Positions 1-64,000 of a DNA stretch of 64,000 nucleotides are shown here, one piece after another. Every line of letters begins with the position of its first letter. The first letter of the stretch is position 1. The position numbers and the translations under genes are program-made. The notes under the pieces are model-generated. The model was not told where the DNA came from, did no database searches, and was given only the letters and a program-made list of their open reading frames with translations. This DNA comes from Bryobacteraceae bacterium (GTDB taxonomy: Bacteria; Acidobacteriota; Terriglobia; Bryobacterales; Bryobacteraceae): positions 51,992 through 115,991 of the forward strand of contig JAICJH010000014.1 of assembly GCA_025928545.1 (NCBI GenBank), given 5' to 3'.

Positions 1-610
1 CATTCTCATCCAGGCCCGCAGTGACGCCGCGCAGCTTGCCATCCACTTCCACTGCTTTGCCGCGCGGCCAGGTGGAGCATTCTTCGAAGCGTTTCAGGAT
101 TTCCCGCTTCGACAGCGTTGCGTAGCGCAGGCTCTCGACTATCACTCTGTCTGCCAAAGCGTTCTTGCTGTGCTCCCTGCCCGTTTCGATCTTCAGTGAA
201 GTTGCGACATCGCTGAGATCGGGCGGGAATGCGTCTTGATTTACGTTCAGGCCGATGCCCGCAATCAGGGCGCCCTCCGCCGCCTGCACCAGGATTCCCG
301 CCAGTTTGCGTTCGCTCAGCATGACGTCGTTCGGCCAGCGCAGATCGGTGGATACCTGAGCCAGATCGTTCACGGCCCGCTGGACAGCGAGCCCCAACGC
401 CATGGTCAGAATCGGCGGGGAACCAAACAATCGGAGGATGATGGAAATGTAGAGCCCGCCGGTGTCGTCCGATTGCCAGGTGTGCCCCTGTCGTCCGATA
501 CCCGCTGTCTGGAGTTCCGCGATTACGGCGGTGCCGTGCGGTTCACCCTTCGCGGCGAGCGCCGCCGCATCCTTCATGGTGGACGTTGTGGTGTGGACGC
601 GGACGATCAT
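1..610 (-). CDS. birA: Biotin--[acetyl-CoA-carboxylase] ligase (C-terminus beyond window)
   Basis: This gene is absent from the ORF track because it runs off the left edge; I translated it by hand. About 203 codons are visible. They show the biotin protein ligase catalytic core: GIGRQGHTW (residues 37-45, the biotinyl-AMP binding loop, GRxGR-like), RWPNDV (91-96), KLAGIL (102-107, the catalytic Lys region) and GIGLNVN (118-124). The enzyme activates biotin with ATP and attaches it to the carboxyl carrier protein. There is no N-terminal DNA-binding domain, so it is a class I, non-repressor form. The ATG overlaps the nadC stop as ATGA, indicating co-translation with nadC and valS. Confidence 0.93.
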   Translation of the reverse strand, partial: MIVRVHTTTSTMKDAAALAAKGEPHGTAVIAELQTAGIGRQGHTWQSDDTGGLYISIILRLFGSPPILTMALGLAVQRAVNDLAQVSTDLRWPNDVMLSERKLAGILVQAAEGALIAGIGLNVNQDAFPPDLSDVATSLKIETGREHSKNALADRVIVESLRYATLSKREILKRFEECSTWPRGKAVEVDGKLRGVTAGLDEN

Positions 611-1401
611 GCCAGCTCTAGTCTGAAGCTGATATCGACCGCCCGGGCGGAGTGTGTGATGGATCCGACCGAGACGAAATCGGCTCCGCATTCGGCGTAT
701 GCGCGAACAGTTTCGAGGGTGATGCGACCTGAGAGTTCCACTTTCGCCCGGCCCGCGATCCTGGCAATCCATTGCTTCGCTTCGTCGGATGTCAGGTTAT
801 CCAGCAGTAGATGGTCGGCTTTCGCGGCGAGGGCTTCTTCCAGTTCCGATTCTGTGCGAACCTCAATCTCTATCGGCATGCCCGACTGGCGCGCGGCCAC
901 GATTGCTTCGGTGACTCCACCGGCGGCGGCGATGTGGTTGTTCTTGATCAGAATCGCGTCGTAAAGCCCCATACGATGGTTAACGACGCCTCCGGCGGCG
1001 GTTGCCGCTTTTTCAAGGTGGCGAAAACCAGGCGTGGTTTTGCGGGTGTCGAGAATGCGGCATTTGGTGTGCGCGACAGCTTCGGCATACCGGCGCGACA
1101 AAGTCGCCACGCCTGAGAGGCGCTGGAGAAAATTCAGGGCCGGGCGTTCGAATCTGAGGAGATCGCGCGCGCTGCCCTGGACACTCGCGATGATCTCGTT
1201 CGCTTCGAGGAGGTCACCGTCGCAGTGATTCAGCTCCAGATCTTCGTAGAGTTCGGCGAGAACTTCCGTGCCAGAGAGAACCAGCGGTTCGCGCGACAGA
1301 AAGACACCCCGGGCTTGCCTGTCCGCAGGCACGCAGGCGTTTGACGTGACGTCGCCGCTGCCGATGTCTTCGGTCAGGGCGAGCTGGATGATGGGGTTCA
1401 T
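607..1401 (-). CDS. nadC: Nicotinate-nucleotide pyrophosphorylase (carboxylating)
   Basis: This 264-residue quinolinate phosphoribosyltransferase converts quinolinate and PRPP to nicotinate mononucleotide, CO2 and PPi in de novo NAD synthesis. Visible family signatures are DTRKTTPG (118-125), NHRMGLYD (141-148), IKNNH (152-156), EVRT (180-183) and the C-terminal GSITHSA phosphate loop. Length is close to normal (about 270-300). The start overlaps the valS stop by 4 bp and its stop overlaps the birA start by 4 bp, so valS-nadC-birA are probably one translationally coupled unit. nadC-birA adjacency is common in bacteria. Confidence 0.96.
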   Translation of the reverse strand: MNPIIQLALTEDIGSGDVTSNACVPADRQARGVFLSREPLVLSGTEVLAELYEDLELNHCDGDLLEANEIIASVQGSARDLLRFERPALNFLQRLSGVATLSRRYAEAVAHTKCRILDTRKTTPGFRHLEKAATAAGGVVNHRMGLYDAILIKNNHIAAAGGVTEAIVAARQSGMPIEIEVRTESELEEALAAKADHLLLDNLTSDEAKQWIARIAGRAKVELSGRITLETVRAYAECGADFVSVGSITHSARAVDISFRLELA

Positions 1402-3956
1402 GCGAGGCTCTCTGAGACCTTTTGCAACTGGGCTTCGTATTCGGCCTTTTTGGCCCGAATGGAATCTACTACTTTTTGCGGCGCTTTGCCGAGGAAGACA
1501 TCGTCGTTCAGCTGGCGCTCGGAATTGGCGATGTTTTTGATGAGCTGATCGCGCTCTTTTTCGAGGCGTTTGCGCTGCACTTCCAACTGCGCGGTCGGAA
1601 CGTCGATTGAGACCGTAAAGCCAGACATCGATTTCACGGCTCCCGTTTTCGGGGTTTCGCCGGCTCGAAGTGTGACGCGGGTCAGCTTCTGAATCGCCAC
1701 CTCGTGGGCCGCCATATCGGCGCCGGAAATCAGCCCTTCGAGCGGCAGTTTCGGATCGAGGCTGAGATCGGCGCGCAGGTTTCGCAGAGCGGTCGCGACA
1801 TCCTGGAGAAGCCTGATCTCGGCTTCGGCCGCGGGATCGTTGTGGGCTTCATCGTATACGGGATAGGCCTGCACCGAAATCGACTCGCCTTCGCGCGCGC
1901 CCAGTCGGTGCCAGAGCTCTTCCGTAATGAAGGGCATCAGCGGATGGAGCAGACGGAGGGTCTGTTCGAAGACACCCGCAATCCTGTTCCAGTCGCCGCG
2001 GGCTTTCTTGAGTTCGATGTACCAGTCGCAGAAGTCATCCCAGATGAAATGCCAGATGGTCTGCGCGGCTTCGTGGTAACGGAATGTCTCGATGGCCTGG
2101 CTCATCTGGCGCGCGCATTGATTGAGGCGCGAGGCGATCCATCGGTCCTCCACCTGCGGCGGGCCGATCGGATCCCCGATACTTTGGCCCTCCAGATTGG
2201 TCAGGATGAAGCGGGCGGCGTTCCAGATCTTATTGGCGAAGGCTTTGGCGCTATCGAGACGTTCCGGGCTGAAAACAATGTCGGTACCCGGCGCCGCACC
2301 GATCAGGAGCGCCATGCGGACGGCATCGGTGCCGTATTGTTCCGTGACGACGAGCGGATCGATGACGTTGCCTTTGGTCTTCGACATCTTCTGTTTATCG
2401 GCATCGCGCACAAGGCCGTGAATGTAGACCTGGCGGAACGGGACGTCGCCCATGAATTCGATGCCGAGCATCGCCATGCGGGCGACCCAGAAGAAAAGGA
2501 TGTCAAAGCCGGTGATCAGGGTTGTCGTGGGATAGAAGTGCTTCAGGTCTTCTGTCTTGTCGGGCCAGCCCAGAGTTGAGAACGGCCAGAGACCGGAGCT
2601 GAACCAGGTGTCCAGCACGTCGGGATCCTGGCGGAGCGTGCCTTTGCACTTCGTGCACGCGGCAGGGTCTTCGCGAGCGATGATCGTTTCGCCGCACGCA
2701 TCGCAATACCAGACCGGAATTCGATGGCCCCACCAGAGTTGTCTGGAGATACACCAGTCGCGAATGTTGTTCATCCACTCGTTCCAGGTTTTGAGCCAGA
2801 CTTCGGGGACGATTTCGATGCGCTTTTCGTCGACAGCTGCGATGGCTTTTTCGGCGAGCGGTTTGGTGCGGACGAACCACTGTTTCGACACCAGAGGCTC
2901 CACCACGCTTTTGCAGCGCTGGCATTTGCCGGGGTTGACGGTGTACGGCTCCACGCGTTCGAGCAGGCCCAGCGCATCGAGATCGGCCACGATCTTCTTG
3001 CGCGCCGCATAGCGATCGAGCCCGGCGTATGGGCCGCCGCTGGCCGTGATCTTGGCATCGCGGCCGATCACTTCAATCAGCGCGAGCGAGTGGCGTTTGC
3101 CGGCTTCGAAGTCGTTGGGATCGTGCGCGGGAGTGATTTTGACCACGCCGGTGCCGAACTCGGGATCGGCCATTTCATCCAGAATGATGGGAATTTCGCG
3201 ATCCATCAACGGCAGCCGGACAGTGCCGCCGTGAAGCTCCGGATAGCGTTCATCGCGCGGGTTGATGGCGACAGCGGAATCGCCCAGCATGGTTTCAGGA
3301 CGAGTGGTGGCAACCGTGAGGAAGCGGTCGGTGCCGGTCACCGGATACTTGATGTGCCAGAGGCTGCCTTCCATTTCCTCGTGGACGCTTTCCAGGTCGG
3401 AGATGGCGGTATTGCAGCCGGGGCACCAATTGACCATGTACTCGCCGCGATAGATCAGGCCCCGTTCGTGCAGGGTGACGAAGACTTCGCGGACGGCGCG
3501 GGAGAGGCCGGAATCGAGAGTGAAGCGTTCACGGGACCAGTCGCAGGAGGCGCCGATCTGGACCATTTGTTTGAGAATGGTCCCGCCGGATTCCGCTTTC
3601 CATTTCCAGACACGATCGATGAATTGTTCGCGGGTGAGGTCGCGGCGATACTCGATGCCTTCGGCTCTCAGCTGGCGGGCGACGATCATTTCGGTGGCGA
3701 TACCGGCGTGATCGGTACCTGGAAGCCAGAGGGTTACATCGCCGCGCATGCGGTGCCAGCGGACGGTGACGTCGATTTCGGAATGCTCCAGCATGTGCCC
3801 CATGTGGAGGTTGCCGGTGACGTTGGGGGGCGGGATGACAAGCGAGAATACGGGCTTGCCTTCCGAGTGTTTCGCCGTGTAGATGCCGGATTCGACCCAC
3901 CACTGAGCCCAGCGGGGCTCGAAGCGCCCGGGCTCGTAGACTTTTTCAATTTCCAT
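1398..3956 (-). CDS. valS: Valyl-tRNA synthetase
   Basis: This 852-residue class I aminoacyl-tRNA synthetase charges tRNA-Val. The HIGH motif is HMGH (51-54) within PPPNVTGNLHMGHM, and the KMSKS loop appears as KMSKT (523-527). The editing (CP1) domain lies around 200-350, with Cys-rich zinc-binding pairs (CPGC about 178-181, CQRC about 345-348, CDAC and CTKC about 418-437). The tail ends with the ValRS coiled coil (RKRLEKERDQLIKNI and following). The start is 36 bp downstream of the DUF1501 gene, so readthrough from the PSD1/DUF1501 operon is possible. It overlaps nadC by 4 bp. Confidence 0.97.
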   Translation of the reverse strand: MEIEKVYEPGRFEPRWAQWWVESGIYTAKHSEGKPVFSLVIPPPNVTGNLHMGHMLEHSEIDVTVRWHRMRGDVTLWLPGTDHAGIATEMIVARQLRAEGIEYRRDLTREQFIDRVWKWKAESGGTILKQMVQIGASCDWSRERFTLDSGLSRAVREVFVTLHERGLIYRGEYMVNWCPGCNTAISDLESVHEEMEGSLWHIKYPVTGTDRFLTVATTRPETMLGDSAVAINPRDERYPELHGGTVRLPLMDREIPIILDEMADPEFGTGVVKITPAHDPNDFEAGKRHSLALIEVIGRDAKITASGGPYAGLDRYAARKKIVADLDALGLLERVEPYTVNPGKCQRCKSVVEPLVSKQWFVRTKPLAEKAIAAVDEKRIEIVPEVWLKTWNEWMNNIRDWCISRQLWWGHRIPVWYCDACGETIIAREDPAACTKCKGTLRQDPDVLDTWFSSGLWPFSTLGWPDKTEDLKHFYPTTTLITGFDILFFWVARMAMLGIEFMGDVPFRQVYIHGLVRDADKQKMSKTKGNVIDPLVVTEQYGTDAVRMALLIGAAPGTDIVFSPERLDSAKAFANKIWNAARFILTNLEGQSIGDPIGPPQVEDRWIASRLNQCARQMSQAIETFRYHEAAQTIWHFIWDDFCDWYIELKKARGDWNRIAGVFEQTLRLLHPLMPFITEELWHRLGAREGESISVQAYPVYDEAHNDPAAEAEIRLLQDVATALRNLRADLSLDPKLPLEGLISGADMAAHEVAIQKLTRVTLRAGETPKTGAVKSMSGFTVSIDVPTAQLEVQRKRLEKERDQLIKNIANSERQLNDDVFLGKAPQKVVDSIRAKKAEYEAQLQKVSESLA

Positions 3957-3992
3957 GGAAGTTTTCAGTTTAGCGTAGAGGCGATAAACGCC

Positions 3993-5390
3993 TCAGCTGA
4001 GGAGGCCGGTGATTACGTTGCCCTGGTTGCCTACTCCGGACAATCTGGCGTCGAGGCCCGAGTACTTCACGGTCATCTTCTTGTCGTCTATGCCCAGCAC
4101 CCGCAGCATGGTGGCGTGGAAATCGTGGATGCTGACGGGGTTTTCCACGGCAGCATAGCCGAGTTCGTCGCTTGTGCCGTAGCTGAGGCCTGGCTTGATG
4201 CCTCCTCCGGCGAGCATGTAGGAGAAGGTCTTGATGTGGTGGTCGCGGCCGTCGCCACCCTGCGACATGGGAGTGCGGCCAAATTCTCCTCCGAAGACTA
4301 CGAGGGTATCGTCGAGCATCCCTCGCTGTTTGAGGTCGTTGATCAGGGCGGCGGTCGGACGGTCGGTTTCTTCCGCTTTGAATTCGATGCCGTCTTTGAT
4401 GGCGGAGTGGTGGTCCCAATCGCGGTGGTAGAGCTGGATGAAGCGAACTCCGCGCTCGGCGAGGCGTCGCGCCAGGAGGCAGTTCGAGGCGAAGGATCCG
4501 TCGCCTGGCTTGGCTCCATAGGCATCGAGGACGCTTTGCGGTTCTTTGCTCATATCCACCAGATCGGGGACGCTGGTTTGCATCTTAAACGCCATTTCGT
4601 ACTGGGATATGCGGGTTAAGATTTCCTGATCCTGGGTGGTTTTGTAGCGGGCTTTATCGAGCTGGTTGATGGCGTCGATGGATTGGCGCTGGAGTTTGGC
4701 GTCGATACCTTCGGGGTTATCGAGATAGAGGACCGGGTTGCCGAAGGAGTTCAGTTTTACTCCCTGAAATTTGCTTGGGAGGAAACCGGAGGACCATTGG
4801 CGGGCGGAGATTGGCTGCATTTGTCCGCCTTGTCCGGCGGAGAGCATGACGACGAAGCCGGGCAGGTTTTCGGTATCGGCTCCGAGACCGTAGAGGAGCC
4901 ACGAGCCCATGCTGGGCCGTCCGGCGATAATGGAGCCCGTGTTCAGGAACATGTGGGCAGTATCGTGGTTGATCTGTTCGGACCACATGGAGCGGATGAC
5001 GGTGATGTCGTCGGCCACGCTGCCGAGGTGGGGAAAGAGATTGCAGATGCGCTGGCCGGATTTGCCGTAGGTGGAAAACTCGTGTTGCGGGCCGTAGCAG
5101 GTCAGGGCTTTGCCCTGTAGTTGGGCTATTTGCTGGCCCTTAGTGAAGGATTCCGGCATGGCCTGGCCGTGCATGGCGCGGAGCTTCGGCTTGTCGTCGA
5201 AAGTTTCGAGGTGGGAAGGACCTCCCGCCTGATAGAGATAAATGACTCGTTTGGCTTTTTGGGGATAGTTCAGGGGCGAGATGGCGCCCTGGTATTTTTC
5301 CTGCTGGGCGTTCAGGAGTTGATTGACCGCGATGAGGCCCAAGCCTCGTCCCAGAAAAGCTCTGCGGTTTAGTAGTGGATCGAGTGTCAT
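3993..5390 (-). CDS. DUF1501 domain protein (sulfatase-like, Tat-type leader)
   Basis: This 465-residue DUF1501 protein has an alkaline-phosphatase/sulfatase-like fold by family knowledge. The N-terminus LNRRAFLGRGLG fits a twin-arginine export signal. Family blocks include YLYQAGGPSHLETFDDKP near the start and the C-terminal GGEFGRTPMSQGGDGRDHH, with Asp/His residues that would bind metal. These proteins are typically encoded next to PSD1 cytochrome proteins in Planctomycetes and Acidobacteria. Here the stop codon of the PSD1 gene directly abuts the ATG, so the two are co-translated. The substrate is unknown; handling of polysaccharide or sulfated carbohydrate is often suggested for the pair but not shown here. 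Confidence 0.93.
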   Translation of the reverse strand: MTLDPLLNRRAFLGRGLGLIAVNQLLNAQQEKYQGAISPLNYPQKAKRVIYLYQAGGPSHLETFDDKPKLRAMHGQAMPESFTKGQQIAQLQGKALTCYGPQHEFSTYGKSGQRICNLFPHLGSVADDITVIRSMWSEQINHDTAHMFLNTGSIIAGRPSMGSWLLYGLGADTENLPGFVVMLSAGQGGQMQPISARQWSSGFLPSKFQGVKLNSFGNPVLYLDNPEGIDAKLQRQSIDAINQLDKARYKTTQDQEILTRISQYEMAFKMQTSVPDLVDMSKEPQSVLDAYGAKPGDGSFASNCLLARRLAERGVRFIQLYHRDWDHHSAIKDGIEFKAEETDRPTAALINDLKQRGMLDDTLVVFGGEFGRTPMSQGGDGRDHHIKTFSYMLAGGGIKPGLSYGTSDELGYAAVENPVSIHDFHATMLRVLGIDDKKMTVKYSGLDARLSGVGNQGNVITGLLS

Positions 5391-8300
5391 TTAGTCTCTG
5401 GTGATTGCTTCGTGCAGATTCAGGATTACTCTGGCTACCGTTGTCATGGCGGCCAGATCAGATTCGTTCATGGTTTCCGGAACCGGGGCTTCTCCGATTT
5501 CCAGCAGGGCTTTTGCTCCCTTTTTATCGGTTTCGAAGTGGATTGCGGCGTCCTTGTGCAGGTCTCGCAAAACCTTCAGCTCGGATTCGGAGGGAGCTCG
5601 CTCCAGACTTCTTTCGAAAGCCCAGGTTAGTCTGGCGTCTTCGGTCTTGCCTCCTTTATCCAGGATGTTTTCGGCGAAGACGCGGGCTGCCTCCACGAAG
5701 ATCGGATCGTTTAAGAGATCCAGGGCCTGGAGCGGCGTGTTCGAGTTGATTCGGTTTACGGTGCACTCTTCGCGGGTGGGGGCGTCGAAGTTCAGCAGCG
5801 ACGGGTGGAGGAAGGTGCGCTGCCAGTGGGTGTAGACGGCTCTCCTATAGAGGTCATTGCCGTGGCTGGCGGACCATTCCCGCTTGGGGAAGTTCAGAGC
5901 GGCCAGGTAGCCTTCCGGCTCATAGGGTTTTACGCTTTGTCCTCCGAATTGCTGGATCAAGAGGCCGGAGATTTCGAGAGCCGTGTCCCGCACCGATTCG
6001 GCTTCTATGCGGAAGCGGCTTTGCCGCGAGAGGAGGCGGTTTTCGGGATCGCGGTCGTCTGTGGCGATTGACGATTGTTTATATGTTGCGCTGGTCACGA
6101 TGGTGCGGAGCAAGTGCTTGACGTCCCAACCGTTCATAAAGTCCGCTGCCAGCCAGTCGAGGAGTTCGGGATAGACGGGGGCTTCTCCCTGCGATCCGAG
6201 ATCTTCGAGGTTTTTGGAAAGGCCCGTGCCGAAGAATTGTCTCCACATACGGTTGACGAAGACTCTGGCCGTCAACGGATTCGAGGGGGACACCAGCCAA
6301 TTCGCGAGATCGAGGCGGGTGGCTCGCTTGCCTCCGGTTTCCAGTTTGCCGAGAAATTCGGGGATGGCCGGTTGGACGACGTCGCCGGTTTCATCCATCC
6401 AGTTGCCGCGAGGCAGGATGCGGACTTCGCGCGGCTCTACGGATTCGGTAATCATTACTTCGGGAACTTTGGCGATCAGGAGACTTGCTTTTGCTTCGAG
6501 CTGCGCCAGTTCTATGCGGGCGGGCTGTAACTCCGGATTGGAATATTCGAAGTAATCGAGAACCAGATTCTTTTGATTTTCGGAGCGTTTATCCGGGGAG
6601 AGGAAGAGCGCGGACGCCAGATTTGCGGCTAAGCCATCGTGCTGCGGAGGTGGCGGAGCTACTACCGGCGTATCCAGTCCCGCCGCGGTTGCGGGGGCCG
6701 CCGGTTTTGGATCGAGGCGCGCTATCGCCGTCCTGATGGCGTTGCGGCCTCCGGTGCCCGGCCACGTGCCGGAGTTGGGCGCTAACGCGATTCGGAAACG
6801 GCCGAGCGTGGCTTTGCGATCATCCGAGTCCTGGTGGATTTTTATTGTGATCTTCGTGTCGGGTTCGGTGACGACCGGAGTTGCGAAGCGCAACATCAGC
6901 ATGGTCCTGGGGCCTCTGGCTACTCCTCCGATTGCCCAACCGGTTTGGGGATCGCCGTCGATTACAGCCATGGCGGGGAAGCCGGGGATGGGAGCAACGT
7001 CGCTGAACGTGAACGAAAACGGCAGTTGTTTTCCGGCGGATTCGGCGTCCACCTCGGTAACGATGAAACGCTCGGAACCTCTGGCAATGTTGGCGCCGGC
7101 TAAGCTATCGTCCTGTCCGGTTTCGATGCCTAAGCCGGCCCACTTCCCCGCTCCGGGCTGAATGGTCACTGTGTAGGTTTCGTTATCCGGATTGGGGCCG
7201 TCTACGGAGATCATGCCTACGCCCATCGACACCGAGGTGGAGAGAGTGCGCGGATCCTGCTTGATTGGCTCCTTCTGAATGGTGAGGAACGCTTTGGTTG
7301 CGGAGGCTGCGACGGGTACGGGGAACTGCCAGGCGAGATCGCCCGACATGTAGCGAACCAGTTCCTCTTTTTCCCACTGGCGCTGCTGGTCGACGAAGGA
7401 CCCGGCGCGCTGATTGAGAACCTTCTTCGCGGCATCCACCTGCGCCTGCGCGGCGTCGATTGCTTCCTTCTGGCCAGGGCTGTAAACCAGCATTTTGGGC
7501 TGGAAGGCGGTGGGGCCGACATCCTGAATGAGCCCATCCTCTTTGATATCGGCGAAGAAGGCTTTGAGGGCGTAGAAATCTTTGGTGAGGACGGGATCGA
7601 ATTTATGGTTGTGGCACTCGGCGCAACCCATGCTGGTGCCGAGCCAGACGGTGCTGAGGTCGCGCACGCGATCGGCGCCGTATTTCGCGTAATACTCCTT
7701 CGGCTGGAGGCCGCCCTCGGCGGAACTGCGGCTGAGGCGATTGTAAGCAGCGGCGATTTTCTGATCGACCGTGGCGTTGGGCAGCAGGTCGCCGGCGAGT
7801 TGCTCGCGGGTGAAATCGCTGAACGGCTTGTTGTCGCGAAAGGCCTTGAGGACGTAATCGCGATAGAGCCAGACGGGGCGGGTACCGTCGCTGTGGAAGC
7901 CGGCGGAATCGGCATAGCGGACGGCGTCGAGCCAAAGGACGGTCTGCTGTTCCGCGTATTCGGGTGAGGCGAGGAGGCGATCGACGAGTTTTTCGTAAGC
8001 GTCGGGCGAGCGGTCGGCTATGAAAGCTGCGACTTCTTCGGGTTTGGGGAGGAGACCGGTGAGGTCGAGGGTGACGCGGCGGATGAGGGTGCGGCGGTCG
8101 GCTTCGGGCGCGGGCTTCAGGTTTTCCTTTGCCAGGCGCTGCTGGATGAAGGCATCGATCGGATGCCCCGATTTCGGGACGGGCGGCTTCACTATGGGCT
8201 GGTAGGACCAGTGGCTTTCGTACTTTGCGCCTTCGGCGATCCAGCGGCGGAGGGTGGTTTTCTGAGCGTCGGTCAGTTTGTTGTTGGAGGCGACGGGCGG

Positions 8301-8615
8301 CATGAGCGCGTTGGCGTCCGGGGAGAAGATGCGCGACAGGAGTTCGCTGCGGTCGGGTTGGCCGGGAACGATGGGCGTGCCGAGGATCTGGGGTTTGGTG
8401 GCTTCCTCGCGGAGGTCGAGACGGAAGCCGCCGATGCGCGAGCTTTCGTCGGGTCCATGACAGCGAAAACAGTTGTTGGAGAGGATGGGGCGGACTTCGC
8501 GGTCGAAGTTGACCGGAGTCTGGGCGTGCAGGGTTAGTGCTATGGAGGCGAGGGTCAGGAACCGCGCGGGCGACAGACCCCGATGCGCGCCGATATAAGA
8601 AGAGTTAGAAAACAA
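5391..8615 (-). CDS. PSD1 domain protein with PSCyt1 and PSCyt2 cytochrome modules
   Basis: This 1074-residue exported protein follows the PSCyt1-PSCyt2(DUF1549)-PSD1(DUF1553) order. A signal peptide (FLTLASIALTLHAQ) precedes a heme c motif CFRCH (49-53). The DUF1549 block contains LLASPEYAEQ and WLDAVRYADS, followed by a second CxxCH-like motif in CAECHNHKFDP. The C-terminal DUF1553 block includes FVNRMWRQFFG and NFDAPTREEC. The start is TTG at 8615, supported by a good AGGGGA ribosome site 6 nt upstream, and overlaps the cytochrome gene by 11 bp. It probably works with the adjacent DUF1501 protein in the periplasm or envelope. The electron donor and substrate are unknown. Confidence 0.92.
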   Translation of the reverse strand: MFSNSSYIGAHRGLSPARFLTLASIALTLHAQTPVNFDREVRPILSNNCFRCHGPDESSRIGGFRLDLREEATKPQILGTPIVPGQPDRSELLSRIFSPDANALMPPVASNNKLTDAQKTTLRRWIAEGAKYESHWSYQPIVKPPVPKSGHPIDAFIQQRLAKENLKPAPEADRRTLIRRVTLDLTGLLPKPEEVAAFIADRSPDAYEKLVDRLLASPEYAEQQTVLWLDAVRYADSAGFHSDGTRPVWLYRDYVLKAFRDNKPFSDFTREQLAGDLLPNATVDQKIAAAYNRLSRSSAEGGLQPKEYYAKYGADRVRDLSTVWLGTSMGCAECHNHKFDPVLTKDFYALKAFFADIKEDGLIQDVGPTAFQPKMLVYSPGQKEAIDAAQAQVDAAKKVLNQRAGSFVDQQRQWEKEELVRYMSGDLAWQFPVPVAASATKAFLTIQKEPIKQDPRTLSTSVSMGVGMISVDGPNPDNETYTVTIQPGAGKWAGLGIETGQDDSLAGANIARGSERFIVTEVDAESAGKQLPFSFTFSDVAPIPGFPAMAVIDGDPQTGWAIGGVARGPRTMLMLRFATPVVTEPDTKITIKIHQDSDDRKATLGRFRIALAPNSGTWPGTGGRNAIRTAIARLDPKPAAPATAAGLDTPVVAPPPPQHDGLAANLASALFLSPDKRSENQKNLVLDYFEYSNPELQPARIELAQLEAKASLLIAKVPEVMITESVEPREVRILPRGNWMDETGDVVQPAIPEFLGKLETGGKRATRLDLANWLVSPSNPLTARVFVNRMWRQFFGTGLSKNLEDLGSQGEAPVYPELLDWLAADFMNGWDVKHLLRTIVTSATYKQSSIATDDRDPENRLLSRQSRFRIEAESVRDTALEISGLLIQQFGGQSVKPYEPEGYLAALNFPKREWSASHGNDLYRRAVYTHWQRTFLHPSLLNFDAPTREECTVNRINSNTPLQALDLLNDPIFVEAARVFAENILDKGGKTEDARLTWAFERSLERAPSESELKVLRDLHKDAAIHFETDKKGAKALLEIGEAPVPETMNESDLAAMTTVARVILNLHEAITRD

Positions 8616-9108
8616 TTTTGTTCCCCTGAATTTTCTTTGTGTCCAGGCCTGGCACTTTGGTCAGGTCATTGAAATCTTTGTAGGCTCCATTGGCTTGCCG
8701 CCAGGCGACGATTGCGTTGGCTTCGGCGGGGGTGAGCTGGAGATCGTCGGCGAGTTGCCGGGCGGTGGCGGTGTTGACGTTGATTTTGGGGCCGAAATTC
8801 CGGACGAGATAGGCTACGACGGGTTCCCATTCGTCGGGATTGAGGGAGGCGCCGTTTTCGATCATGGTGCGGAGCTCACTGCGCCACTGGTCGACGGTGA
8901 GGGACTGTTTGGTGATGCGGTCGGCGGTGTGGCAGACGGTGCAGGCGTTTTCGACTTGTTCGCGGCCCTTGCCATCGGGGAGAACGGTGTCGTCGGCGAG
9001 GGCCGGTGTGGCCAGGATGCGGCTGGCGAGGATCAGGATGGCGGCTATCCCGATGGACGTAGCGATGGCTGTAGGTACAGGTCTACCTGAGGATGGGACC
9101 CGGGGCAT
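8605..9108 (-). CDS. Exported c-type cytochrome fused to a helix-hairpin-helix (ComEA-like) domain
   Basis: The ORF track gives 306 residues, but the first 139 are low-complexity Pro/Thr-rich and look non-coding. I start at ATG 9108 (167 aa), where a signal peptide begins (IGIAAILILASRILATPALA). A heme c motif CTVCH (56-60) lies in a small cytochrome domain. It is followed by a ComEA-like HhH segment (KINVNTATARQLADDLQLTP, then AIVAWRQANGAYKDFNDL, then VPGLDTKKI). Fusions of cytochrome and HhH domains recur in Acidobacteria; the HhH may be a protein or DNA contact module. It is the first gene of the PSD1/DUF1501 unit. There is no ribosome site at 9108, but a promoter ends 10 nt upstream, suggesting a near-leaderless message. 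Confidence 0.8.
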   Translation of the reverse strand: MPRVPSSGRPVPTAIATSIGIAAILILASRILATPALADDTVLPDGKGREQVENACTVCHTADRITKQSLTVDQWRSELRTMIENGASLNPDEWEPVVAYLVRNFGPKINVNTATARQLADDLQLTPAEANAIVAWRQANGAYKDFNDLTKVPGLDTKKIQGNKIVF

Positions 9109-9118
9109 GGACGGTTTA

Positions 9119-9147
9119 ACGCTATCACCGGTTGGGGGCTGGGTCAA
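9119..9147 (-). promoter_or_regulatory. Predicted sigma70-type promoter for the cytochrome/PSD1/DUF1501 unit
   Basis: Read on the minus strand: TTGACC (9147-9142), a 17-nt spacer, then TAGCGT (9124-9119). The -35 matches 5 of 6 consensus bases; the -10 is weak. The predicted transcript would begin only a few nucleotides before ATG 9108, which has no Shine-Dalgarno sequence. Confidence 0.45.
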
Positions 9148-9173
9148 GGTGGCGGGGAGGCGATGGGTTGGGG
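9134..9173 (+). other. G-rich tract, possible G-quadruplex overlapping the promoter
   Basis: Five G-runs on the plus strand (GGGGG, GGG, GGGG, GGG, GGGG) have intervening loops of 2, 10, 7 and 2 nt. One loop exceeds the usual 7-nt limit. The tract covers the -35 of the predicted promoter. The plus strand is the template strand for that promoter. Confidence 0.35.
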
Positions 9174-9887
9174 AGTGCCTCGGACGGGGGTTCGATGGAC
9201 TGCCCGGGGGCGTTGAGCAGCGTTTGATTGTGCTTCGCCGAGGGTGTCGGGGGTTACCGGGGCCGGGTTTTTGCGCCCGGTCAGCGGGCCCGGCGGGGTG
9301 TCTTCCCGGGTTCGTCAGGCCTCTAAATGGGTTTGTGGATTTCAGGAGTTCCTTTGTTTTGTTCAGGGTGGCGGGTTCGCTTGGCACCGGCATTTTTTTT
9401 GCGGCTGGATGCGGCCGATTGGCTGGGTGGGTTGGGATAGCCTGGGAGGTCTTGTTTGTCGCGGGCGCGGTTGGTGGGGCGAGTTTCGGGGTGGCGGTGG
9501 TTAGGTGCAGGGGTCGCATTGTCATTATCCGATTCGACTCTACATGATGGTGTCAAGAAATCGGGGTTGCAGGAGAGGGGTTTCGGCGGTAAGGTCTTTG
9601 GGTTGAGGTGGATCGGGGGATTTTATTTTGTTGTCACTGCAAAAGGTCTCATCAGCGGGCGGGAGGGTATGCTGAATTCTGTGTAAACGGCTATTCCGCC
9701 GAACCAAAGTGCACTGCCAGCGGCGACTGCTGGCTAGTCTTGGGCGATGATAGCAATCGGCCAGAGCGCCAACGCATGTGTTACCGGCTATCCGGCTATC
9801 GAGTTCAGGCTATGATTCAAATGGAAATGTGCTGCCGGGCCTGAGCGCGACACTGACACACAACGAATAGAACCGGGTGACTTCGCG
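9174..9887. other. Gene-free interval of about 710 bp
   Basis: Several short ORFs overlap here on both strands, but none reads like protein: they are G/W/R-rich on plus and P/R-rich on minus. The first half has strong G-over-C bias on the plus strand. No tRNA, insertion sequence end or clear terminator was recognised. It separates the PSD1 unit from the accessory genes. Confidence 0.5.
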
Positions 9888-10409
9888 ATGAGAAATGACT
9901 GCACACAAGCATTTTTGCGCTATAGGGAGTTGGCGCGCGTTGTTTGGAATATTGGTTTCTGGCCGATTCCGGAATTGCGGGAATGGCCATTCATTTCAAC
10001 CTACGAAGAAGCCATGGCGAGGCTGTTTGAGGGAATGATTCTTCTGCCTAATGGCTATGACGAAAAGATCATAGAGAAACATCTTCCTGGTAACAAGGGT
10101 GATTTTCGCGTGATTATTGGCGCGCTCGGAGGGGACTTAATGGTAAATAAACATCTCCCTGCAGAACCAGGTGGCCTTTGGGGCAATCCAACAATCCATA
10201 TTGAAGGCGATCGCGATGTCAATTCGTATCAGCTGAGGTTCCTGGCTTTCTTTGACTGGTCCCAGCAGACTCCGCGAGATTATCGTTTTATCAGGGTATT
10301 GATCGAGCGAATGGACGACCGTGAAGATTTACTGGGACGGCATGCGATCGTTGACACGGCTGAATGCTCGATCCTGGGCCCGGAGGTACAAAGCGCACTT
10401 AGCGTGTGA
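9888..10409 (+). CDS. Hypothetical protein, 173 aa
   Basis: I do not recognise this family. The translation is protein-like with no signal peptide or membrane segment: an N-terminal basic stretch, a central WPFISTYEEAMARLFEGM helix and a C-terminal part rich in charged residues. Codon use is less GC-rich at third positions than in neighbouring housekeeping genes, consistent with acquired DNA. Its TGA overlaps the GTG start of the next gene (GTGA), so the two are probably co-translated and may work together. It lies in an accessory patch that also encodes an Mrr-type nuclease, but nothing in the sequence ties it to defence. Confidence 0.6.
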   Translation: MRNDCTQAFLRYRELARVVWNIGFWPIPELREWPFISTYEEAMARLFEGMILLPNGYDEKIIEKHLPGNKGDFRVIIGALGGDLMVNKHLPAEPGGLWGNPTIHIEGDRDVNSYQLRFLAFFDWSQQTPRDYRFIRVLIERMDDREDLLGRHAIVDTAECSILGPEVQSALSV

Positions 10410-10642
10410 AAATGACTGATCCCTCCAACATGTGGAAAGGTCATGGGGCTGCATCCCGCTGCCCGGCATCTGTTGCCCGATCGGTCGACACGGCAACGCT
10501 CGACCTGCTGTCGGTCTGGCAGCATGAGGACGCGACATCGGACCCACGGCAATTAAAGGCGGCGGAAGAGGAACTCGCCGTGTTCATGAATTCCGTCAAT
10601 GAGGCTCGCAGAGCATCAGGTGAACCGCCCGTCTACCCGTGA
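10406..10642 (+). CDS. Small hypothetical protein, 78 aa (DLLSVW...EELAVF type)
   Basis: A small acidic protein. The C-terminal half (LDLLSVWQHEDATSDPRQL, then a helix EEELAVFMNSVNEARRASGE and PPVYP) resembles small conserved hypothetical proteins I associate with Acidobacteria and Planctomycetes; this recollection is not verified. The start is GTG 10406, overlapping the previous stop, or ATG 10412. It is probably co-translated with the 173-aa gene upstream. Function unknown; the size and helical, charged character would suit a partner or antidote-like protein, but that is only a guess. Confidence 0.6.
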   Translation: MKMTDPSNMWKGHGAASRCPASVARSVDTATLDLLSVWQHEDATSDPRQLKAAEEELAVFMNSVNEARRASGEPPVYP

Positions 10643-10786
10643 ACGACATTCTTTTCCTCGATTCCCGGGCCGATTGGTGATAACGAATCGTGAGCTGGAA
10701 TAGCGATTGACCGACCAGTTACCTGCTCAGCCTGGAACGCTTGAAAAAATCCCACTCGCAATCCACTGTCATGCTTCCATTCCGGC

Positions 10787-11296
10787 CTAATAACCGATGA
10801 GAAGAATCCCTTTTAACGGGAGTTGCAATCTTCCGCTAACGTATAGCGTTTCGAGAAAATTCTCAACCTTGCTGAAATCGTCTGAGCCCCGATAGTCATT
10901 GCGAACAGCAATAGCGAGATGAAGGACGTCGTGCATCATGCACGCCTGAAAAATATCCTTTAAGAACTGATTGTTGTCTACCGCGCGACCAGCCTCCACT
11001 TCAAGGACCCATCCTGCGTCTGAAGCGTGAGCATCGGCATTGAAGCATTTCAATATCGCTCCCTTGCGACCGAACAGAACGGGCACTACGATCTTGTCGT
11101 CGTGACTTTTTCCCTTCTCAACAACGAACCCAATCTTCTCCAAACCGGGTCGGAGCCGCGCCATGACGGCGTTGCTATGTTGACTGGCAGATCTACGGGA
11201 ATCGATCTCCTCGGCAATCTCTTCAAAGACTGAGACGATATGGAGTCCGAACATCGGAGGTGGCGAGGATTTCGGGAAATAAACCCAATCGATCAT
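10787..11296 (-). CDS. Hypothetical protein, 169 aa, possible PD-(D/E)XK-like nuclease fold
   Basis: The translation is protein-like, with an N-terminal helix (FEEIAEEIDSRR), a central GRKGAILKCFNADAH segment, then WVLEVEAGRAVDNNQFLKDIF and a hydrophobic strand LHLAIAVRNDY. The spacing of an Asp followed by E-x-E and then a helix carrying Asn/Lys is reminiscent of restriction-endonuclease-like proteins of the BglII type, but there is no decisive motif. The preceding zinc-ribbon gene ends 6 bp upstream, so the two form a pair. Third-position GC is lower than in neighbouring core genes. Treat the nuclease idea as a hypothesis. Confidence 0.55.
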   Translation of the reverse strand: MIDWVYFPKSSPPPMFGLHIVSVFEEIAEEIDSRRSASQHSNAVMARLRPGLEKIGFVVEKGKSHDDKIVVPVLFGRKGAILKCFNADAHASDAGWVLEVEAGRAVDNNQFLKDIFQACMMHDVLHLAIAVRNDYRGSDDFSKVENFLETLYVSGRLQLPLKGILLIGY

Positions 11297-11302
11297 CGGA
11301 TC

Positions 11303-11530
11303 TCACTCGTCGAAATCATCGAATCTCGCCTCGTGACTGCACGCTTGACAGGTAGTCGGCGAGTCGTCTTCGAACTCGGTATCGCCGTCCTGGTCAACGC
11401 CGCCGTCGCGCACGAGTACTCGCTTCGAGATCAGGATCGCGAATGGGCCGTACGACCCGCATTCCGGACAGCATTTTCCATGTAGGAAGCCGGTGTTGGG
11501 ATTAGATCTATATTCTGTCGTAGTTGACAT
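11303..11530 (-). CDS. Small zinc-ribbon protein, 75 aa
   Basis: Two CxxC knuckles are visible: CPECG near residue 21 and CQACSHEARF near residue 61, separated by an acidic linker (VDQDGDTEFEDDSP). This is a typical single zinc ribbon, which often binds nucleic acid or protein. It lies directly upstream of the 169-aa gene with 6 bp between them, suggesting a two-gene operon. The start is ATG 11530. Function unknown. Confidence 0.65.
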   Translation of the reverse strand: MSTTTEYRSNPNTGFLHGKCCPECGSYGPFAILISKRVLVRDGGVDQDGDTEFEDDSPTTCQACSHEARFDDFDE

Positions 11531-11590
11531 GAAGAGTGCACCATAGGATAACTTAAAGTCGCCAATCGGCTAAGCGGATAATGATAGCGG

Positions 11591-11880
11591 ATGATTGGCA
11601 CGGAATCGCCACGCTACTGCATCAGCACCCGGTTCACGCTGGTTAATGTACTACTGAAGCGGCACTTCCTTTCTGGTACCAGGTTCCCATTCGCGTGCTC
11701 GAGGCTCCGCAGTTCGCCAAGGTGTGCCTCGCCGAAGGCCTCCTCGCACCAGGAGGCGAAGTTCATCACCGCACAGGGATCGCGGTGATCCAAACGCCCA
11801 CCGGGCGGTACTTAGTCCTGGCCAATAGGGACAGTATGCCCGAGAGCAACGTTTGCCTGCCGGGGTCAAACGGGAGCGAC
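11591..11880 (+). pseudogene. Possible frameshifted gene remnant
   Basis: Two plus-strand frames read like successive parts of one protein. From ATG 11591: SPRYCISTRFTLVNV. After a shift near 11646-11650: EAALPFWYQVPIRVLEAPQF, continuing to GEVHHRTGIAVIQTPTGRYL and LANRDSMPES around 11840. The second part has high GC at third positions. A single-base indel would join them. There is no ribosome site and no family recognised. It could also be chance reading of non-coding DNA. Confidence 0.28.
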
Positions 11881-11923
11881 ACAAGATGCTTCACCCCGGC
11901 GTCAATATGCAATCGTTCTTCCG

Positions 11924-13747
11924 CTAATCACCCATTTTCGCCACCCGTTCATGCGCCAGTTTCCGGGCCTCGCTCAAGTTGATGTGTGCGCCGGTGCCGT
12001 GTTTCTCCAGGAGATGAAGCAGGTTCGCACCGTTCAGCAGGCTGATCGGCTTTCCCTTTGCGAACTCGTGGGCGTCGGGTCCATAGTCCGAGGTGGTCAC
12101 CAGAATGCCTTTCGTTGCGCCTTCATTCATCAAGGTTCCATAGAGATCGCGGACCGCGGACACTCCAACCGTATATGCATACCGCTTGGCCTGGATCACG
12201 ATCTTGCCACCTGTTATCGGATCGGGATCGAATGCGATGGCGTCGACGCCCCCATCGCGGCTGGCTTGAGTGACCTTGACTTCACCACCACGTGACGAAA
12301 ACTCTTTGGCAAAGATTTCGCGGATCAGGTGCTCGAACTCTTCCCAGTCCATGGTTGCAAGATTGGAGCCCACGTTCAGATTTTCGGCAACAGCATGAGA
12401 CGGAACAAAGCGTTTATCGTCACGGCTGAGTTCCACGATAGGCGCGACCGGCGTCACGCTATGCAACTTCGGACTGCCCACGCCGCGGAGCTGTCGAAAG
12501 CAAGCCTTCGGATCAACCATGGCTAAGTTGATTGTCAGAAATGGATCGCGGGAAGCTTGCACGGAAAGGATGCAGGCTGTCGCCTGGTTGCCCGTGCTCT
12601 TGTCCGTTGACGTGACAATTCCGTTCAGGACAATGGCCGAAATTGCTCTTGTCGCATCGCTCTCGAAGAGCTCGTGCAAGGTTCGCAGAACAATCTGATA
12701 GACGAGATCGTCGTAAAGTTTGGCTGTCTGGGTTTCGGAAAGAATTATCTCCTTGAATGTGTCCGTCGTCTGGACGTATTTGATTTCCGAAAGGGTCGGC
12801 AAATCCTCTGGAGCGGGTAGCTGGCAATTCAGCAGCAGCATTCCGGTTTCGGCGTTCCACTCGAAATCGAATTTACGGGATATGCACGACGGGTAATCCG
12901 AGCGGGAGAGAACCTGCTCGCAGTAATCGATTACAGACTCAGGCGATTTAGCCAAATAGCGATCGCGGGCCTGGTCGATTTCCCTGCTCTGCTGCGCCAA
13001 CTCCTCTTCGTAGCGGCCCTTGTCGCTGGTCCACTGCGACAACTCCAAGGCATGTTGGCCGTCTTGTTTTGAGCAGAGTGCGCGGTAGCTTTCGAAGGTG
13101 GCCTGATTGTGCGCGGTAACGTCTCTACAGGCACGTTCCCAGACGCTGAAATCGGTCTGCAATTGGCTGGCAAGTTCTGCAAGTTTGGCAGTCTTTCGGG
13201 AGGCCAGCAGCTTATCGAGGATGGAAAGCTGTGGGTGGTATTTGTAGTCCGACGGCAGCGGCTGGACTGGGAATTGTTGGTATAGCGGAGGGGTGGGAGG
13301 AACAGGCCTGACTGGGGCCAATGTCGGAAAAGGGGCTTTGTTTTTGAGTGCTTCCCAATCGAGTGAGGGGTCTATCTCGATTCCGCGAACCAGCGTATTT
13401 CTGAGCGAATCGAGTAGTTGCTGTGCCTCAGCCGTGCGTTCCTGAGCCAGTTCCTTCTGGTTTTCGAGGTGGAGCCTGCGGGATTCTTTTGCGTCGTGTG
13501 TGCGCCTGATGCGGTCGTGTGCCGCGGTCTGTTTCTGCCCTGCGGTGTTCCACTGAAGGGCGATTGCCTGCGCCTTATTTGCGAGCACGTTTCTATCGGC
13601 GGCCTGGAGCAAGGCGTACTTGTGCAGTCCGTCATGAAAGGCTTCCAGATAATATCTGGGAACGCCCCGAGGACTGCGCACAACCGATGCGTTACCAAAA
13701 CGCGTTTCCATTAATAAATTCGTCGCCGGAATTTGAGAGTCTACCAT
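11924..13747 (-). CDS. Mrr-type restriction endonuclease with long coiled-coil N-terminus
   Basis: The C-terminal domain is an Mrr-like PD-(D/E)XK nuclease: WEEFEHLIREIFAKEF, then DGGVDAIAFDP, then IVIQAKRY (the D...QxK catalytic signature) and GILVTTSDYGPDAHEFAKGK. Mrr proteins are type IV restriction enzymes that cut modified DNA. The first 300 residues or so are long charged helices (KESRRLHLENQKELAQERTA and following), probably coiled coil, and a middle domain may sense the target. The track starts at GTG 13792; I prefer ATG 13747 (607 aa), which has GGAG 10 nt upstream. It is transcribed divergently from the sphingolipid operon. No methyltransferase lies nearby, as expected for a solitary type IV enzyme. 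Confidence 0.85.
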   Translation of the reverse strand: MVDSQIPATNLLMETRFGNASVVRSPRGVPRYYLEAFHDGLHKYALLQAADRNVLANKAQAIALQWNTAGQKQTAAHDRIRRTHDAKESRRLHLENQKELAQERTAEAQQLLDSLRNTLVRGIEIDPSLDWEALKNKAPFPTLAPVRPVPPTPPLYQQFPVQPLPSDYKYHPQLSILDKLLASRKTAKLAELASQLQTDFSVWERACRDVTAHNQATFESYRALCSKQDGQHALELSQWTSDKGRYEEELAQQSREIDQARDRYLAKSPESVIDYCEQVLSRSDYPSCISRKFDFEWNAETGMLLLNCQLPAPEDLPTLSEIKYVQTTDTFKEIILSETQTAKLYDDLVYQIVLRTLHELFESDATRAISAIVLNGIVTSTDKSTGNQATACILSVQASRDPFLTINLAMVDPKACFRQLRGVGSPKLHSVTPVAPIVELSRDDKRFVPSHAVAENLNVGSNLATMDWEEFEHLIREIFAKEFSSRGGEVKVTQASRDGGVDAIAFDPDPITGGKIVIQAKRYAYTVGVSAVRDLYGTLMNEGATKGILVTTSDYGPDAHEFAKGKPISLLNGANLLHLLEKHGTGAHINLSEARKLAHERVAKMGD

Positions 13748-13820
13748 TCGGCTGCGACTCCAGCGGCGGATTTGTTGCGCTCCCTGCCCCACCGATTAGA
13801 ATTAACAAGATGGCGTTCGC

Positions 13821-14801
13821 ATGATCCTCGTGACTGGAGGGACTGGCTTTATCGGGAGCCACCTGGTGGAAAGACTAGTTGCGCGCGGCGAGTCTGTTCG
13901 CGTGCTGGTTCGTCGACCGGGGCTGTTCGAAAAAACTCCTGTCGAAGTTTTTCGCGGCGATCTTCTCAGCGGCGACGGACTGGCGCGCGCTGTCACCGGG
14001 GTCGATACCATTATTCACCTGGCCGGCGTCACCAAGGCGCTCTCGGCCTCCGACTACTATTCCGGCAATGTCACGGCAACAGAGAACCTGGCCCGCGCGG
14101 TCGCAACTGCAAATGCCGGCGCGGCGCGGCCGATCCGCATGGTTCACGTGAGTTCTCTGGCGGCCGTTGGTCCGGCGCCGGACAGCACTCCTCTCACGGA
14201 AGATGCGGGGCCGCATCCGGTCGGCCATTACGGAAAGTCGAAGCTGGAGGGCGAACGGCGCGTGCGGGCAATTCTGCCGGAGGCCGTGATCGTGCGTCCC
14301 CCGGTGGTCTACGGACCACGCGATACGGATGTTTTCCAGATGCTGAAATCGATCAGTCAGGGTCTGGTGGTCCAGATCGCGGGCGGAGAGAGATGGTTCA
14401 GCGCCATCTACGTTACCGATCTGGCGGACGGCATCATGGCGGCTGCTAAAGAACCGAAGGCTGCCGGCCGCACCTTCTTCCTCGCGCATCCGGAAGCGGT
14501 GTCCTGGACCGAACTCGGCAAGATCGCAGCGGGAATCATGGGAAGAAGCGCGCGGGTGGTCAACATTCCTCAGCCTGCCGCGTATCTGGCCGGGTATTGC
14601 GGCGAGTTGTGGTCGCGGCTGACACGAAAGCCGGGAATTGTCTCGCGAGAGAAGATCCGCGAAGCCATCTGCCCCTGGTGGCTGTGCGACCCGCGGCGCG
14701 CGCAGCAAGAACTCGGCTTTACGGCGGCGACGGGAATTCATCAGGGTCTCGCAACTGCACTGGACTGGTATCGAGAGGCAGGCTGGTTGAAATGGGCATG
14801 A
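13821..14801 (+). CDS. NAD-dependent epimerase/dehydratase-family SDR, candidate ceramide reductase
   Basis: This 326-residue extended SDR has the N-terminal Rossmann motif TGGTGFIG (5-12), the active-site segment VSSLAAVGP and the YGKSK (YxxxK) catalytic pair. It is the first gene of four overlapping plus-strand genes (SDR, PAP2, GNAT acyltransferase, serine-palmitoyltransferase-like). In Caulobacter, ceramide synthesis needs an Spt, an NAD-dependent epimerase/dehydratase-family reductase (CerR) and a bacterial acyltransferase (bCerS); by analogy this would be the reductase acting on the 3-keto lipid. A weak -10 (TAGAAT, 13797-13802) lies upstream. Other extended SDR roles, such as sugar or sterol oxidoreduction, cannot be excluded from sequence alone. 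Confidence 0.85.
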   Translation: MILVTGGTGFIGSHLVERLVARGESVRVLVRRPGLFEKTPVEVFRGDLLSGDGLARAVTGVDTIIHLAGVTKALSASDYYSGNVTATENLARAVATANAGAARPIRMVHVSSLAAVGPAPDSTPLTEDAGPHPVGHYGKSKLEGERRVRAILPEAVIVRPPVVYGPRDTDVFQMLKSISQGLVVQIAGGERWFSAIYVTDLADGIMAAAKEPKAAGRTFFLAHPEAVSWTELGKIAAGIMGRSARVVNIPQPAAYLAGYCGELWSRLTRKPGIVSREKIREAICPWWLCDPRRAQQELGFTAATGIHQGLATALDWYREAGWLKWA

Positions 14802-15691
14802 GCCATTCCAAATACAAATTCTGGCCGGTGGACAAGGTGATTCTGGCGTATTTCGCGTTCACCGCCGCGATTGAGCTGATCTGGTTCCGCGAGATACCCT
14901 GGGCAGGGTCATGGCTCGGGCTGCATGTGCTGGGTGTGGCGCTGATCCTGCTGGCTGCGCGCAACGTGGAAACAAGAGGGCTTCTGGCCGAGGCCATCCG
15001 GATATTCCGTCACTGGTATCCACTGCTCTTCGTGGCGTGCTGCTACCGGGAGATGGCTACCCTGATTCCCGCAATTCGCCATGCGCGCTTCGACCGCGCT
15101 TTGGCCAGTCTCGATTACGGATTCTGGGGTGCGTATCCGACCGTTTGGCTGGAGAGAATATACACGCCTTTCTTAACGGAATTCCTACAAATAATTTATA
15201 CCTTATTTATACCCGTGGTTTTAATGGTTCCGGCGGTGAACTGGCTGAGCCGGCGTTATGCCGATTTCCGCTATATGGCGTTTCTGCTGGCGCTGGGCTT
15301 TCTCGCATCGTATCTTGGCTACCTGATGGTGCCGGCACGCGGGCCCCGCTTCCTGCTGGACCATTTCCAACACCTGTCTTTACAGGGGCTGTGGGGATTC
15401 GGCGCGATGCAGACGACTCTCAACCAGCTGGAGCACGACCATTACGACTGTTTTCCCAGCGGCCACACGGAGCTTACAGTACTAGCCTGCTGGCTCAGCC
15501 GATCCATTTCCCACAGGCTGTTTTGGGTCTACTTTTTATACACTCTTTGCATTGTTTTTGCTACAGTTTATCTACGGTATCATTACACCGCCGACCTCCT
15601 CGCCGGTGTTGTGGTTGCGCTTGTTTTGATTCTCACAGCGCCGTATCTGTACCGCGCATTAACTGAAAAAGGGGAAGCGATTGGCAATTGA
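14792..15691 (+). CDS. PAP2 / inositol-phosphorylceramide-synthase-like membrane protein
   Basis: The track ORF begins at 14597, but the first part is a shadow of the SDR. I start at ATG 14792 (299 aa); ATG 14798, forming ATGA with the SDR stop, is equally plausible. Six or so hydrophobic segments are visible. The lipid-phosphatase signature is present as PARGPRF (C1-like), FPSGHTE (C2) and RYHYTADLLAG (C3, HxxxD). This arrangement matches PAP2 and the related Aur1-like enzymes that move phospho-head groups onto ceramide. In this operon the natural role is to add or remove the polar head group of ceramide. It overlaps the next gene by 11 bp. Confidence 0.82.
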   Translation: MGMSHSKYKFWPVDKVILAYFAFTAAIELIWFREIPWAGSWLGLHVLGVALILLAARNVETRGLLAEAIRIFRHWYPLLFVACCYREMATLIPAIRHARFDRALASLDYGFWGAYPTVWLERIYTPFLTEFLQIIYTLFIPVVLMVPAVNWLSRRYADFRYMAFLLALGFLASYLGYLMVPARGPRFLLDHFQHLSLQGLWGFGAMQTTLNQLEHDHYDCFPSGHTELTVLACWLSRSISHRLFWVYFLYTLCIVFATVYLRYHYTADLLAGVVVALVLILTAPYLYRALTEKGEAIGN

Positions 15692-16820
15692 AGTCTCGGC
15701 GATCAGTGGCAAGAGCGGATTAAAAGAGTTCGTGAAGTTGCCCTGGTCGATTTACGGGAGCGACCCGCACTGGGTGCCTCCGCTGCAGATTGCCGTCAAG
15801 GAACTGCTGGACAAGGCCAAGCATCCGTTTTATGCCAATGCCGATGCCGAGTTCTTTATCGCCCGGCGTGATGGCAAGGCGGTGGGTAGGATCGCGGCAA
15901 TCGTCGACCGGAATCACGACAAGTTCCATGAGGAGAAGGCCGGATTTTTCGGATTTTTCGAATCGATTGACGATGCCGAAGTTGCCCGGGCACTGCTTGG
16001 CAAGGCCAGGGAGTGGGTGGAAGCCCGCGGCGCCGAATTCCTGCGGGGGCCCGTGAATCCTTCAACAAACTACGAGTGTGGTCTTCTCGTAGAGGGTTAC
16101 GATTCCAGTCCGATGGTGATGATGACGTACAATCCGCGCTATTATCCGCGGTTGCTGGAGCAGGCGGGGCTGCGGAAGGTCAAGGATCTCTATTCGTTCG
16201 TCAACACGGCGGATGGCGTGGACGTTCAGAAAATCGGCCGGGTTTCGGACAGGGCGATGAAGCGGGCGGGTGTCACGATCCGGCCGGTGAACATGAAAGA
16301 CTTTCAGGGCGAGGTTTCGCGCATCTGGGATGTGTACAACGCCGCCTGGAGCCGGAACTGGGGTTTCGTGCCCATGACGAAGGAGGAATTCTACCTGATG
16401 GGCAAGGAAATGAAGCAAATTCTGAACCCGGAGATGGTTTTGATCGGCGAAACCGCGTCCGAAGATGGCAAATCACGTATGATAGGGTTTGCTCTGGCTC
16501 TGCCGGACGTAAACGTGGCGCTGAAGCCGGCCAACGGGCGACTGCTGCCAACGGGGCTGTTGAAGATACTGTACTATCAACGGAAGATCCGCGCGGTGCG
16601 CGTGATTGCGCTGGGAGTAGTGGAGGAATTCAGGACAACGGGAGTGGCGGCCGGCTTTTACGCGGCATTGGTTCGGAATGCCCGCAGGCTCGGCTATCAC
16701 CAGGAATGCGAGATGTCGTGGATACTGGAAGATAACGTATTGATGACACGATCCCTGGAATTGATGGGAGCGAAGCGGTCGAAGACTTACCGTCTATATC
16801 AAATGGAACTAAGAGCATGA
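15681..16820 (+). CDS. GNAT-fold acyltransferase, candidate bacterial ceramide synthase
   Basis: This 379-residue protein appears to contain two GNAT-like halves: an N-terminal one (FFIARRDGKAVGRIAAIVD) and a C-terminal one (IALGVVEEFRTTGVAAGFYA, the acyl-CoA binding loop region, followed by EMSWILEDNVLMTRSLELMG). The start is TTG 15681 with a strong GGGGA site 6 nt upstream, inside the end of the PAP2 gene. Members are usually annotated only as N-acetyltransferase or hypothetical. Position between a PAP2 protein and an Spt-like enzyme suggests it N-acylates a sphingoid base, as bCerS does in Caulobacter. This assignment rests on context, not on a diagnostic motif. Confidence 0.8.
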   Translation: MAIEVSAISGKSGLKEFVKLPWSIYGSDPHWVPPLQIAVKELLDKAKHPFYANADAEFFIARRDGKAVGRIAAIVDRNHDKFHEEKAGFFGFFESIDDAEVARALLGKAREWVEARGAEFLRGPVNPSTNYECGLLVEGYDSSPMVMMTYNPRYYPRLLEQAGLRKVKDLYSFVNTADGVDVQKIGRVSDRAMKRAGVTIRPVNMKDFQGEVSRIWDVYNAAWSRNWGFVPMTKEEFYLMGKEMKQILNPEMVLIGETASEDGKSRMIGFALALPDVNVALKPANGRLLPTGLLKILYYQRKIRAVRVIALGVVEEFRTTGVAAGFYAALVRNARRLGYHQECEMSWILEDNVLMTRSLELMGAKRSKTYRLYQMELRA

Positions 16821-18055
16821 GCGCATCGATAGCACGTATTGCCGAGATTCAACGGAAAACCGGCACCAACGACGTCTTCGAGAAATGCCGCACCTTTACC
16901 CGACCGGCCCAGTTGCAGGCGGCGGGATTGTACATGTATTTCGAGACATTCGGCGACCGCGAAGGCTGCGGGCCCGGCGAAGTCCGCCGAGGCGACCGAA
17001 AGATCCTGATGTTCGGGTCGAACGATTATCTGGATCTGATCCGGCACCCGGAAGTGATGGAAGCGGCGGCGAACGCAGCCATGAAGTACGGAAGCGGCTG
17101 CAGCGGTTCACGCCTGCTGAACGGCACGCTGGATATCCACGTGAAGCTGGAAGCGGAACTGGCGAAGTTCGTTCGCAAAGATGCGGCGATCATCTTCGGC
17201 ACGGGTTTCCAGGCCAACTATGCCACCCTTTCAGCCCTGACGGATAAGGGCGATACGCTGATCTGCGATCACAACCTGCACGCCAGCCTGGTAGAGGGCG
17301 CGCTGCGATCCGACGCGCGGATGGTTCGTTTCCGGCATAACGATCTGGACCACTTCGAGCGGTGCCTTGAAAACTGCAAGTGGGACGAACGCGTGCTGGT
17401 GGTTTCCGAAGGCGTTTTCAGCATGGAAGGCGATGTGGCCGAACTGCGGGGCCTGATCCCGATGGCGAAGCAGGCCGGAGCGCGTACGTTCGTGGATGAA
17501 GCCCACGGTATCGGCGTGCTGGGCGAGACTGGCGCGGGAGCCGCAGAGCATCTGGGTGTTCTGGACGATGTGGATCTCATCATGGGCACGTTCAGCAAGT
17601 CGCTGGCGTCCGTGGGTGGGTTTATCGCGGGCGAGAAGACGGTCATCGATTTCCTGAAGCACACGGCCAGGGCATTTGTTTTCTCGGCGAGCCTGCCGGC
17701 GGCATCGGTTGCGGCTGCGGCGGTGGCATTGCGGATTATTCAGACCGAGCCGGAGCGGCGGCAGCATCTGTTGCGGATCGCGGGGCTGCTGCGGGAGGAA
17801 CTTCGATCGCGCGGCTTTACGCTGCTCGACGGGGAAACAGCGATTGTGCCGGTTGTGTTCAACAGCGATTCGGATTTGTGCCGTCTCAGCAAGACTTTGC
17901 TGGAGGAAGGCATTTATATCAATCCGATTCTTCGTCCGGCGGCTTCACAGAATCTGCTGCGGATTTCCTGCACGGCCGCACATACGGAAGCGCATGTGGA
18001 GCGGCTGGTGAGTACGATTGAGAAGGCTGTTCAGAGTCTGGGGATCGAACGGTAG
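16817..18055 (+). CDS. spt: Serine palmitoyltransferase-like alpha-oxoamine synthase
   Basis: This 412-residue PLP enzyme of the alpha-oxoamine synthase family condenses an amino acid with an acyl thioester. The PLP lysine lies in GTFSKSLASVGGFIAG, preceded by FVDEAHGIGVLGETGAG. The TFSKSLAS form and the N-terminal KILMFGSNDYLDL block fit serine palmitoyltransferases better than KBL (TLGKALGG-like) or BioF. ARAFVFSASLPAASVAAAAV also looks Spt-like. It would make 3-ketosphinganine, the first step of sphingolipid synthesis. ATGA overlap with the acyltransferase gene shows co-translation. No acyl carrier protein gene lies next to it, unlike in the Caulobacter cluster. Confidence 0.87.
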   Translation: MSASIARIAEIQRKTGTNDVFEKCRTFTRPAQLQAAGLYMYFETFGDREGCGPGEVRRGDRKILMFGSNDYLDLIRHPEVMEAAANAAMKYGSGCSGSRLLNGTLDIHVKLEAELAKFVRKDAAIIFGTGFQANYATLSALTDKGDTLICDHNLHASLVEGALRSDARMVRFRHNDLDHFERCLENCKWDERVLVVSEGVFSMEGDVAELRGLIPMAKQAGARTFVDEAHGIGVLGETGAGAAEHLGVLDDVDLIMGTFSKSLASVGGFIAGEKTVIDFLKHTARAFVFSASLPAASVAAAAVALRIIQTEPERRQHLLRIAGLLREELRSRGFTLLDGETAIVPVVFNSDSDLCRLSKTLLEEGIYINPILRPAASQNLLRISCTAAHTEAHVERLVSTIEKAVQSLGIER

Positions 18056-18067
18056 GTTTGAAGAGTA

Positions 18068-18133
18068 ACCGCTCCCTTGCGGTCGCGGCTCAGTAAGGCG
18101 GTTCGGTGACGGGATTTGGTAAGGCGGTTCGGT
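18068..18133 (+). repeat. Hairpin plus two 15-bp direct repeats downstream of spt
   Basis: A short hairpin (ACCGC-N6-GCGGT, 18068-18083) is followed by two perfect copies of GTAAGGCGGTTCGGT (18093-18107 and 18119-18133, 26-bp period). The block fills most of the 104-bp gap between convergent genes. It has no T-run, so it is a poor intrinsic terminator, and it may be a dispersed intergenic repeat. Confidence 0.6.
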
Positions 18134-18159
18134 AATGACGGATAAGGCTGGCGAATTCA

Positions 18160-19572
18160 TTATTTGCCCGTTGCTCCGAGCACTGGCTTCTTCTCCACCG
18201 CTTTCGAGTGCCGCGTGATCCACTCCGAGATCAGGTTCAGCACCGACGGCGCGATGGTTTCTTCAATCTCGCCGTACTCGGACGGAGCGCCGGTGGTCGC
18301 GGTCTGAAAAAAGTGATTCAGGCCTGCGAGCTTCACCACCTCATAATCCTTGTTGGCGCCAGCTTCGAGTTCCCATGTAATCGCGGGCAAGTTCTGCGCC
18401 GGCGGCACCTGCACGTCCAGCGCGCCGTTTAACGCCAGCACGGGCTGCTTCAAGGCACGCAATGCGGGACCGGGATCGTAATTCGCGATAAACCGAAACC
18501 ACGGTGTGGAGGCTTCGTCGAACCGGGAGTTCAGCAGATTCAGCGGTCCCCCGCCCCCGAACTCGCCGACCGAGGCGCGCATCTTCGATTTCGCCAGGCT
18601 CGGATCGGCCTCGTTCCGCGCAATCGAAAGAATGGTCTGTTCCCTTTCGCGGTTGCGTTCAATCAACGCTTCCGATATGCCCATGGCACGGCTCACCAAA
18701 ATCTGCTGTTCGATGATGACCTGATCGCCCGGCACTCCAGGGGCGGCGAGGAGTACGAGAAAATCGACGTCCTTCGCGCCTAACGCGGGATCGCTTGCCA
18801 CCATAGGCGCGACCAGACCGCCTTCACTGTGACCTATGAGTCCAATCCTGCCGACAAACTCGCGGGAGCGCAGAAAACGAACCGCGCCGGCAATATCGTC
18901 GGCAAAATCCCGCGTGGTGGATCCGTTGAAGCTGCCGCTGGATTTTCCCGTGCCCCTGTCGTCGGCGCGCAGCACAACCACACCCCGGCGGGAAAGATAG
19001 TCGGCAATGACCCAGAAAGGCTTGTGGCCGAGATTGGTTTCATCGCGGTCCTGCGGGCCGGATCCGGTGATGAGCACGACGGCTGGAAACGGACCCGAGC
19101 CGGGAGGAATGGTCAGTGTCCCGTCGAGGAAGACGTTGCGCGCAAAACTGGAGAATTTCACATCCTGCTCGGCATAGGGAAAAGGCGGCTGCGGCATTTG
19201 CGGCCGTTTGACTTTCGGTGCAACGCCATCGCGAGTGAGCACGAACGGCAGCGCGGTGCCCTGATACCAATCGCCATCCAGACGATTGCCATCGTCCATC
19301 ACGATGCCGCTGAATTGCCCATCGACTGAGTCCACGCGAAAATTCACACGGTAGCCCTGCACGCGAACACCGGTAACAGGAATGCCGGTGACGTGCTGAT
19401 CCAGGCTGTCGAGTTTGCCGGTACCGTTCCTATCGAAATGAATCGCTACCCGCAGGTTCAGAATGCCCTGGTTGAGGGTGCCGGTCCAGAGACCCTGAAG
19501 TTTTGTGAGCGAGAAATCCTGGGCGAAAGCGGCGGCGGAAAACAGCAGCAGCAACGAGACAGACCGAAACAT
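18160..19572 (-). CDS. Secreted alpha/beta hydrolase
   Basis: The track starts at 19788, but the leader SVSLLLLFSAAAFA places the true start at ATG 19572 (470 aa). An N-terminal beta-rich domain (about 25-130) precedes an alpha/beta hydrolase. The hydrolase has VVLITGSGPQDRDE (oxyanion strand), LRADDRGTGKS, the nucleophile elbow GHSEGG, and a late GLNHFF that supplies the catalytic His. This resembles prolyl-oligopeptidase/dienelactone-type hydrolases common in Acidobacteria. Substrate unknown. Transcribed towards the spt operon, with its own short upstream region shared with the divergent M28 gene. Confidence 0.88.
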   Translation of the reverse strand: MFRSVSLLLLFSAAAFAQDFSLTKLQGLWTGTLNQGILNLRVAIHFDRNGTGKLDSLDQHVTGIPVTGVRVQGYRVNFRVDSVDGQFSGIVMDDGNRLDGDWYQGTALPFVLTRDGVAPKVKRPQMPQPPFPYAEQDVKFSSFARNVFLDGTLTIPPGSGPFPAVVLITGSGPQDRDETNLGHKPFWVIADYLSRRGVVVLRADDRGTGKSSGSFNGSTTRDFADDIAGAVRFLRSREFVGRIGLIGHSEGGLVAPMVASDPALGAKDVDFLVLLAAPGVPGDQVIIEQQILVSRAMGISEALIERNREREQTILSIARNEADPSLAKSKMRASVGEFGGGGPLNLLNSRFDEASTPWFRFIANYDPGPALRALKQPVLALNGALDVQVPPAQNLPAITWELEAGANKDYEVVKLAGLNHFFQTATTGAPSEYGEIEETIAPSVLNLISEWITRHSKAVEKKPVLGATGK

Positions 19573-19806
19573 TGAATTGATTGTACTGGGTTGAGGCGGG
19601 AGCTGTTGTTTGGCTATTCGACGGCGGCGGTAATATATCGCAGTTATCACTCCACTCCATTTGTAAGAGATCGGAGTGACAGAAATGAGAATGACAGACG
19701 GCACAGACGGCACGAAGACTTGCGTACTTCCACCCCGGTTGCGGTTGGCACGGGCGGCGCATGAACGGCCGAACAAGACGGGCCGCATAATGTTATCCTG
19801 CCGTGC

Positions 19807-21435
19807 ATGACTGTTAAACCCGGGCTTGTTGCCTCTGTTTCGCTCGTGCTGGGGCTGAGCGCACTGGTTTCAGCGCAACAATCGGAACATGTCGACCTGA
19901 ATGTGCTGCACCGCATCAAAACCGCGGAACTGGGTTCGGGGGGACGTGGAGGACCGCCCGCCAAAGTCATGGATACGCTCTGGAATCTTACGGACCGCTA
20001 TGGCCCTCGTCTGACAAATTCATCCCAATTTCGCGCCGCGGGCGATTGGGCGGTCGGCCAACTGAAAGAGTGGGGGCTCAGCAACGTGGCGCTCGAAAAA
20101 TGGTCTACGGCGGAACTCCCGACGGGCCCGATTCCGGGCTGGCAGGTAACAGGGTATTCGGGCGCGATGGTAGAACCTTCCTGGATGCCGATTATCGGAA
20201 TGCCGGTAGCCTGGACCGCCGGGACCAATGGTCCGTTGACCGCGGTGGCAGTTCTGGCGCCGATCGCCACGGCCGCCGATTTCGAAAAATTCAAAGGCAA
20301 GCTGAAGGGGAAGATCGTTCTGACTTCGGCCATTCCGGACCTTCCATTGCCGGTGACCGCTCCCGCCAGCCGTTACACACCGGAACAACTCAACGATATG
20401 GCCGCGGAGCTGATCCCCGTGCCGGCCAGGAACCTGGGAGCTCCCGCCACTCCGGTTCTCACGCCCGCGGAACGCCGTGAATTTGCCGAAAAACAGCGCA
20501 AGTTCCTGATCGACGAAGGCGCTTTGCTGACCGTGCAGGCGACCGCCAGAGGGGAAACAGGCTTGCTGTTTGGCGGCGGAGCGTCACGGACGGGCGACGT
20601 CACTCATAATCTGCCGCAGGTTTCGATCACCGCGGAAAATTACACCCGCATTGCAAGGCTGCTGCAGCATGAAGTCCCGGTACAACTCAGCTTCGACATC
20701 AAGACGGAATTTACGCCCAACACCGAGTCGTTCAACGTAGTGGCGGAGATTCCGGGCGCTGCCAAACCGCAGGAAGTCGTGATGGTGGGCGCACATTTCG
20801 ATTCCTGGCATTACGGCACAGGGGCGACCGACAACGCCGCAGGAAGCGCGGTGGCGATGGAAGTCATGCGCATCCTGAAGAGCCTCAATCTCAAAATGGA
20901 TCGAACCGTGCGCCTTGGGCTCTGGAGCGGCGAAGAGGAAGGGCTTTACGGGTCCGCCGCCTATGTCAAAGCGCACTTTGCCGACCCCGCCGTGATGAAA
21001 CCGACGGCCGAGCACGCGAATCTTTCAGGCTACTTCAATATCGACAACGGTACCGGCCGCATACGGGGCGTATACCTTCAGGGCAATGAGATGATGCGGC
21101 CGGTCTTCGAACAATGGTTCGCGGCACTGAAGGACCTGACGCCGGGGATCATCACGATTCGCAATACAACGGGTACGGACCACCTGTCGTTCGACGCGGT
21201 GGGTCTGCCAGGTTTCCAGTTTGTGCAGGATCCTCTCGATTACGACTCGCGGACCCACCATTCGAACATGGACGTTTACGACAGAGTGCAGGCCGCCGAC
21301 CTGGAGCAGATGGCCATCGTGGAAGCAATGTTTGTATACAATGCAGCCACGCGAACCGATAAGTTGCCGCGAAAGGAACTGCCTGCGCCGACGCCGCCAA
21401 CTCCGGCCGCGACGCCGGCTGCCGCACCAAAGTAA
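19807..21435 (+). CDS. Exported M28-family zinc metallopeptidase
   Basis: This 542-residue protein has a signal peptide (VSLVLGLSALVSAQ) and the M28 fold with a protease-associated insert (about 130-300). Zinc ligands and catalytic residues are visible in GAHFDSWHYGTGATDNAAG (His, Asp and bridging Asp), WSGEEEGLYGS (general base Glu), FNIDNGTG, and a C-terminal THHSNMD (His). The tail is Pro/Ala-rich (PAPTPPTPAATPAAAPK). It probably acts as an aminopeptidase or carboxypeptidase in the periplasm. The gene converges on gcvPB with a 39-bp gap lacking a recognisable terminator. Confidence 0.92.
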   Translation: MTVKPGLVASVSLVLGLSALVSAQQSEHVDLNVLHRIKTAELGSGGRGGPPAKVMDTLWNLTDRYGPRLTNSSQFRAAGDWAVGQLKEWGLSNVALEKWSTAELPTGPIPGWQVTGYSGAMVEPSWMPIIGMPVAWTAGTNGPLTAVAVLAPIATAADFEKFKGKLKGKIVLTSAIPDLPLPVTAPASRYTPEQLNDMAAELIPVPARNLGAPATPVLTPAERREFAEKQRKFLIDEGALLTVQATARGETGLLFGGGASRTGDVTHNLPQVSITAENYTRIARLLQHEVPVQLSFDIKTEFTPNTESFNVVAEIPGAAKPQEVVMVGAHFDSWHYGTGATDNAAGSAVAMEVMRILKSLNLKMDRTVRLGLWSGEEEGLYGSAAYVKAHFADPAVMKPTAEHANLSGYFNIDNGTGRIRGVYLQGNEMMRPVFEQWFAALKDLTPGIITIRNTTGTDHLSFDAVGLPGFQFVQDPLDYDSRTHHSNMDVYDRVQAADLEQMAIVEAMFVYNAATRTDKLPRKELPAPTPPTPAATPAAAPK

Positions 21436-21474
21436 ACGGATTGCCGTGCGCCTGCGATGGATTGCGAAGGGCGG

Positions 21475-22956
21475 TCAGGCCGGTCGCCAGCGGAGGATTG
21501 GTCTTCGCGCAGCCGTCACTTCATCGACCTTGGTGGTGCGGGTCATGTGCGGCGCTTTCAGGACTGTCTGGGGCTCGGTATCCACTTCGGTCGCGATCGC
21601 GATCATAGCTTCCACGAATTGATCGAGTTCCAGCTTCGATTCTGTTTCCGTCGGCTCGATCATCAACGCTCCGTGCACAATGAGCGGAAAGCTCACCGTG
21701 TAGGGGTGAAAGCCGTAGTCGATCAGACGCTTGGCCATATCGCCGGTGCGCACGCCTTTATCCGCCTGGCGGTCATTGCTGAAGACGACTTCATGCATGT
21801 TGGGCCTGTCGTAAGGCAGGTCGAAATAGGGACGCAGGCGATGGCGCAGATAGTTGGCGTTGAGTACAGCGTCAACCGTGGCATTGCGCAAGCCGGGCCC
21901 GCCGTGAGCATAAATATACGCCAGCGCGCGCACGAGAACTCCGAAGTTGCCGTAGAAAGCACGGACTCTGCCGATCGATTGAGGCTGGTCGTAATCCCAG
22001 GTGAAGGCGTCCTTCACACGCTTGAGGCGAGGCACCGGCAGGTACGGCTCCAGATGCTTCTTGACCGCAACGGGACCGCCGCCCGGACCACCACCGCCGT
22101 GCGGTGTCGAAAACGTTTTGTGCAGATTCAGATGCATTACATCGATGCCGAAATCGCCGGGTCTGGCGATGCCGACCAGCGCATTCATGTTGGCGCCATC
22201 CATGTAAACCATCGCGCCTTTGGCATGCAGAATGTCGGCGGCCTGCATGATGTTCTCTTCGAAGACGCCGAGAGTATTGGGATTCGTCACCATCAGCGCG
22301 GCGACATCGGAATCCACGGCGCGTGCGAGTTCTTCCAGATCGATCATGCCCTGATCGTTGGAGCGGATATTCTGTACTTCGTAACCCGCAATGCCGGCAG
22401 TGGCCGGGTTGGTGCCGTGGGCCGAATCGGGCGTCAGGATACGCTTGCGAGGGCTGCCCTGAGCTTCAAGGAATGCCCGCACGAGCAGGATGCCGGTCAA
22501 TTCGCCATGAGCGCCGGCGGCCGGCTGAAGAGTGATGGCATCCAGGCCCGTGATTTCGAGAAGAGCCTCTTCGAGACGCGCGGTGATTTCCATCACGCCC
22601 TGTGAAAGCGACTCCGGCTGATATGGATGTGCCCAGGCGAGGCCGTCGATGCGCGCCACCGATTCATTGATGCGCGGATTGTATTTCATGGTGCACGATC
22701 CCAGCGGATACATGCCGAGATCGATGGCATAGTTCCAGGTGGAAAGGCGCGTGAAATGGCGGATCACTTCCACTTCGCTCACTTCGGGAAAATCTTCAAT
22801 CGTGGATCTTATGTTGCCTGCGCCGAGGGCAGCTACCGGATCGACTTCGGGAACATCCAGTTCCGGAAGCTGGTAGCCCTTCTTGCCTGGCGAACTGCGT
22901 TCGAAGATCAGGCCTTCGTTCTGTACGAGATGACTGCGGACTTTGGTGGGAATCAT
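21475..22956 (-). CDS. gcvPB: Glycine dehydrogenase (decarboxylating) subunit 2
   Basis: This 493-residue C-terminal half of the P-protein carries the PLP lysine in [18 protein letters not shown]. With GcvPA it decarboxylates glycine and passes the aminomethyl group to lipoyl-GcvH. The sequence contains the conserved [16 protein letters not shown] and DSAHGTNPA blocks. It is the last gene of gcvT-gcvH-gcvPA-gcvPB; its ATG overlaps the gcvPA stop by 4 bp. Splitting P-protein into two subunits is the normal arrangement in many phyla including Acidobacteriota. Confidence 0.97.
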
Positions 22957-24275
22957 GCGTTCACCTCGGAGTTCAACACCTCGGTGAGCGTGTCCATATC
23001 GGCCCGCTTTGTCATCTCGGTGGCACAGAGCAGCATCGCATCTCCGAGTTCAGGATAGTATTTCGCGAGTGGCAGACCACCGATAATTTTTCGTTCCAGC
23101 AAGCGGCGGTTCGCCTCCTCGGGTTGAGGAACAGAGGCAACGAATTCGTTGAAGACCGGACCGGTAAACCTGCGCTTCAAATTGGAAGCAAGGTAGTGCG
23201 TCTTGGCCAGATTCTGCGTGGCAAGCTCCCGCAGGCCCTGCTTGCCGTAGAGTTCCATGAAGACTGCCGCCATGAGGGCGATGAGTGCCTGATTGGTACA
23301 GATGTTGGACGTGGCTTTCTCGCGGCGGATGTGCTGTTCGCGCGTAGCCAGGGTGAGGCAAAAGGCGCGATTACCGTGCGAATCCTTCGTTTCGCCCACC
23401 AAACGGCCGGGCAACTGACGAATGTACTTTTCTTTGGAAGCGATAATCCCGGCGAAAGGCCCGCCGTAGCTTGGCGAAATGGCGTACGACTGCAATTCTC
23501 CGGCGACGATATCGGCGTCATGAGGAGGTTCGAGCAAACCCAGCGAAACTGCCTCCGCGAAAGTGAAGACCAGCAACGCGCCGCGCGCGTGGGCCAGATC
23601 GGCCGCCGCTTTTGAATTCTCCACAATGCCAAAAAAATTCGGCGACTGGATGATCACACAGGCGGTTTCATCGTTCAGTTTGGCTTCGAGATCCGCAAGA
23701 TCCACCTGCCCGGTTTGCGGATCATAACCGAATTCCTCGACCGGCAGCCCCTGATTCTTCGAATAAGTACGCAGCACTTCGCGGTATTCGGGATGCACCG
23801 ACCGCGCCACCAGAATGCGCGGCCGTTTGGTGACACGGACCGCCATCATCGCCGCTTCGGGAACGGCGGTTGAGCCGTCATACATGGAAGCATTGGCAAC
23901 ATCCATGCCCGTCAGCTGGCAGATCATCGTCTGGAATTCAAAAATCGAAACCAGAGTGCCCTGGGAAATTTCGGATTGATAAGGAGTGTAGGAAGTGAGG
24001 AACTCACCGCGCGATACAACCGTATCCACCACGATGGGCCGGTAGTGATTGTAGACACCGGCGCCCAGGAAACTCGCATAGCCTGTCGCGTTCTTTGCCG
24101 CCAGATCGCGAAAGGTGTCGGCAATCTCATATTCGGAAAGACCGGGCGCGATCTTCAGCGCATGGTCGATCCGGGTGGATGCGGGAATCTGATGGAATAA
24201 CTCTTCGGCGGACTGCAGCCCGCAAGCGGCGAGCATCTCCTGCCGTTCGCTGTCCGACTTCGGAAGGTATCGCAA
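22953..24275 (-). CDS. gcvPA: Glycine dehydrogenase (decarboxylating) subunit 1
   Basis: This 440-residue N-terminal half of the P-protein starts with [14 protein letters not shown] and carries [16 protein letters not shown] and [20 protein letters not shown], hallmarks of GcvPA. It has lost the PLP lysine found in GcvPB, as expected for the partner subunit. It sits 2 bp after gcvH and overlaps gcvPB by 4 bp, so the heterodimer is probably made in balanced amounts by coupled translation. Confidence 0.97.
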
Positions 24276-24277
24276 AC

Positions 24278-24664
24278 TTAGCTTTCCGCCCCCACGTAGG
24301 TTTGATATTCGGAAGCCGGCATGAGTTGGGAAAATTCGTCGGCCCCTGAAACGCGCACGCGGATCAGCCAGGCGGCGCCGTGCGGATCTTCGTTGAGCTT
24401 TTCGGGATGGGCCGACAGCAACTCATTCGCTTCGGTCACTTCGCCCGAGACCGGCGAGTAGATATCCGAGACGGCTTTCACAGACTCCACCGAGCCAAAG
24501 GTCTTGCCCTTTTCGACGCCTGCGCCGGGCTTCGGGAGGTCGACGTACACGATATCGCCGAGTTCGTGCTGGGCATGAAACGTGATGCCCACGGTGGCGA
24601 TCCCGTCGGCGAGCGCGACCCATTCGTGCTCTTTGGTGTAGCGATAATTTTCCGGATAGTTCAT
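24278..24664 (-). CDS. gcvH: Glycine cleavage system H protein
   Basis: This 128-residue lipoyl carrier has the attachment lysine at position 63 in [20 protein letters not shown]. The N-terminus [10 protein letters not shown] is typical. It shuttles the aminomethyl group between GcvP, GcvT and the dihydrolipoyl dehydrogenase. The start overlaps the gcvT stop by 4 bp. No lipoate ligase or dihydrolipoyl dehydrogenase lies in the window. Confidence 0.97.
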
Positions 24665-25764
24665 TTCGACCTCTTGTAGAACGGAGTCGGCACAACCACG
24701 GCCTCGACCGTCTGATTACGGATCAGAATCCCGATTTTCTCACCCACCTTCGCGCGGTCGGCCGGGAGCAGGCAGAGTCCGATATTCCTGTTCAGGGTGG
24801 GGGCCGGCGAACCGCTGGTAACCCAGCCCGTCGGGGCGCCGTCGAGGGTCACCTCGTAGCCATCCCGGGCGATCCCGCGACCCTGCATTTCAAAGCCTGC
24901 GAGGGCCCGTGTCAGGCCCTTTTCGCGCTGTTTCGCGAGTGCAGAACGGCCGATAAAATCGCCTTTATCCATCTTGACGATCCAGCCGAGACCGGCGTCG
25001 AACGGCGTGATCGATGGGCCGATCTCGTGTCCGTAAAGGGACATGGCGGCTTCGAGCCGCAGCGTGTTGCGCGCACCGAGACCGCAGGGTTTGATGCCGA
25101 AAGATTCCCCCGCATCCATAATCGCTTTCCACACCATGACGGCATGTTCCGGCGCTATGTACACTTCAAAGCCATCTTCGCCGGTGTAGCCGGTGCGGGC
25201 CATTCTGGCAGTCACTCCGGCGAACTCACCATCCACAAACCAGTAATAACGGACTGCCGCCAGGTTCGATGCGGTCAGCTTCGATGCGACTTCAATCGCT
25301 TTGGGACCCTGAATGGCAAGCTGCGCGTAGCGGGGGCTGGCGAAATCCACTTCGCAGTCGAAAGTATTGTTGGCGCAAATGTGCTCGAAATCTTTCTGCT
25401 GATTCGAGGCGTTCACGCACAGGAAATACGAATCGTCGGCAACCTTGTGAACCAGAATGTCGTCGACAAATCCGCCGTGGTCGTAAAGCAGACCGGAATA
25501 CTGAATCTGTCCGAGAGCGAGCCTGGAGGCGGCATTGGTGGTGACGTAATCGACGAGCCTGATAGCTTCCGGACCGCGGACCTCGATCTCGCCCATATGG
25601 CTGACGTCGAACAGGCCGACGGCGGTCCGCACGGTGTTGTGCTCATCGACGATTCCGGAATACTGGACCGGCATATCCCATCCGCCGAAATCGACCATGC
25701 GGGCACAGCATTCGCGGTGGACGGCATTCAGGGGAGTGCGGCTGAGCGGCTGGGTTTCAGACAT
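24661..25764 (-). CDS. gcvT: Aminomethyltransferase (glycine cleavage T protein)
   Basis: This 367-residue folate-dependent enzyme releases ammonia and makes methylene-THF from aminomethyl-lipoyl-GcvH. Conserved parts are [32 protein letters not shown], the folate-binding [13 protein letters not shown] and the C-terminal YKRSK. It is the promoter-proximal gene of the operon. The 86-bp gap to the divergent MFS/acyltransferase gene is too short for, and does not resemble, a tandem glycine riboswitch. Confidence 0.96.
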
Positions 25765-25850
25765 AGAATGGGTTTGAAAAAGGGTACAGAAATCAGTTTA
25801 CCCGGTGTTCCCGGACACGCTACCACCTGGGCGATGATATTCATAATCAG

Positions 25851-27695
25851 ATGAATTCCGCCGAGCGCACGCATTCCGCCACCCGCACGCCCGGATACGG
25901 AACCCTTCTCGCCGACAGCCGCTTCGAAGGCTTCCTGTGGGCGCAGTTCCTCGGTGCATTCAACGACAACGTCTACAAGATGATCGTATCGTTCACGGCG
26001 GTCCGAATCGCCGTGGATGCCGCCACCAGCGGACGCTATCTCGCGTTATCCGGCGCGGTGTTCATCCTGCCTTTCATTCTGTTTTCAGGGTATGCCGGTC
26101 AGCTCGCCGACCGGTACTCGAAAACCCGCGTCCTTCAGATCACGAAAGCGCTGGAGATTGTCACGATGCTGATGGGAATCGCAGCGCTGGTGGCGGGCAG
26201 CATCAATCTGCTGCTGGTCGTGCTATTCCTGCTGGCGACGCAGGCCACATTTTTCAGCCCCGCCAAATACGGCATTTTGCCGGAGGCCGTGGGCGGCGAA
26301 CAAATCTCGCGGGCCAATGGTCTGCTTGAGCTGACCACGTTCGTCGCAATCGTCGTCGGCACCAGCTTCGGCTCGGCTCTGTTCGAAAACTGGAAGACAG
26401 AGCCGCTGCGACTGGGGCTGGTGATGCTGGGCATCGCAATTGCGGGAACGCTGCTTTGTCTGCACATCCCGAAAGTACCGGCGGCGGGCCGCCTCGGTAA
26501 ATTCGACTGGAATCCGTTCGGTGAAATCGCCAAAGGTCTCCGCGAACTGCGTGGACGCCGGCCGCTTGCACTCACCATGCTCGGTATCTCGTGGTTCTGG
26601 TTTGTGGGCGCGCTCTTCCAACTCGCCCTGGTTCTGGAAGCCAGCGAGATTCTGCACGTAGCCGAAACGAGGGCGGGCCTGCTGTTCACGGCACTTGCAA
26701 TCGGGATCGGCATCGGCAGTCTGATGGCCGGGCGAATTTCCGGTAATCACATTGAACTGGGTCTTGTACCCGCGGGCTCGCTCATCATGGGCGTGTTCGC
26801 TTTGATTCTCGCGATAACCACTGAGTACGGGGTCGCGCTGGCTACTCTCGCGGTAATCGGCTTCGGCGGTGGTTTCATGGCGGTGCCCCTCAATGCGTAT
26901 TTGCAGGAGGAGCCGGCGGCGGACGAGAAAGGCCGCATGATCGCAGCCAACAACCTGATGAACAGCGTGGCCATGATGATCGCTTACGTTCTGCTGGATG
27001 TGATGCACGATCTGCTGCACTGGAATCCGCGCACGATCTTTGCCGCGCTGGGTATCGCGATGCTTTTGGGGGCCGCCGTTGTGACCTGGGTGATGCCGGC
27101 GTTCGTGGTGCGGTTCGTGCTTTCGATCCTGGCAAATCTTTGCTTCCGGATCAGGATCACTGGTGCAGAAAACATCCCCGCCTCGGGGCCCGCGCTGCTG
27201 GTATCGAATCACGTCTCTTATGCGGATGCCGTGCTGGCCGGCTATGCGACTAAACGATTCATCCGCTTTCTAATGTGGAGACCGATCTACGAGATTCGAG
27301 GGGCGCGGACGATTTTCGATCTGCTGAAGGCAATCCCGATCGATAACGGCACGCCCAAAGCCACGGTACGCGCGCTCAAAGCCGCGCATGAGGAACTGCA
27401 AAAAGGCAAGCTGGTGGGCATCTTTCCAGAAGGGCAGATTACGCGCGATGGGGAAGTCGCGGCTTTCGAACGCGGCTATGAGCGAATCATCCGCGGCCTT
27501 GAGTGTCCCATTATTCCGATGCACATCGAAGGCATGTGGGGACATCCCCTCAGCCGCAAAGGCGGCAGCGTGATGAAATCCTGGGAAGTCTGGTTACGGC
27601 CGCGGATCGATGTTCGTGTGGGCCAACCAGTGACAACAGAGAAGAGTCCAGAGGAACTACGGCAGATCGTGATTGACCTCGGGCACAATGTGTAA
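25851..27695 (+). CDS. MFS transporter fused to lysophospholipid acyltransferase (LplT-Aas-like)
   Basis: This 614-residue fusion has a 12-segment MFS domain over residues 1-430 (starting FLWAQFLGAFNDNVYKMIV, an LplT-type opening). A PlsC-type acyltransferase follows from about 435, with the catalytic NHVSYAD (about residue 452) and FPEGQITRDG motifs. In Gram-negatives LplT flips lysophospholipid inward and Aas re-acylates it; here both activities are on one chain, but the acyl-ACP synthetase part of Aas is absent after the PlsC domain. The role is inferred to be membrane lipid remodelling. It is divergent from gcvT. Confidence 0.92.
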   Translation: MNSAERTHSATRTPGYGTLLADSRFEGFLWAQFLGAFNDNVYKMIVSFTAVRIAVDAATSGRYLALSGAVFILPFILFSGYAGQLADRYSKTRVLQITKALEIVTMLMGIAALVAGSINLLLVVLFLLATQATFFSPAKYGILPEAVGGEQISRANGLLELTTFVAIVVGTSFGSALFENWKTEPLRLGLVMLGIAIAGTLLCLHIPKVPAAGRLGKFDWNPFGEIAKGLRELRGRRPLALTMLGISWFWFVGALFQLALVLEASEILHVAETRAGLLFTALAIGIGIGSLMAGRISGNHIELGLVPAGSLIMGVFALILAITTEYGVALATLAVIGFGGGFMAVPLNAYLQEEPAADEKGRMIAANNLMNSVAMMIAYVLLDVMHDLLHWNPRTIFAALGIAMLLGAAVVTWVMPAFVVRFVLSILANLCFRIRITGAENIPASGPALLVSNHVSYADAVLAGYATKRFIRFLMWRPIYEIRGARTIFDLLKAIPIDNGTPKATVRALKAAHEELQKGKLVGIFPEGQITRDGEVAAFERGYERIIRGLECPIIPMHIEGMWGHPLSRKGGSVMKSWEVWLRPRIDVRVGQPVTTEKSPEELRQIVIDLGHNV

Positions 27696-27785
27696 TTAAC
27701 GCCACCCCGCACGCGCAGGTGTTTCCTTGACTGCGCAGCGGCGCCTGCTGTTGGCAGGGAACATGCACTCGCACGCTGGATAAAT

Positions 27786-28472
27786 GTGGAGGGCGATTTG
27801 ACGGAAATCGATCTGACGCTCGATGATTCCGAGGTTGTCGTGCGGGTGCTGGGCGGCGAAAGCAGTCTTTTTGAAATCCTGATATGCCGTTATAACGGGA
27901 GATTGTTGCGGATCATTCGTTCCGTGATCGCAGACCATTCCGAAGCGGAGGACGCCTTACAGAACACGTGGGTTCTTGCGTTTGAGCATTTAGCCCAATT
28001 CGAAGGCAGATCCAGCTTTGTGACCTGGGCGACAAAAATCGCTCTCCACAGCGCGGTTCGGCGCGAACGGCAGGGCAGAAAGTTAGTTGCGCTGGAGCAT
28101 GCCGACGGGCGAATGAAATCAAGTGTCGAGCACCGGAACGTGAGAGCGCGGGATCCCGAGTCGCAAGCTCTCGATGGAGAAGTGAAGGCTATGCTTCAGT
28201 CTTCGGTGGACCGCCTGCCCGATAGCTGCCGTCCGGTTTTTATCCTGCGCGAAGTGGAACAGATGAATACAGCGGAAACCGCCGAATGCCTGAATCTATC
28301 GGAAGAGGCTGTCAAGACGCGTCTGCGCCGCGCGCGCCTTCTGCTGAGGAAAGATCTGGAGGATCGGCTCGGCGCGGCGATCGCAGACTGCTATCCGTTC
28401 ATCGGTCAACGAGGCGACTTCACGGTTGCGGCGGTTTCGGATGACCTGGCACTGAGCCCGCTCAACGTGTAA
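27786..28472 (+). CDS. ECF-type RNA polymerase sigma factor
   Basis: This 228-residue ECF sigma has region 2 (HSEAEDALQNTWVLAFEHLA, then FVTWATKIALHSAVRRERQ) and region 4 (LPDSCRPVFILREVEQMNTA, then EEAVKTRLRRARLLLRKDL, the helix-turn-helix). The start is GTG 27786. No anti-sigma factor or zinc-binding ZAS protein is encoded next to it; the next gene is a di-heme cytochrome on the same strand after 220 bp. The roughly 45-residue C-terminal extension after region 4 (DRLGAAIADCYPFIGQRGDF and following) could be a built-in control segment. Confidence 0.92.
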   Translation: MEGDLTEIDLTLDDSEVVVRVLGGESSLFEILICRYNGRLLRIIRSVIADHSEAEDALQNTWVLAFEHLAQFEGRSSFVTWATKIALHSAVRRERQGRKLVALEHADGRMKSSVEHRNVRARDPESQALDGEVKAMLQSSVDRLPDSCRPVFILREVEQMNTAETAECLNLSEEAVKTRLRRARLLLRKDLEDRLGAAIADCYPFIGQRGDFTVAAVSDDLALSPLNV

Positions 28473-28542
28473 TTCGCACGGACGGTCACACCGGTGGCCG
28501 GGACGAACACTAATGTTCCATCGCAAGGGCAAGTTATACCCA

Positions 28543-28555
28543 CTCACTTAGTGAG
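28543..28555. promoter_or_regulatory. Perfect inverted repeat CTCAC-TTA-GTGAG
   Basis: A 13-bp dyad lies in the 220-bp gap between the sigma factor and the cytochrome gene, about 55 bp upstream of a TTGACA box. It could be an operator or a small hairpin. It has no T-run and is not a convincing terminator. Confidence 0.35.
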
Positions 28556-28609
28556 CGACGCGACGCGCTGGTTTATTCCCCACACTCGTTACAACTTAGT
28601 TACATTTTT

Positions 28610-28637
28610 TTGACAGAGTTACCGCAACCCTTACTCG
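28610..28637 (+). promoter_or_regulatory. Possible promoter of the di-heme cytochrome gene
   Basis: A consensus -35 TTGACA (28610-28615) follows a T-run. The only -10 candidate, TACTCG (28632-28637) at 16-nt spacing, is poor. It would give a 5' leader of about 50 nt ahead of ATG 28693, which has a GGGGAA ribosome site. Confidence 0.3.
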
Positions 28638-28692
28638 TTTTGAGTCTCTATTGGTTCAGGTGAGATGGTTTAACAACAACGGGGAATATATC

Positions 28693-30189
28693 ATGCGAAC
28701 ACGTGCTCTATTTAACGTATTCAGTATCAAACGCAGTGTAGTTGCCGTGTCGGCAATCGCTTTTCTCGGGCTGATGTTGCAGCAGGTGCGAAGTCAGTCG
28801 CCAAATAGTAATCAGGATCCGGTGGCAAGCAATGCTGTCCAGCTTGTCACACAGGGTCGCCAGATCTTTCGCTTCGACACGTTTGGCGACCAGACGTTTT
28901 GGGGCGACACGCTGAAGCTGCATCAGGCCATCGAAGGAGCGGCTCTCGGCGGGCAGGGTCCCGGCGTCAGTCCGAAGGCTGCCCTTACGGTTGGGTTGAA
29001 AGTCGATGTAGACGCCTTGCCCCGCAATCTGTTCGAGGACCTGCAGCACGGGAAAGTCAATCTGGACGATCCGGCGGTGACGGTTGCACTGCTGAAGGCC
29101 AACGCGGTAGTCGGCCTCACCGGCGTTTTCGATTCTTCCGGTGGCCTTCAATCCGTGGGAATTCAGTGCGCGCTGTGCCACTCGACCGTTGACGATTCCG
29201 TTCCGGCGCTGTGCGCGGGTGTGGTTCATCCGAACCCCGGCACCGGGTGTGTCGGACACCGTCTCGACGGCTGGCCCAATCGCGATCTTAATGTAGGCGC
29301 CATCATCGCTCTCGCACCCGATTTAAGCGTGGTTGCGAAACTGCTCTCCACCACGGAGACCGCGGTGAGAAGCGTGCTTAACACGTGGGGTCCGGGAAAA
29401 TTCGACGCTGAATTGTTCCTCGATGGTAAGGCTGCGAATCCGCAGCAAATGACCGACGGTGTCGTTACAGCGACGAACGTGCCAGGCGCAACATTGATTC
29501 CGCCTGCGTTCGGATTGGGCGGCGTGAATCTTCATACCTGGACCGGGTGGGGCTCCGTACCTCACTGGAACGCCTTTGTGGCAACGCTGGAAATGCACGG
29601 ACAGGGCCGGTTCTGGGATCCGCGGCTCAATGACGCCACCCAATTTCCAGTTGCCGCGGCCCACGGCTTCGGAGACTTGCGACAGCCCAACGGGCAATAC
29701 ATCAGTCCCGACGACGATATGGTGACATCGAAGCTCCAGGCTCTCCAGTTTTATCAGCTGGCAATTCCATCGCCGCAACCGCCTCCCGGGAGTTTCGATA
29801 AGGATGCGGCGGAGCGCGGTGACGAATTGTTCAGCGGCAAGGCGAAATGCAACAACTGCCACGTTGAGCCACTATGGAGCGATCCGGGCTGGAATCTGCA
29901 TACTCCCGCCGAAATTTGTATCGATAGTTTTCAGGCGAATCGAGCGCCGGATCATCGATATCGCACGTCTCCGATCGGCGATCTGTTTACGCACACGAAA
30001 GGCGGCTTCTATCACGATGGCCGCTTCCCCGCTCTGTCAAACGTGGTGGATCACTACAACTCGTGCATGTCGCTCGGACTCAGTGGTGCGGAAAAGAGCG
30101 ATTTGATTCAATACCTGCAAAGCCTGACGTTCGGCAGTCAGGATTCGGGAAAGAAGGCTACTGAAAAGTCACCGTCCAGACGCAGATAA
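28693..30189 (+). CDS. Exported di-heme c-type cytochrome
   Basis: The track starts at 28651; I use ATG 28693 (498 aa), with GGGGAA 6 nt upstream and a good signal segment (SVVAVSAIAFLGLML). Two heme c motifs are visible: CALCH in the first half and CNNCH in the last third, with FDTFGDQTFWGDTLKLH near the start. The C-terminal block GGFYHDGRFPALSNVVDHYN is typical of di-heme cytochrome c peroxidase/MauG-related proteins, where the His/Tyr region lies near the second heme. The protein is periplasmic; peroxidase or electron-transfer activity is inferred. The C-terminus is basic (KKATEKSPSRRR). Confidence 0.88.
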   Translation: MRTRALFNVFSIKRSVVAVSAIAFLGLMLQQVRSQSPNSNQDPVASNAVQLVTQGRQIFRFDTFGDQTFWGDTLKLHQAIEGAALGGQGPGVSPKAALTVGLKVDVDALPRNLFEDLQHGKVNLDDPAVTVALLKANAVVGLTGVFDSSGGLQSVGIQCALCHSTVDDSVPALCAGVVHPNPGTGCVGHRLDGWPNRDLNVGAIIALAPDLSVVAKLLSTTETAVRSVLNTWGPGKFDAELFLDGKAANPQQMTDGVVTATNVPGATLIPPAFGLGGVNLHTWTGWGSVPHWNAFVATLEMHGQGRFWDPRLNDATQFPVAAAHGFGDLRQPNGQYISPDDDMVTSKLQALQFYQLAIPSPQPPPGSFDKDAAERGDELFSGKAKCNNCHVEPLWSDPGWNLHTPAEICIDSFQANRAPDHRYRTSPIGDLFTHTKGGFYHDGRFPALSNVVDHYNSCMSLGLSGAEKSDLIQYLQSLTFGSQDSGKKATEKSPSRRR

Positions 30190-30305
30190 TCGCCGGTACC
30201 GGTTCGGCTGGGATCAACAGCTAACTCCCCCCGCCAGGGAAAGCGGAGTTCTGGCAGGCTGAATGGCGGTGTGCACTTTCGGCCTGCCGAACCATGTGGC
30301 AATCT

Positions 30306-30533
30306 CTATGTAGCGGTCTTGGCGGCGCTGCCCTGCGCAATTGACGGATTGTGGCGCAGCGGCCGCGAGGGCACCGCAACCTTCGACTGGCTCGCGAGAT
30401 TCCCGGCCGCCCGGCTGGCTTCGCGATCGGCCTCAATCTGTTCGGGCGTGCGCAGATCCGGCTCCGAAACCTTCACGTTGGCCCGGGCGCGGGCCACCTG
30501 GCGTTTGTGTCGTTTTGCGAGTCGTTTATCCAT
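30306..30533 (-). CDS. Small basic conserved hypothetical protein, 75 aa
   Basis: The N-terminus is strongly basic (MDKRLAKRHKRQVARARANV), followed by KVSEPDLRTPEQIEADREAS and a Pro/Ser-rich tail. I associate this pattern with small conserved proteins of Acidobacteria and relatives, without a known function. The charge would suit RNA or DNA binding. It is divergent from blaI, so the two palindromic operators at 30595-30653 lie in the intergenic region it shares with blaI. Confidence 0.65.
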   Translation of the reverse strand: MDKRLAKRHKRQVARARANVKVSEPDLRTPEQIEADREASRAAGNLASQSKVAVPSRPLRHNPSIAQGSAAKTAT

Positions 30534-30594
30534 TCTTTTACCCTAACATTGACGGGTATCCGGAAGTACGTTGTCCCATTCAGACCGCGCCCAA

Positions 30595-30612
30595 CTACGA
30601 GAAGCGTCGTAG
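30595..30612. promoter_or_regulatory. Upstream BlaI-type operator (TACGA-N6-TCGTA)
   Basis: CTACGA-gaagcg-TCGTAG is an inverted repeat whose core (30596-30611) has the same half-sites and 6-bp spacing as the promoter-embedded operator at 30638-30653. The centres are 42 bp apart, four helical turns. It lies between the divergent 75-aa gene and blaI, so one repressor could affect both. Confidence 0.7.
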
Positions 30613-30631
30613 AATATGGGCGAACCTCCCC

Positions 30632-30660
30632 TTGACATACGAGCGCGCTCGTACTAGCAT
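30632..30660 (+). promoter_or_regulatory. blaI promoter with operator filling the -35/-10 spacer
   Basis: TTGACA (30632-30637) and TAGCAT (30655-30660) are separated by 17 nt, of which 16 are the perfect palindrome TACGAGCGCGCTCGTA (30638-30653). A dimer bound here would exclude RNA polymerase. The -10 ends 8 nt before ATG 30669, so the transcript should be nearly leaderless; there is no Shine-Dalgarno sequence at usable spacing. Confidence 0.8.
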
Positions 30661-30668
30661 GGCAGGCG

Positions 30669-31046
30669 ATGCCTCCTCTGCCAAGCGATGCCGAACTGGA
30701 AATCCTCGCGGTCCTCTGGAAACTGGGACCTTCCACTGTGCGCGACGTTCATGAAGCCATCGGCAAGGGCGGCGCTTATACAACTGCGCTCAAGCAAATG
30801 CAGGTCATGGCGGGAAAAGGCCTTCTTCTGCGCGATGACAGCGACCGGTCTCATGTTTACAAGCCCGCCGTATCGCGCGTCAGAACCCAGCGCCAGATTG
30901 CCGCCGATATTGTGCGCAGGGCATTTCAGGGCTCCGCCAAGAGTCTTGTTCTGGGCGCGCTCGGAACTAAAGAAGCGTCCAGCGAAGATCTGGCCGAAAT
31001 TAAGGCTGTTATTGCCGAACTCGAGGAAAGGAAGAAGCCGAAATGA
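30669..31046 (+). CDS. BlaI/MecI/CopY-family transcriptional repressor
   Basis: This 125-residue protein has the family winged helix: SDAELEILAVLWKLGPSTVRDV, then GAYTTALKQMQVMAGKGLL and DDSDRSHVYKPAVSR, with a C-terminal dimerisation helix (SSEDLAEIKAVIAELEERKK). BlaI-type repressors are dimers inactivated by proteolysis linked to a BlaR1-type M56 membrane peptidase, which is exactly the next gene (4-bp ATGA overlap). Autoregulation is strongly suggested by the two matching operators upstream. The start at ATG 30669 is the only in-frame start consistent with the winged-helix N-terminus. Confidence 0.93.
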   Translation: MPPLPSDAELEILAVLWKLGPSTVRDVHEAIGKGGAYTTALKQMQVMAGKGLLLRDDSDRSHVYKPAVSRVRTQRQIAADIVRRAFQGSAKSLVLGALGTKEASSEDLAEIKAVIAELEERKKPK

Positions 31047-33814
31047 GTACGGATCTGATGTCTCAACCCTGGGTCGCACGCGCAGGCTGGACGCTGGTTC
31101 ACTTTCTCTGGCAAGGTACGGTGCTGGCATTATTCTATGCCGCCATCCGATGGCTCACAACGCAACGACTGTCCGCCCAGGTCCGCTATCTGCTTGGTTG
31201 CGCCACGCTGCTGCTGATGACGGTATCACCTTTTCTTACTTTCGTCCTCCTGGGGACCTCAGCGACCGGTCCGGCAAACGCGACTCTGTGGAGAATAACT
31301 CCGGCCAGCCTTTGGCAACAGGCCTTGCCATGGCTGGTTGTGGCGTGGATAGCCGGAGTGGGTGTCTCCTCGGCGCGGCTGTTGGCCGGATTCCGCGCGA
31401 CGGTTCGTCTGAGAACAAATAATGTCGTCGCCGCGCCGGCGGAGTGGCGTCTCGCTCTTTCGGAAATTGCGACGCGCGTGAGAGTGGCGAAGCCAGTCCG
31501 GCTGCTCGTCTCGTCGCTGGTTGCCGTTCCCACGGTCGTCGGCTGGTTGCGGCCGGTCATCCTGCTTCCGGCGACCGCGCTCACTGGTCTCGAACCTCAA
31601 CAACTCGAAGCGCTGCTCGCCCACGAACTCGGTCACATCCGCCGCCACGACTATCTCATCAATATTCTGCAGAATGTGGCCGAGGCCATATTGTTCTATC
31701 ACCCGGCGGTGTGGTGGGTATCGGAACAAATTCGCAGCGATCGCGAAATGTGCTGTGACGATATCGCGGTGGAAGCGAGCGGCGATGCGCTTCTGTACGC
31801 CTCGGCTCTGGCCGATCTGGAATCCCGCCGCTTCGCACCTGCCGGACTCTCGATGGCCGCGAACGGCGGTTCTTTGCTGAATCGCATCCGCCGCCTCGCA
31901 GGAAAACCCGAACGCGCCGCCGATAATCTGCCGGGCTCGGGCGCGGCCTGGGCGGTGGGCGTGCTGTGGCTGGTGGGCGTGGGCGCTATGACTCTACATG
32001 GAGCGCCGGCAAAGCCACCGGTGGTCTACCGGCAGATCGCAAACACGCCCCAGCCAATCGCCGCACCCGCGCCTCCTTCAAGGCAGGCACCGGTTCTGTT
32101 CGCGCAAAAGGTCACTAAAACCTTGCTGTTCGATCCCTTCTTCGATCAACCGCAAAACCAGCAGGCCAAGCCGGCATCTTCAGATGCAACCACGCCGGTT
32201 TCTTCGGAACAGGATCAGATCCATGTCTCGGGAACAGTGGTGGGCGGCGCGCACGAGCCTCTAAAAAAGGCGACGGTGCGCCTCGAAGTAATAGTTTCCT
32301 CCGGTCAGGCTGCGGCATATTCGGAAACAACCGACGAGACCGGTAAGTTCGTAATCGACAACATCGCACCGGGCAACTATCGGATGTCAGCCGCCAAAAC
32401 CGGTTTCGTCACCGCTCAGTACGGCGCCCGAACTATTGCCGCGCCGGGAGCCACTGTCGCGCTCAAAGCCGGTGCCAACCTGAAAGATCTCGAAATCGCT
32501 TTGAGCCCCCAAGGCACCATCGCCGGACGAATTACGGATCAGGATGGCGACCCCGTCGTCCGCGCGCCCATCACCATACTCCGCTCCGGATATGAGCACG
32601 GACGAAAACAACTGGTGAGTTCCAATCTTCGCGCGCAAACCGACGACACGGGCCGCTTCCGAATTGGCAATGTGCCGCCCGGGCGCTACTTCCTGAAGGC
32701 CGAACAACAAAATCAGCCGCCGGATCTGGAGCCAGGCACCGCCGATCTGCCCACGTTTTATCCCGCCGCGCGCGATGCCGCAAGCGCCGCGCCGATAGTA
32801 GTTGCCGCCGGGTCGCGCATCGAAGCCATCAATGTGAAACTGCGGCGCTCCCGCGCGTATTCGGTGAAAGGCACGGTCCTGCTGGATGGCGCACCGGTGA
32901 ATTCGATTCTCGACAAGAGACTGGCCTCCGAGACCTCGCAGCAGGCGGGCAGTATCGTTTCCGTACAGAACGGAGCGCTCGCGCTCAGTAACATGGAGCC
33001 CGGAACCTACAGCCTGAGCGTCGTTCCGAGCGGCACGGTGGCGCCTGGCTTGCCGTTCTCACTGGGCCTGACCGGGCAGGTAGAATTCACCGTCCGGGAT
33101 TCGAACATCGAAGGCCTCGTTCTGAACCTGGAACACGGAGTGGAACTTTCGGGCGCGTTCCAGGTGGAGGGAGCCGACTGGCAGACTCTCGTCGCTCCGG
33201 CCTCGCCAGGCGCACAACCCCGTCTCCCCTTCATCAATCTTGTGGCGGACCCGGCACTGCGTTTTACTCCAATCAACAGAGTCAACCCCGATGGAACCTT
33301 CCAGCTCAAGCCCATGGCTGTCGGCAGGTATCTTGTGGATATCACGTCCCTGCCCACCGGAACCTACGTGAAATCCGTGCGCTACGGAACGCTCGATGTT
33401 TCCAACTCACCCATTAACGTGGTGAACGGCGGCGGCGAATTACAAATCCTGCTTTCGACGAAGGCGGCCAGCATCACCGGCGCGCTCAAGAGCGTCACCG
33501 GCGACCCGCTCTACGGTATGCAAATTACAGCATGGCCGCAGAACCCGAATCCAGGGACCGTGACGCGCGGGATCGTGAGCGTCTATACCGATCAAAACGG
33601 AGCCTTCACAATTCGCGGCCTGGCGCCTGGAACTTATCACGTCGCGGCGTGGGAGGAAATCGATTCGGGACTCGCCCAGGATGCAGCGTTCCTGCAACAT
33701 TTTGAGGGCCAGGCGGCAACCGTTACGCTCGAAGAGAGCGGGCAGAAAACAGCCGACCTCAAGCCAATCTCCGCGGACGCCGTAGCCAAAGAAGCCGCAC
33801 AACTGCCGCAGTAG
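31043..33814 (+). CDS. M56 (BlaR1-like) membrane metallopeptidase with carboxypeptidase-regulatory-like repeats
   Basis: This 923-residue protein has four hydrophobic segments around an M56 peptidase domain with zinc motif HELGH (194-198) and REMCCDD (about 234-240). After a last membrane segment (WAVGVLWLVGVGAMTLHG, about 310-325) comes a Pro-rich linker. At least three beta-sandwich repeats of carboxypeptidase-regulatory type follow (for example VSGTVVGGAHEPLKKATVRL, then GRITDQDGDPVVRAPITI, and ITGALKSVTGDPLYGMQITA). The classic BlaR1 penicillin-sensor domain is missing, so the signal is not a beta-lactam sensed in the usual way. It probably cleaves or triggers loss of the adjacent BlaI. 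Confidence 0.9.
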   Translation: MSTDLMSQPWVARAGWTLVHFLWQGTVLALFYAAIRWLTTQRLSAQVRYLLGCATLLLMTVSPFLTFVLLGTSATGPANATLWRITPASLWQQALPWLVVAWIAGVGVSSARLLAGFRATVRLRTNNVVAAPAEWRLALSEIATRVRVAKPVRLLVSSLVAVPTVVGWLRPVILLPATALTGLEPQQLEALLAHELGHIRRHDYLINILQNVAEAILFYHPAVWWVSEQIRSDREMCCDDIAVEASGDALLYASALADLESRRFAPAGLSMAANGGSLLNRIRRLAGKPERAADNLPGSGAAWAVGVLWLVGVGAMTLHGAPAKPPVVYRQIANTPQPIAAPAPPSRQAPVLFAQKVTKTLLFDPFFDQPQNQQAKPASSDATTPVSSEQDQIHVSGTVVGGAHEPLKKATVRLEVIVSSGQAAAYSETTDETGKFVIDNIAPGNYRMSAAKTGFVTAQYGARTIAAPGATVALKAGANLKDLEIALSPQGTIAGRITDQDGDPVVRAPITILRSGYEHGRKQLVSSNLRAQTDDTGRFRIGNVPPGRYFLKAEQQNQPPDLEPGTADLPTFYPAARDAASAAPIVVAAGSRIEAINVKLRRSRAYSVKGTVLLDGAPVNSILDKRLASETSQQAGSIVSVQNGALALSNMEPGTYSLSVVPSGTVAPGLPFSLGLTGQVEFTVRDSNIEGLVLNLEHGVELSGAFQVEGADWQTLVAPASPGAQPRLPFINLVADPALRFTPINRVNPDGTFQLKPMAVGRYLVDITSLPTGTYVKSVRYGTLDVSNSPINVVNGGGELQILLSTKAASITGALKSVTGDPLYGMQITAWPQNPNPGTVTRGIVSVYTDQNGAFTIRGLAPGTYHVAAWEEIDSGLAQDAAFLQHFEGQAATVTLEESGQKTADLKPISADAVAKEAAQLPQ

Positions 33815-33827
33815 AGGAGCCCGAGCC

Positions 33828-35564
33828 ATGCGCGAAACGAAATTGCTTGTGCGGTTGCTGCTGTTGTTTATTTGTGGAGCGGCGCAGGCCCAAACACCCC
33901 AGCCACCCGTTAAAGCCCGCGTTTCAGGACGCGTCACGAACCCAACCGGCGAAACACTGCGGCGGGCTGTGGTGCGCCTGCTGGGCAAAGAATCCTACAA
34001 ACAAACCGTAGATGCTAATGGCGGCTTCGCTCTGGAGGGCATCGCGCCCGGCTCGTATGTCCTGATCGTCCAGAGAACCGGCTACTCCGCGCAAAAGTAC
34101 GGAGCTTCCACTCCCCTGATCCGCGATTGCTTCAATGCCGAGCAAACCAGCATCAAGCCGGAAGACGTAGCCGCACTCCGGCAATGTGCGGCCCGGGCAC
34201 CCGGCACCGTGTTGTCGCTCAAAGCCGGCGCTGAACTGACAAACATCGCCATCAAATTGACGCCGCTCGGATACATCAGCGGACGGGTCACGAATCAGGA
34301 TGGCGAACCCGTACCTGCGTGGCAGGTGCAACCGATGCAGGCTGTTTTTGAGAACGGTAAACGGAGGCTGCAGACCAGAGGCGGAGGACGCACCGACGCG
34401 GATGGCTACTATTCCATCGGCAATCTGCTGCCCGGGAAATACATTCTGCGGGCCTACAATCTGACCGGGAGTATGTTTGCCGGCCTGAATACCGATCGCC
34501 AGGGGAAGGCCGAGACCGAAGCTGAGCGCACGACGTACTATCCAGGCTCCGGCGATCCGGCGGAGGCGTCATCCGTAGATGTAGGCTCCGGTGCGGAACT
34601 GACGGGCATGGACATCCGCCTGCTTCGCAAACGCGTTTACACAATCAGCGGAAAAGTCGACGTCCCGCCGGGTACCGCCGTGGGAGACCAGATTCTCAAC
34701 CTGAACGTCAGCGGCCAACGCAGAGCCGTTATGAATTTCATGACGGCTATTGTCCGCCCGGATGGCACGTTTGAATTCCGCGGCGTCGATCCCGGAACAT
34801 ACGTCATCTCGGGCAGTGGCGTTCTGACCCGTCCAGGAATTCCACCACCCGACCCGTTTACCGGACAGATGGAAGCGACGGTGACCACCGCGGACGTGGC
34901 CGGCCTGAAGATGACTGTTGGTACCGGTGCAACCGCCGTCGCAGTGGCCGGGATGGTGGTGAGCGAAGGCACCAAACCTCCCACTTCTCCGACGGTCCTG
35001 CTCAACGATCCGGACAGCACATATGGAAACCCGGCGGCGGCGCCGGATTCCACCGGGGCATTCCGCTTCGAGCGGAAGTTTCCTCGCTCGAAATACACCG
35101 TGAACATGCAGAGCCTACCAGCCGGATTTTTTGTGAAATCGATTCGCTACGGCAGGCAGGATGCCCTGCACAATATGCTGGACCTGACCGGCGGCGACGC
35201 AGCCATCCTCGATATCGTGCTTGCATCGAAGGTAGCGGTTATCGAAGGGGACGTGGCAGACGCCATGCCCGGGGTAGTCATTGCAGCGTGGCCCCGCATC
35301 CCGATTGCCGCGACCGACGGCGGAGTGAAATTCACCAGCCCGGATCAGAACGGAAAATTCGAAATCACCGACCTCGCGCCAGGTTCGTACTATGTCGTTG
35401 CATTCGACGACCTCGACCCCGGCCTTCTCCGCGATGCGGACTTCCTTGCACGCTTTAATGCTAACGCCGCCAACGTTTCGTTGGAGGAGGGCGGCCGCAC
35501 CTCGGCTGACGCGAAAGTGATTCCCCGCGAACAGGTAGCAGCGGAAATCGCAAAATTGCCGTAG
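33828..35564 (+). CDS. Secreted carboxypeptidase-regulatory-like repeat protein
   Basis: This 578-residue protein has a signal peptide (LLVRLLLLFICGAAQAQ) and repeated beta-sandwich units such as VSGRVTNPTGETLRRAVVRL, ISGRVTNQDGEPVPAWQVQP and YTISGKVDVPPGTAVGD. The organisation and phrases (DLAPGSYYVVAFDDLDPGLL) closely mirror the C-terminal half of the M56 protein upstream, so the pair probably arose by duplication, with this copy as a free exported version without the peptidase. It follows 13 bp after the M56 gene with a GAGGAG site and is surely in the same operon. It may compete for or present the same ligand. Confidence 0.88.
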   Translation: MRETKLLVRLLLLFICGAAQAQTPQPPVKARVSGRVTNPTGETLRRAVVRLLGKESYKQTVDANGGFALEGIAPGSYVLIVQRTGYSAQKYGASTPLIRDCFNAEQTSIKPEDVAALRQCAARAPGTVLSLKAGAELTNIAIKLTPLGYISGRVTNQDGEPVPAWQVQPMQAVFENGKRRLQTRGGGRTDADGYYSIGNLLPGKYILRAYNLTGSMFAGLNTDRQGKAETEAERTTYYPGSGDPAEASSVDVGSGAELTGMDIRLLRKRVYTISGKVDVPPGTAVGDQILNLNVSGQRRAVMNFMTAIVRPDGTFEFRGVDPGTYVISGSGVLTRPGIPPPDPFTGQMEATVTTADVAGLKMTVGTGATAVAVAGMVVSEGTKPPTSPTVLLNDPDSTYGNPAAAPDSTGAFRFERKFPRSKYTVNMQSLPAGFFVKSIRYGRQDALHNMLDLTGGDAAILDIVLASKVAVIEGDVADAMPGVVIAAWPRIPIAATDGGVKFTSPDQNGKFEITDLAPGSYYVVAFDDLDPGLLRDADFLARFNANAANVSLEEGGRTSADAKVIPREQVAAEIAKLP

Positions 35565-35565
35565 C

Positions 35566-36486
35566 ATGAGTGAAGTGCCTTTTGCCAGAATTTGCGCCGT
35601 TGCATCACTGTGGGCGACGAGCCTCGCAATCGCCCAGATTGCCCCGCCGCCTGAGTTCGAAGTAGCCTCTCTCAAGCCAGCCGCGGGCGGGCGTTTGTCC
35701 ATGCGGGGCGGCCCCGGCACCGGCGAACCGGAGCGGATTGCTTTCGAGAATGTCGACCTTCGCAGGCTGCTCGTAAGAGCTTACGGCGTCGAAGTCGATC
35801 AGATCTCCGGACCCGGCTGGATCGATTCGGAAAAATACACGATCGCCGCAAAGCTCCCCGCGGGTACTTCTGTAGCGCAATTTCAAACCATGTTGCAAAA
35901 CCTTCTGACAGAACGTCTGACTCTCAAATTGCATCATGAGACGAAAGAGTTTTCTGCTTATGAACTGACGGTCGCAAAGAACGGTCCGAAACTGATACCG
36001 GCGGCTGCCCGGGACCCCAACGATACGGAACCGGATAGGCCACCCTACGGAACTCCCGCCACCGTGACAAAGGACAAGGAAGGCTGCCCCGTCGTCCGCC
36101 CAGGCGTGTCATCAGGCAGCGGCAGTTTCGGCCCCGGTGTCTCCTGCAGCCGCTTCAGCAAGACGACGCTCCCGGATTTTGCAAAAGCTCTGGAGAATTT
36201 TGTAGCCATGCAGGAAGGCACTTTCGGCACGCAGGACAAGACTCACGTTGTCGACAAGACCGGAATCCAGGGCGATTTCGACATTACTCTCAAATTCCAC
36301 TTTGCGCCACGATTTCCCGGGCAACAACCCTTAACCCCGGGCGTGGCCGGCGATCCTGACGTCGCCGAAGGCCCTTCACTCGCAACAGCACTCGAACAGC
36401 AGCTCGGCCTGAAGCTGCAAAGATCGAAAACCATACTCGACCGCATTGTGATCGACAGCGCGAACCGGGTCCCGGCTGAGAATTAA
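35566..36486 (+). CDS. TIGR03435 family exported protein
   Basis: This 306-residue protein has a leader (ARICAVASLWATSLAIAQ) and the TIGR03435 opening FEVASLKPA. It continues with NVDLRRLLVRAYGVEVDQIS, GPGWIDSEKYTIAAKLP and LLTERLTLKLHHETKEFSAY, and a C-terminal LGLKLQRSKTILDRIVIDS. The family is expanded in Solibacter-type Acidobacteria and in some members is fused to M56 peptidases. Here it is the fourth gene of the BlaI/M56 operon, starting 1 bp after the previous stop. A role as sensor or ligand-binding component of that system is inferred. Its stop codon abuts the stop of the convergent gene with no spacer. Confidence 0.92.
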   Translation: MSEVPFARICAVASLWATSLAIAQIAPPPEFEVASLKPAAGGRLSMRGGPGTGEPERIAFENVDLRRLLVRAYGVEVDQISGPGWIDSEKYTIAAKLPAGTSVAQFQTMLQNLLTERLTLKLHHETKEFSAYELTVAKNGPKLIPAAARDPNDTEPDRPPYGTPATVTKDKEGCPVVRPGVSSGSGSFGPGVSCSRFSKTTLPDFAKALENFVAMQEGTFGTQDKTHVVDKTGIQGDFDITLKFHFAPRFPGQQPLTPGVAGDPDVAEGPSLATALEQQLGLKLQRSKTILDRIVIDSANRVPAEN

Positions 36487-38184
36487 CTACCGGCTGGAGA
36501 GAAATTTCACCAACTCCGCATCAGACATCTTCCGCGCGTCCGGGAACAGATTACTAACGATTGAACGCACGTCCGCCTTCCATTCGCGCCCACCAATGGC
36601 ATCAATCGCAAAAGCAAACCCCGCCGGATCGTTGGCGCGCATGAGTTCCTCCGCGCAACGAATTCGCAGGCTCACAGGCCGGGCCTTCTCCAGAATCGTA
36701 CGCAACCAAGGTAAAGCCGCGTCGCCAAAAGAGTTTCGCATGGCGTAAGGCTCCCCAGTGAACACCTGATCGCCTTTTTCCCCGGCCGGCTGGGCCAGCA
36801 GGAACTCAGTTATCCGGGGAAGATCTTTCGGATCCTTATGCCATGCGATCGCGACCAGGGTCTGGTCGCCGCCCATGTGATGGTCAGCGAGATTCCAGAG
36901 CACCTCATGAGCCCGCTGCGTGTGTATCTGCCCCAGCAGCGACGTGACGTCCACGGCCGACTGCGGGTCAGCGCGTCCCAGGCTCCCCGAAGCAAACGAA
37001 ATCAGCCGTTCTTCTACCCGCGCCCGAAGCTGCTGATCGATCTGAGTTCCCTCAGCCAGCGCCACCCGGGCGGCAGCAATCGCCCCCTGAAACAGCACCG
37101 GATCGTCGGAGAAAAAATATTCAATCGCACCCGGCACCATTTCCGAAGCCCGGGAACGCAGTCGCTCCATAACAACCGGCGTCGGCCCGTTCACTCGCAG
37201 CGTCTCAATCAGTCGCGGCTCCACCACGGCATCCGGCCAGTAGTAGAGAACGGCCGCCGCATAGCTGCGAACTCTCGCGCTCGCATGATAAAGATATTCC
37301 AGCACCACGCTGAGATTTTCATCGTCGGGGCGCGCCACAAGATTTGGCAGAAAGTCCGACACGACAGCGGCCGGCTCCTGCGGGTGGGCCCCGATCGCAG
37401 TCTTCGCAGCCGCAGGCAGGACCTCGATCCTGGTCCACGCCGATTGCATACGAACGTCGTTTGCTCGGCGCGCGAAAGAGCCGTAATGCGTCAGACGAAC
37501 TTCATAAATCCCCGGCTCGCTGAATCGATACTGAAGGTGGAGCGGCAAGCGGCTCCTGACGTTCGCGTCACCCAGGCGCACTATTCCTGGACACGAGGGG
37601 CCGTTGCCCCCCATCCCAAGTTGTGGATGCGCCATTGGCGCGATCAACTTCCCGTCCCGCCGCACTTCGAAACCTCCGCACGCGAAGTCCCAGGGCAATC
37701 CCATCGATGGATACGACAAACCCAGCGATCGCGGCAGCTCGACATGAATCCACACCGGCCCATCCACCCGCGCGACGCCATCAAGCGAAATCAGCGCCGT
37801 TTCCGGCAACCGCCGCACGTCCACTGGGGCGCTCCGCAATCCGTTCGAGACAACCACCAGTTTCGAAACTGCCTGTGCCGGAGCCGCGTCCGGCATCCGC
37901 GCATTGATCAGCACGTCATTCGTGTACTGAACCTCAATCGGAGCGCCGTCGATCAGCACCTGCACTCCGCAAGCCTCGGTCCCCGCGCCCTTACATCCGG
38001 CATGCGGACCATACCCGTGCCCCCAAATGGAAAACACTATTCCAGGCGGCAAAATGCCCGGTAAAGGGGTATCCGCCCGCACGATCCCATCCGGATTAAT
38101 CGTAGGAACCGCCTGCCCAAAAGCTAAGATTGGCAGAGCGAGTAACAATAAGCCGCGGATCTGCATCTTGTTATCAGACGCCAT
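36487..38184 (-). CDS. Exported protein with TIGR03437-like N-terminus and HEAT-like repeats
   Basis: This 565-residue protein has a leader (GLLLLALPILAFGQA). The N-terminal part (PGILPPGIVFSIWGHGYGP, then VLIDGAPIEVQYTNDVLINA) resembles the Ig-like TIGR03437/IPT module. The second half has alpha-helical HEAT-like stretches (VVLEYLYHASARVRSYAAAV, IAAARVALAEGTQIDQQLRA and others). ATG 38166 (MQIRGLL) is an alternative start. It is divergent from the 179-aa exported protein with only 11 bp between the starts, so the promoters must lie inside the opposing genes. Function unknown; a secreted protein-binding or scaffold role is likely. Confidence 0.75.
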   Translation of the reverse strand: MASDNKMQIRGLLLLALPILAFGQAVPTINPDGIVRADTPLPGILPPGIVFSIWGHGYGPHAGCKGAGTEACGVQVLIDGAPIEVQYTNDVLINARMPDAAPAQAVSKLVVVSNGLRSAPVDVRRLPETALISLDGVARVDGPVWIHVELPRSLGLSYPSMGLPWDFACGGFEVRRDGKLIAPMAHPQLGMGGNGPSCPGIVRLGDANVRSRLPLHLQYRFSEPGIYEVRLTHYGSFARRANDVRMQSAWTRIEVLPAAAKTAIGAHPQEPAAVVSDFLPNLVARPDDENLSVVLEYLYHASARVRSYAAAVLYYWPDAVVEPRLIETLRVNGPTPVVMERLRSRASEMVPGAIEYFFSDDPVLFQGAIAAARVALAEGTQIDQQLRARVEERLISFASGSLGRADPQSAVDVTSLLGQIHTQRAHEVLWNLADHHMGGDQTLVAIAWHKDPKDLPRITEFLLAQPAGEKGDQVFTGEPYAMRNSFGDAALPWLRTILEKARPVSLRIRCAEELMRANDPAGFAFAIDAIGGREWKADVRSIVSNLFPDARKMSDAELVKFLSSR

Positions 38185-38195
38185 CGGGAGGAGTA

Positions 38196-38735
38196 ATGTT
38201 GCACCGGCACCTGATTATGCTCGCGCTGACCATCATGCCGCCGCTCTGCTCCGCTGCGGACACTATCGCCTGGGGCTCGCCCCAAAACGGCATGCGAATC
38301 GGCATCACACCGAACTTCAAAGTTATTCTTGAGAACACCGGCGCGGTGGGTCAAACCGTCCTGATCGGCCGTACGACGGGCGTCGGCCCCATCTACTCCC
38401 TCAACCTGCTTGCAACCGCCCCGGACGGCAGGGAATTCAAGCTCTTCATGGGTGGCGTGGGAGGGGTCGCAGGATTCATGGGGCCACTGCCCCTCCGGCT
38501 GGCGCCAGGCGCGACACAGGAAGTCACTATCCCGGTGGATAAGATTTTCATGCTCGACGGGCCGGGCAGGGATCGCAAACTCAGCGAGATCCTCCGCCAG
38601 AAATATTCCGTGAGCGTTTCCCTCACAGTAGAGCAGAGCGAAGTCGATTGGGCCACTCGCTCCGACACCACATTTCGCGGACAAATCTTCTGGACGGGCG
38701 CCATCACATCCGGTAAATTCCGCGATCCTGCCTGA
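38196..38735 (+). CDS. Exported hypothetical protein, 179 aa
   Basis: The track starts at 38130, but a strong GGGAGGAG site (38186-38193) fixes ATG 38196. The signal peptide is LIMLALTIMPPLCSAAD. The mature part looks like a single beta-sandwich domain (FKVILENTGAVGQTVLIGRT, then LRLAPGATQEVTIPVDKIFM and YSVSVSLTVEQSEVDW), similar in feel to Ig-like accessory domains. I do not recognise the family. It converges on the TonB gene with a 15-bp gap. Confidence 0.7.
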   Translation: MLHRHLIMLALTIMPPLCSAADTIAWGSPQNGMRIGITPNFKVILENTGAVGQTVLIGRTTGVGPIYSLNLLATAPDGREFKLFMGGVGGVAGFMGPLPLRLAPGATQEVTIPVDKIFMLDGPGRDRKLSEILRQKYSVSVSLTVEQSEVDWATRSDTTFRGQIFWTGAITSGKFRDPA

Positions 38736-38750
38736 CGACGCTTTACTTCC

Positions 38751-39752
38751 CTACTTCGGAATGTTGTACATGAACGACATCTGGAGCACGATCCGGTCGC
38801 CCTTGAAATCCTTCGGCAGCGGCGGGAGCTTATTCGAAGCGCTGATCGCCGCAACGGAGGCATTATCCAAAGCCTTCGCGCCGGATTGCCCGTCGAAAAC
38901 AATCTTCGTAATGGTGCCATCGTTCGCGACCGCGAACTCGAGCGTCACCACTCCCCGCTGCCCCAGACGCGCCGCCGTCGGAAACACCGCCGCCCAGTTC
39001 GTCTTCACAGCAGCCAGCACCTGTTGCAGATAAGGCTGAAAATCCACACCCATCGGATCGCTCTTCAATTGAAAGCTGGACAAGCGGGCTGCCGACGGCG
39101 GGAGTTGCAAGCCGCCTCCCACCGACAAGTCCGACGATTCGCCAATCCGATTCCTCGCCGCCGACGCGCCGCCATTCGAAAGCGATTTCAATGCCTCCTG
39201 AATCGGATCGCCGGGCGCCGTCAACTTGCCGCCCCCGCGCGGCGCCGCATGAAGCTGCGGTGAATCCTCTATCACCATCTTCGGAGCGTCCGGCTTCGGC
39301 AAATCGACTGGCGGCAATGTCGCGGGCGGTGGCTGATTACGCGCCGTCTCACCCGGATTCTGCGGCGGCGGAGTCACGGGCGGCGCAACCTGAGGCCGTG
39401 GAGGCGCGATCGGCTGCGGTGCGGGCGCGGGCGGCGCAGCCTTCGCGGCTCTCGGCGCAGGCTCGGTGAGTTTAGGCGATGGCGCCGCCGGCGCCGACAT
39501 CATCAGCTTCGCCACAGGCCCCTTATTCGGGGCCTTCTGGGTCAGTTCTTTTGGAATGTAAAGCGGAGTGACATGAGGAACGTATTCGGGCTCCGGCGGC
39601 AAGGGCTCATACGTGCCGCCCTTGATCACAAACAACAGCGTGATCGCCACAACGTGAAAAGCGGCCGAACCAGCCGCGGCGCGTTTCCACCGTGGCCAGT
39701 CTCCGCTGTTATCGCGGACCAACAGGAAATTCGGTTCCTCTATGGTTTCCAT
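38751..39752 (-). CDS. TonB-family energy transducer
   Basis: This 333-residue protein has a cytoplasmic N-terminus, one membrane helix (AAAGSAAFHVVAITLLFVI, about 26-45), a long Pro/Ala-rich periplasmic linker (about 60-170) and a C-terminal TonB domain. The TonB domain includes YLQQVLAAVKTNWAAVFP, RGVVTLEFAVANDGTITKIV and ALDNASVAAISASNKLPPLP. It would couple the proton-motive force to outer-membrane receptors; ExbB/ExbD are not in the window. The start overlaps the 3' end of the Gfo/Idh gene, placing TonB at the end of the lipid A transcription unit. It could instead be a TonB paralogue of unknown partner. Confidence 0.85.
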   Translation of the reverse strand: METIEEPNFLLVRDNSGDWPRWKRAAAGSAAFHVVAITLLFVIKGGTYEPLPPEPEYVPHVTPLYIPKELTQKAPNKGPVAKLMMSAPAAPSPKLTEPAPRAAKAAPPAPAPQPIAPPRPQVAPPVTPPPQNPGETARNQPPPATLPPVDLPKPDAPKMVIEDSPQLHAAPRGGGKLTAPGDPIQEALKSLSNGGASAARNRIGESSDLSVGGGLQLPPSAARLSSFQLKSDPMGVDFQPYLQQVLAAVKTNWAAVFPTAARLGQRGVVTLEFAVANDGTITKIVFDGQSGAKALDNASVAAISASNKLPPLPKDFKGDRIVLQMSFMYNIPK

Positions 39753-40711
39753 CCTGTGGCTTGGGAGTAGGCCGCGAGTGTCTTGCCCACAACTCCCGCA
39801 TGCAGCTCAATTCTATCAAGCACCGCGAGAGCCACCTCTAATGTGCGACGCGCCACGGATCCGTTCAGTTTCGGCGTATTCCGCGTCGTGACCGCGTCCA
39901 GAAACGCATCGAACTGCAGCTTCAAAGGCTCGCCCGTCTTTACGGAAAGTTGATCGAATGCAAGCCCCGCGTCTCCCCCGACCGTACATACCGCCGCGGT
40001 CTGTTTCGCATAATCCACGGAAATATATTGGCTTGGCTGGAAGATTCGAAGCTTGCGGATCTTCTCCGTCGAAACCCGGCTCGCCGTCAGATTCGCCACA
40101 CAGCCATCCGCGAATTCCAGCCGCACATTGGCAATATCGACTTTCGGCGAAAGAATTGAGATTCCCGCTGCCCGAATTTCCGTCAACTCGGCCTTCGCCA
40201 GCGCCAGAACAATATCCAGATCGTGGATCATCAGATCCAGCACCACATCCACATCCAGACTCCGCAGCGTAAACATGCTCATCCGGTGAATCTCGAAAAA
40301 CAGCGGCAGCGTTGCGAGCCGCTCCAGTTCCATAACCGCCGGATTAAAGCGCTCCAGATGCCCGACCTGCAGTATCCGCCGATTCCGCGCCGCGGCATCG
40401 ATCAATCGATCCGCGTCCGCCAGAGAAGACGCGATTGGCTTCTCGATCAACACGTCGATCCCGGCTTCCAGCAACCGGCAGCCTATTTCCGCATGAGCCG
40501 ACGTCGGCGCGGCAATAATGGCTGCATCCACCTGACCGATAATCTCGTCGAGTGAAGTGGTACCGATCACCTGATACTGCGCCGCATGCTCGTTGGCGCG
40601 CCGCGCATTCAGATCCACCACGTGTGTCAGCCGGGCACCGGAGTTTTCCGAAACCACGCGCACATGATTGCGCCCAAACGCCCCCGCTCCGATCACCGCT
40701 ACCCGAATCAT
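39740..40711 (-). CDS. Gfo/Idh/MocA-family oxidoreductase in the lipid A operon
   Basis: This 323-residue protein has an N-terminal NAD(P)-binding fold (IRVAVIGAGAFGRNHVRVV), the family EKP motif (DVLIEKPIASSLADAD, around residue 94) and the C-terminal sheet domain with DLMIHDLDIVLALAK. It overlaps lpxI by 4 bp and so belongs to fabZ-lpxA-lpxI. In Leptospira and Acidithiobacillus a Gfo/Idh/MocA enzyme, GnnA, oxidises UDP-GlcNAc as the first step towards amide-linked lipid A; a similar sugar-nucleotide role is plausible here, but no GnnB aminotransferase is visible in the window. Confidence 0.88.
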   Translation of the reverse strand: MIRVAVIGAGAFGRNHVRVVSENSGARLTHVVDLNARRANEHAAQYQVIGTTSLDEIIGQVDAAIIAAPTSAHAEIGCRLLEAGIDVLIEKPIASSLADADRLIDAAARNRRILQVGHLERFNPAVMELERLATLPLFFEIHRMSMFTLRSLDVDVVLDLMIHDLDIVLALAKAELTEIRAAGISILSPKVDIANVRLEFADGCVANLTASRVSTEKIRKLRIFQPSQYISVDYAKQTAAVCTVGGDAGLAFDQLSVKTGEPLKLQFDAFLDAVTTRNTPKLNGSVARRTLEVALAVLDRIELHAGVVGKTLAAYSQATGWKP

Positions 40712-41520
40712 CCCAATGCCTCCATCCCGACTATCGCAATCCCGGCCACGTTTGCCTTCACCACCAATTCGTCGCGATCCAGCAACAATGTCCGTCCGGC
40801 ATCCACCGCAAGAGCACTGGCGTTCGTTTCCACCATGACATCGATCGTGTGCGGCCCGATGGCGGGCACATCGAAAAGCAAATGCCGCCGCCGCGCGGAA
40901 GCCTTCACCACGGAGAGCCGTTTGCCTTCCACCAGACTCGCGGCGCGCCGCAACATCGCATCCGTGCCTTCCATGGCTTCAAGGGCTACGCAGGCCCGGT
41001 CGGCAATCGCCACGCTCTGGCCTAAGTCCAGACTCGCCAGCGCATGCGCAATCCGACGCCCGTACGCAATATCGCGCTCTTCATCTGAGTTCACTTTGCG
41101 TTTCGTAATTGCGCCCATTTCGGCCAGCAGAGGCTTCAGCAGCAGTGTGGAATCCACCAGCGCAATGCCCTCGTCCAGCAAAACCTTCTGGATCGCGCCA
41201 ATCAGCGAATCCGTATTCTGCAACGGCAGCGCCACCAGAACCTTCACCAGCTTCCAATCAGGCCGAATCGAAGAAAATATTTTCGCGTGCTTCACCTGGC
41301 CGGCCATCATGATCTGCGTGATGCCTTCCAGATGGCAGATCTCGATCAGGCGGCTCAGTTCACCCAGCGAAACCCAGTAGCAACGCGCGGCCACCTGCTC
41401 CACTTCCTGCGACGCTTCTTCCCGGATGGCAATCGCGACAGCCTCATCGCCCTGCTTTCGCGCGGTCTCGAGCGCCAGCACCGGAAACCGGCCATTACCG
41501 GCGATGATCCCGTACTTCAT
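40708..41520 (-). CDS. lpxI: UDP-2,3-diacylglucosamine diphosphatase, LpxI type
   Basis: This 270-residue DUF1009 protein has the family start YGIIAGNGRFPVLALETARK, the central GQVKHAKIF and the C-terminal RRHLLFDVPAIGPHTIDVM. LpxI hydrolyses UDP-diacylglucosamine to lipid X using a different mechanism from LpxH, and is the form used in many Alphaproteobacteria and Acidobacteria. It overlaps lpxA by 4 bp and the oxidoreductase by 4 bp. Confidence 0.93.
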   Translation of the reverse strand: MKYGIIAGNGRFPVLALETARKQGDEAVAIAIREEASQEVEQVAARCYWVSLGELSRLIEICHLEGITQIMMAGQVKHAKIFSSIRPDWKLVKVLVALPLQNTDSLIGAIQKVLLDEGIALVDSTLLLKPLLAEMGAITKRKVNSDEERDIAYGRRIAHALASLDLGQSVAIADRACVALEAMEGTDAMLRRAASLVEGKRLSVVKASARRRHLLFDVPAIGPHTIDVMVETNASALAVDAGRTLLLDRDELVVKANVAGIAIVGMEALG

Positions 41521-42296
41521 CCCTTAATAACGCCGCGCTCCGACGACGCGATGAAATCGAGCAGCACCTGAAGCTCAGCCGAGGCAGGAACTTCTTCCCG
41601 AATACGCTCCACCGCCTGCGACGTATTCAGTCCCGCGCGAGTCAGCAGCCGCAACGCAGTCTGCAATCCCTCGATCGAAGACTTATCAAAACCGCGCCGC
41701 GTGAGCCCGATGGAATTCGCGCCGAACACCTGCACTTCGGGCTGGTGGCTTGTCAGCGAATACGGCATCACATCCTGCTTGATCACGCTGTAAGGCCCGA
41801 CAAACGCGTGCCGCCCGATCCGGCAGAACTGATGCACGCCGCTGTAAGGACTGACATCGGCCCACTCTTCCACGGTGACATGCCCGGAAAGGCCCACGCT
41901 GTTGCCGAGAATCACGTGATTCCCGATAGTGCAGTCGTGCGCGACGTGGGCATACGTCATCAGGAGGCAATCATCGCCAATCGTCGTGTAAAGGCCGCCG
42001 CCCACCGTACCGCGATGAATGGTCACGAACTCGCGGATCGTATTCCGGTTGCCTATTCGTGTGAATGCCCGTTCGCCCCTGTACTTCAAATCCTGCGAAG
42101 CCGCGCCAACCGAAGAATAGGGGTAAAAAAGATTATCTTCGCCGATGCTCGTCGGCCCCTCCACATACATGTGGGCCATCAGATTCGTCCGGGCGCCGAT
42201 TTCCACCTCGGCTCCAATCACGCAGAAGGGGCCGATTTCAGCGTCGGGATGGATGCATGCCGCCGGATCAACGATTGATGTCGGATGTACCGGCAT
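41517..42296 (-). CDS. lpxA: UDP-N-acetylglucosamine acyltransferase
   Basis: The track starts at 42368; I use ATG 42296 (259 aa), preceded by GGAGGAGA inside the end of fabZ. The protein is a left-handed beta-helix of hexapeptide repeats. The catalytic His lies in HVAHDCTIGNHVILGNSVGL, and HQFCRIGRHAFVGPYS and the C-terminal helical domain (RRGFDKSSIEGLQTALRLLT) are typical of LpxA. It transfers a 3-hydroxyacyl chain from ACP to UDP-GlcNAc, or to UDP-GlcNAc3N if GnnAB products exist. This is the first committed step of lipid A synthesis. Confidence 0.95.
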   Translation of the reverse strand: MPVHPTSIVDPAACIHPDAEIGPFCVIGAEVEIGARTNLMAHMYVEGPTSIGEDNLFYPYSSVGAASQDLKYRGERAFTRIGNRNTIREFVTIHRGTVGGGLYTTIGDDCLLMTYAHVAHDCTIGNHVILGNSVGLSGHVTVEEWADVSPYSGVHQFCRIGRHAFVGPYSVIKQDVMPYSLTSHQPEVQVFGANSIGLTRRGFDKSSIEGLQTALRLLTRAGLNTSQAVERIREEVPASAELQVLLDFIASSERGVIKG

Positions 42297-42738
42297 TCTC
42301 CTCCGGTTTGTCCTCAAGCTTGCACATGATCTCGGCCTCAGCCACCAGCACGCCATCGACGGTGACATGGCCGGCCATTTTGGCGACAGTCCCCTTGCGC
42401 CGGATGACTTTCATGTCGATGCGAAGCTGATCGCCCGGAACTACCGGTTTGCGGAAGCGCGCGGCATCCACCGACACGAGGAAGACCAATTTCTTATCGC
42501 GGTCGGGGATCGAGCTCAGCACCTGAACGCCGGCAGTCTGCGCCATGGCCTCAACGATGAGGACACCGGGCATTACCGGGATGTCGGGAAAATGACCGAG
42601 AAAGAACGGTTCGTTGATGGTGACGTTCTTAATTCCGACGATGTGATCGTCGTCCATTTCAATAATCCTGTCAACGAGGAGGAAGGGATAGCGATGCGGC
42701 AGAATCTGCCGGATCTGGTTAACATCCATGAGAGTCAT
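42268..42738 (-). CDS. fabZ: 3-hydroxyacyl-[acyl-carrier-protein] dehydratase
   Basis: The track starts at 42798, but MTLMDVNQIRQILPHRYPFL at ATG 42738 (156 aa) is the normal FabZ N-terminus; ATG 42729 is possible. The hot-dog fold active site is seen in HRYPFLLVDRI and GHFPDIPVMPGVLIVEAMAQ (catalytic His and Glu). It competes with LpxA for hydroxyacyl-ACP, which explains the frequent fabZ-lpxA linkage. The 3' end overlaps lpxA by 29 bp. Confidence 0.95.
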   Translation of the reverse strand: MTLMDVNQIRQILPHRYPFLLVDRIIEMDDDHIVGIKNVTINEPFFLGHFPDIPVMPGVLIVEAMAQTAGVQVLSSIPDRDKKLVFLVSVDAARFRKPVVPGDQLRIDMKVIRRKGTVAKMAGHVTVDGVLVAEAEIMCKLEDKPEENAGTSDINR

Positions 42739-42827
42739 GATTTTGGGCCGGGAAAAGCTAAGTATACCGATAGTCCGTGGATGGGTTTCTGCTTCCACGG
42801 CTCCGGCAATGGCGGCTTCCCGCCAGC

Positions 42828-43562
42828 TTAGTTTGCCGATGGCTTCTCAGCCTTATCGATTACCAGCACTTCGACAGGACCGCGTGTTGAAGTCAACTGC
42901 AGACCCGCCTGCTCCTGCAAGGCGGTAAAAATCGTCGGGCCGCTTTCCGTTGCCCCGGAGGCGGCGGACGTATCGACCGGAGCAAACTTCAGGTCGATTA
43001 CGTAGCGGCCTTTCAGGCCCGTATTGTCTTTCACCTGCCGCTCCAGATAACTGCTGAGCTGGCCGGCGAGTTCGTCCATCGAAACGGACGTATACCGAAT
43101 CATGCGAGGGCCGGCGGACATAGAACCCGCCGGATCGGTTGTTTCTTTCAGCTTCGACCCGTCTTTACCGACCGTCAGACTGTATATCGGGAGGTTTCTG
43201 GTTTCCCTGTGCGTCACAAGGCCGAAACGCTCCGCCAGCAGACTCTGCATCATCTGACTCTTCTGCTCATTGGTCGAGTTAACCGGAAATGTCGCCTCAA
43301 TATCCCAGCCAGCAGATGTCAACCAACTCGGGCCACCAATCAGCTGAGCCGGGTTCAGTTTATAAGCGCCGAGTACAAGGCTCAGCAGCGTCAGGTTATG
43401 CGCCTCATAACGCCCGGGTGGCGATCTCACCATCTGGCCATGACTGGAAGGGTCTCCGGGTTTAACCGACGCTACGTCAAACTCGGGCCGCTTTGGTTCC
43501 TGCGAGCGAAGAAGCGTCAGCGTGACGGCCATCAGCGCGAATATGAGCCGGAGCAATTTCAT
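42828..43562 (-). CDS. TIGR03435 family exported protein (second copy)
   Basis: This 244-residue protein has a leader (LLRLIFALMAVTLTLLRS) and the signature PEFDVASVKPGDP, then LTLLSLVLGAYKLNPAQLIG, GPSWLTSAGWDIEATFP and LLAERFGLVTHRETRNLPIY. The C-terminus QEQAGLQLTSTRGPVEVLVI matches the family. It is shorter than the 35566 copy because the central Gly/Pro-rich stretch is absent. The track starts with TTG 43586; ATG 43562 is preferred. A TATAAT box ends 13 nt upstream and there is no ribosome site, so translation may be leaderless-like. No M56 or BlaI gene is adjacent to this copy. Confidence 0.9.
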   Translation of the reverse strand: MKLLRLIFALMAVTLTLLRSQEPKRPEFDVASVKPGDPSSHGQMVRSPPGRYEAHNLTLLSLVLGAYKLNPAQLIGGPSWLTSAGWDIEATFPVNSTNEQKSQMMQSLLAERFGLVTHRETRNLPIYSLTVGKDGSKLKETTDPAGSMSAGPRMIRYTSVSMDELAGQLSSYLERQVKDNTGLKGRYVIDLKFAPVDTSAASGATESGPTIFTALQEQAGLQLTSTRGPVEVLVIDKAEKPSAN

Positions 43563-43575
43563 AGGTATGAGCCCG

Positions 43576-43581
43576 ATTATA
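43576..43581 (-). promoter_or_regulatory. Consensus -10 box (TATAAT) upstream of the second TIGR03435 gene
   Basis: On the minus strand, TATAAT sits within GTATATAATC. Its end is 13 nt before ATG 43562, predicting a leader of about 6-7 nt. No clear -35 is seen at 16-18 nt spacing. Confidence 0.5.
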
Positions 43582-43671
43582 TACAAATCGCGGGGCGCTG
43601 AACGCAGGGCTCCCGGCTTAGCAAAGCCGCGGATGGAGCGGCTGATCGGTAAACGCGTTTGTACCCTTTTT

Positions 43672-44691
43672 TCAGGCAGCCAGATCAGGTTCGAAGAATT
43701 GGTCTACGAGATTCACGATCTGTTTTGCTTCGTGCACCTGATAGATGGAGGCGCGCAGGTGGGCGCCCCCGCGGATTCCGTGCGTGAAATAAGTCGCGAA
43801 CTGTTTCATCTTGCCGGCGGAATCGTCTTCGCAGCGGTCGAGCAACATTTTGTAATAAGTCCGCATCATGTCGTAGCGGTCCAGATGACTGGGCTGGTCA
43901 TAGCTGCCGGTAGCCAGATACTGTTCGATCTGCCGGAAGATCCATGGGTTTGACGAAGCGGTGCGGCCGATCATGACCGCATCGCAACCGGTTTCAGCCA
44001 CCATACGGACGGCGTCCTCCGGGGTAATGATGTCGCCGTTGCCGATTACCGGAATTTTGACGGCGTCTTTGACTGCGGCAATACGGGTCCAATCCGCGCG
44101 GCCGGCGTAGCCCTGCTCGCGGGTGCGCGGATGCAATGCCACGGCCTGAAGTCCGCAGTCTTCCGCCAGTTTCGCCATCTGGGTCATGACGAGTTCGTAA
44201 TCGTTCCAGCCTGCCCGAAATTTGCAGGTTAAAGGGATTTTGATGGCTCCCCGGACGGTGCGCAGGATTGTTTCGACAAGCGGCAGATCGCGCAGCAGGC
44301 CGGAGCCTCCGTTGCATTTCACGACCTTCTTTACCGGGCAGCCGAAGTTGATGTCGAGAAAATCGAAACCGAGGTCTTCACAGACTTTGGCGGCTTCGGC
44401 CATGACGATGGGATCGGACCCGAACAGCTGGGCGGAAATCGGGTGCTCTTCCGGTTCGAAAGCGAGATAGCGGGCCAGGGTTCGGTTGGTCTTTTTGAGG
44501 CTGCCGGACTCACTATCGAGCGCCGCACTGACGCCGTGCGAACTCGTGAACTCCGTCATAATGAGGCCGCAGCCGCCGAGATTCCGGATAAAACGGCGAA
44601 AAACGGTGTCGGTCACCCCGGCCATGGGCGCGAGGACGGTCGCGGGCGCAAGGGTGACGTTGCCGATGCGGAATGATTGGGGGAAACCCAC
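43672..44691 (-). CDS. dusB: tRNA-dihydrouridine synthase (DusB-like)
   Basis: This 339-residue FMN enzyme reduces uridines in tRNA D-loops. The N-terminus has LAPATVLAPMAGVTDTVFRR, the catalytic Cys is C118 in DINFGCPVKKVVKCNGGSGL, and FMN-phosphate contacts are in GNGDIITPEDAVRMV and GRTASSNPWIFRQIEQYL. The C-terminal helical domain binds tRNA. The subfamily (DusB rather than DusA or DusC) is judged from overall pattern. It is divergent from a short membrane protein gene. Confidence 0.93.
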   Translation of the reverse strand: MGFPQSFRIGNVTLAPATVLAPMAGVTDTVFRRFIRNLGGCGLIMTEFTSSHGVSAALDSESGSLKKTNRTLARYLAFEPEEHPISAQLFGSDPIVMAEAAKVCEDLGFDFLDINFGCPVKKVVKCNGGSGLLRDLPLVETILRTVRGAIKIPLTCKFRAGWNDYELVMTQMAKLAEDCGLQAVALHPRTREQGYAGRADWTRIAAVKDAVKIPVIGNGDIITPEDAVRMVAETGCDAVMIGRTASSNPWIFRQIEQYLATGSYDQPSHLDRYDMMRTYYKMLLDRCEDDSAGKMKQFATYFTHGIRGGAHLRASIYQVHEAKQIVNLVDQFFEPDLAA

Positions 44692-44720
44692 ATGACCAGT
44701 TTAGCGTCTGCGATTGCAGG

Positions 44721-45092
44721 ATGCGACGCCGGCACGTTGGTTTACTGGTATTTGGACTGGTGGCGGTCGGCTGGATTGCATGGTTTCAGCAGCATAAAGG
44801 CGCCCAAACGCTGGTGTTGCCTGTGGTTCCCCCGGTTTCCCGTTCACCTGTAGCCGCGGGTACCGAAGCAGCACCCGCCCCGTCGCCGTTAATGGAAGGG
44901 GTAGTAACTCGCCAACATTTCCGGCGGCGACCTGCGAAGCGCAAGATGGAGATTGCCAAAGCGACTCAGAGGGAAGGGATCCCGCCGGAGCTTAACCCTG
45001 ATTTGGGGGGCTTCGCTCCGGTGGAAAGGCCTGTGCGCGGGATCTTCAGTGGCGCGGATCCGGCGGATCCGCGCATCTATCATCTTCAGTAA
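44721..45092 (+). CDS. Small single-pass membrane protein, hypothetical
   Basis: The track starts at 44673; ATG 44721 (123 aa) begins RRRHVGLLVFGLVAVGWIAW, a basic N-terminus and one membrane helix. A Pro/Ala-rich linker and a basic region (RQHFRRRPAKRKMEIAKATQ) follow, ending FSGADPADPRIYHLQ. It looks like a small inner-membrane anchored protein with an exported tail. No family recognised. It converges on the NYN-LOTUS gene with 3 bp between stops. Confidence 0.5.
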   Translation: MRRRHVGLLVFGLVAVGWIAWFQQHKGAQTLVLPVVPPVSRSPVAAGTEAAPAPSPLMEGVVTRQHFRRRPAKRKMEIAKATQREGIPPELNPDLGGFAPVERPVRGIFSGADPADPRIYHLQ

Positions 45093-45095
45093 AGG

Positions 45096-46469
45096 TCAGG
45101 CTGAGGGGGCGCGGCGCTTGCGAGGCGCGGCCGACTTGGCGCGGGCCCGCTTTGGCGGGGCGACCACGTTGCCATCCACTTCCCTGCCCGTTGGCTTGCG
45201 GGCACCCTTCTTGGGCCGTTCCGAACCAGCAGTCGGCTGGCCGGGAACTACAGGTTGCGGGCCTTCATCTTCTTCTGTTTCGTCGGGAAGCGGGAGGGGT
45301 TCGGGTTCGGGCACGGCGGGCGGATGGAATTCGCCGCCGAGGTATACGAGCAGGCCCTGGGTCTCATCGGGGACAATGCGGACCACAGTTTTATCCTGCG
45401 AGAAGTTGAGGAATTCGCCGAATTCCTGGAAACCAAATGCTCTCCAGTCGAAAGTCGGGGATTCTTCGGCAACCCACTGCTGAAGATCGCTGGCGGCGAC
45501 CCCTTCTTCGAGTTCCAGACGATGGTTTTCGAGAACATCGCGGAGGAAAGGCAGGGCTTCTTCGGGCCGGACTGTCTTCTCCGGGGCGCCGCCGCGCTTG
45601 CGCGAAATCATGTAGCGGCCTTCGCCGCCGGTAACCAGAATCAGGTCGTTCTTGCGAAGCTTCTCGATGAAGTCGGTGAATGAGCCCGCGCCGTAAGCGC
45701 GTTCGCTGAAGCTGGAATCCAGCTGCAACATGGTCGACTTGAGAAGACCGAGCTGAGGACGAACTTCGCGGCGTTCCAGGACCTGGAGGGCGCGTTCGAC
45801 GAGCGGCATCGCCTGATGAAGATCGAGCGCCGGCCGACGGGCGCCTTGTCCGCCGCCACCCTCGCGCGGCGGATTCTGCTGGCCGCCTTCGCGGGGCTGG
45901 CGGGGTTCGACTGAGTGAGGTCCACGCTCGTGCCGTTCCCGTCCACCGCCTTCGCGGGACTCGCGGGGATGATCGCGATGCGGACGCGACGATCGGCTAC
46001 TGTCATCCAGCATCGATTCATAACTGATGAACTCGTGGCAATTCTTTTGCAGGATGGTACTGGTGAAGGCTTTGCCGCCGACCACGAAAACCGTCTTGTC
46101 GTATTGCTTCAGCTTGTTGACGAGCGCCATAAAGTCGCTGTCGCCGCTGACGATCGTGAAAGCGTTGATGTGGTCGTGGGTGAACGCCATTTCCAGCGCG
46201 TCGAGCGCCAGATTGATATCGCCGCCGTTTTTGTCGCCGCGGGGCGAGGGGTCGCGCTGTACCATCTGCACGGCGTACTCGGAGAGCTGGCGGGTGGAGT
46301 TTTCCATCCGGCCCCAGTTGGCGTAGGCGATCTTGGTGACGATTTCGCCGCGCTCCTTGAGGGCTTCGAGAACGACGGAGACGTCGAATTCCCGCTGCAG
46401 CGTCGATTTGACGCCTATTTCAATATTGTCGAAGTCGATGAAGACCGCAATCTTCAGATGCTTGTCCAT
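45096..46469 (-). CDS. NYN-domain ribonuclease with two OST-HTH/LOTUS domains
   Basis: This 457-residue protein starts with a NYN (LabA/DUF88) PIN-like nuclease domain: AVFIDFDNIE (Asp ligands), GGDINLALDALEMAF, SGDSDFMALVNKL and VFVVGGKAF. A low-complexity Arg/Gly/Glu-rich linker (about 155-215) follows. Two OST-HTH (LOTUS) RNA-binding domains come next, one around 215-295 (SFTDFIEKLRKNDLILVTGG) and one around 310-385 (FGEFLNFSQDKTVVRIVPDE). The C-terminus is very basic (RARAKSAAPRKRRAP). The combination suggests an RNA-cleaving protein that recognises structured RNA, possibly rRNA or tRNA. The bacterial role of this family is poorly known. Confidence 0.9.
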   Translation of the reverse strand: MDKHLKIAVFIDFDNIEIGVKSTLQREFDVSVVLEALKERGEIVTKIAYANWGRMENSTRQLSEYAVQMVQRDPSPRGDKNGGDINLALDALEMAFTHDHINAFTIVSGDSDFMALVNKLKQYDKTVFVVGGKAFTSTILQKNCHEFISYESMLDDSSRSSRPHRDHPRESREGGGRERHERGPHSVEPRQPREGGQQNPPREGGGGQGARRPALDLHQAMPLVERALQVLERREVRPQLGLLKSTMLQLDSSFSERAYGAGSFTDFIEKLRKNDLILVTGGEGRYMISRKRGGAPEKTVRPEEALPFLRDVLENHRLELEEGVAASDLQQWVAEESPTFDWRAFGFQEFGEFLNFSQDKTVVRIVPDETQGLLVYLGGEFHPPAVPEPEPLPLPDETEEDEGPQPVVPGQPTAGSERPKKGARKPTGREVDGNVVAPPKRARAKSAAPRKRRAPSA

Positions 46470-46535
46470 GTTTGCCTTTTAGCGGCTCGCGCCGCGTTTC
46501 GCCTTTAAACAGCTCACGCCGTCATTCTTAATTTG

Positions 46536-46970
46536 TTAAGCCTTTACCGCGGAGCCAACTGCTTCGCGGACAGAAGCAACGACTGATTCCAGCGACGCGC
46601 CGGGCTGAAAGACTTTTGCCACGCCCTGACGCTCCAGTTCACGCGCATCGTCCCCCGGGATGATGCCCCCCACGATGACCTTCACATCGGCCATATCGTT
46701 TTTCCGCAAAAGCTCCATCACGCGGGGGACGACGGAGTTGTGCGCCCCGGAGAGCATCGAAAGCCCGATGACCTGCACATCTTCCTGCAGGGCGGCGCTC
46801 ACAATCATCTCAGGGGTCTGTCGCAAACCAGTATAGATTACCTCCATGCCCGCATCGCGAAGAGCTTTAGCGATTACCTTGGCGCCGCGGTCATGGCCGT
46901 CAAGGCCAGGCTTCGCGACGAGGACGCGGATGGGAGTCTTCATATTGCGGCTTGCGACCGCTGATTTCAT
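46536..46970 (-). CDS. Cobalamin-binding protein (methylmalonyl-CoA mutase C-terminal type)
   Basis: This 144-residue stand-alone B12-binding domain has the axial-histidine motif DGHDRG (24-29), then [18 protein letters not shown] and [20 protein letters not shown]. It is the small-subunit or C-terminal module of methylmalonyl-CoA mutase-type enzymes, and supplies cobalamin to a separate catalytic subunit not found in the window. ATG 46943 (MKTPIRV) is an alternative start closer to the domain edge. Confidence 0.93.
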
Positions 46971-47049
46971 GGTATCAGTGCGTGAACGCGGGATTTGGTG
47001 GAATTTACGCGGCCGGGATTTCAGACGGAGCTTTCCGGCGTGATGAATT

Positions 47050-47087
47050 GTCGCTCTGCCGCGGCTTCAGCGCCTCGGCAGAGCGAC
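47050..47087 (-). terminator. Strong 12-bp-stem hairpin downstream of the repeat-rich exported protein
   Basis: GTCGCTCTGCCG (47050-47061) pairs perfectly with CGGCAGAGCGAC (47076-47087) across a 14-nt loop. It starts 19 bp beyond the stop of the 374-aa gene and lies upstream of the B12-protein gene. There is no T-run, so it may be a terminator of non-canonical type or an mRNA-stabilising structure. Confidence 0.55.
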
Positions 47088-47105
47088 GGAATAACCGGAG
47101 TTCGA

Positions 47106-48230
47106 CTAGCGGCGGTTGACGTCAACGGAACGAACTTCGCCGCTTTGAAGATTAACCGAACAGGAAAAATCGAACCACAGAGGACGTCCACGTTCCAGCA
47201 CCGAAGCTGAACCGATCACCGAGTCATTTCTACCTGGCCGATCATCCAGACTTACCGATCCAAAATCCACACGTTGAAAACCGTCGCGAGTGAGGCGCCG
47301 CTCAACGGCGACTTCACAACCCTGAATGGCACGGCCGGATTCGGCGTTTCCATAGGCGGACTGGCCGTATGCCATGGGTTTGATATCGGCCGTGCGAACC
47401 GCGCCGGTGTCGAAGTTGACCGAACAGGAGAACTGAAAGTTTCGCGCCCGTCCCGCGTTGCGCGCACGAGCTTCGAAAAAGCCGGTGACCCAGTCGTTCC
47501 TTCCCGGCTGGTCGTCCATGCGGGTGCGGCGGAAGATGACATCCGGCGCGTTGAAGCGGCGGGCCGCCTGGGTCCGGACGTAGTCCTGGCAGGCACGGAC
47601 TGCGTCTTCAGTCATAAACCCACCACGGTATCCCCGGTTGTCACGATCGTCCCGGCCATTACCCTGCGGAAAATTCTGGTTCGGATACGCCTGGGCATTG
47701 GGGCCGTTACGCTGATCGTTGCGGGGTGGCTGATTCTGGTCATAACGCGGCTGCTGCCCCTGGTCATAACGGGGTTGCTGTCCCTGGTCATAACGGGGTT
47801 GCTGTCCCTGATCGTTACGCGAGAAGGGGCCCTGCTGACTGCCCCACGTCACCTCGAACGTGTAGCCTTCAGACCCGTTATCGGGATCTTCGATGCGAAC
47901 CAGAGCGACGCCGTTCTGCGGACCCTGCATCAATTGCTGCCTGCCGCGGCCATCAACTCCATGAAACTGAAAGTTTGGCGCGTTAGCCGGCATCGGACCT
48001 GTACATTCGAAACGGCGCCATTGCGGCGGCTGGCCATTGAGATTACGAAGGGTGCCGTTGTCACCGCGAATTTCCACCTCGGCAGCTCCATCGACGGTTA
48101 CTTCCACGACGCATCGGCCTGAGCCGGGACCGGCCCCAGTCAGGAAAGTCGCTTTTTTCTGAGTTGTCTGGGCCGAGGCCGAAATCGCCAGAGCTAGTAA
48201 AGTTGCTGATACCGCGTATCTTGGTGACAT
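47106..48230 (-). CDS. Exported repeat-containing protein, 374 aa
   Basis: The signal peptide is AVSATLLALAISASAQ. An N-terminal beta domain (FLTGAGPGSGRCVVEVTVDG and following, about 25-130) leads to a Gln/Arg/Tyr/Pro-rich linker with three direct copies of DQGQQPRY. Two related C-terminal domains then repeat the pattern AVRACQDYVRTQAARRF / GCEVAVERRLTRDGF followed by a beta hairpin ending NFDTGAVRTADIKP / NLQSGEVRSVDVNR. The paired Cys suggest disulfides. The ribosome site GGGAGGG precedes the ATG. No family recognised; the build suggests a surface or periplasmic binding protein. Confidence 0.75.
   Translation of the reverse strand: MSPRYAVSATLLALAISASAQTTQKKATFLTGAGPGSGRCVVEVTVDGAAEVEIRGDNGTLRNLNGQPPQWRRFECTGPMPANAPNFQFHGVDGRGRQQLMQGPQNGVALVRIEDPDNGSEGYTFEVTWGSQQGPFSRNDQGQQPRYDQGQQPRYDQGQQPRYDQNQPPRNDQRNGPNAQAYPNQNFPQGNGRDDRDNRGYRGGFMTEDAVRACQDYVRTQAARRFNAPDVIFRRTRMDDQPGRNDWVTGFFEARARNAGRARNFQFSCSVNFDTGAVRTADIKPMAYGQSAYGNAESGRAIQGCEVAVERRLTRDGFQRVDFGSVSLDDRPGRNDSVIGSASVLERGRPLWFDFSCSVNLQSGEVRSVDVNRR
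47736..47807. repeat. Three tandem 24-bp units in the coding linker
   Basis: Copies at 47736-47759, 47760-47783 and 47784-47807; the second and third are identical. They encode the octapeptide DQGQQPRY in the minus-strand gene. Identity between copies points to recent expansion, and copy number may vary between strains. Confidence 0.85.
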
Positions 48231-48301
48231 TCGAGGGACCCTCCCGGGTCAAGCACGTAAGCTATTGATAAATAGGTTACAGCAATCCGCTGGCCAAACG
48301 G

Positions 48302-50074
48302 CTATTCCCATTCAATCGTGCCGGGAGGCTTATGGGTGAGGTCGTAGTAGACGCCGGCAATTTCCGTTATTTCAAGGAGTTCCGCCGCCATCTTCCGGAG
48401 CAGATCGTCGGGCATGGTGACAGAATCGGCCGTCATTCCATCGACCGAGAAGATGGGGCGCAGCACGACGGAATCGCGGGATTCGCCGGAACCGAGAGGA
48501 ATCAGGATAACGGGAAACTGCCAGACTTTCGCATCGAAGCCGGATTTGAAACAGAGATCGCGCACGATACCATCAGCGCGACGTAATAACGCCAGTCGGC
48601 CATGAGTGATGTAGCTGGAGAAGACGCGCTGATGGCTGAGGGGCTCGCGCGCGGCGACGCGGGCCATGACACGATTCACGCCCGCACTGCGATTCACGAG
48701 TTCGGTAGCTTCGTCCTGGAGGCGAGCGGCGGCCGAGGGGAATGCGTCGATGGCGAGAACGGGAGCGTAGCTGCGGGAATCGCCCTGGACGCCGACAGAA
48801 TGCACGGGAACAAGCCAGCCTTCGGGGACTCGGGTCACGGGATGTTCTTCGGCGGAGCAGAGGCAGCGGATGGCGAGACCTGGGCCGGGAAACGGATGCC
48901 GGTCAAGGAGAGCGGCGGAGAGGCCCATTTCGCGGCCGATCTCACGAACCTCATCCTTGTAAAAATCCGCCAGAGGCTCGACGATAAGTCCCTGCTCCAT
49001 CAGCTTCTGAATTCCGGGAACACGGTTGTGATGCGTCTTGATGGTGGCGGCTTTCGACTGATCGCGACCGCTCTGATGGGAGGATGTTCCACCGGATTCA
49101 ATAGTATCGGGATAAATGGTGCCCTGCCCGAGAATCCAGCGTCCGTCGGCAAGACCGCGGGCCGCCATGATACGCTCCTGAACTTTGACGAACTGCTCAC
49201 CGATGATGTGGCGCTTCAGCTCCGGCTCGTGCACACCTTCGAGGGGAGCGAGGAATTCTTCCTCCGCGCGCTCGATCTGGACGACGCCGTGGCCGAGAGC
49301 CGCAAAGGTCTGTTCCACGAATTCGGTTTCGCCTTCGCGCATCAGGCCGGTATCGACGTATACGCCGCAGACGCGTTCCGAGCCCAGCGCCGCCAGGCAG
49401 AGAGTGAAGGCGACGGTGGAATCGACGCCGCCGCTGACGAAGAAGAACACGTTACGGTCGCCTGCGCGTTCGCGGACCTGCTCTTCGACCTGAGCGATCC
49501 GGTCCGACGGGTTCCAGTCTTTGTCGCACCCGCAGATTCCGAACAGGAAGTTTTCGAGGATGCGTGCACCTTCGGTGGTGTGGACGACTTCCGGGTGAAA
49601 CTGGACGCCGTAGAGCCTGCGTGCCGGATCTTCGATAGCGGCGGTGGAGCAGGTGGACGTGGTCGCAAGAACGCGAAAGCCGGGCGGAGGTACGGCAACG
49701 AGGTCGCGGTGCGACATCCAGATCTTCTGGTGATCGGTCAGGCCGGCGAGGAGCCGCGAGTCCGACGCCTGAATATCGAGGAAGGCAAGGCCGAATTCGC
49801 CTTTGTCGCCCTTGCGAACTTCGCCGCCGAGCAACTGGGTGATGAGTTGCTGTCCGTAACAAATGCCGAGGGTAGGAACGCCGGCCGAGAGAACAGCCGC
49901 ATCCATGCTGGGGCTATGCGGATCGTAGACGCTGGCGGGGCCACCGGAAATAACGATTCCGCGGGCATGACACAGAGACTCCAGCCGCGCTTCGCTGGGG
50001 AAGACTTCGGACGAGACGCCGAGTTCCCTGACTTTGCGGGCAATCAGATGGCAGTACTGGCCACCTGTGTCCAA
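48302..50074 (-). CDS. guaA: GMP synthase (glutamine-hydrolysing), long form, start uncertain
   Basis: GuaA makes GMP from XMP, glutamine and ATP. The class I amidotransferase part shows GICYGQQL (catalytic Cys) and VQFHPEVVHT (His/Glu). The ATP-pyrophosphatase has FVSGGVDSTVAFTL, and the C-terminus YYDLTHKPPGTIEWE is canonical. At 590 residues it is longer than the usual 525; the extra length lies between HPFPGPGLAIRCLC and the C-terminus, as in the larger eukaryote-like form. The track start is TTG 50074 (LDTGGQYCHLI). That would delete the first beta strand, yet in-frame codons upstream read QIAV, as expected for family members. No ATG, GTG or TTG occurs before that strand. Confidence 0.95.
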   Translation of the reverse strand: MDTGGQYCHLIARKVRELGVSSEVFPSEARLESLCHARGIVISGGPASVYDPHSPSMDAAVLSAGVPTLGICYGQQLITQLLGGEVRKGDKGEFGLAFLDIQASDSRLLAGLTDHQKIWMSHRDLVAVPPPGFRVLATTSTCSTAAIEDPARRLYGVQFHPEVVHTTEGARILENFLFGICGCDKDWNPSDRIAQVEEQVRERAGDRNVFFFVSGGVDSTVAFTLCLAALGSERVCGVYVDTGLMREGETEFVEQTFAALGHGVVQIERAEEEFLAPLEGVHEPELKRHIIGEQFVKVQERIMAARGLADGRWILGQGTIYPDTIESGGTSSHQSGRDQSKAATIKTHHNRVPGIQKLMEQGLIVEPLADFYKDEVREIGREMGLSAALLDRHPFPGPGLAIRCLCSAEEHPVTRVPEGWLVPVHSVGVQGDSRSYAPVLAIDAFPSAAARLQDEATELVNRSAGVNRVMARVAAREPLSHQRVFSSYITHGRLALLRRADGIVRDLCFKSGFDAKVWQFPVILIPLGSGESRDSVVLRPIFSVDGMTADSVTMPDDLLRKMAAELLEITEIAGVYYDLTHKPPGTIEWE

Positions 50075-50097
50075 AACCGCGATCTGGGCCGGGGAAA

Positions 50098-51750
50098 CTA
50101 CTTTTGCGCCCTTTCGGCTCGTATTTTTGTAGCGGTATTCAGAAGCGTCTGTGCTTTCGGAAGAGCCGAAACGGCAGCTTCCACTTCGGGATCGGTTTCA
50201 AGGATGTAGCGCGTGGAATCATCCACGTTGAAAGCCGTTTTGTAGATCTCGCTCTGCATGCGGCGGCGAATGGCGTCGGACTCCTTAGCGAAGTTGGCCT
50301 CGTTCAGCTCGTACTTCTGGGACAACAGCCAGTTGTGGAAGTCCGCCATCTGGGCTGCATCAAACGTCCATCCCTTGGGCAGCGGATCTTTGTGCGTGGA
50401 AAAGAAATGTTTCGTGTAGGTCTGGAACATGTACTTGACGTACAAGTCCGTTTCGAGCGGACCCGGCTTTGCGACTTCGAACTTTTCATCGGGCGAGATT
50501 CCGCCGCCGCCGTAGACGGTGCGACCGCTATCCGTCATTTTGACGTCGGCCATGTTCCGGGTGGCGGTGTTGTTGCGGTAATAATAATCGAAGAAAGAAA
50601 CGCTCGAGTAATCGCGCTGGATGAGACGTCCGCTGGGGGTGTAGTAACGGGCGGTCGTCAGGGCGAGCCCGGTGTTTTCAACCAGGGGATAAACGGTCTG
50701 GACCAGACCCTTGCCGAAAGTGTTGTCACCCAGAATCCAGGCGCGGTCGTGATCCTGGAGGGCACCGGAAACGATTTCGGAAGCGCTGGCGGAATTGCGA
50801 TTCACGATGACGACGATCGGATAATTGCGTCCGTGATTGCCTTCAGTGGCTCTGTAGGACTTTTCCTGTGAAGCGCGACCGTGGTGGGAAACAATCTCCA
50901 CACCTTTGGGGAGAAGGTGCCCGGCGACATGAACCGCTTCGTTCAAAAGACCGCCCGGATTGCCGCGCAGATCGAGAACCAGGCCTTTGAGATTGTCTTC
51001 ATCCAGTTTCTTGAGAGCGGCGTCGAAATCGCTGCCGGTGGTCTCGATGAATTCATCGAGCTTAACGTAACCGATGCCGGGCTTGATCATGAAAGCCGAC
51101 GGCACGCTGGAACGATTGATTTCGTCGCGAATGATGTTGACCACCACGGCTTCCGCGCCTTCGCCGCGCAGAACCTTGATCTGGACCGGAGTGCCTCTGG
51201 GGCCTTTCAGCAGATCGGCGACTTCGGTGGAGGTCAGTCCGTCGGTGTCTTTTCCGTTGACGTTGTTAATAACATCGTTGGGACGCAGGCCCGCTTTATA
51301 GGCCGGGGAACCGACGAACGGTTCAACCACAATTGTCTGCATGACACCGGACTGGTTCGGTTTGCCCTCGACGCGCATGCCGACGCCATAATAGTGGCCG
51401 CGTTGATCTTCGCGCATCTGGGCCAGGGCTTTCGGATCGAAGAAATTCGAATGCGGATCGAGAGTCCGCAGCATGCCGGGAATGGCGCCCGCACCGGTGG
51501 AACCATAAATGGCTTTATCGGCATTGACGGGATCGGCAAAATTCTGCTCGACAGTGGAGTAGAGGCGCGTGAACTGTTTTACGCTGGCGCTGATATCGTC
51601 ATCGCCGCCGGCCGCGGAGGCTACCTGGCTGCTGGGTCCATAGATACCGCCGATCACGGCGCAGGCCAAAACCAGGAGGGGGATCAGAAAGAAAGACCGA
51701 CGTTTATTCGACATGCCAATGAGGGCCATAGCGGAGATAGACCTTTCCAT
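50098..51750 (-). CDS. S41-family C-terminal processing peptidase (copy 1)
   Basis: This 550-residue protein has a membrane anchor or signal segment (SFFLIPLLVLACAVIGGIYG), a helical domain with RTLDPHSNFFDPKALAQMRE, a PDZ domain (IVVEPFVGSPAYKAGLRPND) and the S41 protease core. The nucleophile is in NRNSASASEIVSGAL and the general-base Lys in DNTFGKGLVQTVYP. It is a CtpA-type periplasmic protease. Downstream codons overlap the reading frame that should encode the start of GuaA. Alternative starts are ATG at residues 8 and 13. The neighbouring gene is a close tandem paralogue. Confidence 0.93.
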   Translation of the reverse strand: MERSISAMALIGMSNKRRSFFLIPLLVLACAVIGGIYGPSSQVASAAGGDDDISASVKQFTRLYSTVEQNFADPVNADKAIYGSTGAGAIPGMLRTLDPHSNFFDPKALAQMREDQRGHYYGVGMRVEGKPNQSGVMQTIVVEPFVGSPAYKAGLRPNDVINNVNGKDTDGLTSTEVADLLKGPRGTPVQIKVLRGEGAEAVVVNIIRDEINRSSVPSAFMIKPGIGYVKLDEFIETTGSDFDAALKKLDEDNLKGLVLDLRGNPGGLLNEAVHVAGHLLPKGVEIVSHHGRASQEKSYRATEGNHGRNYPIVVIVNRNSASASEIVSGALQDHDRAWILGDNTFGKGLVQTVYPLVENTGLALTTARYYTPSGRLIQRDYSSVSFFDYYYRNNTATRNMADVKMTDSGRTVYGGGGISPDEKFEVAKPGPLETDLYVKYMFQTYTKHFFSTHKDPLPKGWTFDAAQMADFHNWLLSQKYELNEANFAKESDAIRRRMQSEIYKTAFNVDDSTRYILETDPEVEAAVSALPKAQTLLNTATKIRAERAQK

Positions 51751-51940
51751 TTGAGCCGGCGGACAGTTTTGGCTCTAATGCGAGTATAGCAAGCGTTGAA
51801 ATTCGGACGTTTCGTGGCGGGCTCGTTTTCGACGGATCAGACAAAAACAGAGTCGACGCGAACCGTCGGGCAGAGGCTAAGGAATACCAGAGCATTCGCC
51901 CACACCGCGCGCGGCACCGGCGACCGCCAGGGAGCCCGAT

Positions 51941-53566
51941 TTACTTACGGGCGCGTTCGGCCCGGACCTTGTCGGCGCTGGTCAGCAAAGCCTGAGCCTT
52001 CGGCAAAGCTGCAACCGCGGCGATGACTTCCGGATCGGTTTCGAGGTGGTACTTCGTCGATTCGTCCACGCTGAAAGCCGTTTTGTAGATGTTCTCTTCA
52101 AGGTTCCGGCGAATTTCGGGGTACTCTTTGGTGAAGTCGGCTTCGTTGAAGTCGAACTTCCGATCTTTCAACCAGGTGTGAAACTCGGACATCTGGGTGG
52201 CATCGAAATCCCAGCCAACGGGCAATTGCTCTTTGTGCAGCGAGAAGAAATGCTTTGTGTAGGTGGGGAAGATATCCTTCACGAGAAGATCGATTTCGAG
52301 CGGCCCGGGCGTGGGAACTTCGAATTTTTCATCCGGCGAAATGCCGCCACCGCCATAAACAGTTCGGCCGCTATCGGTTGTCTTAACGTCGTCCGGGTTT
52401 CGCGCTTCCGTATTGTTGCGGTAGTAGTAATCGAAGAAAGAGACGCTGGAGTAATCGCGCTGGATCAGGCGGCCGCTCGGCGTGTAATAGCGAGCTGTGG
52501 TGAGGGCCAGGCCGGTGTTTTCGACGAGCGGATATACCGTCTGAACCAGACCTTTGCCGAAAGTGTTGTCGCCCAAAATCCAGGCGCGGTCGTGATCCTG
52601 AAGGGCTCCGGAAACGATTTCCGAGGCGCTGGCGGAATTGCGATTGGTGAGCACGACGATCGGATAGTTGACGCCGTGATTGCCCTCGTTCGCTTTATAC
52701 GACTGCTCCTGGGAAGCGCGACCGTGATGCGAGACGACTTCAACGCCTTTCGGAAGCAGGTGACCGGCAACCGCCACTGCTTCGGTGAGCAAGCCACCGG
52801 GGTTGCCGCGAAGATCGAGAACGAGACCTTTCAGATTGGGTTCGTCGAGTTTTTTGAGGGCGGCCAGGAAATCCGTGCTGGTGGTTTCAATGAAGCCAGT
52901 CTTGTCGATGCGGACGTAACCGATGCCGTTCTTCAGCATGAAGGATGCCGACACGCTGGAGCGCGTAATCGCGTCGCGAATGATGTTGAACACCAGTTCA
53001 TCCGAGCCCTCGCCACGCTGCACTTTGATCTGGACGGGAGTGCCGCGCGGACCGCGCAACAGATCGGCGACATCGGCCGAGTTCAAACCGTCGGTGTCCT
53101 TGCCGTTGACGTTGACGATCACGTCGTTGGGACGCAGACCTGCTTTATATGCCGGCGATCCGACGAGCGGATCAACCACGATGGTCTGGATGACATGAGC
53201 GGCATTGAGCTTGCTCACCACTTCCATGCCAACGCCATAATAATGTCCGCGCTGATCTTCGCGCATCGCTTTCAAAGCTTTGGGATCGAAAAAGTGCGAG
53301 TGTGGATCCAGGGTGACCAGCATGCCGGGGATGGCGCCTTCGTAGATGGCCTGATCGGCGTTGAGCTTATCCGCGAAATTCTGTTCGACGGTGGAATAAA
53401 GGCGGGTGAAGTCTTTCACACTGGCGCTGATGTCGTCGTCATTGCCGGCGGCGGATGCCACCTGGGTGGCGGGTCCGTAAAGGCCGCCGACGGCCGCGCT
53501 CGTGAGGACAAGCAACGGAATAAAAACAAAGGACCGGCGTCTGCGAGACAGTTCGAGGTGGGCCAT
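51941..53566 (-). CDS. S41-family C-terminal processing peptidase (copy 2)
   Basis: The track starts at 53608; I use ATG 53566 (MAHLELSRRRRSFVF, 541 aa) with GGAGAG upstream. Domain order and key motifs repeat those of copy 1: PDZ (IVVDPLVGSPAYKAGLRPND), nucleophile NRNSASASEIVSGAL, and Lys in DNTFGKGLVQT. The copies differ most in the early PDZ strand, the KTGFIETTSTDF region and the C-terminal helices, where substrate choice may differ. The 190-bp spacer to copy 1 contains a TATACT box on the minus strand (51788-51783), so copy 1 may have its own promoter. Confidence 0.93.
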   Translation of the reverse strand: MAHLELSRRRRSFVFIPLLVLTSAAVGGLYGPATQVASAAGNDDDISASVKDFTRLYSTVEQNFADKLNADQAIYEGAIPGMLVTLDPHSHFFDPKALKAMREDQRGHYYGVGMEVVSKLNAAHVIQTIVVDPLVGSPAYKAGLRPNDVIVNVNGKDTDGLNSADVADLLRGPRGTPVQIKVQRGEGSDELVFNIIRDAITRSSVSASFMLKNGIGYVRIDKTGFIETTSTDFLAALKKLDEPNLKGLVLDLRGNPGGLLTEAVAVAGHLLPKGVEVVSHHGRASQEQSYKANEGNHGVNYPIVVLTNRNSASASEIVSGALQDHDRAWILGDNTFGKGLVQTVYPLVENTGLALTTARYYTPSGRLIQRDYSSVSFFDYYYRNNTEARNPDDVKTTDSGRTVYGGGGISPDEKFEVPTPGPLEIDLLVKDIFPTYTKHFFSLHKEQLPVGWDFDATQMSEFHTWLKDRKFDFNEADFTKEYPEIRRNLEENIYKTAFSVDESTKYHLETDPEVIAAVAALPKAQALLTSADKVRAERARK

Positions 53567-53666
53567 GAGTCTAAGATCTCTCCTGAGCCCTCCCGCGGTC
53601 AAGGGCATGTGTTGTTAAATGTAGACGGGACAATGGACAAGACGTTAGGAGTGTCCGGCTGGTTTC

Positions 53667-54953
53667 CTATTTCGGCGCCGCCGGCGCCGCTTTCGCAGCA
53701 GCCGGTTTGTAGGTTTTTGTCAGGTTCTCGGCGATAAATACTCCGCTCTTGCCTCCGGCGATGATATCCAGGTCCCCGTCGCCATCGATATCCGCCACCC
53801 TGACCTGCAATCCAGCGCCCATGCGGCTTCCATAATCGATCAGGTGCCTGACCCATTCAACACCGCCATTGCCTGCCGGTCCGCGGCCGGCGGGGGCAAC
53901 TTTCCGGTATTCATACCAATAAAGACCGAGAGGTTCCTTCTCACCGGGGTCGCTGCCATTGTGAGCCATATAACGTTTTCCGGTCACCAGGTCGAGTTGC
54001 CCGTCGCCGTTCAGATCGACGAGTGTGGTGGCGTGGGCCTGAGACCAGGAGCTGTCGATGGAGTGCCGGACCCACTGAGCATCTTTGGAAGAATCGGCAG
54101 TCATCTGCTCCAGCCAGAAAACGCCGTAATCATGGGCGGCGGAGGTGAGGATGTCCATGCGGCCATCGCCATTGAGATCGAGAACGTACATGAACCCGAA
54201 TTGAGTGCGGGCCGGGGGCGCCGGAGTTGCTGCTGCTCCACGGCCAGCGGGGGCGGGTGGCGTTTCCCAGTCGGTCGCGTGGAAAGTCCAGTGGGCGTCG
54301 CTCGCCGGATTGGTGGGGTCGGCAGGAGCTTCAAACCAGCCCTTCGGAGTCAGGATATCGTTTCGGCCGTCGCCATTGAGATCGCCGACTCCGATGCCAT
54401 GGCCGTAGCTCTGCTGGCTGATGACGTGTTTCACGAACTTATGATCTTTCAGCTCGAACCAGGCGAGGGGAACTGCCGGGCGGTCGAATTCGGGCAGAAT
54501 TTCGAACGCTTTGCCATCGTTATTGAGGTCAACAAGGAAAGCGAACTCAGTGGGTCCGCTGGCATCGATTTCAGTTTTGACCCACTCCTTCACGGCGGGC
54601 GAGGCTAACGTTTTGCCCGGGTTCTTCAGCCAGACGATATTGCCTGAGAAATAGCCGAACTGGACGATATCGGGATAGCCGTCGCCATCCACATCGAGGA
54701 TGAGGTCGCTGAAGTTGTCAACGTAATTCTGGGTGAAGTTGATCTCGCGGAGAGGGTGCTTTTTCCACGTGGGGGCTTCATACCAGCTGTCGCCCGAAAC
54801 GATATCCGGCAGTCCATCTTTGTTGATGTCCGCGATGGCGGTGGTCTCAGTCGCACCGGGGTCGATCATCCGGACGCGGAATGAGATGTCCGGCGGGCGG
54901 CTGGCGGCGGCGAGGAAAACCGCTGTAAAGACGGGAAGGAGAGCTCTGCGCAT
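53667..54953 (-). CDS. Exported FG-GAP/VCBS repeat protein
   Basis: This 428-residue protein has a signal peptide (LLPVFTAVFLAAAS) and at least six calcium-binding beta-propeller repeats with D-x-D/N-x-D-G motifs. Examples are ADINKDGLPDIVSGD, DVDGDGYPDIVQFG, DLNGDGRNDILTPKG, DLNGDGRMDILTSAA, DLNGDGQLDLVTGKR and DIDGDGDLDIIAGGK. This gives an integrin-alpha-like propeller. Such proteins are abundant in Acidobacteria and Planctomycetes; the ligand is unknown. It is divergent from the SDR gene at 55027. Confidence 0.9.
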   Translation of the reverse strand: MRRALLPVFTAVFLAAASRPPDISFRVRMIDPGATETTAIADINKDGLPDIVSGDSWYEAPTWKKHPLREINFTQNYVDNFSDLILDVDGDGYPDIVQFGYFSGNIVWLKNPGKTLASPAVKEWVKTEIDASGPTEFAFLVDLNNDGKAFEILPEFDRPAVPLAWFELKDHKFVKHVISQQSYGHGIGVGDLNGDGRNDILTPKGWFEAPADPTNPASDAHWTFHATDWETPPAPAGRGAAATPAPPARTQFGFMYVLDLNGDGRMDILTSAAHDYGVFWLEQMTADSSKDAQWVRHSIDSSWSQAHATTLVDLNGDGQLDLVTGKRYMAHNGSDPGEKEPLGLYWYEYRKVAPAGRGPAGNGGVEWVRHLIDYGSRMGAGLQVRVADIDGDGDLDIIAGGKSGVFIAENLTKTYKPAAAKAAPAAPK

Positions 54954-55026
54954 GATGAAACCTCAGGTTCCGAACGTAATCATCATATCTCCGATATATA
55001 GTTATCGCGGAGTTACTATCGGGATT

Positions 55027-55842
55027 ATGTTCACGCTGAAATCGAAAGTTGCGCTGGTGACAGGCGCGGGGCGCGGAATCGGACGCGCGATCGCACAACA
55101 GCTTGCCGCCGCCGGCGCCGCGGTCATGATCAACGATCTGGACCCCGCGCCACTCGCCGAAACGGCTGGCCTCCTGCCCGCCAACTGCGCGCAAATGGCG
55201 GGCGATGTGACCGAGCCCGCGTTTCCGCAGCAGTTGATCGATGCGACCGTCGCCCGGTTGGGCGGCCTGGACATTATCGTGAATAATGCGGGGTATACGT
55301 GGGATAGCGTCATTCAGAAAACCACGGACGAGCAGTTTCAGGCGATGCTCGACATCCACTCGGTGGCCCCCTTTCGAATTCTGCGGGCGGCTTCGGGCTT
55401 TATCCGCGAATCGGCGAAACGGGAGTCTGCCGAAGGACGACGCGTGGCGCGGAAGGTGGTCAACATCACCTCGGTTTCGGCAACGGACGGCGGCGCCGGG
55501 CAGGCCGGGTATTCATCGGGAAAAGCCGCGGTCATAGGGTTGACCCGGACTATGGCGAAAGAGTGGGGCCGGTACAACGTGAACGTCAACGCGGTGGGGT
55601 TCGGGCTTATCGGAACTCGTTTGACTCAGGCGTGGACGGAAGACTCGAAAATAGAAGTGAAGGGGCGGGAGATTCAGGCAGGAGTGCGGCAGGCGGTGCT
55701 CGATCAGGTGATTGCCGCGAGTCCGCTGGGCCGGGTGGGAACCGTGGAAGAGGCCGCCGGAGCGGTGCTTTTCCTGTGCTCGCCGCTCAGTGATTTTGTA
55801 ACTGGAGAGATTTTGATGTGCACGGGCGGAATGCGGTCCTGA
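55027..55842 (+). CDS. Classical short-chain dehydrogenase (FabG-like)
   Basis: The track starts at 54733 inside the opposing gene; I start at ATG 55027 (271 aa). The Rossmann motif is TGAGRGIG (about 13-20), then NNAG, the catalytic Ser in NITSVSATDGG and the YSSGK Tyr/Lys pair. The C-terminal FLCSPLSDFVTGEILMCTGG is typical of FabG-like reductases. The insertion SAKRESAEGRRVARK before the catalytic Ser strand is slightly longer than usual. Substrate unknown; it is not next to fatty-acid genes. Confidence 0.9.
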   Translation: MFTLKSKVALVTGAGRGIGRAIAQQLAAAGAAVMINDLDPAPLAETAGLLPANCAQMAGDVTEPAFPQQLIDATVARLGGLDIIVNNAGYTWDSVIQKTTDEQFQAMLDIHSVAPFRILRAASGFIRESAKRESAEGRRVARKVVNITSVSATDGGAGQAGYSSGKAAVIGLTRTMAKEWGRYNVNVNAVGFGLIGTRLTQAWTEDSKIEVKGREIQAGVRQAVLDQVIAASPLGRVGTVEEAAGAVLFLCSPLSDFVTGEILMCTGGMRS

Positions 55843-55871
55843 AAGGGACTGATTCCGCCCGCGCAGCCTGA

Positions 55872-56264
55872 CTACTTGATTTCGAAGTTCGGGGGCGTGC
55901 CGCCACGGTGAGCCATGTGGCAGGAGTTGCAGGTGCCGGACAAAGTTGTCATGGCTGCAGCCTGAGCATCCGCATCCTTCGCATCGGCGATCGTTTTTGC
56001 CGCATCATGCGCGGTCGTGGCCAGTTTGATCGCGTCGTCAACCTTTTTAGCTGTCCAGTAGGCTTTGATTGTGTCGAAAGCCGCGGCGATCTTAGTTGCC
56101 TCGGCGGAGGCTGCGGCAACGTCTTTGCCCATCACCGCCATCCGGAGCGGTCGGTTGGAGGCATTGACGGCTTTCATCGCCGTCTTATACTCTGCGTCGT
56201 CCTGTGCGCTCCCCAGAGCGGCGAAGACGGTTATTGCTGAAATCAAGAGGAAGGTGCGTTTCAT
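55872..56264 (-). CDS. Small exported cytochrome c (class II-like)
   Basis: This 130-residue protein has a signal peptide (LLISAITVFAALGSAQ), an alpha-helical body and a C-terminal heme motif CNSCHMAHRGG. A C-terminal CxxCH on a four-helix-bundle-like sequence is the pattern of cytochrome c' or class II cytochromes. It is periplasmic; electron transfer or gas-ligand binding is inferred. It converges on the SDR gene, with 29 bp between stops. Confidence 0.85.
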   Translation of the reverse strand: MKRTFLLISAITVFAALGSAQDDAEYKTAMKAVNASNRPLRMAVMGKDVAAASAEATKIAAAFDTIKAYWTAKKVDDAIKLATTAHDAAKTIADAKDADAQAAAMTTLSGTCNSCHMAHRGGTPPNFEIK

Positions 56265-56356
56265 GGGTTACAGGATAACTCATTTTCGGTTTGTAATGGT
56301 ACATCCTTTTTTGCCGGACAGTACTTTTGTTGTGCTGCCGGTGTGATCCCGCTACA

Positions 56357-56854
56357 ATGCTTAAAATGGTCTCGCGAAAGCCTGTTAAGGCGCGGAAGTC
56401 TATGGCGGTTAAGAAGAAAATCCCCTCAATCGATCCACGGTTCGCTTGTTTCAAACTGGAGGTCAGGCCGTCGAAAATTCACCGCTGGGGCGTTTATGCG
56501 GGTGAAGACATACCGGCGCGGCGCAAGGTTATCGAGTATACGGGCGAACGAATCAGCCGGAAAGAAACCAAGCGGCGGAGCGAAGAGCAGGACAGAATGA
56601 TATACCTGTTCACGCTGGATAATTACTGGACGCTCGACGGTTCGGTGGGCGGCAGCGGGGCGGAGTTCATCAATCATTGCTGCGACCCGAACATCGTCAC
56701 CGAAATTCGCCAGGGTCACATCCTATATATGTCCCGGCGGCCGATCCGCCGCGGCCAGGAACTAACGGTGGATTACCATTTCGGGAAAGATATCGAAGAA
56801 GTACCCTGCCGATGCGGCGCGGCGATTTGCCGGGGAACTATCAACCTGAAATAG
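56357..56854 (+). CDS. SET-domain protein methyltransferase
   Basis: The SET fold is clear: KIHRWGVYAGEDIPARRKVI at the start, VIEYTGERISRKE, the SAM/active-site motif FINHCCDPN and ELTVDYHFG. A post-SET cysteine cluster follows (CRCGAAICRG). The N-terminal 25 residues are Lys/Arg-rich (MVSRKPVKARKSMAVKKK). The start is uncertain: ATG 56357, 56366 or 56402. SET proteins are mainly eukaryotic lysine methyltransferases; small bacterial versions occur sporadically and probably methylate a DNA-binding or ribosomal protein. No histone-like gene is in the window. Confidence 0.88.
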   Translation: MLKMVSRKPVKARKSMAVKKKIPSIDPRFACFKLEVRPSKIHRWGVYAGEDIPARRKVIEYTGERISRKETKRRSEEQDRMIYLFTLDNYWTLDGSVGGSGAEFINHCCDPNIVTEIRQGHILYMSRRPIRRGQELTVDYHFGKDIEEVPCRCGAAICRGTINLK

Positions 56855-56952
56855 TTCCAAAACGGGACAGGACACCTGCCACCGGGAGGGGCAACTGATG
56901 CCCTCCAAAATTATTGAGATATTCCCCGCAATTCCGCACTAAAGGTCAGGCT

Positions 56953-56974
56953 ATGTATTGCCGATTGCATACAT
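56953..56974. promoter_or_regulatory. Imperfect inverted repeat ATGTAT(T)GC-N5-GCATACAT
   Basis: This dyad with a one-base bulge sits immediately upstream of the AAGAGG ribosome site (56975-56980) of the LuxR-type regulator. It could be an operator for autoregulation or a leader hairpin next to the ribosome site. Confidence 0.4.
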
Positions 56975-56988
56975 AAGAGGACGACCTG

Positions 56989-57867
56989 ATGACCAACGAC
57001 TCTGCGGCATTCGCCTGCGTGAAGAAAGATATCCTGATTTGCGATACTCAACCGGTCGCTGTTGAGGGCATGAAGTGGCTGATCGAAAACTCCGGCGACA
57101 TGCAGGTGGCGGGTTGTGTCCCTACCCTCGAAGCGGTCTATTCCCTTCTCAATCCCGAGGCTGCGCGCGCGGCGAAGCTGGCTGAAAAGCCGGCGGCGGA
57201 ACTGACAGTGCCTGAATCGGCGGCAGTCGACCCTGTCGCGGTCGAAGATCGCGTCACGCCGGAAATGCAACTGGTTGCCGAAACTGTCGGGGAAGCAGAA
57301 ATCTCTCCCTTCAGCGATGCGGTGGAAGTGGGTGCGGGCGACCACGCTGCCCCACCAACGCATATCGATGCCGTGGTGATCGACAAGGGATTGGGTTTGC
57401 TCTGCGTAATGGATCTGCTGCAGAAATTAACCTCCATGTCTCATCCGACGCCTGTCGTTGTCTGGGGCGCGATTAATGAAGCAGAGGCTCTTCGCATGCT
57501 GCAGGCTGGGGCGCGCGGGGTTTTGCGGCGCACATCGGAATCGGGCACTTTGCTGAACTGTCTGCGCTCGGTAACCGCGGGAAATACATGGATGGAGGAT
57601 GGCATCTTCGGCTCCGCCGAAAGGCTCTTCAACCCGAATCGTTCTCAACTGACTTCACGGGAGAAAGAGGTTGTATCGCTGGTGGAGAAGGGCATGCGCA
57701 ACCGGGACATCGCGCGCACGATGGGGATTCAGACCGGAACGGTGAAAATCCACCTCAAGCATATCTTCGAGAAGACCGGGGTGCGTGGCCGCTACAGCCT
57801 CGCCTTTACCGGACTTCAGAGCAAAGGCTCGATTGCGGTGAACGCGCCACCGCAGTTCACTGCCTGA
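56989..57867 (+). CDS. LuxR-family response regulator with an insertion in a degenerate receiver
   Basis: This 292-residue protein has a C-terminal LuxR/NarL helix-turn-helix (LTSREKEVVSLVEKGMRNRD, then IQTGTVKIHLKHIFEKTGVR). The N-terminus begins like a receiver (KDILICDTQPVAVEGMKWLI), and the remainder (AVVIDKGLGLLCVMDLLQKL, VVVWGAINEAEALRMLQAGA, GVLRR) fits receiver strands 3-5. The two halves are split by about 55-60 residues of Ala/Glu/Val-rich sequence (around 55-115). The acidic pair is reduced to CD and the conserved Lys is Arg, so phosphorylation is doubtful. AAGAGG lies 8 nt before the ATG. No histidine kinase is adjacent. Confidence 0.88.
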   Translation: MTNDSAAFACVKKDILICDTQPVAVEGMKWLIENSGDMQVAGCVPTLEAVYSLLNPEAARAAKLAEKPAAELTVPESAAVDPVAVEDRVTPEMQLVAETVGEAEISPFSDAVEVGAGDHAAPPTHIDAVVIDKGLGLLCVMDLLQKLTSMSHPTPVVVWGAINEAEALRMLQAGARGVLRRTSESGTLLNCLRSVTAGNTWMEDGIFGSAERLFNPNRSQLTSREKEVVSLVEKGMRNRDIARTMGIQTGTVKIHLKHIFEKTGVRGRYSLAFTGLQSKGSIAVNAPPQFTA

Positions 57868-58077
57868 GCGTCCGGTAGCTGCGCAATGACACGCGGCGTG
57901 TCTGCGCGACAAGGCGCAGGTAGCGCTCCCGAACGCAATCAGGTGGGAGGGCATAGGCCTGCGCAAAGATGTATTCAAGGCCAAAAACATTCAATTGGCG
58001 TGGAGTTGGATGCTATCGCTATCCATTTCGGCGCGCGGGTGGAATTGGGCACCGATTTGCGCCCGGCTGGGAACGCT
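57868..58077. other. Gene-free interval after the LuxR regulator
   Basis: About 210 bp without a protein-like reading frame, tRNA or clear terminator. Together with the 58078 micro-ORF and the following 83 bp it makes up the 413-bp gap before the flavin-reductase-like gene. Confidence 0.5.
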
Positions 58078-58197
58078 ATGAAATACCTTTTTCTCTTGCT
58101 GGCCATTTGCTCCATCTGTCTGGCTCTGCTCGCGCCTCCTTCGCTCGATCTGTTTCCCGACAGGCCCTATCACGGGGTTTACGCCACCGGCCGCTGA
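58078..58197 (+). CDS. Possible 39-residue secreted or membrane peptide
   Basis: ATG 58078 with GGGA 5 nt upstream encodes a near-perfect signal-like segment (KYLFLLLAICSICLALLAPP) followed by a short LFPDRPYHGVYATGR tail and TGA. It is too short for an independent ORF call, but the hydrophobic start and ribosome site are suggestive. It lies 83 bp upstream of the flavin-reductase/P450 pair. Confidence 0.35.
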   Translation: MKYLFLLLAICSICLALLAPPSLDLFPDRPYHGVYATGR

Positions 58198-58280
58198 GTA
58201 GCGCAGAAATTCATTTCCGGAGGACTCCAGGCGCGAGTCTAACAGGGTGTAGGAGTTCGCTTAGCTCCGCATCTGCGCCA

Positions 58281-59252
58281 ATGAGTAATCCCGTCCGCGA
58301 AATCTTTCGGCTTATCAAGCGCTTAGCGTTTGGCGATTCGCAACTGCCCCAGCAGTTTACGGTGGGCATGCGCGACCCCCAATCCGAGGTCACGGTGTGG
58401 CTGCACGGGCTGGACAAGCCTTACGACGTGACCAGCCGTCACGTGATGGCGTGCGTCAAACCTCTCACCATCGGTGTGGTATTCGAACCGGAATGGAATT
58501 TTCCGCAGAATGGCAAGGGTCAGCGCCTTTCGCTCAGATTCCAGGAGCGCGGTGGGAATGGCAAGCTGGTCGGGGAGATTCTGCTGGAGGGTCCCGGGGT
58601 GCCGGCGCCCTCGCCCGGTCTGCTGCTTTTCGGAGTGCGGGGGAGCCGCAACTACTGCCTCGCCAAGCCCCGGCTCTGGCTGCATCAACTCCATCTTGCG
58701 TATCTGCGGTGGCGATTTAACAACAATCCCGAAATCAAGATCACCCCGCGAGAAGCCCACGCGATGATCGTTTTTTTTATCTGCCCTCGTCCCGTGGTGC
58801 TGGTGAGCGTTGTCCACGAGGGAGCGGGTAATGTCTTCCCCATGAATCTGATGGGGCCTGTGGGGGAAGGCCGGTTCGCATTTTCCCTGAACAGTACGCG
58901 ACATGCGGCGCCCATTGTCGGACGGGCCGGCCGACTTGCCATCAGCAACGTTCCGCTGGCGCAGGCGACGCTGGCGAGGCAGCTCGGGAAGAATCATCTC
59001 AAGGATTCCATCGACATGACGCAGTTGCCATTCGCGGCCCGCACCTCGCCCACTTTCGGATTCCCGGTACCGGAGTTCGCGGTTCGAGTTCGCGAATTAG
59101 AGATTGAGTTTCACGAACGGTTGGGCAGCCACACCTTTTTTATCGCCCGGCTGGTTGACGACGAACCAATGACCGCAGCTCCCGAGTTCTTTTACGTTCA
59201 CGGGATTTATCAGGCCTGGCGTATCCATAACCGGATCGCTGCGCCCGCCTGA
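58281..59252 (+). CDS. Flavin reductase-like (FMN-binding split barrel) protein
   Basis: The track starts at 57969; ATG 58281 (MSNPVREIFRLIKR, 323 aa) is preferred. The N-terminal 140 residues form an unrecognised domain (VTVWLHGLDKPYDVTSRHVM and following). The C-terminal part (about 155-320) looks like the flavin-reductase-like split barrel: FFICPRPVVLVSVVHEGAGN, then FPMNLMGPVGEGRFAFSLNS and RAGRLAISNVP. Its TGA shares a base with the ATG of the following P450 gene, so the proteins are made together and this one may be the electron donor or partner of that P450. Confidence 0.78.
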   Translation: MSNPVREIFRLIKRLAFGDSQLPQQFTVGMRDPQSEVTVWLHGLDKPYDVTSRHVMACVKPLTIGVVFEPEWNFPQNGKGQRLSLRFQERGGNGKLVGEILLEGPGVPAPSPGLLLFGVRGSRNYCLAKPRLWLHQLHLAYLRWRFNNNPEIKITPREAHAMIVFFICPRPVVLVSVVHEGAGNVFPMNLMGPVGEGRFAFSLNSTRHAAPIVGRAGRLAISNVPLAQATLARQLGKNHLKDSIDMTQLPFAARTSPTFGFPVPEFAVRVRELEIEFHERLGSHTFFIARLVDDEPMTAAPEFFYVHGIYQAWRIHNRIAAPA

Positions 59253-60235
59253 TGGATCCGCTGACTCCGGAAGCGCCGCGCGACCCGGTCTTCAACGCGG
59301 AGTTGAACGTCTGGGAGTTGAGCCGCTATGCCGATGTTCTGGCCGCGTTTCATGAACCGGCTCTCTGGCCCGTCGCCCCGCGCAAGACCCGGAACCTGAA
59401 AGTTCCGGACGAGGCTTCGCTGGCGGAGCTTCGTGCAAGGGTGCTCGACGCATTCTCATCGGCAAATCTCAATCGGTGGGCCGGGGAGATCCATGATGCT
59501 GTAGCGGATCTGCCGACCACTGGTCCTCTCGATCTGGTGGCCGAGTTCGCCGAACCGGCCTGCACGCGGGCCGCGATGATTGTGACCGGAGCAAAAGCCG
59601 GCGACGAGGAAGGCCTGCTCGGAGCGGCGCGTATTGTTTCCGAAGCAGCCGCCGAACCGTTCGATGAAGATCTGCGGCAACTGGCCACCAAAGCCGATGC
59701 CGATTTAGCCCGCTATTTCGAGGCTTCTGCGATCCCGATGGCGGGGCCGACCTTTGTTGCCCTGTCACGAACCCTGGCTTGTCTGCTCGGCAATAGCTGG
59801 CTGGCATTGCTCCGGCATCCAGGGGAGTTGGCAGCTCTGCACGGCAATCCAGACCGGATACCAAGGGCGATTGAAGAGATGCTGCGTTACGCCTGCATTC
59901 CCCAGTCGGTCTTTCGCCACGTCAGTAGGCCGATCCAGCTGTGCGGATTGCAACTGGAAGAGGGAAATCGGCTGATGCTGCGGCTTGCTTCCGCGAATCG
60001 CGATCCGGCCCAGTTTCCCGATCCCGACCGATTCGACTGGTCTCGTCGTGGTGTGTCCCACTTATCGCTCGGATTCGGGCTCCATTCCTGTGCCGGTGGC
60101 GCGCCGATCCGCATGGCGGCCACTGCGATCACGTGCGCTTTCGTGGAACGATTCCCGCAGGCTGAAATCGAGGAACCGGTGCAGTGGCAGGGAGGGTCGG
60201 GATTCCAATCACCGGCGGTTTTGCGCATTCGATAG
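59252..60235 (+). CDS. Short cytochrome P450
   Basis: This 327-residue P450-family protein is about 70 residues shorter than normal bacterial P450s. The heme-thiolate loop is LGFGLHSCAGG, and the K-helix ExxR is EEMLR in AIEEMLRYACIPQSVFRHV. PDRFDW matches the region before the heme loop. The I-helix acid/alcohol pair is replaced (MAGPTFVALSRTLACLLGNS), which may alter oxygen activation. The first beta domain and B/C helices are shortened. It overlaps the flavin-reductase-like gene by 1 bp. Substrate unknown. Confidence 0.85.
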   Translation: MDPLTPEAPRDPVFNAELNVWELSRYADVLAAFHEPALWPVAPRKTRNLKVPDEASLAELRARVLDAFSSANLNRWAGEIHDAVADLPTTGPLDLVAEFAEPACTRAAMIVTGAKAGDEEGLLGAARIVSEAAAEPFDEDLRQLATKADADLARYFEASAIPMAGPTFVALSRTLACLLGNSWLALLRHPGELAALHGNPDRIPRAIEEMLRYACIPQSVFRHVSRPIQLCGLQLEEGNRLMLRLASANRDPAQFPDPDRFDWSRRGVSHLSLGFGLHSCAGGAPIRMAATAITCAFVERFPQAEIEEPVQWQGGSGFQSPAVLRIR

Positions 60236-60278
60236 TTTTCTGTGCCGCCGACCGGCTCCAAAGGGTCTTAAAAGAGGA

Positions 60279-62105
60279 ATGTTCTTCGTTTATCTTGCAG
60301 CCGGCGCGTTAGCACCCCTGTTGATCACACCCGGCCTGCTATTCCACTACGACACCGCGCCCAAAGTCATCGTTATTGTGATCGCTGCTGCGTGGGCGCT
60401 CCTGCGTTTCCGCGAACTGCCAGCCGAAGTAAACGCAATCTGGCGCCGCCCCACAGGCCGATGGCTCGCGATCGTGGCGGCGTTGCAGTTGATTTGGTTC
60501 GGGATCGCAACCGCCACATCGTCGCGACCCTGGTTTTCATTGTTCGGCTCGAACTGGCGGCGTTTCGGTCTGGTGGAGGCAGCGGGACTGCTGGTAGTCG
60601 GGATGGCGGCGGCAGCGGGATTATCTGCCCGTCCGGGCGGGATCAGAACACTGTTGCGGATTGTGGTGGGCGCGGGTCTGGTGGCGTCGCTCTACGGAAT
60701 CTGTCAGTATTTCGGCATCGATCCGCTCCAGCCGGTGGCCGCGTATCAGGCGCATGCAGGAGATTCCGTCATTGTCCGGCCGCCCGGCACCATGGGGCAC
60801 GCCGACTATTTCGGATGGTGGCTCGCAATTGAATTCTTCTGCGCGATCGCGCTTGCGCAGAACGAAACTCTGTTCTGGCGGCGCATCGCCACAGTTACCG
60901 TCTGCTGCACTTTCACAGCGGTCGTGCTCAGCGGAACCCGTGCAGCGCTGCTGAGCATTATCGTTGGACTCGTGAGCATGGCGCTGATGTCGACATCAGG
61001 TATCCGAATTCGCCGCAGGCACGTTGTCGTGGGTGCTTTGGCGGTTGCTCTGTTCGCCACTTTCGTGTTCTCGAACGCCGGAGCGCTGCTGCGTGCACGG
61101 GCCGTCTGGTCAGGCGACGAACCGGCGGGTGGAGCGCGGCCACTGCTCTGGAGAGATAGTCTGCGGATGGCAGCCGCACGGCCGGTATTCGGCGCCGGCC
61201 CGGACACATTTCTGACAGCGTTCGCAAAGTTTCAATCGGAGGATTTGTCGCGCCTGTTTCCGGATTTCCATCATGAATCGCCCCACAATCTGCTGCTGGA
61301 TGCGCTGACATCCACGGGAGCGCCGGGATTGCTGCTGGTGACGTGCTGGGCGGTACTCGCGGGATTCGCAGTCGTGCGGGCGCGTCGTGGTAACTCGCCC
61401 TTCGGGATTCCTCTGGGTGCGGCGCTGATCGCATCGGCGACGGCGGCTATGTTTAGCGCGGCTTCCATAGGGCCCGTGATGCTCAGTCTGCTGGTCATTG
61501 GGATTTTGGTGGCGCTGGATGATTCCGTGACTCCAGCGGGTAATCCAGCCAATATCGTGGTTAAATGGCCCGCGCGGCTGCCTATGATCGCGTTCGCCCT
61601 TTGCCTGGCTGCTTTCGGTACCGTGCTCGCTGTGGAGGACTTTCGCCTCCAGCTTTTTCGGACGCATCCGGATGAGACGAACTACCTGTCGTTACTGCAG
61701 GTATCGCTGCCCGGCGCGGGCGAAGATCTCTACGTTTCGCGAGTCATGCAACAGGAGTGCGGTAAGCGGGTGAATTTCGCATCCTATCTGGCCTGCAGAC
61801 AGCAAGCCATGCGTTCCGCAGGACGGGCGCTTGGCACCTCGGATGATACGGCGAACGCCTGGTACAGCCTGTCGATGATGAGCGCCGCACAGAATGAACC
61901 TGTCTGGACGCGCAAGGGTCTTGAGCAGGCGGAACTCGCTTCCCCGAACTGGTTTAAGCCGCATTGGTCACTCGCCCGCCTGTTGGCAGGCATGGGCGAG
62001 ACCGGACAAGCGGCCACAGAGGCAAGCCGCGCTGCCTTTCTGGATGCGAACCGGGACGCCGAAGTGGTGGAGACAGCCGGGCAGTTGACCGCGCAACGAC
62101 ATTGA
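60279..62105 (+). CDS. O-antigen ligase/polymerase-like membrane protein with C-terminal helical repeats
   Basis: The track starts at 59985 inside the P450 gene; ATG 60279 (608 aa) has AGAGGA upstream. About ten membrane helices fill residues 1-440. The Wzy/WaaL periplasmic loop is recognisable as LLWRDSLRMAAARPVFGAGP, then FPDFHHESPHNLLLDALTSTG. The C-terminal 150 residues are TPR-like (GRALGTSDDTANAWYSLSMM, then KPHWSLARLLAGMGETGQAA). It probably ligates or polymerises a surface polysaccharide. Confidence 0.85.
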   Translation: MFFVYLAAGALAPLLITPGLLFHYDTAPKVIVIVIAAAWALLRFRELPAEVNAIWRRPTGRWLAIVAALQLIWFGIATATSSRPWFSLFGSNWRRFGLVEAAGLLVVGMAAAAGLSARPGGIRTLLRIVVGAGLVASLYGICQYFGIDPLQPVAAYQAHAGDSVIVRPPGTMGHADYFGWWLAIEFFCAIALAQNETLFWRRIATVTVCCTFTAVVLSGTRAALLSIIVGLVSMALMSTSGIRIRRRHVVVGALAVALFATFVFSNAGALLRARAVWSGDEPAGGARPLLWRDSLRMAAARPVFGAGPDTFLTAFAKFQSEDLSRLFPDFHHESPHNLLLDALTSTGAPGLLLVTCWAVLAGFAVVRARRGNSPFGIPLGAALIASATAAMFSAASIGPVMLSLLVIGILVALDDSVTPAGNPANIVVKWPARLPMIAFALCLAAFGTVLAVEDFRLQLFRTHPDETNYLSLLQVSLPGAGEDLYVSRVMQQECGKRVNFASYLACRQQAMRSAGRALGTSDDTANAWYSLSMMSAAQNEPVWTRKGLEQAELASPNWFKPHWSLARLLAGMGETGQAATEASRAAFLDANRDAEVVETAGQLTAQRH

Positions 62106-62168
62106 TCGCACAGTCTCAACGGCTGTTTACACATTTTTTACAACTTCCGCATAACTGCCCGGGCGGGA

Positions 62169-63035
62169 GTGTCCGATACTGGTTACGAAATGACCCAGCA
62201 CTCTTCGCGTCAGATATTTTCCGGCCCGCAAAAATACGCCGCCGTAGCACTGGCCGCTTGTTGCGCGCTGGTCGCTCAGACCCCCTCGATCAACTCGGGC
62301 GGCATTATCGATGCTGCGAGTTCGTCCGTTGGCCGGCCGATTTCAGCGGGCAACATCGTTTCGATCTACGGAACGAATCTCGCATCGCAGGTCGCACTGG
62401 CGGACAGCGTTCCGCTCTCAACCAGCCTGTCTAACGTTTCGGTGAGTTTTAACGGCATCAATGCGGCATTGCAATTCGTAGCACCGGGACAGATCAATGC
62501 CCAGATTCCGTGGAACGTGCTTCCCGCGGGTCAGAATGGCACGGTCAATGCGGTCGTCACGTCCAATGGCCGGTCGTCGGCGCCGGAGCCGGTGGTCGTC
62601 AATCAGTTCGGACCCGGGGTTTATCAGGCGACCGTGGGCGGCGTGCAGCACGCTTTTGCCATCAACGCTACCGACCCCACCAGCCAGCGCTACGGATCGT
62701 TCGCCGCACAGACAGGTTCGGTCGGCAGTTACCCGGCGTTTCCCGCTCAGGTGAACGACATTCTGCTGATTTATGCCGGAGGTCTGGGGGCTGTCGACAC
62801 ACCGATGGCTACGGGTGCGGCCCCGACCACGACTGTCAATACGACGACGCGGCCAACTGTTCTGATCAACAACGTTCCCGCCGGATTCCTCTTTGCGGGC
62901 CTTTCGCCGGGATACCCGGGTGTGTATCAGGTAAACATCCGGGTGCCGCAGGTGGCCGCCGGCGTTACCTTGCCCTTCCAGATCCAGATTGGCGGGATTA
63001 CGAGTACGGCGAGCACGACAATCGCGGTTCAGTAA
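62169..63035 (+). CDS. TIGR03437 family exported protein
   Basis: This 288-residue protein has a leader (YAAVALAACCALVAQTPS). It is a near-pure TIGR03437 unit: INSGGIIDAASSSVGRPISA, GNIVSIYGTNLAS, LQFVAPGQINAQIPWNV, LLIYAGGLGAVDTPMATG and SPGYPGVYQVNIRVPQVAAG. The domain is abundant at the C-termini of Solibacter secreted proteins; here it stands alone. The start is GTG 62169 or ATG 62190. It is followed by a strong terminator. Confidence 0.92.
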   Translation: MSDTGYEMTQHSSRQIFSGPQKYAAVALAACCALVAQTPSINSGGIIDAASSSVGRPISAGNIVSIYGTNLASQVALADSVPLSTSLSNVSVSFNGINAALQFVAPGQINAQIPWNVLPAGQNGTVNAVVTSNGRSSAPEPVVVNQFGPGVYQATVGGVQHAFAINATDPTSQRYGSFAAQTGSVGSYPAFPAQVNDILLIYAGGLGAVDTPMATGAAPTTTVNTTTRPTVLINNVPAGFLFAGLSPGYPGVYQVNIRVPQVAAGVTLPFQIQIGGITSTASTTIAVQ

Positions 63036-63056
63036 GCCCAGTCCACACGGGTTCAG

Positions 63057-63086
63057 GAGCCGGTCCTCGTCACCGGCTCTTTTTTT
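63057..63086 (+). terminator. Rho-independent terminator after the TIGR03437 gene
   Basis: GAGCCGGT pairs with ACCGGCTC (8-bp stem, 7-nt loop) followed by seven T residues. It lies 22 bp past the stop codon and separates this gene from the Wzz-like gene. Confidence 0.92.
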
Positions 63087-63202
63087 GCTGTGCCTCGCAT
63101 TTGTTCCGCGTTACCCGCCTGCCGTGTCCAATCCCAGTAGCAGGATGCTGAAAGCTCCGGAAACCGCTCGCACGGCGCCCGGCATCGGCCCGGAATATTG
63201 CC

Positions 63203-64000
63203 ATGAGCGATTCTTTCAATGCCATTGAATTCGCGCTTTATCTGCGCCGCCGCTGGCGGGTGGCTGCGATTTGCTGCGTTACCGCTGTTGCGGTTGCCGG
63301 GATCGCGGGCGCGCTGACGCCGAAGCGATATACAGCCAGCGCAACAATTATCATTGAACCGCCTGCCGGAATGGACCCCAGGGCCTCTCTGGCCGTCAGT
63401 CCTGTTTACCTGGAGTCGTTGAAAACATACGAAGAATTTGCCACAAGCGATACGCTGTTTGCGCGGGCGCTGAACGAACTGGGGCTTCGCCGGCGATATC
63501 CGGGAAGTAATATCGAATCGCTGAAACGTCGGGTGCTGAACGTCTCGAAGCCAACAGCGACCAGAATTATACAAATAGAAGCCACTCTGCCGGAGCCGTT
63601 GGAGGCGAAAAGGCTCGCGCAGTTCATTGCGGAGCAGACTGTTGCGCTGAATCGCTCGACGGAGCGGCATTCGTCCCAAGACGCAATTCAGGAAGCCGAG
63701 CACAGTGTACAACTCGCACAAACACAGCTCCAAAACGCTTTGAAGGCCGCCAATACGGGAGCGGGCACGGATACAGTGGAAGCGCTCACGGCGGAGCTGA
63801 AAAGCACGTCTGAACTGAAATACGATGTACAGCGGGATCTGGTTCGGGCCAAAGGGGATTTGGCCGATTTGACTTCCAAACATTTCGCACCGGGGGACGA
63901 AAAAGCCGAATGGACGGCTCAGGAAACCACTGCAACTCGGGCCCGGATCCTGGATCTGGAAGAGCAGGAAAAGAAATTGACCGCCACGGTAATCGAAAAA
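63203..64000 (+). CDS. Wzz/GumC-like chain-length determinant protein (C-terminus beyond window)
   Basis: This gene is missing from the ORF track because it runs off the right edge; 266 codons are open from ATG 63203. The N-terminus (FALYLRRRWRVAAICCVTAV) and first membrane helix (AICCVTAVAVAGIAGAL) are followed by the Wzz motif RYTASATIIIEPP. A long periplasmic coiled coil follows (AEHSVQLAQTQLQNALKAAN, then RARILDLEEQEKKLTATVIE). It controls export or chain length of exopolysaccharide. With the O-antigen-ligase-like gene it marks a polysaccharide locus extending right. Confidence 0.9.
   Translation, partial: MSDSFNAIEFALYLRRRWRVAAICCVTAVAVAGIAGALTPKRYTASATIIIEPPAGMDPRASLAVSPVYLESLKTYEEFATSDTLFARALNELGLRRRYPGSNIESLKRRVLNVSKPTATRIIQIEATLPEPLEAKRLAQFIAEQTVALNRSTERHSSQDAIQEAEHSVQLAQTQLQNALKAANTGAGTDTVEALTAELKSTSELKYDVQRDLVRAKGDLADLTSKHFAPGDEKAEWTAQETTATRARILDLEEQEKKLTATVIEK

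Follow-up and report, generated by a model that had tools for sequence, protein, structure and literature searches.

A BlaI/M56 operon of a Bryobacteraceae bacterium with a repeat ectodomain in the sensor position and two secreted partner proteins

Introduction

To our knowledge, BlaI/BlaR1 signaling has been described almost exclusively as a switch for antibiotic resistance. The BlaR1/BlaI and MecR1/MecI systems of Staphylococcus aureus combine a blaI-type repressor and an M56 gluzincin in one operon with an operator at its promoter (PMC9834060), an arrangement shared by the operon described here. Among M56 proteins that have no penicillin-binding sensor is the BlaR homolog of Mycobacterium tuberculosis, which resembles the M56 protein of this operon in that respect; however, it has no equivalent sensor domain, whereas the protein described here has a large and different one (PMC9834060). 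In Clostridium thermocellum, the measured BlaI regulons are self-limited, with few sites bound, own operons included, and hypothetical proteins of those operons are the presumed response (PMC8457756). The BlaI_0696 and BlaI_1845 operons of that organism resemble what is predicted for ours in that BlaI binds at its own small operon, which includes BlaR1 homologs and such hypothetical proteins, but their operator consists of GTCTAT repeats 5 apart and no repeat or TIGR03435 proteins are reported for them (PMC8457756).

TIGR03435 is a very large protein family for which neither fold nor function is known. Our literature search found nothing on TIGR03435, DUF3738 or the M56 proteins of Acidobacteria, and the paper on duplication in Solibacter mentions neither M56 nor BlaR. 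We analyzed a stretch of 64,000 nucleotides, here called the window, from a 6.7 Mb genome of a Bryobacteraceae bacterium, in which an operon joins all of these protein families.

Results

The operon consists of four tightly packed genes on the plus strand. The first encodes a BlaI/MecI-type repressor (30669-31046) and the second a membrane zinc protease of the M56 family whose ectodomain is made of repeats (31043-33814). The third (33828-35564) and fourth (35566-36486) encode secreted proteins, a repeat protein and a TIGR03435/DUF3738 protein, respectively. The blaI and M56 genes overlap by 4 bases, 13 bases separate the M56 gene from the repeat gene, and a single base separates the latter from the TIGR03435 gene. 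A promoter-like element, TTGACA-17-TAGCAT (30632-30660), lies 5' of blaI on the plus strand; its -35 element TTGACA (30632-30637) and -10-like element TAGCAT (30655-30660) are 17 bases apart and match the consensus at 10 of 12 positions. No second promoter-like site of this kind was found when the plus strand was scanned between 30190 and the operon's end.

Upstream, positions 27786-30189 hold an ECF-type sigma factor gene (228 aa) and then a 512-aa ORF, about 480 bp from blaI, that looks cytochrome c-type-like by eye (CxxCH motifs) and has no Pfam match. Downstream, a convergent gene on the minus strand (36487-38184) ends 1 base past the last stop codon of the operon and has a weak match to TIGR03437, a Solibacter C-terminal domain, and to no other family. 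The window holds a second TIGR03435 gene on the minus strand (42828-43586), whose 252-aa product belongs to another subfamily and has no M56 near it.

The 125-aa repressor matches Pfam Penicillinase_R at 2.3e-21, with 76.7 bits against a cut-off of 22.6. The cleavage site of S. aureus BlaI, N101-F102, should align with G96-A97 of the window BlaI, so that cleavage of the window protein at this site is uncertain.

The M56 protein has 923 residues, with Peptidase_M56 on residues 87-262 (Pfam, 4e-30) and, behind the protease domain, CarboxypepD_reg in three stretches (5e-34). Its HELGH zinc-binding motif (residues 194-198; 31622-31636, plus strand) is an HExxH that is invariant in all four aligned M56-repeat proteins, and the third zinc ligand, E235 (31745-31747), lies within REMCCDD; H194, E195, H198 and E235, the last in a REMCCDD-type context, are invariant in the M56-repeat proteins of the window and of loci L096, L097 and L048. 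The spacing of HEXXH...E is that of BlaR1, where the zinc ligands are H201, H205 and E242 (PMC9834060). A profile search matched the protease part to S. aureus BlaR1 and the repeats to NOMO2. The protein was modeled with AlphaFold from a 33-row alignment (mean pLDDT 81), and the model has four transmembrane helices, as in BlaR1/MecR1, at residues 9-39, 45-71, 89-126 and 299-319 (the fourth encoded by 31937-31999, plus strand), with the protease between them. A loop at 266-274, of low confidence or disordered, aligns with the autocleavage-loop region of BlaR1, a further likeness to the S. aureus proteins, and a linker at 323-388 is also of low confidence or disordered. Beyond it, residues 393-903 (32219-33751, plus strand) form an ectodomain of about five beta-sandwich domains of the transthyretin/CnaB-like kind, as judged from the CarboxypepD_reg matches, the model and Foldseek. 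With Foldseek, the M56 part of the model found the BlaR1 cryo-EM structures (prob 1.00, E 1.4e-6) and the ectodomain found pilin and SdrD-like rods. In this arrangement the protease site would face the cytoplasm.

The first-pass annotation had read these genes as a BlaI/M56 module that lacks the penicillin-binding sensor of BlaR1 and carries several carboxypeptidase-regulatory-like repeats in its place, and the domain search agrees. Where the S. aureus proteins have a penicillin-binding sensor, this one has five beta-sandwich domains: Pfam found no transpeptidase, beta-lactamase or penicillin-binding (SXXK sensor) domain in it, only CarboxypepD_reg and related beta-sandwich models, and its score against NCBIfam blaR1_generic, 73.5 bits, is far under the cut-off of 400. 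The TonB_C domain that follows the fourth helix in six other M56 proteins of the genome is likewise absent by Pfam.

The third gene encodes a 578-aa paralog of this ectodomain (CarboxypepD_reg, 3e-30), 36% identical to M56 residues 465-922, with a signal peptide (..AAQA-Q) read by eye. The CarboxypepD_reg scores of the M56 and secreted proteins are 116.9 and 104.8 bits, respectively, against a cut-off of 32.3. The fourth gene encodes 306 residues that match TIGR03435 at 2.4e-66, with 223.9 bits against the NCBIfam cut-off of 40 (DUF3738, 147 bits against 22). These coordinates and scores bear out the earlier description of a secreted protein with matching repeats followed by a TIGR03435 protein.

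The TIGR03435 protein was modeled confidently (pLDDT 91.5, pTM 0.84, from an alignment with 65 paralogs), and its secondary structure runs beta-alpha-beta-alpha-beta, twice. The two halves aligned with each other in hhalign with a score of 29.1 (E 1.5e-4), and shorter halves scored 26.7, compared with no more than 14.2 over 30 column shuffles and with 11 for the reversed control. The protein is internally duplicated, and its fold has no solved relative in this search: Foldseek against the PDB and viral models returned nothing similar (best E 2.3 and 0.44, TM about 0.1), and no Pfam family besides DUF3738 was consistently matched by TIGR03435 members. Kinship with STN/secretin domains was considered and was unsupported by Pfam (E up to 10, 65 members), by PDB sequences and by Foldseek against the PDB and viral models.

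Two putative BlaI operators precede the operon, both exact TACGA-N6-TCGTA palindromes: a distal one, TACGAGAAGCGTCGTA (30596-30611), and a proximal one, TACGAGCGCGCTCGTA (30638-30653), a perfect 16-bp palindrome that occupies 16 of the 17 bases between the -35 and -10 elements. The same pattern is present in 60 of 112 regions upstream of BlaI-M56 pairs, a fraction that is descriptive, since the 112 loci were picked for their relatedness to the window protein and so are non-independent; it occurs in 1.3% of random 220-bp chunks from the same loci. The spacing between TACGA and TCGTA is exactly 6 in those 60 regions and 7 in five, and the other spacings from 0 to 11 occur once or never. At 51 of the 60 sites, TTGA[CT] lies directly 5' of the operator, and a second copy often runs into the -35 element. 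Lying in the promoter of its own operon and conserved in relatives, the operator is predicted to be bound by BlaI. Its ACGA-N6-TCGT type is a further difference from the S. aureus systems; for CopY, a related family, the operator has been given as TACANNTGTA (PMC7253601). The classical TACA/TGTA operator showed no enrichment and was rejected.

A second operator class, GACGA-N6-TCGTC, was found in 15 upstream regions, mostly of the TonB_C clade of M56; it stands 5' of blaI at L012, L048, L064, L065, L077, L080, L082, L083, L085, L088, L092, L093 and L168. Operator class changes together with M56 clade, GACGA-N6-TCGTC going with the TonB_C clade and TACGA-N6-TCGTA with the others. No operator was seen before the G158 copy (L097), whose true start is uncertain.

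In the window genome, a search for exact matches, which would miss weak distal sites, found seven TACGA-N6-TCGTA sites, three of them in blaI promoters (two in the window, one at L010) and four inside coding ORFs, compared with three sites for a reversed-pattern control. When 79 TIGR03435, repeat or BlaI ORFs were scanned, no gene other than blaI had a site at one mismatch or fewer. A wide BlaI regulon including repeat and TIGR03435 genes was therefore rejected for exact operators, since the four coding sites are on a par with the reversed control and the rest are blaI promoters. Because exact intergenic operators are found only before blaI genes, the operon probably regulates only itself, and most likely the window BlaI acts on its own operon alone. 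The targets apparently being confined to the operon is a difference from the S. aureus systems, as is the output: no operator-controlled beta-lactamase or PBP2a was found, the one remaining intergenic exact operator being that of another blaI promoter, and the two secreted proteins probably take the place of the beta-lactamase.

How widely is this gene order shared? In a survey of 237 genomes of the family, with scoring confined to each genome's best candidates, an M56 protein with a full repeat ectodomain occurred in four: the window genome, G001 of the same genus, and G063 and G158 of other genera. G001 (L048) has the identical order of BlaI, M56-repeat, repeat and TIGR03435, at 50, 33, 31 and 44% identity. 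G063 (L096) has the first three genes with no TIGR03435 after them, and G158 (L097) has BlaI, M56-repeat and repeat up to the contig end, so that TIGR03435 follows in two of the three operons with a readable downstream side. A candidate fourth gene in G063 (249 aa, L096) was rejected, as it is antisense to another ORF and has no domain. A bin of Vicinamibacteria (L168) adds a fifth M56 protein with full repeats, which is without both partners. The linkage of the four genes, which the first-pass annotation proposed to check in relatives, holds in part: it recurs, with all four genes at L048 and the first three at L096 and L097, but all four together are rare.

Phylogenetic analysis of the M56 domain places the window, G063 and G158 in a small group (9 rows, 98/91) next to the TIGR03435-fused M56 proteins, with which the window domain shares a well-supported clade (99/98), and places G001 and L168 within the TonB_C clade. 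A single origin of the M56-repeat fusion, with the five proteins as one clade, was rejected (p-AU 7.7e-46), and by these trees M56 acquired a full repeat ectodomain on at least three occasions. The repeat tree groups the ectodomain of the window with that of G063 (100/99) and likewise their two partner proteins (100/99), whereas the closest neighbor of the G001 ectodomain is a repeat protein that stands free (99/98); the M56-fused repeats as a single clade were rejected (p-AU 1.25e-6). The TIGR03435 proteins of the window and G001 (L048) are sisters (100/94) and reciprocal best hits among about 150 paralogs per genome (205 bits against at most 173). Given these separate M56 and repeat histories, the four-gene operons share an orthologous TIGR03435 gene and non-orthologous BlaI-M56-repeat parts. 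That this combination recurs on different backbones is the best evidence for a functional link, although the independent events are few.

A census of the window genome, by family searches and fetched regions, found 20 M56 proteins; the matches numbered 19 for Penicillinase_R and about 122 for TIGR03435. The ectodomain of the M56 proteins is TIGR03435 in ten, TonB_C in six, SLBB/Poly_export in one, GWxTD in one, nothing recognizable in one and full repeats in one, that of the window. In the ten fusions, TIGR03435 sits behind the fourth helix, which is the sensor position. Intermediate arrangements also occur: a TonB_C M56 protein that has a single repeat too (L015), a short TonB_C-bearing M56 after which a repeat protein is encoded separately (L013), and free-standing TIGR03435 genes beside M56 in arrays (L117, L122). 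With ectodomains so varied and with free-standing counterparts, the sensor position is modular, and the same kinds of domain are also secreted. The fusions in 10 of the 20 M56 proteins, with frequent adjacency otherwise, support the functional link that the earlier reading had drawn from M56-TIGR03435 fusions. The fused proteins (L009, L049, L050 and others) are like the window protein in M56 clade, BlaI pairing and a related operator type; they differ in that TIGR03435 is their ectodomain, whereas in the window it is separate and secreted and repeats form the ectodomain.

Several other loci are noted here. At L122 (3437-15236, G001:C22), BlaI and an M56 split into two ORFs are followed by a row of four single and three double TIGR03435 genes. 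At L128 (1911-7360, G000:C55), two repeat genes adjoin two TIGR03435 genes, one of them double, with no BlaI or M56, and there the repeat-TIGR03435 linkage is independent of M56. At L002 (4656-6929, G000:C141), the M56 ectodomain is Poly_export plus SLBB, which are parts of capsule export proteins, and a TIGR03435 gene lies upstream of blaI. GWxTD ectodomains occur at L010 (5724-7745) and L047 (3545-6178). Very long M56 proteins (about 1770-2570 aa) occur in Planctomycetota-type bins at L202 (7983-14609), L208 (139-5460) and L212 (7986-15701), two of them with weak repeat matches.

Discussion

The window operon is a new variant of BlaI/BlaR1-type signaling and not a new kind of system; what this analysis adds is an operator whose targets are restricted, the evidence that such operons were assembled repeatedly, and the TIGR03435 fold. 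We favor, with some reserve, the reading that it is a self-contained proteolytic switch of the BlaI/BlaR1 type with an exchanged sensor, the two secreted proteins being its output. To judge from the position and conservation of the sites, BlaI dimers on the two TACGA-N6-TCGTA operators would keep the operon off. The M56 protein would hold its zinc protease on the cytoplasmic face of the membrane and extend about five beta-sandwich domains into the periplasm as a rod, in place of the penicillin-binding domain of BlaR1, and ligand binding or mechanical strain at the rod would, by analogy with BlaR1 (PMC9834060), activate the protease to cut BlaI. Release of BlaI would turn on the whole operon, giving more receptor, a secreted copy of its ectodomain and secreted TIGR03435 protein. 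These two secreted proteins would be the response, in the position that blaZ or mecA has in the classical system. Each is a copy of a kind of domain that M56 proteins also use as ectodomain, and for this reason both probably act on the envelope ligand of the receptor or compete for it. An operon without an obvious enzyme, with an output of two non-enzymatic secreted proteins, would be unusual, and this counts against a switch with outputs, as do the rarity of the operon and the G063 copy without TIGR03435.

Might the secreted proteins instead belong to the sensor? As co-sensors, in line with the first-pass suggestion that they recognize the signal, the repeat and TIGR03435 proteins would bind the ligand and hand it to the M56 ectodomain, much as a periplasmic binding protein does with its receptor. 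That TIGR03435 itself takes the sensor position in half of the M56 proteins, and that the repeat protein is homologous to the neighboring ectodomain, indicates that both kinds of domain can serve as sensors. However, both genes are downstream of the same operator and hence targets of the switch, and the majority of the genome's TIGR03435 and repeat genes lie away from M56, so that they have roles without it. The secreted genes, being under the operator, are regulated outputs first, and a co-sensor role is possible, if unlikely.

It is improbable that BlaI-M56 is a working switch that the repeat and TIGR03435 genes joined by chance or local gene traffic. Both families are abundant, with about 122 TIGR03435 matches and 20 M56 proteins in 6.7 Mb, and the four genes are rarely together, as such joining would have it; yet the gaps are of 13 and 1 bases with no internal plus-strand promoter-like site, the order recurs around a non-orthologous M56 protein with an orthologous TIGR03435, and both kinds of secreted gene also occur fused to M56. 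It is very improbable that the M56 protein works chiefly in envelope quality control, with BlaI only setting its level and no specific ligand sensed. Its rod resembles pilin and S-layer domains and may tether to wall material rather than bind a small molecule, and M56 is distantly similar to M48/HtpX; but BlaI and M56 are strictly coupled, most relatives having an operator dedicated to the pair, and the exchange of ectodomains on a constant protease is what is expected of receptors.

The switch with an exchanged sensor and secreted outputs could be viewed as one case of something broader. In that reading, which we put forward tentatively and with more doubt than belief, M56 in Acidobacteria is a general receptor chassis, with BlaI cleavage as its single cytoplasmic output, exchangeable ectodomains (TIGR03435, beta-sandwich rods, TonB_C, SLBB export and GWxTD), an operator class of its own that insulates each switch, and control by each switch over secreted copies of its own sensor domain. 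If so, the more than 100 TIGR03435 matches per genome would form a large family with a new fold, made up of paired receptors and secreted partners, in a role comparable to that of ligand-recognition families elsewhere. The repeated fusion to M56 provides a first functional context for TIGR03435, and the operators offer a direct handle for finding regulons. Here a BlaR1-type protease has been put to use with other sensors, in a soil phylum that is abundant, and with 20 M56 proteins in one genome, M56 may be a general route of envelope sensing there.
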